Below, one piece after another: positions 1 through 5,953 of a stretch of 5,953 nucleotides of DNA. Each line of letters starts with the position of its first letter. Position 1 is the stretch's first letter. The translations under genes and the position numbers were made by a program. The stretch is taken from contig CALCPL010000159.1 of the NCBI GenBank assembly GCA_937897125.1, positions 1-5,953 of the forward strand, in the 5' to 3' direction. The notes under the pieces are model-generated. The model had not been told where the DNA came from. It searched no databases and saw only the letters and a program-made list of their open reading frames with translations. This DNA comes from an uncultured Candidatus Pelagibacter sp. GTDB lineage: Bacteria > Pseudomonadota > Alphaproteobacteria > Pelagibacterales > Pelagibacteraceae.

Positions 1-46
1 TACACCTCTCTATTCGTCGGCAGCGTCAGATGTGTATAAGAGACAG
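1..46 (+). other. Illumina Nextera adapter contamination (artefact)
   Basis: This stretch is synthetic library sequence. Bases 1-5 (TACAC) match the end of the P5 oligo. Bases 6-13 (CTCTCTAT) match a standard Nextera i5 index that I recall as S502/N502. Bases 14-27 (TCGTCGGCAGCGTC) are the Read 1 primer site and bases 28-46 (AGATGTGTATAAGAGACAG) are the Tn5 mosaic end. All parts are in the order and orientation of the commercial adapter, with no mismatch that I can see. Its base composition is also richer in GC than the AT-rich sequence that follows. It means the contig was assembled from untrimmed reads and that nothing upstream of base 47 is genomic. It should be trimmed before annotation or submission. 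Confidence 0.98.
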
Positions 47-2704
47 CCTTAATACATATTGAAGTATTCCACCATTTTTATAATACTCTAATTCGTTTTT
101 AGTGTCTATTCTGCATAGAGTTTTAATTTTTTTAATGTCTCCTGAAGCATATTTTATTTCAACCTGTACATGATCTGATGGATTTATACCTTCTTCTATT
201 TGAAGAACAGTTATCAATTCTGACCCAGTTAATTTTAAGTTAAGCCTATCGTGTCCTTCGGTGAATTGTAGAGGTAAAACACCCATTCCAATTAAATTAG
301 ATCTATGAATTCTTTCAAAACTTTCTGCTATTACAACTTTAACACCTAATAGTTTTGTTCCCTTGGCAGCCCAATCTCTTGATGATCCTGTTCCATATTC
401 TTTACCACCTATAACAGCAAGATCAGTTCCTCTTTTTTTATATTCCTCTACAGCATTATAAACTGGCATCACTTTTTCTTCTGGATATAGTTTTGTAAAC
501 CCACCCTCTGTTCCTGGTGCCATTTCATTTCTTATTCTAATATTTGCAAAAGTTCCTCTCATCATTACTTCATGATTGCCTCTTCTTGATCCATAGGAGT
601 TATAATCTGCTGGAAGTATTTGATGTTCCATAAAATACTCACCTGTTGGGCTTTCTTTTTGAATATTTCCTGCTGGAGAAATATGATCAGTTGTAACCAT
701 ATCCCCTAAAATTAAAAGTGGTCTTGCATCTTCAATAGGTTTAAACCCCTCAGGTTGATCAGGTAAATTTTCAAAAAATGGTGGTTTCTTTACATAAGTT
801 GAACTTGAATCCCAATTGTAAATACTTGTATTTTCAGTTTTAATTTCTTGCCACTGCTTAGGTCCTTCTGAAACATTTGAATATCTTTTAACAAACATCT
901 CTGCGTTAAGAGATTCTCTTAATGTGTCTTCAATTTCTTTATTAGATGGCCAAATATCTTTTAGAAAAATATCTTTACCGTCTTTACTTTTTCCTAAAGG
1001 TTCTTTGTATAAATCAAATTCCATGTGACCAGCAAGTGCATAAGCTACTACAAGTGGTGGTGATGCTAAGTAATTAGCTTTTATATGTGGAGATATTCTT
1101 CCTTCAAAATTTCTATTTCCAGATAAAACTGACACAGCATAGATGTTTTCCTTGTCTATTGCTTTAACAATTTCCTCAGGTAAAGGGCCTGAATTTCCTA
1201 TGCAAGTCGTGCAACCATATCCAACTAAATTAAAACCAAGTTTATCTAAAAATACATTTAGTCCTGCTTTTGCTAAATAATCAGTAACCACTTGTGATCC
1301 TGGGGCTAATGATGTTTTTACCCATGGTTTAGTTTGTAAACCAAGTTCAACTGCTTTTTTTGCTAATAACCCAGCTCCAATTAATACATTTGGATTAGAT
1401 GTGTTAGTGCATGATGTTATAGCTGCAATTAATATTGAACCATCTTTAATTTCATAATCTGTTCCTGATACTTTTGAAACATGTTGCTCTTTTCTACTAG
1501 TTGCATCCTCAAAAACTTTTTTAAATCCAGTAGATGCATCTGTTAACAAAACTTTGTCCTGAGGTCTTTTAGGTCCTGAAATAGTTGGAACAACTGTAGA
1601 CATGTCTAGTGATAAAGTATCAGTAAATTCAATTTCATCATTAGCCCACAAACCTTGTTCTTTTGCATATTTCTCAACTATATTGACTGTGTTCTCATCT
1701 CTTCCTGAAAATCTTAAATATTTTAATGTCTCTTCATCAATTGGGAAAAAACCACATGTTGCTCCATATTCTGGTGCCATATTTGCAATTGTTGCTCTAT
1801 CAGCAAGAGTTAAATTCTTTAAACCTTCTCCATAAAATTCAACAAATTTTCCAACAACTCCTTTATCTCTTAACATTTTTACTACCGTTAAAACTAAATC
1901 TGTTGCAGTCGTGCCCTCTGGCATTTTATTTATTACTTCAAATCCTATTACTTCAGGGATTAACATTGAAATTGGCTGACCTAACATTCCAGCTTCTGCT
2001 TCAATTCCACCAACGCCCCACCCAAGAACAGATAAGCCATTAACCATAGTAGTGTGACTATCAGTACCAACTAATGTGTCAGGAAATAAATAATCCTCAT
2101 CTTGAAATTTTTCAGACCAGACAACTTTTGATAAATATTCTAAATTAACCTGGTGGCAAATCCCAGTTCCAGGAGGAACAATTCTAAAATTATTAAAAGC
2201 TTGTTGTCCCCATTTTAAGAAGGAGTATCTCTCACCGTTTCTTTTAAATTCAATATCAACATTTTTTTCAAATGAATCTGATTTTGCAGATTTATCTACT
2301 TGCACAGAGTGATCAATAACTAGATCAACTGCAGAAAGTGGATTGATTGTATTAGGATCTTTATTTTTTTCTTTAACCGCTTCTCTCATAGCTGCAAGAT
2401 CAGCTACAGCTGGAATTCCAGTATAGTCTTGTAATAAAACTCTAGCTGGCCGGTAAGCAATTTCAGTTAATGATTTTTTAGTTTTTAACCACTCTTTAAT
2501 TGCCTCAATTTGGCTTTTAGTAACCGACAGATCATCCTCGTACCTTAAAAGGTTTTCTAACAAAACTTTTAATGACTTTGGAAGTTTTGAGATCCCATCT
2601 AAACCATTTTTTTCTGCTTCTGCTAAAGAATAATATTTATAATCTCTATCATTAATACTGATAGTTTTCAGAGAGTTATAAGAATTTTGATTTCCTGGTT
2701 TCAT
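47..2704 (-). CDS. acnA: Aconitate hydratase AcnA, 3' end missing
   Basis: Aconitase interconverts citrate and isocitrate through cis-aconitate in the TCA cycle, in the cytoplasm, using a [4Fe-4S] cluster. The protein is the long AcnA/IRP1-type form. The cluster ligands are visible as C432 in ITSCTNTSNP and C498/C501 in GYGCTTCIG. Other family motifs are GTDSHTTM (213-220), RISPHIKANY (536-545), and, after the linker, TTDHISPAGN (671-680). The swivel domain carries YGSRRGNHEVMMRG (704-717) and YGTGSSRDWAAKG (770-782), which include the substrate-binding serine and arginine residues. About 886 residues are genuine, close to the roughly 890 usual for AcnA. The start at 2704 gives a normal N-terminus and follows the lysE-family stop by 5 bases, with no Shine-Dalgarno sequence. 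The final genuine residues are GGILQYVLR. The frame then enters the adapter and gains LSLIHI plus a TGA that are not real, so the natural last few codons and stop are lost. Confidence 0.97.
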
Positions 2705-2709
2705 TTAAT

Positions 2710-3297
2710 TTAGATATAGAACCCTATTATACAAACAATAAGTAGCAAGGACATAGCATAATTAAATCGTTTAATAAAATTATTATTTGTCGCAAAATTC
2801 CTTAAAAACTTACCTAAAAAAGCCCATGCTGTAATACTTGTTAGAGCTGTCAAAGAGCAAACGACAATAACTGTTAAAGAACTATTTAAGTAATCATCTT
2901 CTAATACAAAGTTTGAGATTAATGTAATAGCTGCCATTACTCCTTTGGGATTCAAAAACTGAAATGTAAAAGTATCAATAAATTTTACTGGATTAATTTT
3001 TTTACCTTCTTTGGATGGTTCCGAAAATGAAATTTTATAGGCTAGATATATTAAGAATAATGCTCCTAATATTCTGATCACTTCCTGGATTAGTGGATAT
3101 TTAATAAAAGTTGATATCAATACAAAATTGATCAAAATTACTAACACAGTATAACCCAACCAAACTCCCATTATTAATGGAATTGTTTTTTTTATACCAA
3201 AATTAAAACCTGAGTAAGATGCAACAGCATTATTAGGTCCCGGTGTAAAACCTAATGAACAAGAAATTCCTATTAATAAAAATAATTCAGGATGCAT
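2710..3297 (-). CDS. LysE/RhtB-family amino-acid exporter
   Basis: This is a 195-residue inner-membrane protein of the LysE/RhtB translocator family, whose members export amino acids or related small metabolites by secondary transport. The family signature near the N-terminus is seen as GFTPGPNNAV (16-25), and the second conserved block as FQFLNPKGV (112-120). Hydrophobic stretches fall at about 4-24, 38-62, 73-90, 113-133, 140-164 and 177-195, which fits the usual six-segment layout, and the length is typical. A short charged loop (about 92-105) separates the two halves. The start at 3297 lies 5 bases after the csaA stop, and acnA begins 5 bases after this stop, so the three genes are probably co-transcribed. 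No Shine-Dalgarno sequence precedes the ATG. The substrate cannot be read from sequence: lysine, threonine, homoserine lactone or other exports are all possible, so no gene symbol is given. Confidence 0.92.
   Translation of the reverse strand: MHPELFLLIGISCSLGFTPGPNNAVASYSGFNFGIKKTIPLIMGVWLGYTVLVILINFVLISTFIKYPLIQEVIRILGALFLIYLAYKISFSEPSKEGKKINPVKFIDTFTFQFLNPKGVMAAITLISNFVLEDDYLNSSLTVIVVCSLTALTSITAWAFLGKFLRNFATNNNFIKRFNYAMSLLLIVCIIGFYI
2726..2731 (-). promoter_or_regulatory. Possible internal -10 box ahead of acnA
   Basis: A perfect TATAAT on the minus strand lies within the last codons of the lysE-family gene, about 21 bases before the acnA ATG. That would give a leader of roughly 15 bases. 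The -35 region at 16-18 bases spacing has no convincing match (TGTCCT, ATGTCC or TATGTC). It might supply extra acnA transcription separate from csaA and the exporter gene, but a chance match in AT-rich coding sequence is quite possible. Confidence 0.22.
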
Positions 3298-3302
3298 AAA
3301 GT

Positions 3303-3644
3303 TTAAGCTATTGGAAGCCCGTTCTCTGATTGTTGAGATGGGTGAACTAATATAACTTTACCTTCTTTATCAATCGAACCTAAAATAAGAACTTGTGAAA
3401 CTACACCTGCAATATTTTTTTCTGGAAAGTTACAAACACCAATAACTTGTTTACCTTTTAAATTTTCTTCATTGTAATAATGGGTAATTTGAGCAGATGA
3501 TTGCTTAACACCTATATCTTTTCCAAAATCCACTTCAATTACTAGTGAAGGTTTTCTAGCTTTTTCATTTTTTTTAACTGATATTACGGTGCCTACTCTA
3601 ATGTCTACTTTGTCAAAAATATCATAGGTTATTTGTTCTTTCAT
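3303..3644 (-). CDS. csaA: CsaA-like tRNA-binding protein / chaperone
   Basis: This 113-residue protein consists of a single EMAP-II/Arc1p-like OB-fold tRNA-binding domain, the same module found at the C-terminus of MetRS and in PheRS beta. CsaA proteins are dimers of about 110 residues that bind tRNA and have been described as export-related chaperones. The exact physiological role is unsettled. Diagnostic blocks are DIRVGTV (14-20), ARKPSLVIEVDFG (29-41), KQSSAQIT (47-54), VCNFPEKNIAG (70-80), SQVLILG (83-89) and the terminal NGLPI (108-112). The absence of any synthetase domain and the ARKPSL version of the motif favour CsaA over a MetRS fragment. It is the first gene of the minus-strand run and starts only 27 bases from the divergent argE-like gene. 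No Shine-Dalgarno sequence is visible upstream. Confidence 0.93.
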   Translation of the reverse strand: MKEQITYDIFDKVDIRVGTVISVKKNEKARKPSLVIEVDFGKDIGVKQSSAQITHYYNEENLKGKQVIGVCNFPEKNIAGVVSQVLILGSIDKEGKVILVHPSQQSENGLPIA

Positions 3645-3660
3645 AAATTTAATATATAAT
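3633..3660 (+). promoter_or_regulatory. Candidate sigma-70 promoter for argE-like gene
   Basis: A perfect -10 box TATAAT lies at 3655-3660, with TTGTTC at 3633-3638 as a weak -35 and a 16-base spacer. The -35 part falls inside the first codons of csaA on the other strand. Transcription would begin around 3666-3668, only 4-6 bases before the ATG, so the message would be nearly leaderless. Chance matches are frequent in sequence this AT-rich. The support is the location in the only space available for a promoter. Confidence 0.45.
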
Positions 3661-3684
3661 ACAACTATATTATGAGTACAGAAA
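3656..3684 (-). promoter_or_regulatory. Candidate promoter for csaA-lysE-acnA run
   Basis: On the minus strand TATTAT (3661-3656) is a five-of-six match to a -10 box and lies 11 bases before the csaA ATG, mirroring the position of the plus-strand box. The best -35 at 16-17 bases spacing (TTTCTG or TTCTGT, about 3684-3678) is poor. The site overlaps the argE-side -10 box almost completely. The prediction rests mainly on position. Confidence 0.3.
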
Positions 3685-4862
3685 ATAGTTCAGATCAATT
3701 ATTTAATAACGCTATTAAAATCTTAACTGATTTAATTGGTTTCAAAACCATATCTGGAGAAGACAATAGTTCGTTAATTAACTATTGTGATGAAATTTTA
3801 AACAAACTAGGTGCTACATCATTTAGAACTTTTGATGATGAAAAAAAAAGAGTTAATCTTTTTGCTACACTTAAAGCAAAGAAACCTAGTAATAAAAAAC
3901 CTATAATCTTATCGGGCCATACTGATGTTGTTCCAGTTTCTAAGGGATGGAGTACTGATCCATTTGTTGCAACAATAAAAGATGACAAACTTTTTGGTAG
4001 AGGTTCTTGTGACATGAAAGGGTTTATTGCTTGTACATTAGCTTTTGCTCCTATTTATGCTGAAGCAAATTTAGATAGAGATATTCATTTCTCATATACG
4101 TTTGATGAAGAAACTGCCTGTATAGGAGCTCCAATTTTAATTGAAGAGTTAAAAAAAAGAGGTGTTAAAGATGGAATTTGTATAATTGGTGAGCCTACTA
4201 ATATGAAAATAATAGATGCACACAAAGGATGTTACGAATACACAACTTATTTTGAAGGTTTAGCAGGTCATAGTTCTGCCCCTCACAAAGGTGTAAGCGC
4301 CGTTGAATACGCATCAAGATATGTGAATAAACTAATTGAATTAAGAGAAGAATTAAAAGAAAGATCACCTAAAGACTCTATTTTTGATCCTCCTCACTCT
4401 ACTTTATCAATTGGAGGGATTTTTGGCGGTATAGCTCACAATGTAATAGCAGATAAGTGTCATGTTAACTGGGAAACAAGACCTGTCGTTAAAGAAGATG
4501 GTGTTTTTTTAAATGCAGAATTAGATAAATATGCAAATGAAGTACTTTTGCCAGATATGAAAAAAATCTTTCCCAACGCATCAATTAAGAAAAAAATTAT
4601 TGGTGAGGTTATTGGTTTTGATAGAGATGAACAATCAGCTGCTTGTGAGTTGGTTTCAAGTTTAACTGGAGACAATACTAGAGAAGTTGTGTCATTTGGA
4701 ACTGAAGCTGGTTTATTTCAAGAAATAGGAATAAGCACAGTCGTGTGTGGACCTGGATCAATAGAACAAGCTCACAAGATTGATGAATTTATCTTTTTAA
4801 GTGAACTTAAAAAGTGTTTAAACTTGCTAGATGGTATTAAAGAGCAATCTATAACAAATTAA
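3672..4862 (+). CDS. argE: ArgE-like N-acetylornithine deacetylase (M20 family)
   Basis: This 396-residue cytoplasmic hydrolase belongs to the M20 metallopeptidase family, ArgE branch. ArgE removes acetate from N2-acetylornithine to give ornithine. The two-zinc site is intact: H83 and D85 in SGHTDVVPV, D114 in GRGSCDMKG, the catalytic pair E146/E147 in FDEET, E174 in GEPT, and H368 in GSIEQAHKIDEF. The dimerisation (lid) domain sits at about 185-295 with AGHSSAP (198-204) and GGIAHNVIADKC (252-263). SFGTEAGLF (341-349) and CGPGSIEQAH (359-368) are typical of ArgE rather than DapE or allantoate amidohydrolase. The length is close to the usual 380-390. The gene heads the plus-strand run, 39 bases before puuE. 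Because it neighbours purine-catabolism genes, and because many alphaproteobacteria recycle the acetyl group with ArgJ, the true substrate may be another N-acyl compound. The family call is firm, the substrate less so. Confidence 0.9.
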   Translation: MSTENSSDQLFNNAIKILTDLIGFKTISGEDNSSLINYCDEILNKLGATSFRTFDDEKKRVNLFATLKAKKPSNKKPIILSGHTDVVPVSKGWSTDPFVATIKDDKLFGRGSCDMKGFIACTLAFAPIYAEANLDRDIHFSYTFDEETACIGAPILIEELKKRGVKDGICIIGEPTNMKIIDAHKGCYEYTTYFEGLAGHSSAPHKGVSAVEYASRYVNKLIELREELKERSPKDSIFDPPHSTLSIGGIFGGIAHNVIADKCHVNWETRPVVKEDGVFLNAELDKYANEVLLPDMKKIFPNASIKKKIIGEVIGFDRDEQSAACELVSSLTGDNTREVVSFGTEAGLFQEIGISTVVCGPGSIEQAHKIDEFIFLSELKKCLNLLDGIKEQSITN

Positions 4863-4866
4863 TAAA

Positions 4867-4895
4867 TTGTTAACTCAACTAAATTAAATTATAAT
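4867..4895 (+). promoter_or_regulatory. Candidate promoter giving leaderless puuE mRNA
   Basis: In the 39-base gap after the argE-like gene, TTGTTA (4867-4872, four of six to the -35 consensus) is followed after exactly 17 bases by a perfect TATAAT (4890-4895). Six T residues then separate the -10 box from the puuE ATG at 4902, so the expected start site falls on or beside the A of the start codon. No ribosome binding site is present, which fits a leaderless message. It would let puuE-alc be expressed independently of the argE-like gene. Confidence 0.5.
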
Positions 4896-4901
4896 TTTTT
4901 T

Positions 4902-5804
4902 ATGATTAAAAACAATACGCGTAATTTAATTGGCTATGGTTCTAAAATACCTAAAATTAAATGGCCAAACAATGCACGTATTGCGCTTCAGATAGTACTA
5001 AACTATGAAGAAGGAGCAGAAAACTGTGTTCTCAATGGTGATAAAAATTCAGAGATTTTTCTATCAGAAATTATTGGTGCTCAACCTATAAAAGGAAGAC
5101 ACATGAATATGGAATCTCTTTATGAGTATGGTTCAAGAGCAGGTTTTTGGAGGCTACATAAATTATTTCAAGAAAAAAAAATTCCTATAACTATTTTTGG
5201 AGTTGGTATGGCGTTGGAAAAGAACCCTGAAATCTGTAAAGCTATAATAGAATCTAATTATGAAGTGGCTTCTCATGGATGGAAATGGATTGACTATCAA
5301 AATATTAAAAAATCAGAAGAAAAAAAGCATATGCAGCTTGCTATTAAAACGCATACAAAAATTTTTGGTAAAAGACCTAACGGATGGTACACGGGCAGAT
5401 GTAGTCCAAATACTAGGGATTTAGTTATGGAAGATGGTGGCTTTTTATATGACAGCGACTCATATAGTGATGATTTGCCTTATTGGGAAATTAGAAATAA
5501 AAAAAAACAATTAATTATTCCTTATACACTTGATAATAACGACATGAGATTTGCAACTAATCAGGGATTTAATACGGGTGATCATTTTTTTACATACTTA
5601 AAAGATAGCTTTGATGCTCTATATGAAGAGGGTAAAACAAATCCAAAAATGATGTCTGTAGGGTTACACTGTAGATTAATTGGAAAACCAGGAAGAATTC
5701 AATCTTTAAAAAAATTTTTAGATTACATAATGAAGCATGAAGATGTATGGATATGTAAAAGAATTGATATAGCCAAACATTGGATTAAAAACTACTCTAA
5801 CTAA
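4902..5804 (+). CDS. puuE: Allantoinase PuuE (polysaccharide-deacetylase fold)
   Basis: PuuE hydrolyses allantoin to allantoate in purine catabolism. It is unrelated to the classical amidohydrolase-type allantoinase AllB and has been reported to act without a metal ion. The 300-residue protein is one NodB-like domain with the PuuE signature throughout: DLIGYG-like RNLIGYG (7-13), VLNYEEGAENCVLNGD (32-47), RHMNMESLYEYGSRAGFWR (66-84), ASHGWKWIDY (123-132), GWYTGRCSPNTR (161-172), LYDSDSYSDDLPYW (182-195), NDMRFATNQGFNTGD (213-227) and SVGLHCRLIGKPGR (252-265). NYEEG stands where NodB deacetylases have their metal-binding DD motif, and the usual HxxxH keeps only H125. The length matches stand-alone PuuE proteins of about 300-310 residues, with no fused OHCU decarboxylase domain. 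The first ATG is chosen because the family N-terminus begins just upstream of RNLIGYG. Its stop overlaps the allantoicase start, which supports the pathway call. Confidence 0.96.
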   Translation: MIKNNTRNLIGYGSKIPKIKWPNNARIALQIVLNYEEGAENCVLNGDKNSEIFLSEIIGAQPIKGRHMNMESLYEYGSRAGFWRLHKLFQEKKIPITIFGVGMALEKNPEICKAIIESNYEVASHGWKWIDYQNIKKSEEKKHMQLAIKTHTKIFGKRPNGWYTGRCSPNTRDLVMEDGGFLYDSDSYSDDLPYWEIRNKKKQLIIPYTLDNNDMRFATNQGFNTGDHFFTYLKDSFDALYEEGKTNPKMMSVGLHCRLIGKPGRIQSLKKFLDYIMKHEDVWICKRIDIAKHWIKNYSN

Positions 5805-5953
5805 TGTCAAAAAAAATTATTTTTACAAATGGACTTATTGATTTAGCTCAACCTAGACTAGGCTCCAAAGTAATTTTTAAAACGGATGATTTTTTTGCTT
5901 CTGCAAATAGAATTATCGACCCTCTACCACCAATTTTTAAAGACGGACTATTT
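5804..5953 (+). CDS. alc: Allantoicase, N-terminal 50 codons (cut by window end)
   Basis: Allantoicase hydrolyses allantoate to ureidoglycolate and urea, the step after allantoinase. Only 50 residues are present, in one open frame that reaches the window edge. They contain the characteristic start of the first allantoicase repeat: GLIDLAQPRLGSKVIF (10-25), then KTDDFFAS (26-33), then DPLPPIF (39-45). I recognise this as the DLAS-RLGGKV-x-TDDFFAP pattern of the family. The ATG shares its A with the last base of the puuE TAA stop (TAATG), so translation is probably coupled to puuE, and there is no Shine-Dalgarno sequence. A full allantoicase is usually about 330-350 residues, so most of the gene, including the second repeat, lies beyond this window. 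Confidence 0.88.
   Translation, partial: MSKKIIFTNGLIDLAQPRLGSKVIFKTDDFFASANRIIDPLPPIFKDGLF

Follow-up and report, generated by a model that had tools for sequence, protein, structure and literature searches.

The first 46 bases of the window, meaning the whole 5,953-nt stretch of DNA analysed here, are a residual Illumina Nextera i5-side adapter (S502 index) that caps one end of a contig from SAR11 (Pelagibacteraceae) (probability about 0.98). They are a laboratory and assembly artefact of a known kind and have no biological meaning. The remaining contig is ordinary SAR11 DNA and carries acnA, a LysE-family transporter, a CsaA-like tRNA-binding protein, argE, the allantoinase gene puuE and the start of an allantoicase gene. 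The GC content is 48% within bases 1-46 as opposed to 31% in the remaining window.

The window opens with TACAC, followed by CTCTCTAT, TCGTCGGCAGCGTC and AGATGTGTATAAGAGACAG (5 + 8 + 14 + 19 = 46 nt), and 46 of these 46 nt are identical, with zero mismatches, to the 3' part of the 70-nt S502 Nextera i5 adapter. The final 19 nt of this adapter are the Tn5 mosaic end. All parts are exact and follow each other in the commercial order, from the P5 tail via the 8-nt index and the Read 1 site to the mosaic end, which bears out the proposal of the earlier, sequence-only reading that an untrimmed Nextera i5 adapter caps the contig. The S502 oligo is printed, as far as the Read 1 site, in PMC7757419, which gives CTCTCTAT as S502, a member of the commercial index set. 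The adapter consists of the following parts:

1..5, plus strand: 3'-terminal 5 nt of the P5 flow-cell sequence; identical to the S502 oligo (PMC7757419, printed to the Read 1 site)
6..13, plus strand: i5 sample index S502, CTCTCTAT; match to the S502 oligo (PMC7757419, same printed part)
14..27, plus strand: Nextera Read 1 primer site, TCGTCGGCAGCGTC; oligo comparison (PMC7757419, same printed part)
28..46, plus strand: 19-nt Tn5 mosaic end, AGATGTGTATAAGAGACAG; exact, one copy in the window, and 0/200 dinucleotide shuffles of the window contain a copy even when 3 mismatches are allowed

The adapter had also been called intact, which it is not: 46 of 70 nt are present, and the missing 24 nt all belong to the P5 portion, of whose 29 bases only the last 5 are found in the window. 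The window resembles the Nextera/Nextera XT i5 adapter (S502) known from assembled contigs in sequence, part order, index, orientation and position at the contig end, but retains only the last 46 of the 70 nt of the full adapter. Among other Illumina oligos, the longest exact run in common with the window adapter is 9 nt for the P7 oligo and 8 nt for two TruSeq oligos; for the Nextera Read 2 oligo it is the 19-nt mosaic end. The window's own aconitase turned up in a protein search on a contig of 5953 bases, and the window therefore appears to be the whole contig, with the adapter at its very end (positions 1-46) and the mosaic end facing the insert. At the right end of the window no mosaic end was found. 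Mosaic ends are likewise contained in the circularisation junction of Nextera mate-pair libraries, where two inverted mosaic ends lie back to back. That bases 1-46 stem from such a junction instead of a standard library adapter is exceedingly unlikely, as the window contains one mosaic end, no second inverted copy was found in it, and the copy present adjoins the standard i5 side with its index.

To locate the boundary with native DNA, relatives were collected by a genome-contig scan with the window's ArgE protein, and the best 80 of 575 confirmed relatives, all assigned to Pelagibacter, Pelagibacteraceae or Pelagibacterales, were aligned to the window by DNA, which succeeded for 80/80. A break at 46/47 had been predicted, and this prediction agrees with the alignments, none of which (0/80) starts left of base 47. 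Informative relatives, 65 in number, are those with a match beginning no later than base 200 and with over 30 nt of own sequence beyond it to the left; among them, the alignment starts at base 47 in 33, at base 48 in 18 and at bases 50-66 in 14. From base 47 onwards, the best relative among the 80 (L121) shows 94.1% identity over 4795 nt, and it carries native acnA 3' sequence at the point where the window has adapter. Homology to SAR11 relatives independently supports a junction at 46/47. The sequence identity, the part order, the position and this junction with native DNA are direct observations. The features on both sides of this junction are:

46..47, no strand: artificial adapter/native junction; homology start points of SAR11 relatives
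47..2704, minus strand: native part of acnA, 886 codons; from the open reading frame (ORF) list, with NF006757 and TIGR01341 AcnA above their cut-offs
26..46, minus strand: adapter as false acnA 3' end, LSLIHI plus TGA stop; translation of ORF 26..2704

The acnA gene in the window lacks the last 3 codons and the stop of its relatives. AcnA of four relatives (L121, L122, L123 and L125) ends in ...ILQYVLRNMI followed by the stop, whereas the reading frame of the window runs to ...ILQYVLR and then continues into the adapter-derived LSLIHI and a stop; in a fifth relative examined for its AcnA end (L135) the motif sought was not seen. As LSLIHI and the stop come from the adapter, the 892-residue ORF consists of 886 native and 6 adapter residues. 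The gene is therefore to be read as 3'-truncated and not as an aconitase variant that has gained a different C-terminus. In a homologue search with aconitase residues 693-892, the best 120 of 8000 scored proteins comprise 117 with a terminal NMI, the protein of the window itself and two with other, adapter-like tails. These two end in NMTVSYTHLRAHET and NMTVSYTHLTLPTKRIV, which resemble translations of an adapter in a different frame; in that frame the adapter of the window yields VSYTHLTLPTNREV.

These two adapter-like tails belong to the public aconitases P0002 and P0010 (VSYTHLRAHET and VSYTHLTLPTKRIV) and apparently originate from other adapters read in another frame. By their codons, an index TATCCTCT (S503) would account for the tail residues KRIV, and the i7 side for RAHET. 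No description of such adapter-derived tails was found in literature titles and abstract openings, although they may nonetheless have been reported.

As the mosaic end does interrupt a gene, acnA, and is itself an engineered derivative of IS50/Tn5 ends, the contig might also be read as a natural Tn5/IS50-like end inserted into acnA of the source cell. We regard this as so improbable as to be negligible. The window's mosaic end is related to natural IS50/Tn5 ends, but its outward flank is not a native IS50 arm: it consists of the synthetic Read 1 site, the S502 index and the P5 tail, and the contig terminates in this adapter. In addition, none of the Pfam matches found in the six tested reading frames of the window is a transposase. 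The exact mosaic end occurred in 0/397 sampled genomes of the relatives' family, which lends weak support only, because a count of 0 would likewise result from assemblies that had been cleaned or trimmed at their ends, and in 0/5 close genomes, one of which is also among the 397.

The sequence-only reading had also proposed that further contig ends from the sample may have this flaw. Residual adapters of the same kind were found in viral contigs. IMG/VR viral contigs were queried with the 33 nt that make up the Read 1 site and mosaic end, which returned at least 120 stretches, and with the form including the S502 index, which returned 10 viral contigs, 4 of them already in the first set; the combined set comprises 126 loci with 128 occurrences of the adapter core. 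The S502 form is spread over five IMG dataset numbers. Of five IMG dataset numbers looked for in the literature, 3300002821 was found, in one paper. The sequence-only reading had suggested that the index could identify the library. CTCTCTAT does narrow the library, but it is a stock index shared by these 10 contigs from five datasets, and was rejected as a library identifier.

In 127 of the 128 occurrences the core starts at most 120 nt from the end of the retrieved stretch, which is the entire contig for many, though not all, of the 126 loci, and faces inward. This bears on a variant within the residual-adapter reading, in which the adapter would have lain inside the sequenced insert as a chimera formed before sequencing by ligation or PCR template switching. 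The sequence of a contig alone cannot tell such a chimera from read-through; however, simple read-through agrees with an adapter that occupies the extreme contig end and turns its mosaic end inward, as well as with the position and shared orientation of the 127 viral occurrences, and we consider a chimera very unlikely. The letters preceding the core misfit P5 plus an 8-nt index in 4/128 occurrences (L002, L054, L075 and L101). The sole internal adapter among the 128 occurrences lies at 2154-2186 of L002, near an NN gap, and is probably a scaffold join of adapter-capped contigs. The reverse strand of another locus, L058, opens with the identical 46 nt followed by a different insert.

Mosaic ends occur near both ends in 9 of the 126 loci. 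Two of these nine, both short viral contigs, have perfect inverted terminal repeats, of 49 nt in L201 and of 46 nt in L205, where 45 of the 46 nt are adapter:

L201, 1-49 and 4972-5020: false inverted terminal repeat, same truncated i5 adapter at both ends
L205, 1-45 and 5072-5116: false inverted terminal repeat, same truncated i5 adapter at both ends

By established Illumina chemistry, Read 1 begins past the mosaic end, and where inserts are short the i5 sequence therefore enters the data mainly as a tail at the 3' end of Read 2. For the residual adapter of the window we infer a read-through route followed by an assembler step. Tn5 tagmentation would have cut the DNA directly ahead of the last three acnA codons, and on a short insert Read 2 would have passed through and on into the i5 adapter in reverse complement, first the mosaic end, then the Read 1 site, the index and the start of P5. 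If the adapter was then incompletely trimmed from the reads, the assembler may have extended the contig into it and halted where many read-through fragments have the adapter in common. Such a Read 2 tail stands in the contig as its reverse complement.

The retained adapter length was modelled by a toy, error-free de Bruijn simulation with k = 31, 47, 55 and 77. At k = 31, 47 and 55 the commonest retained lengths were 3-5 below k and the remainder was scattered; at k = 55 and coverage 40 the six commonest lengths accounted for 377/795. At k = 77, lengths of 66 and 70 occurred with wide scatter and no comparable peak below k. On the basis of the simulation, a k of about 49-51 would correspond to the 46 nt, which does not by itself prove an assembler limit. 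In real datasets, the retained length was 43-47 in 12/15 ends (3300010389), 49 in 4/4 ends (3300002851), 35-68 across 14 ends (3300040985) and 36-120 across 6 (3300013414), with dataset numbers assigned for L001-L080 and L201-L206 only and the other 40 occurrences being without a number. As the lengths differ between real datasets, a limit set by k can be one factor at most, and with the scatter of the simulation and these differences no exact meaning for the retained 46 nt was reached.

The adapter matters as a data-quality point only: bases 1-46 are to be masked and sister contigs are to be screened. Other public records, too, contain proteins with adapter-like tails and contigs with false inverted terminal repeats, and on balance we think it likely that untrimmed Nextera ends are a recognisable mark in public data that is able to mislead automated annotation, by way of false C-terminal tails, such as LSLIHI or VSYTHL..., and false inverted terminal repeats. 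If this is true, tests that judge completeness by terminal repeats could mistake short adapter-ended viral contigs for complete genomes.

The 46 nt were matched at least partly by 30/50,697 phage records, some of which are duplicate entries of one phage, and by 8/72,556 plasmid records. In the phages MZ092003, MK373775 and MK170160 the Read 1 site and mosaic end lie deep inside long records, and annotated genes cover them in two of the three, suggesting that the assemblies were misjoined or left uncleaned.

At the opposite end of the window, after argE, positions 4902-5953 carry puuE followed by the start of the allantoicase gene. Only the first 50 codons of the latter are present, and at E = 2.4e-8 its match does not reach the curated cut-off, which a fragment of 50 residues would not be expected to do. 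Among the best 80 relatives, 78 of which have at least 1.5 kb of sequence after argE, only 4 (L125, L133, L135 and L139) have puuE and the allantoicase start there, indicating that this purine-degradation pair occupies a variable site.
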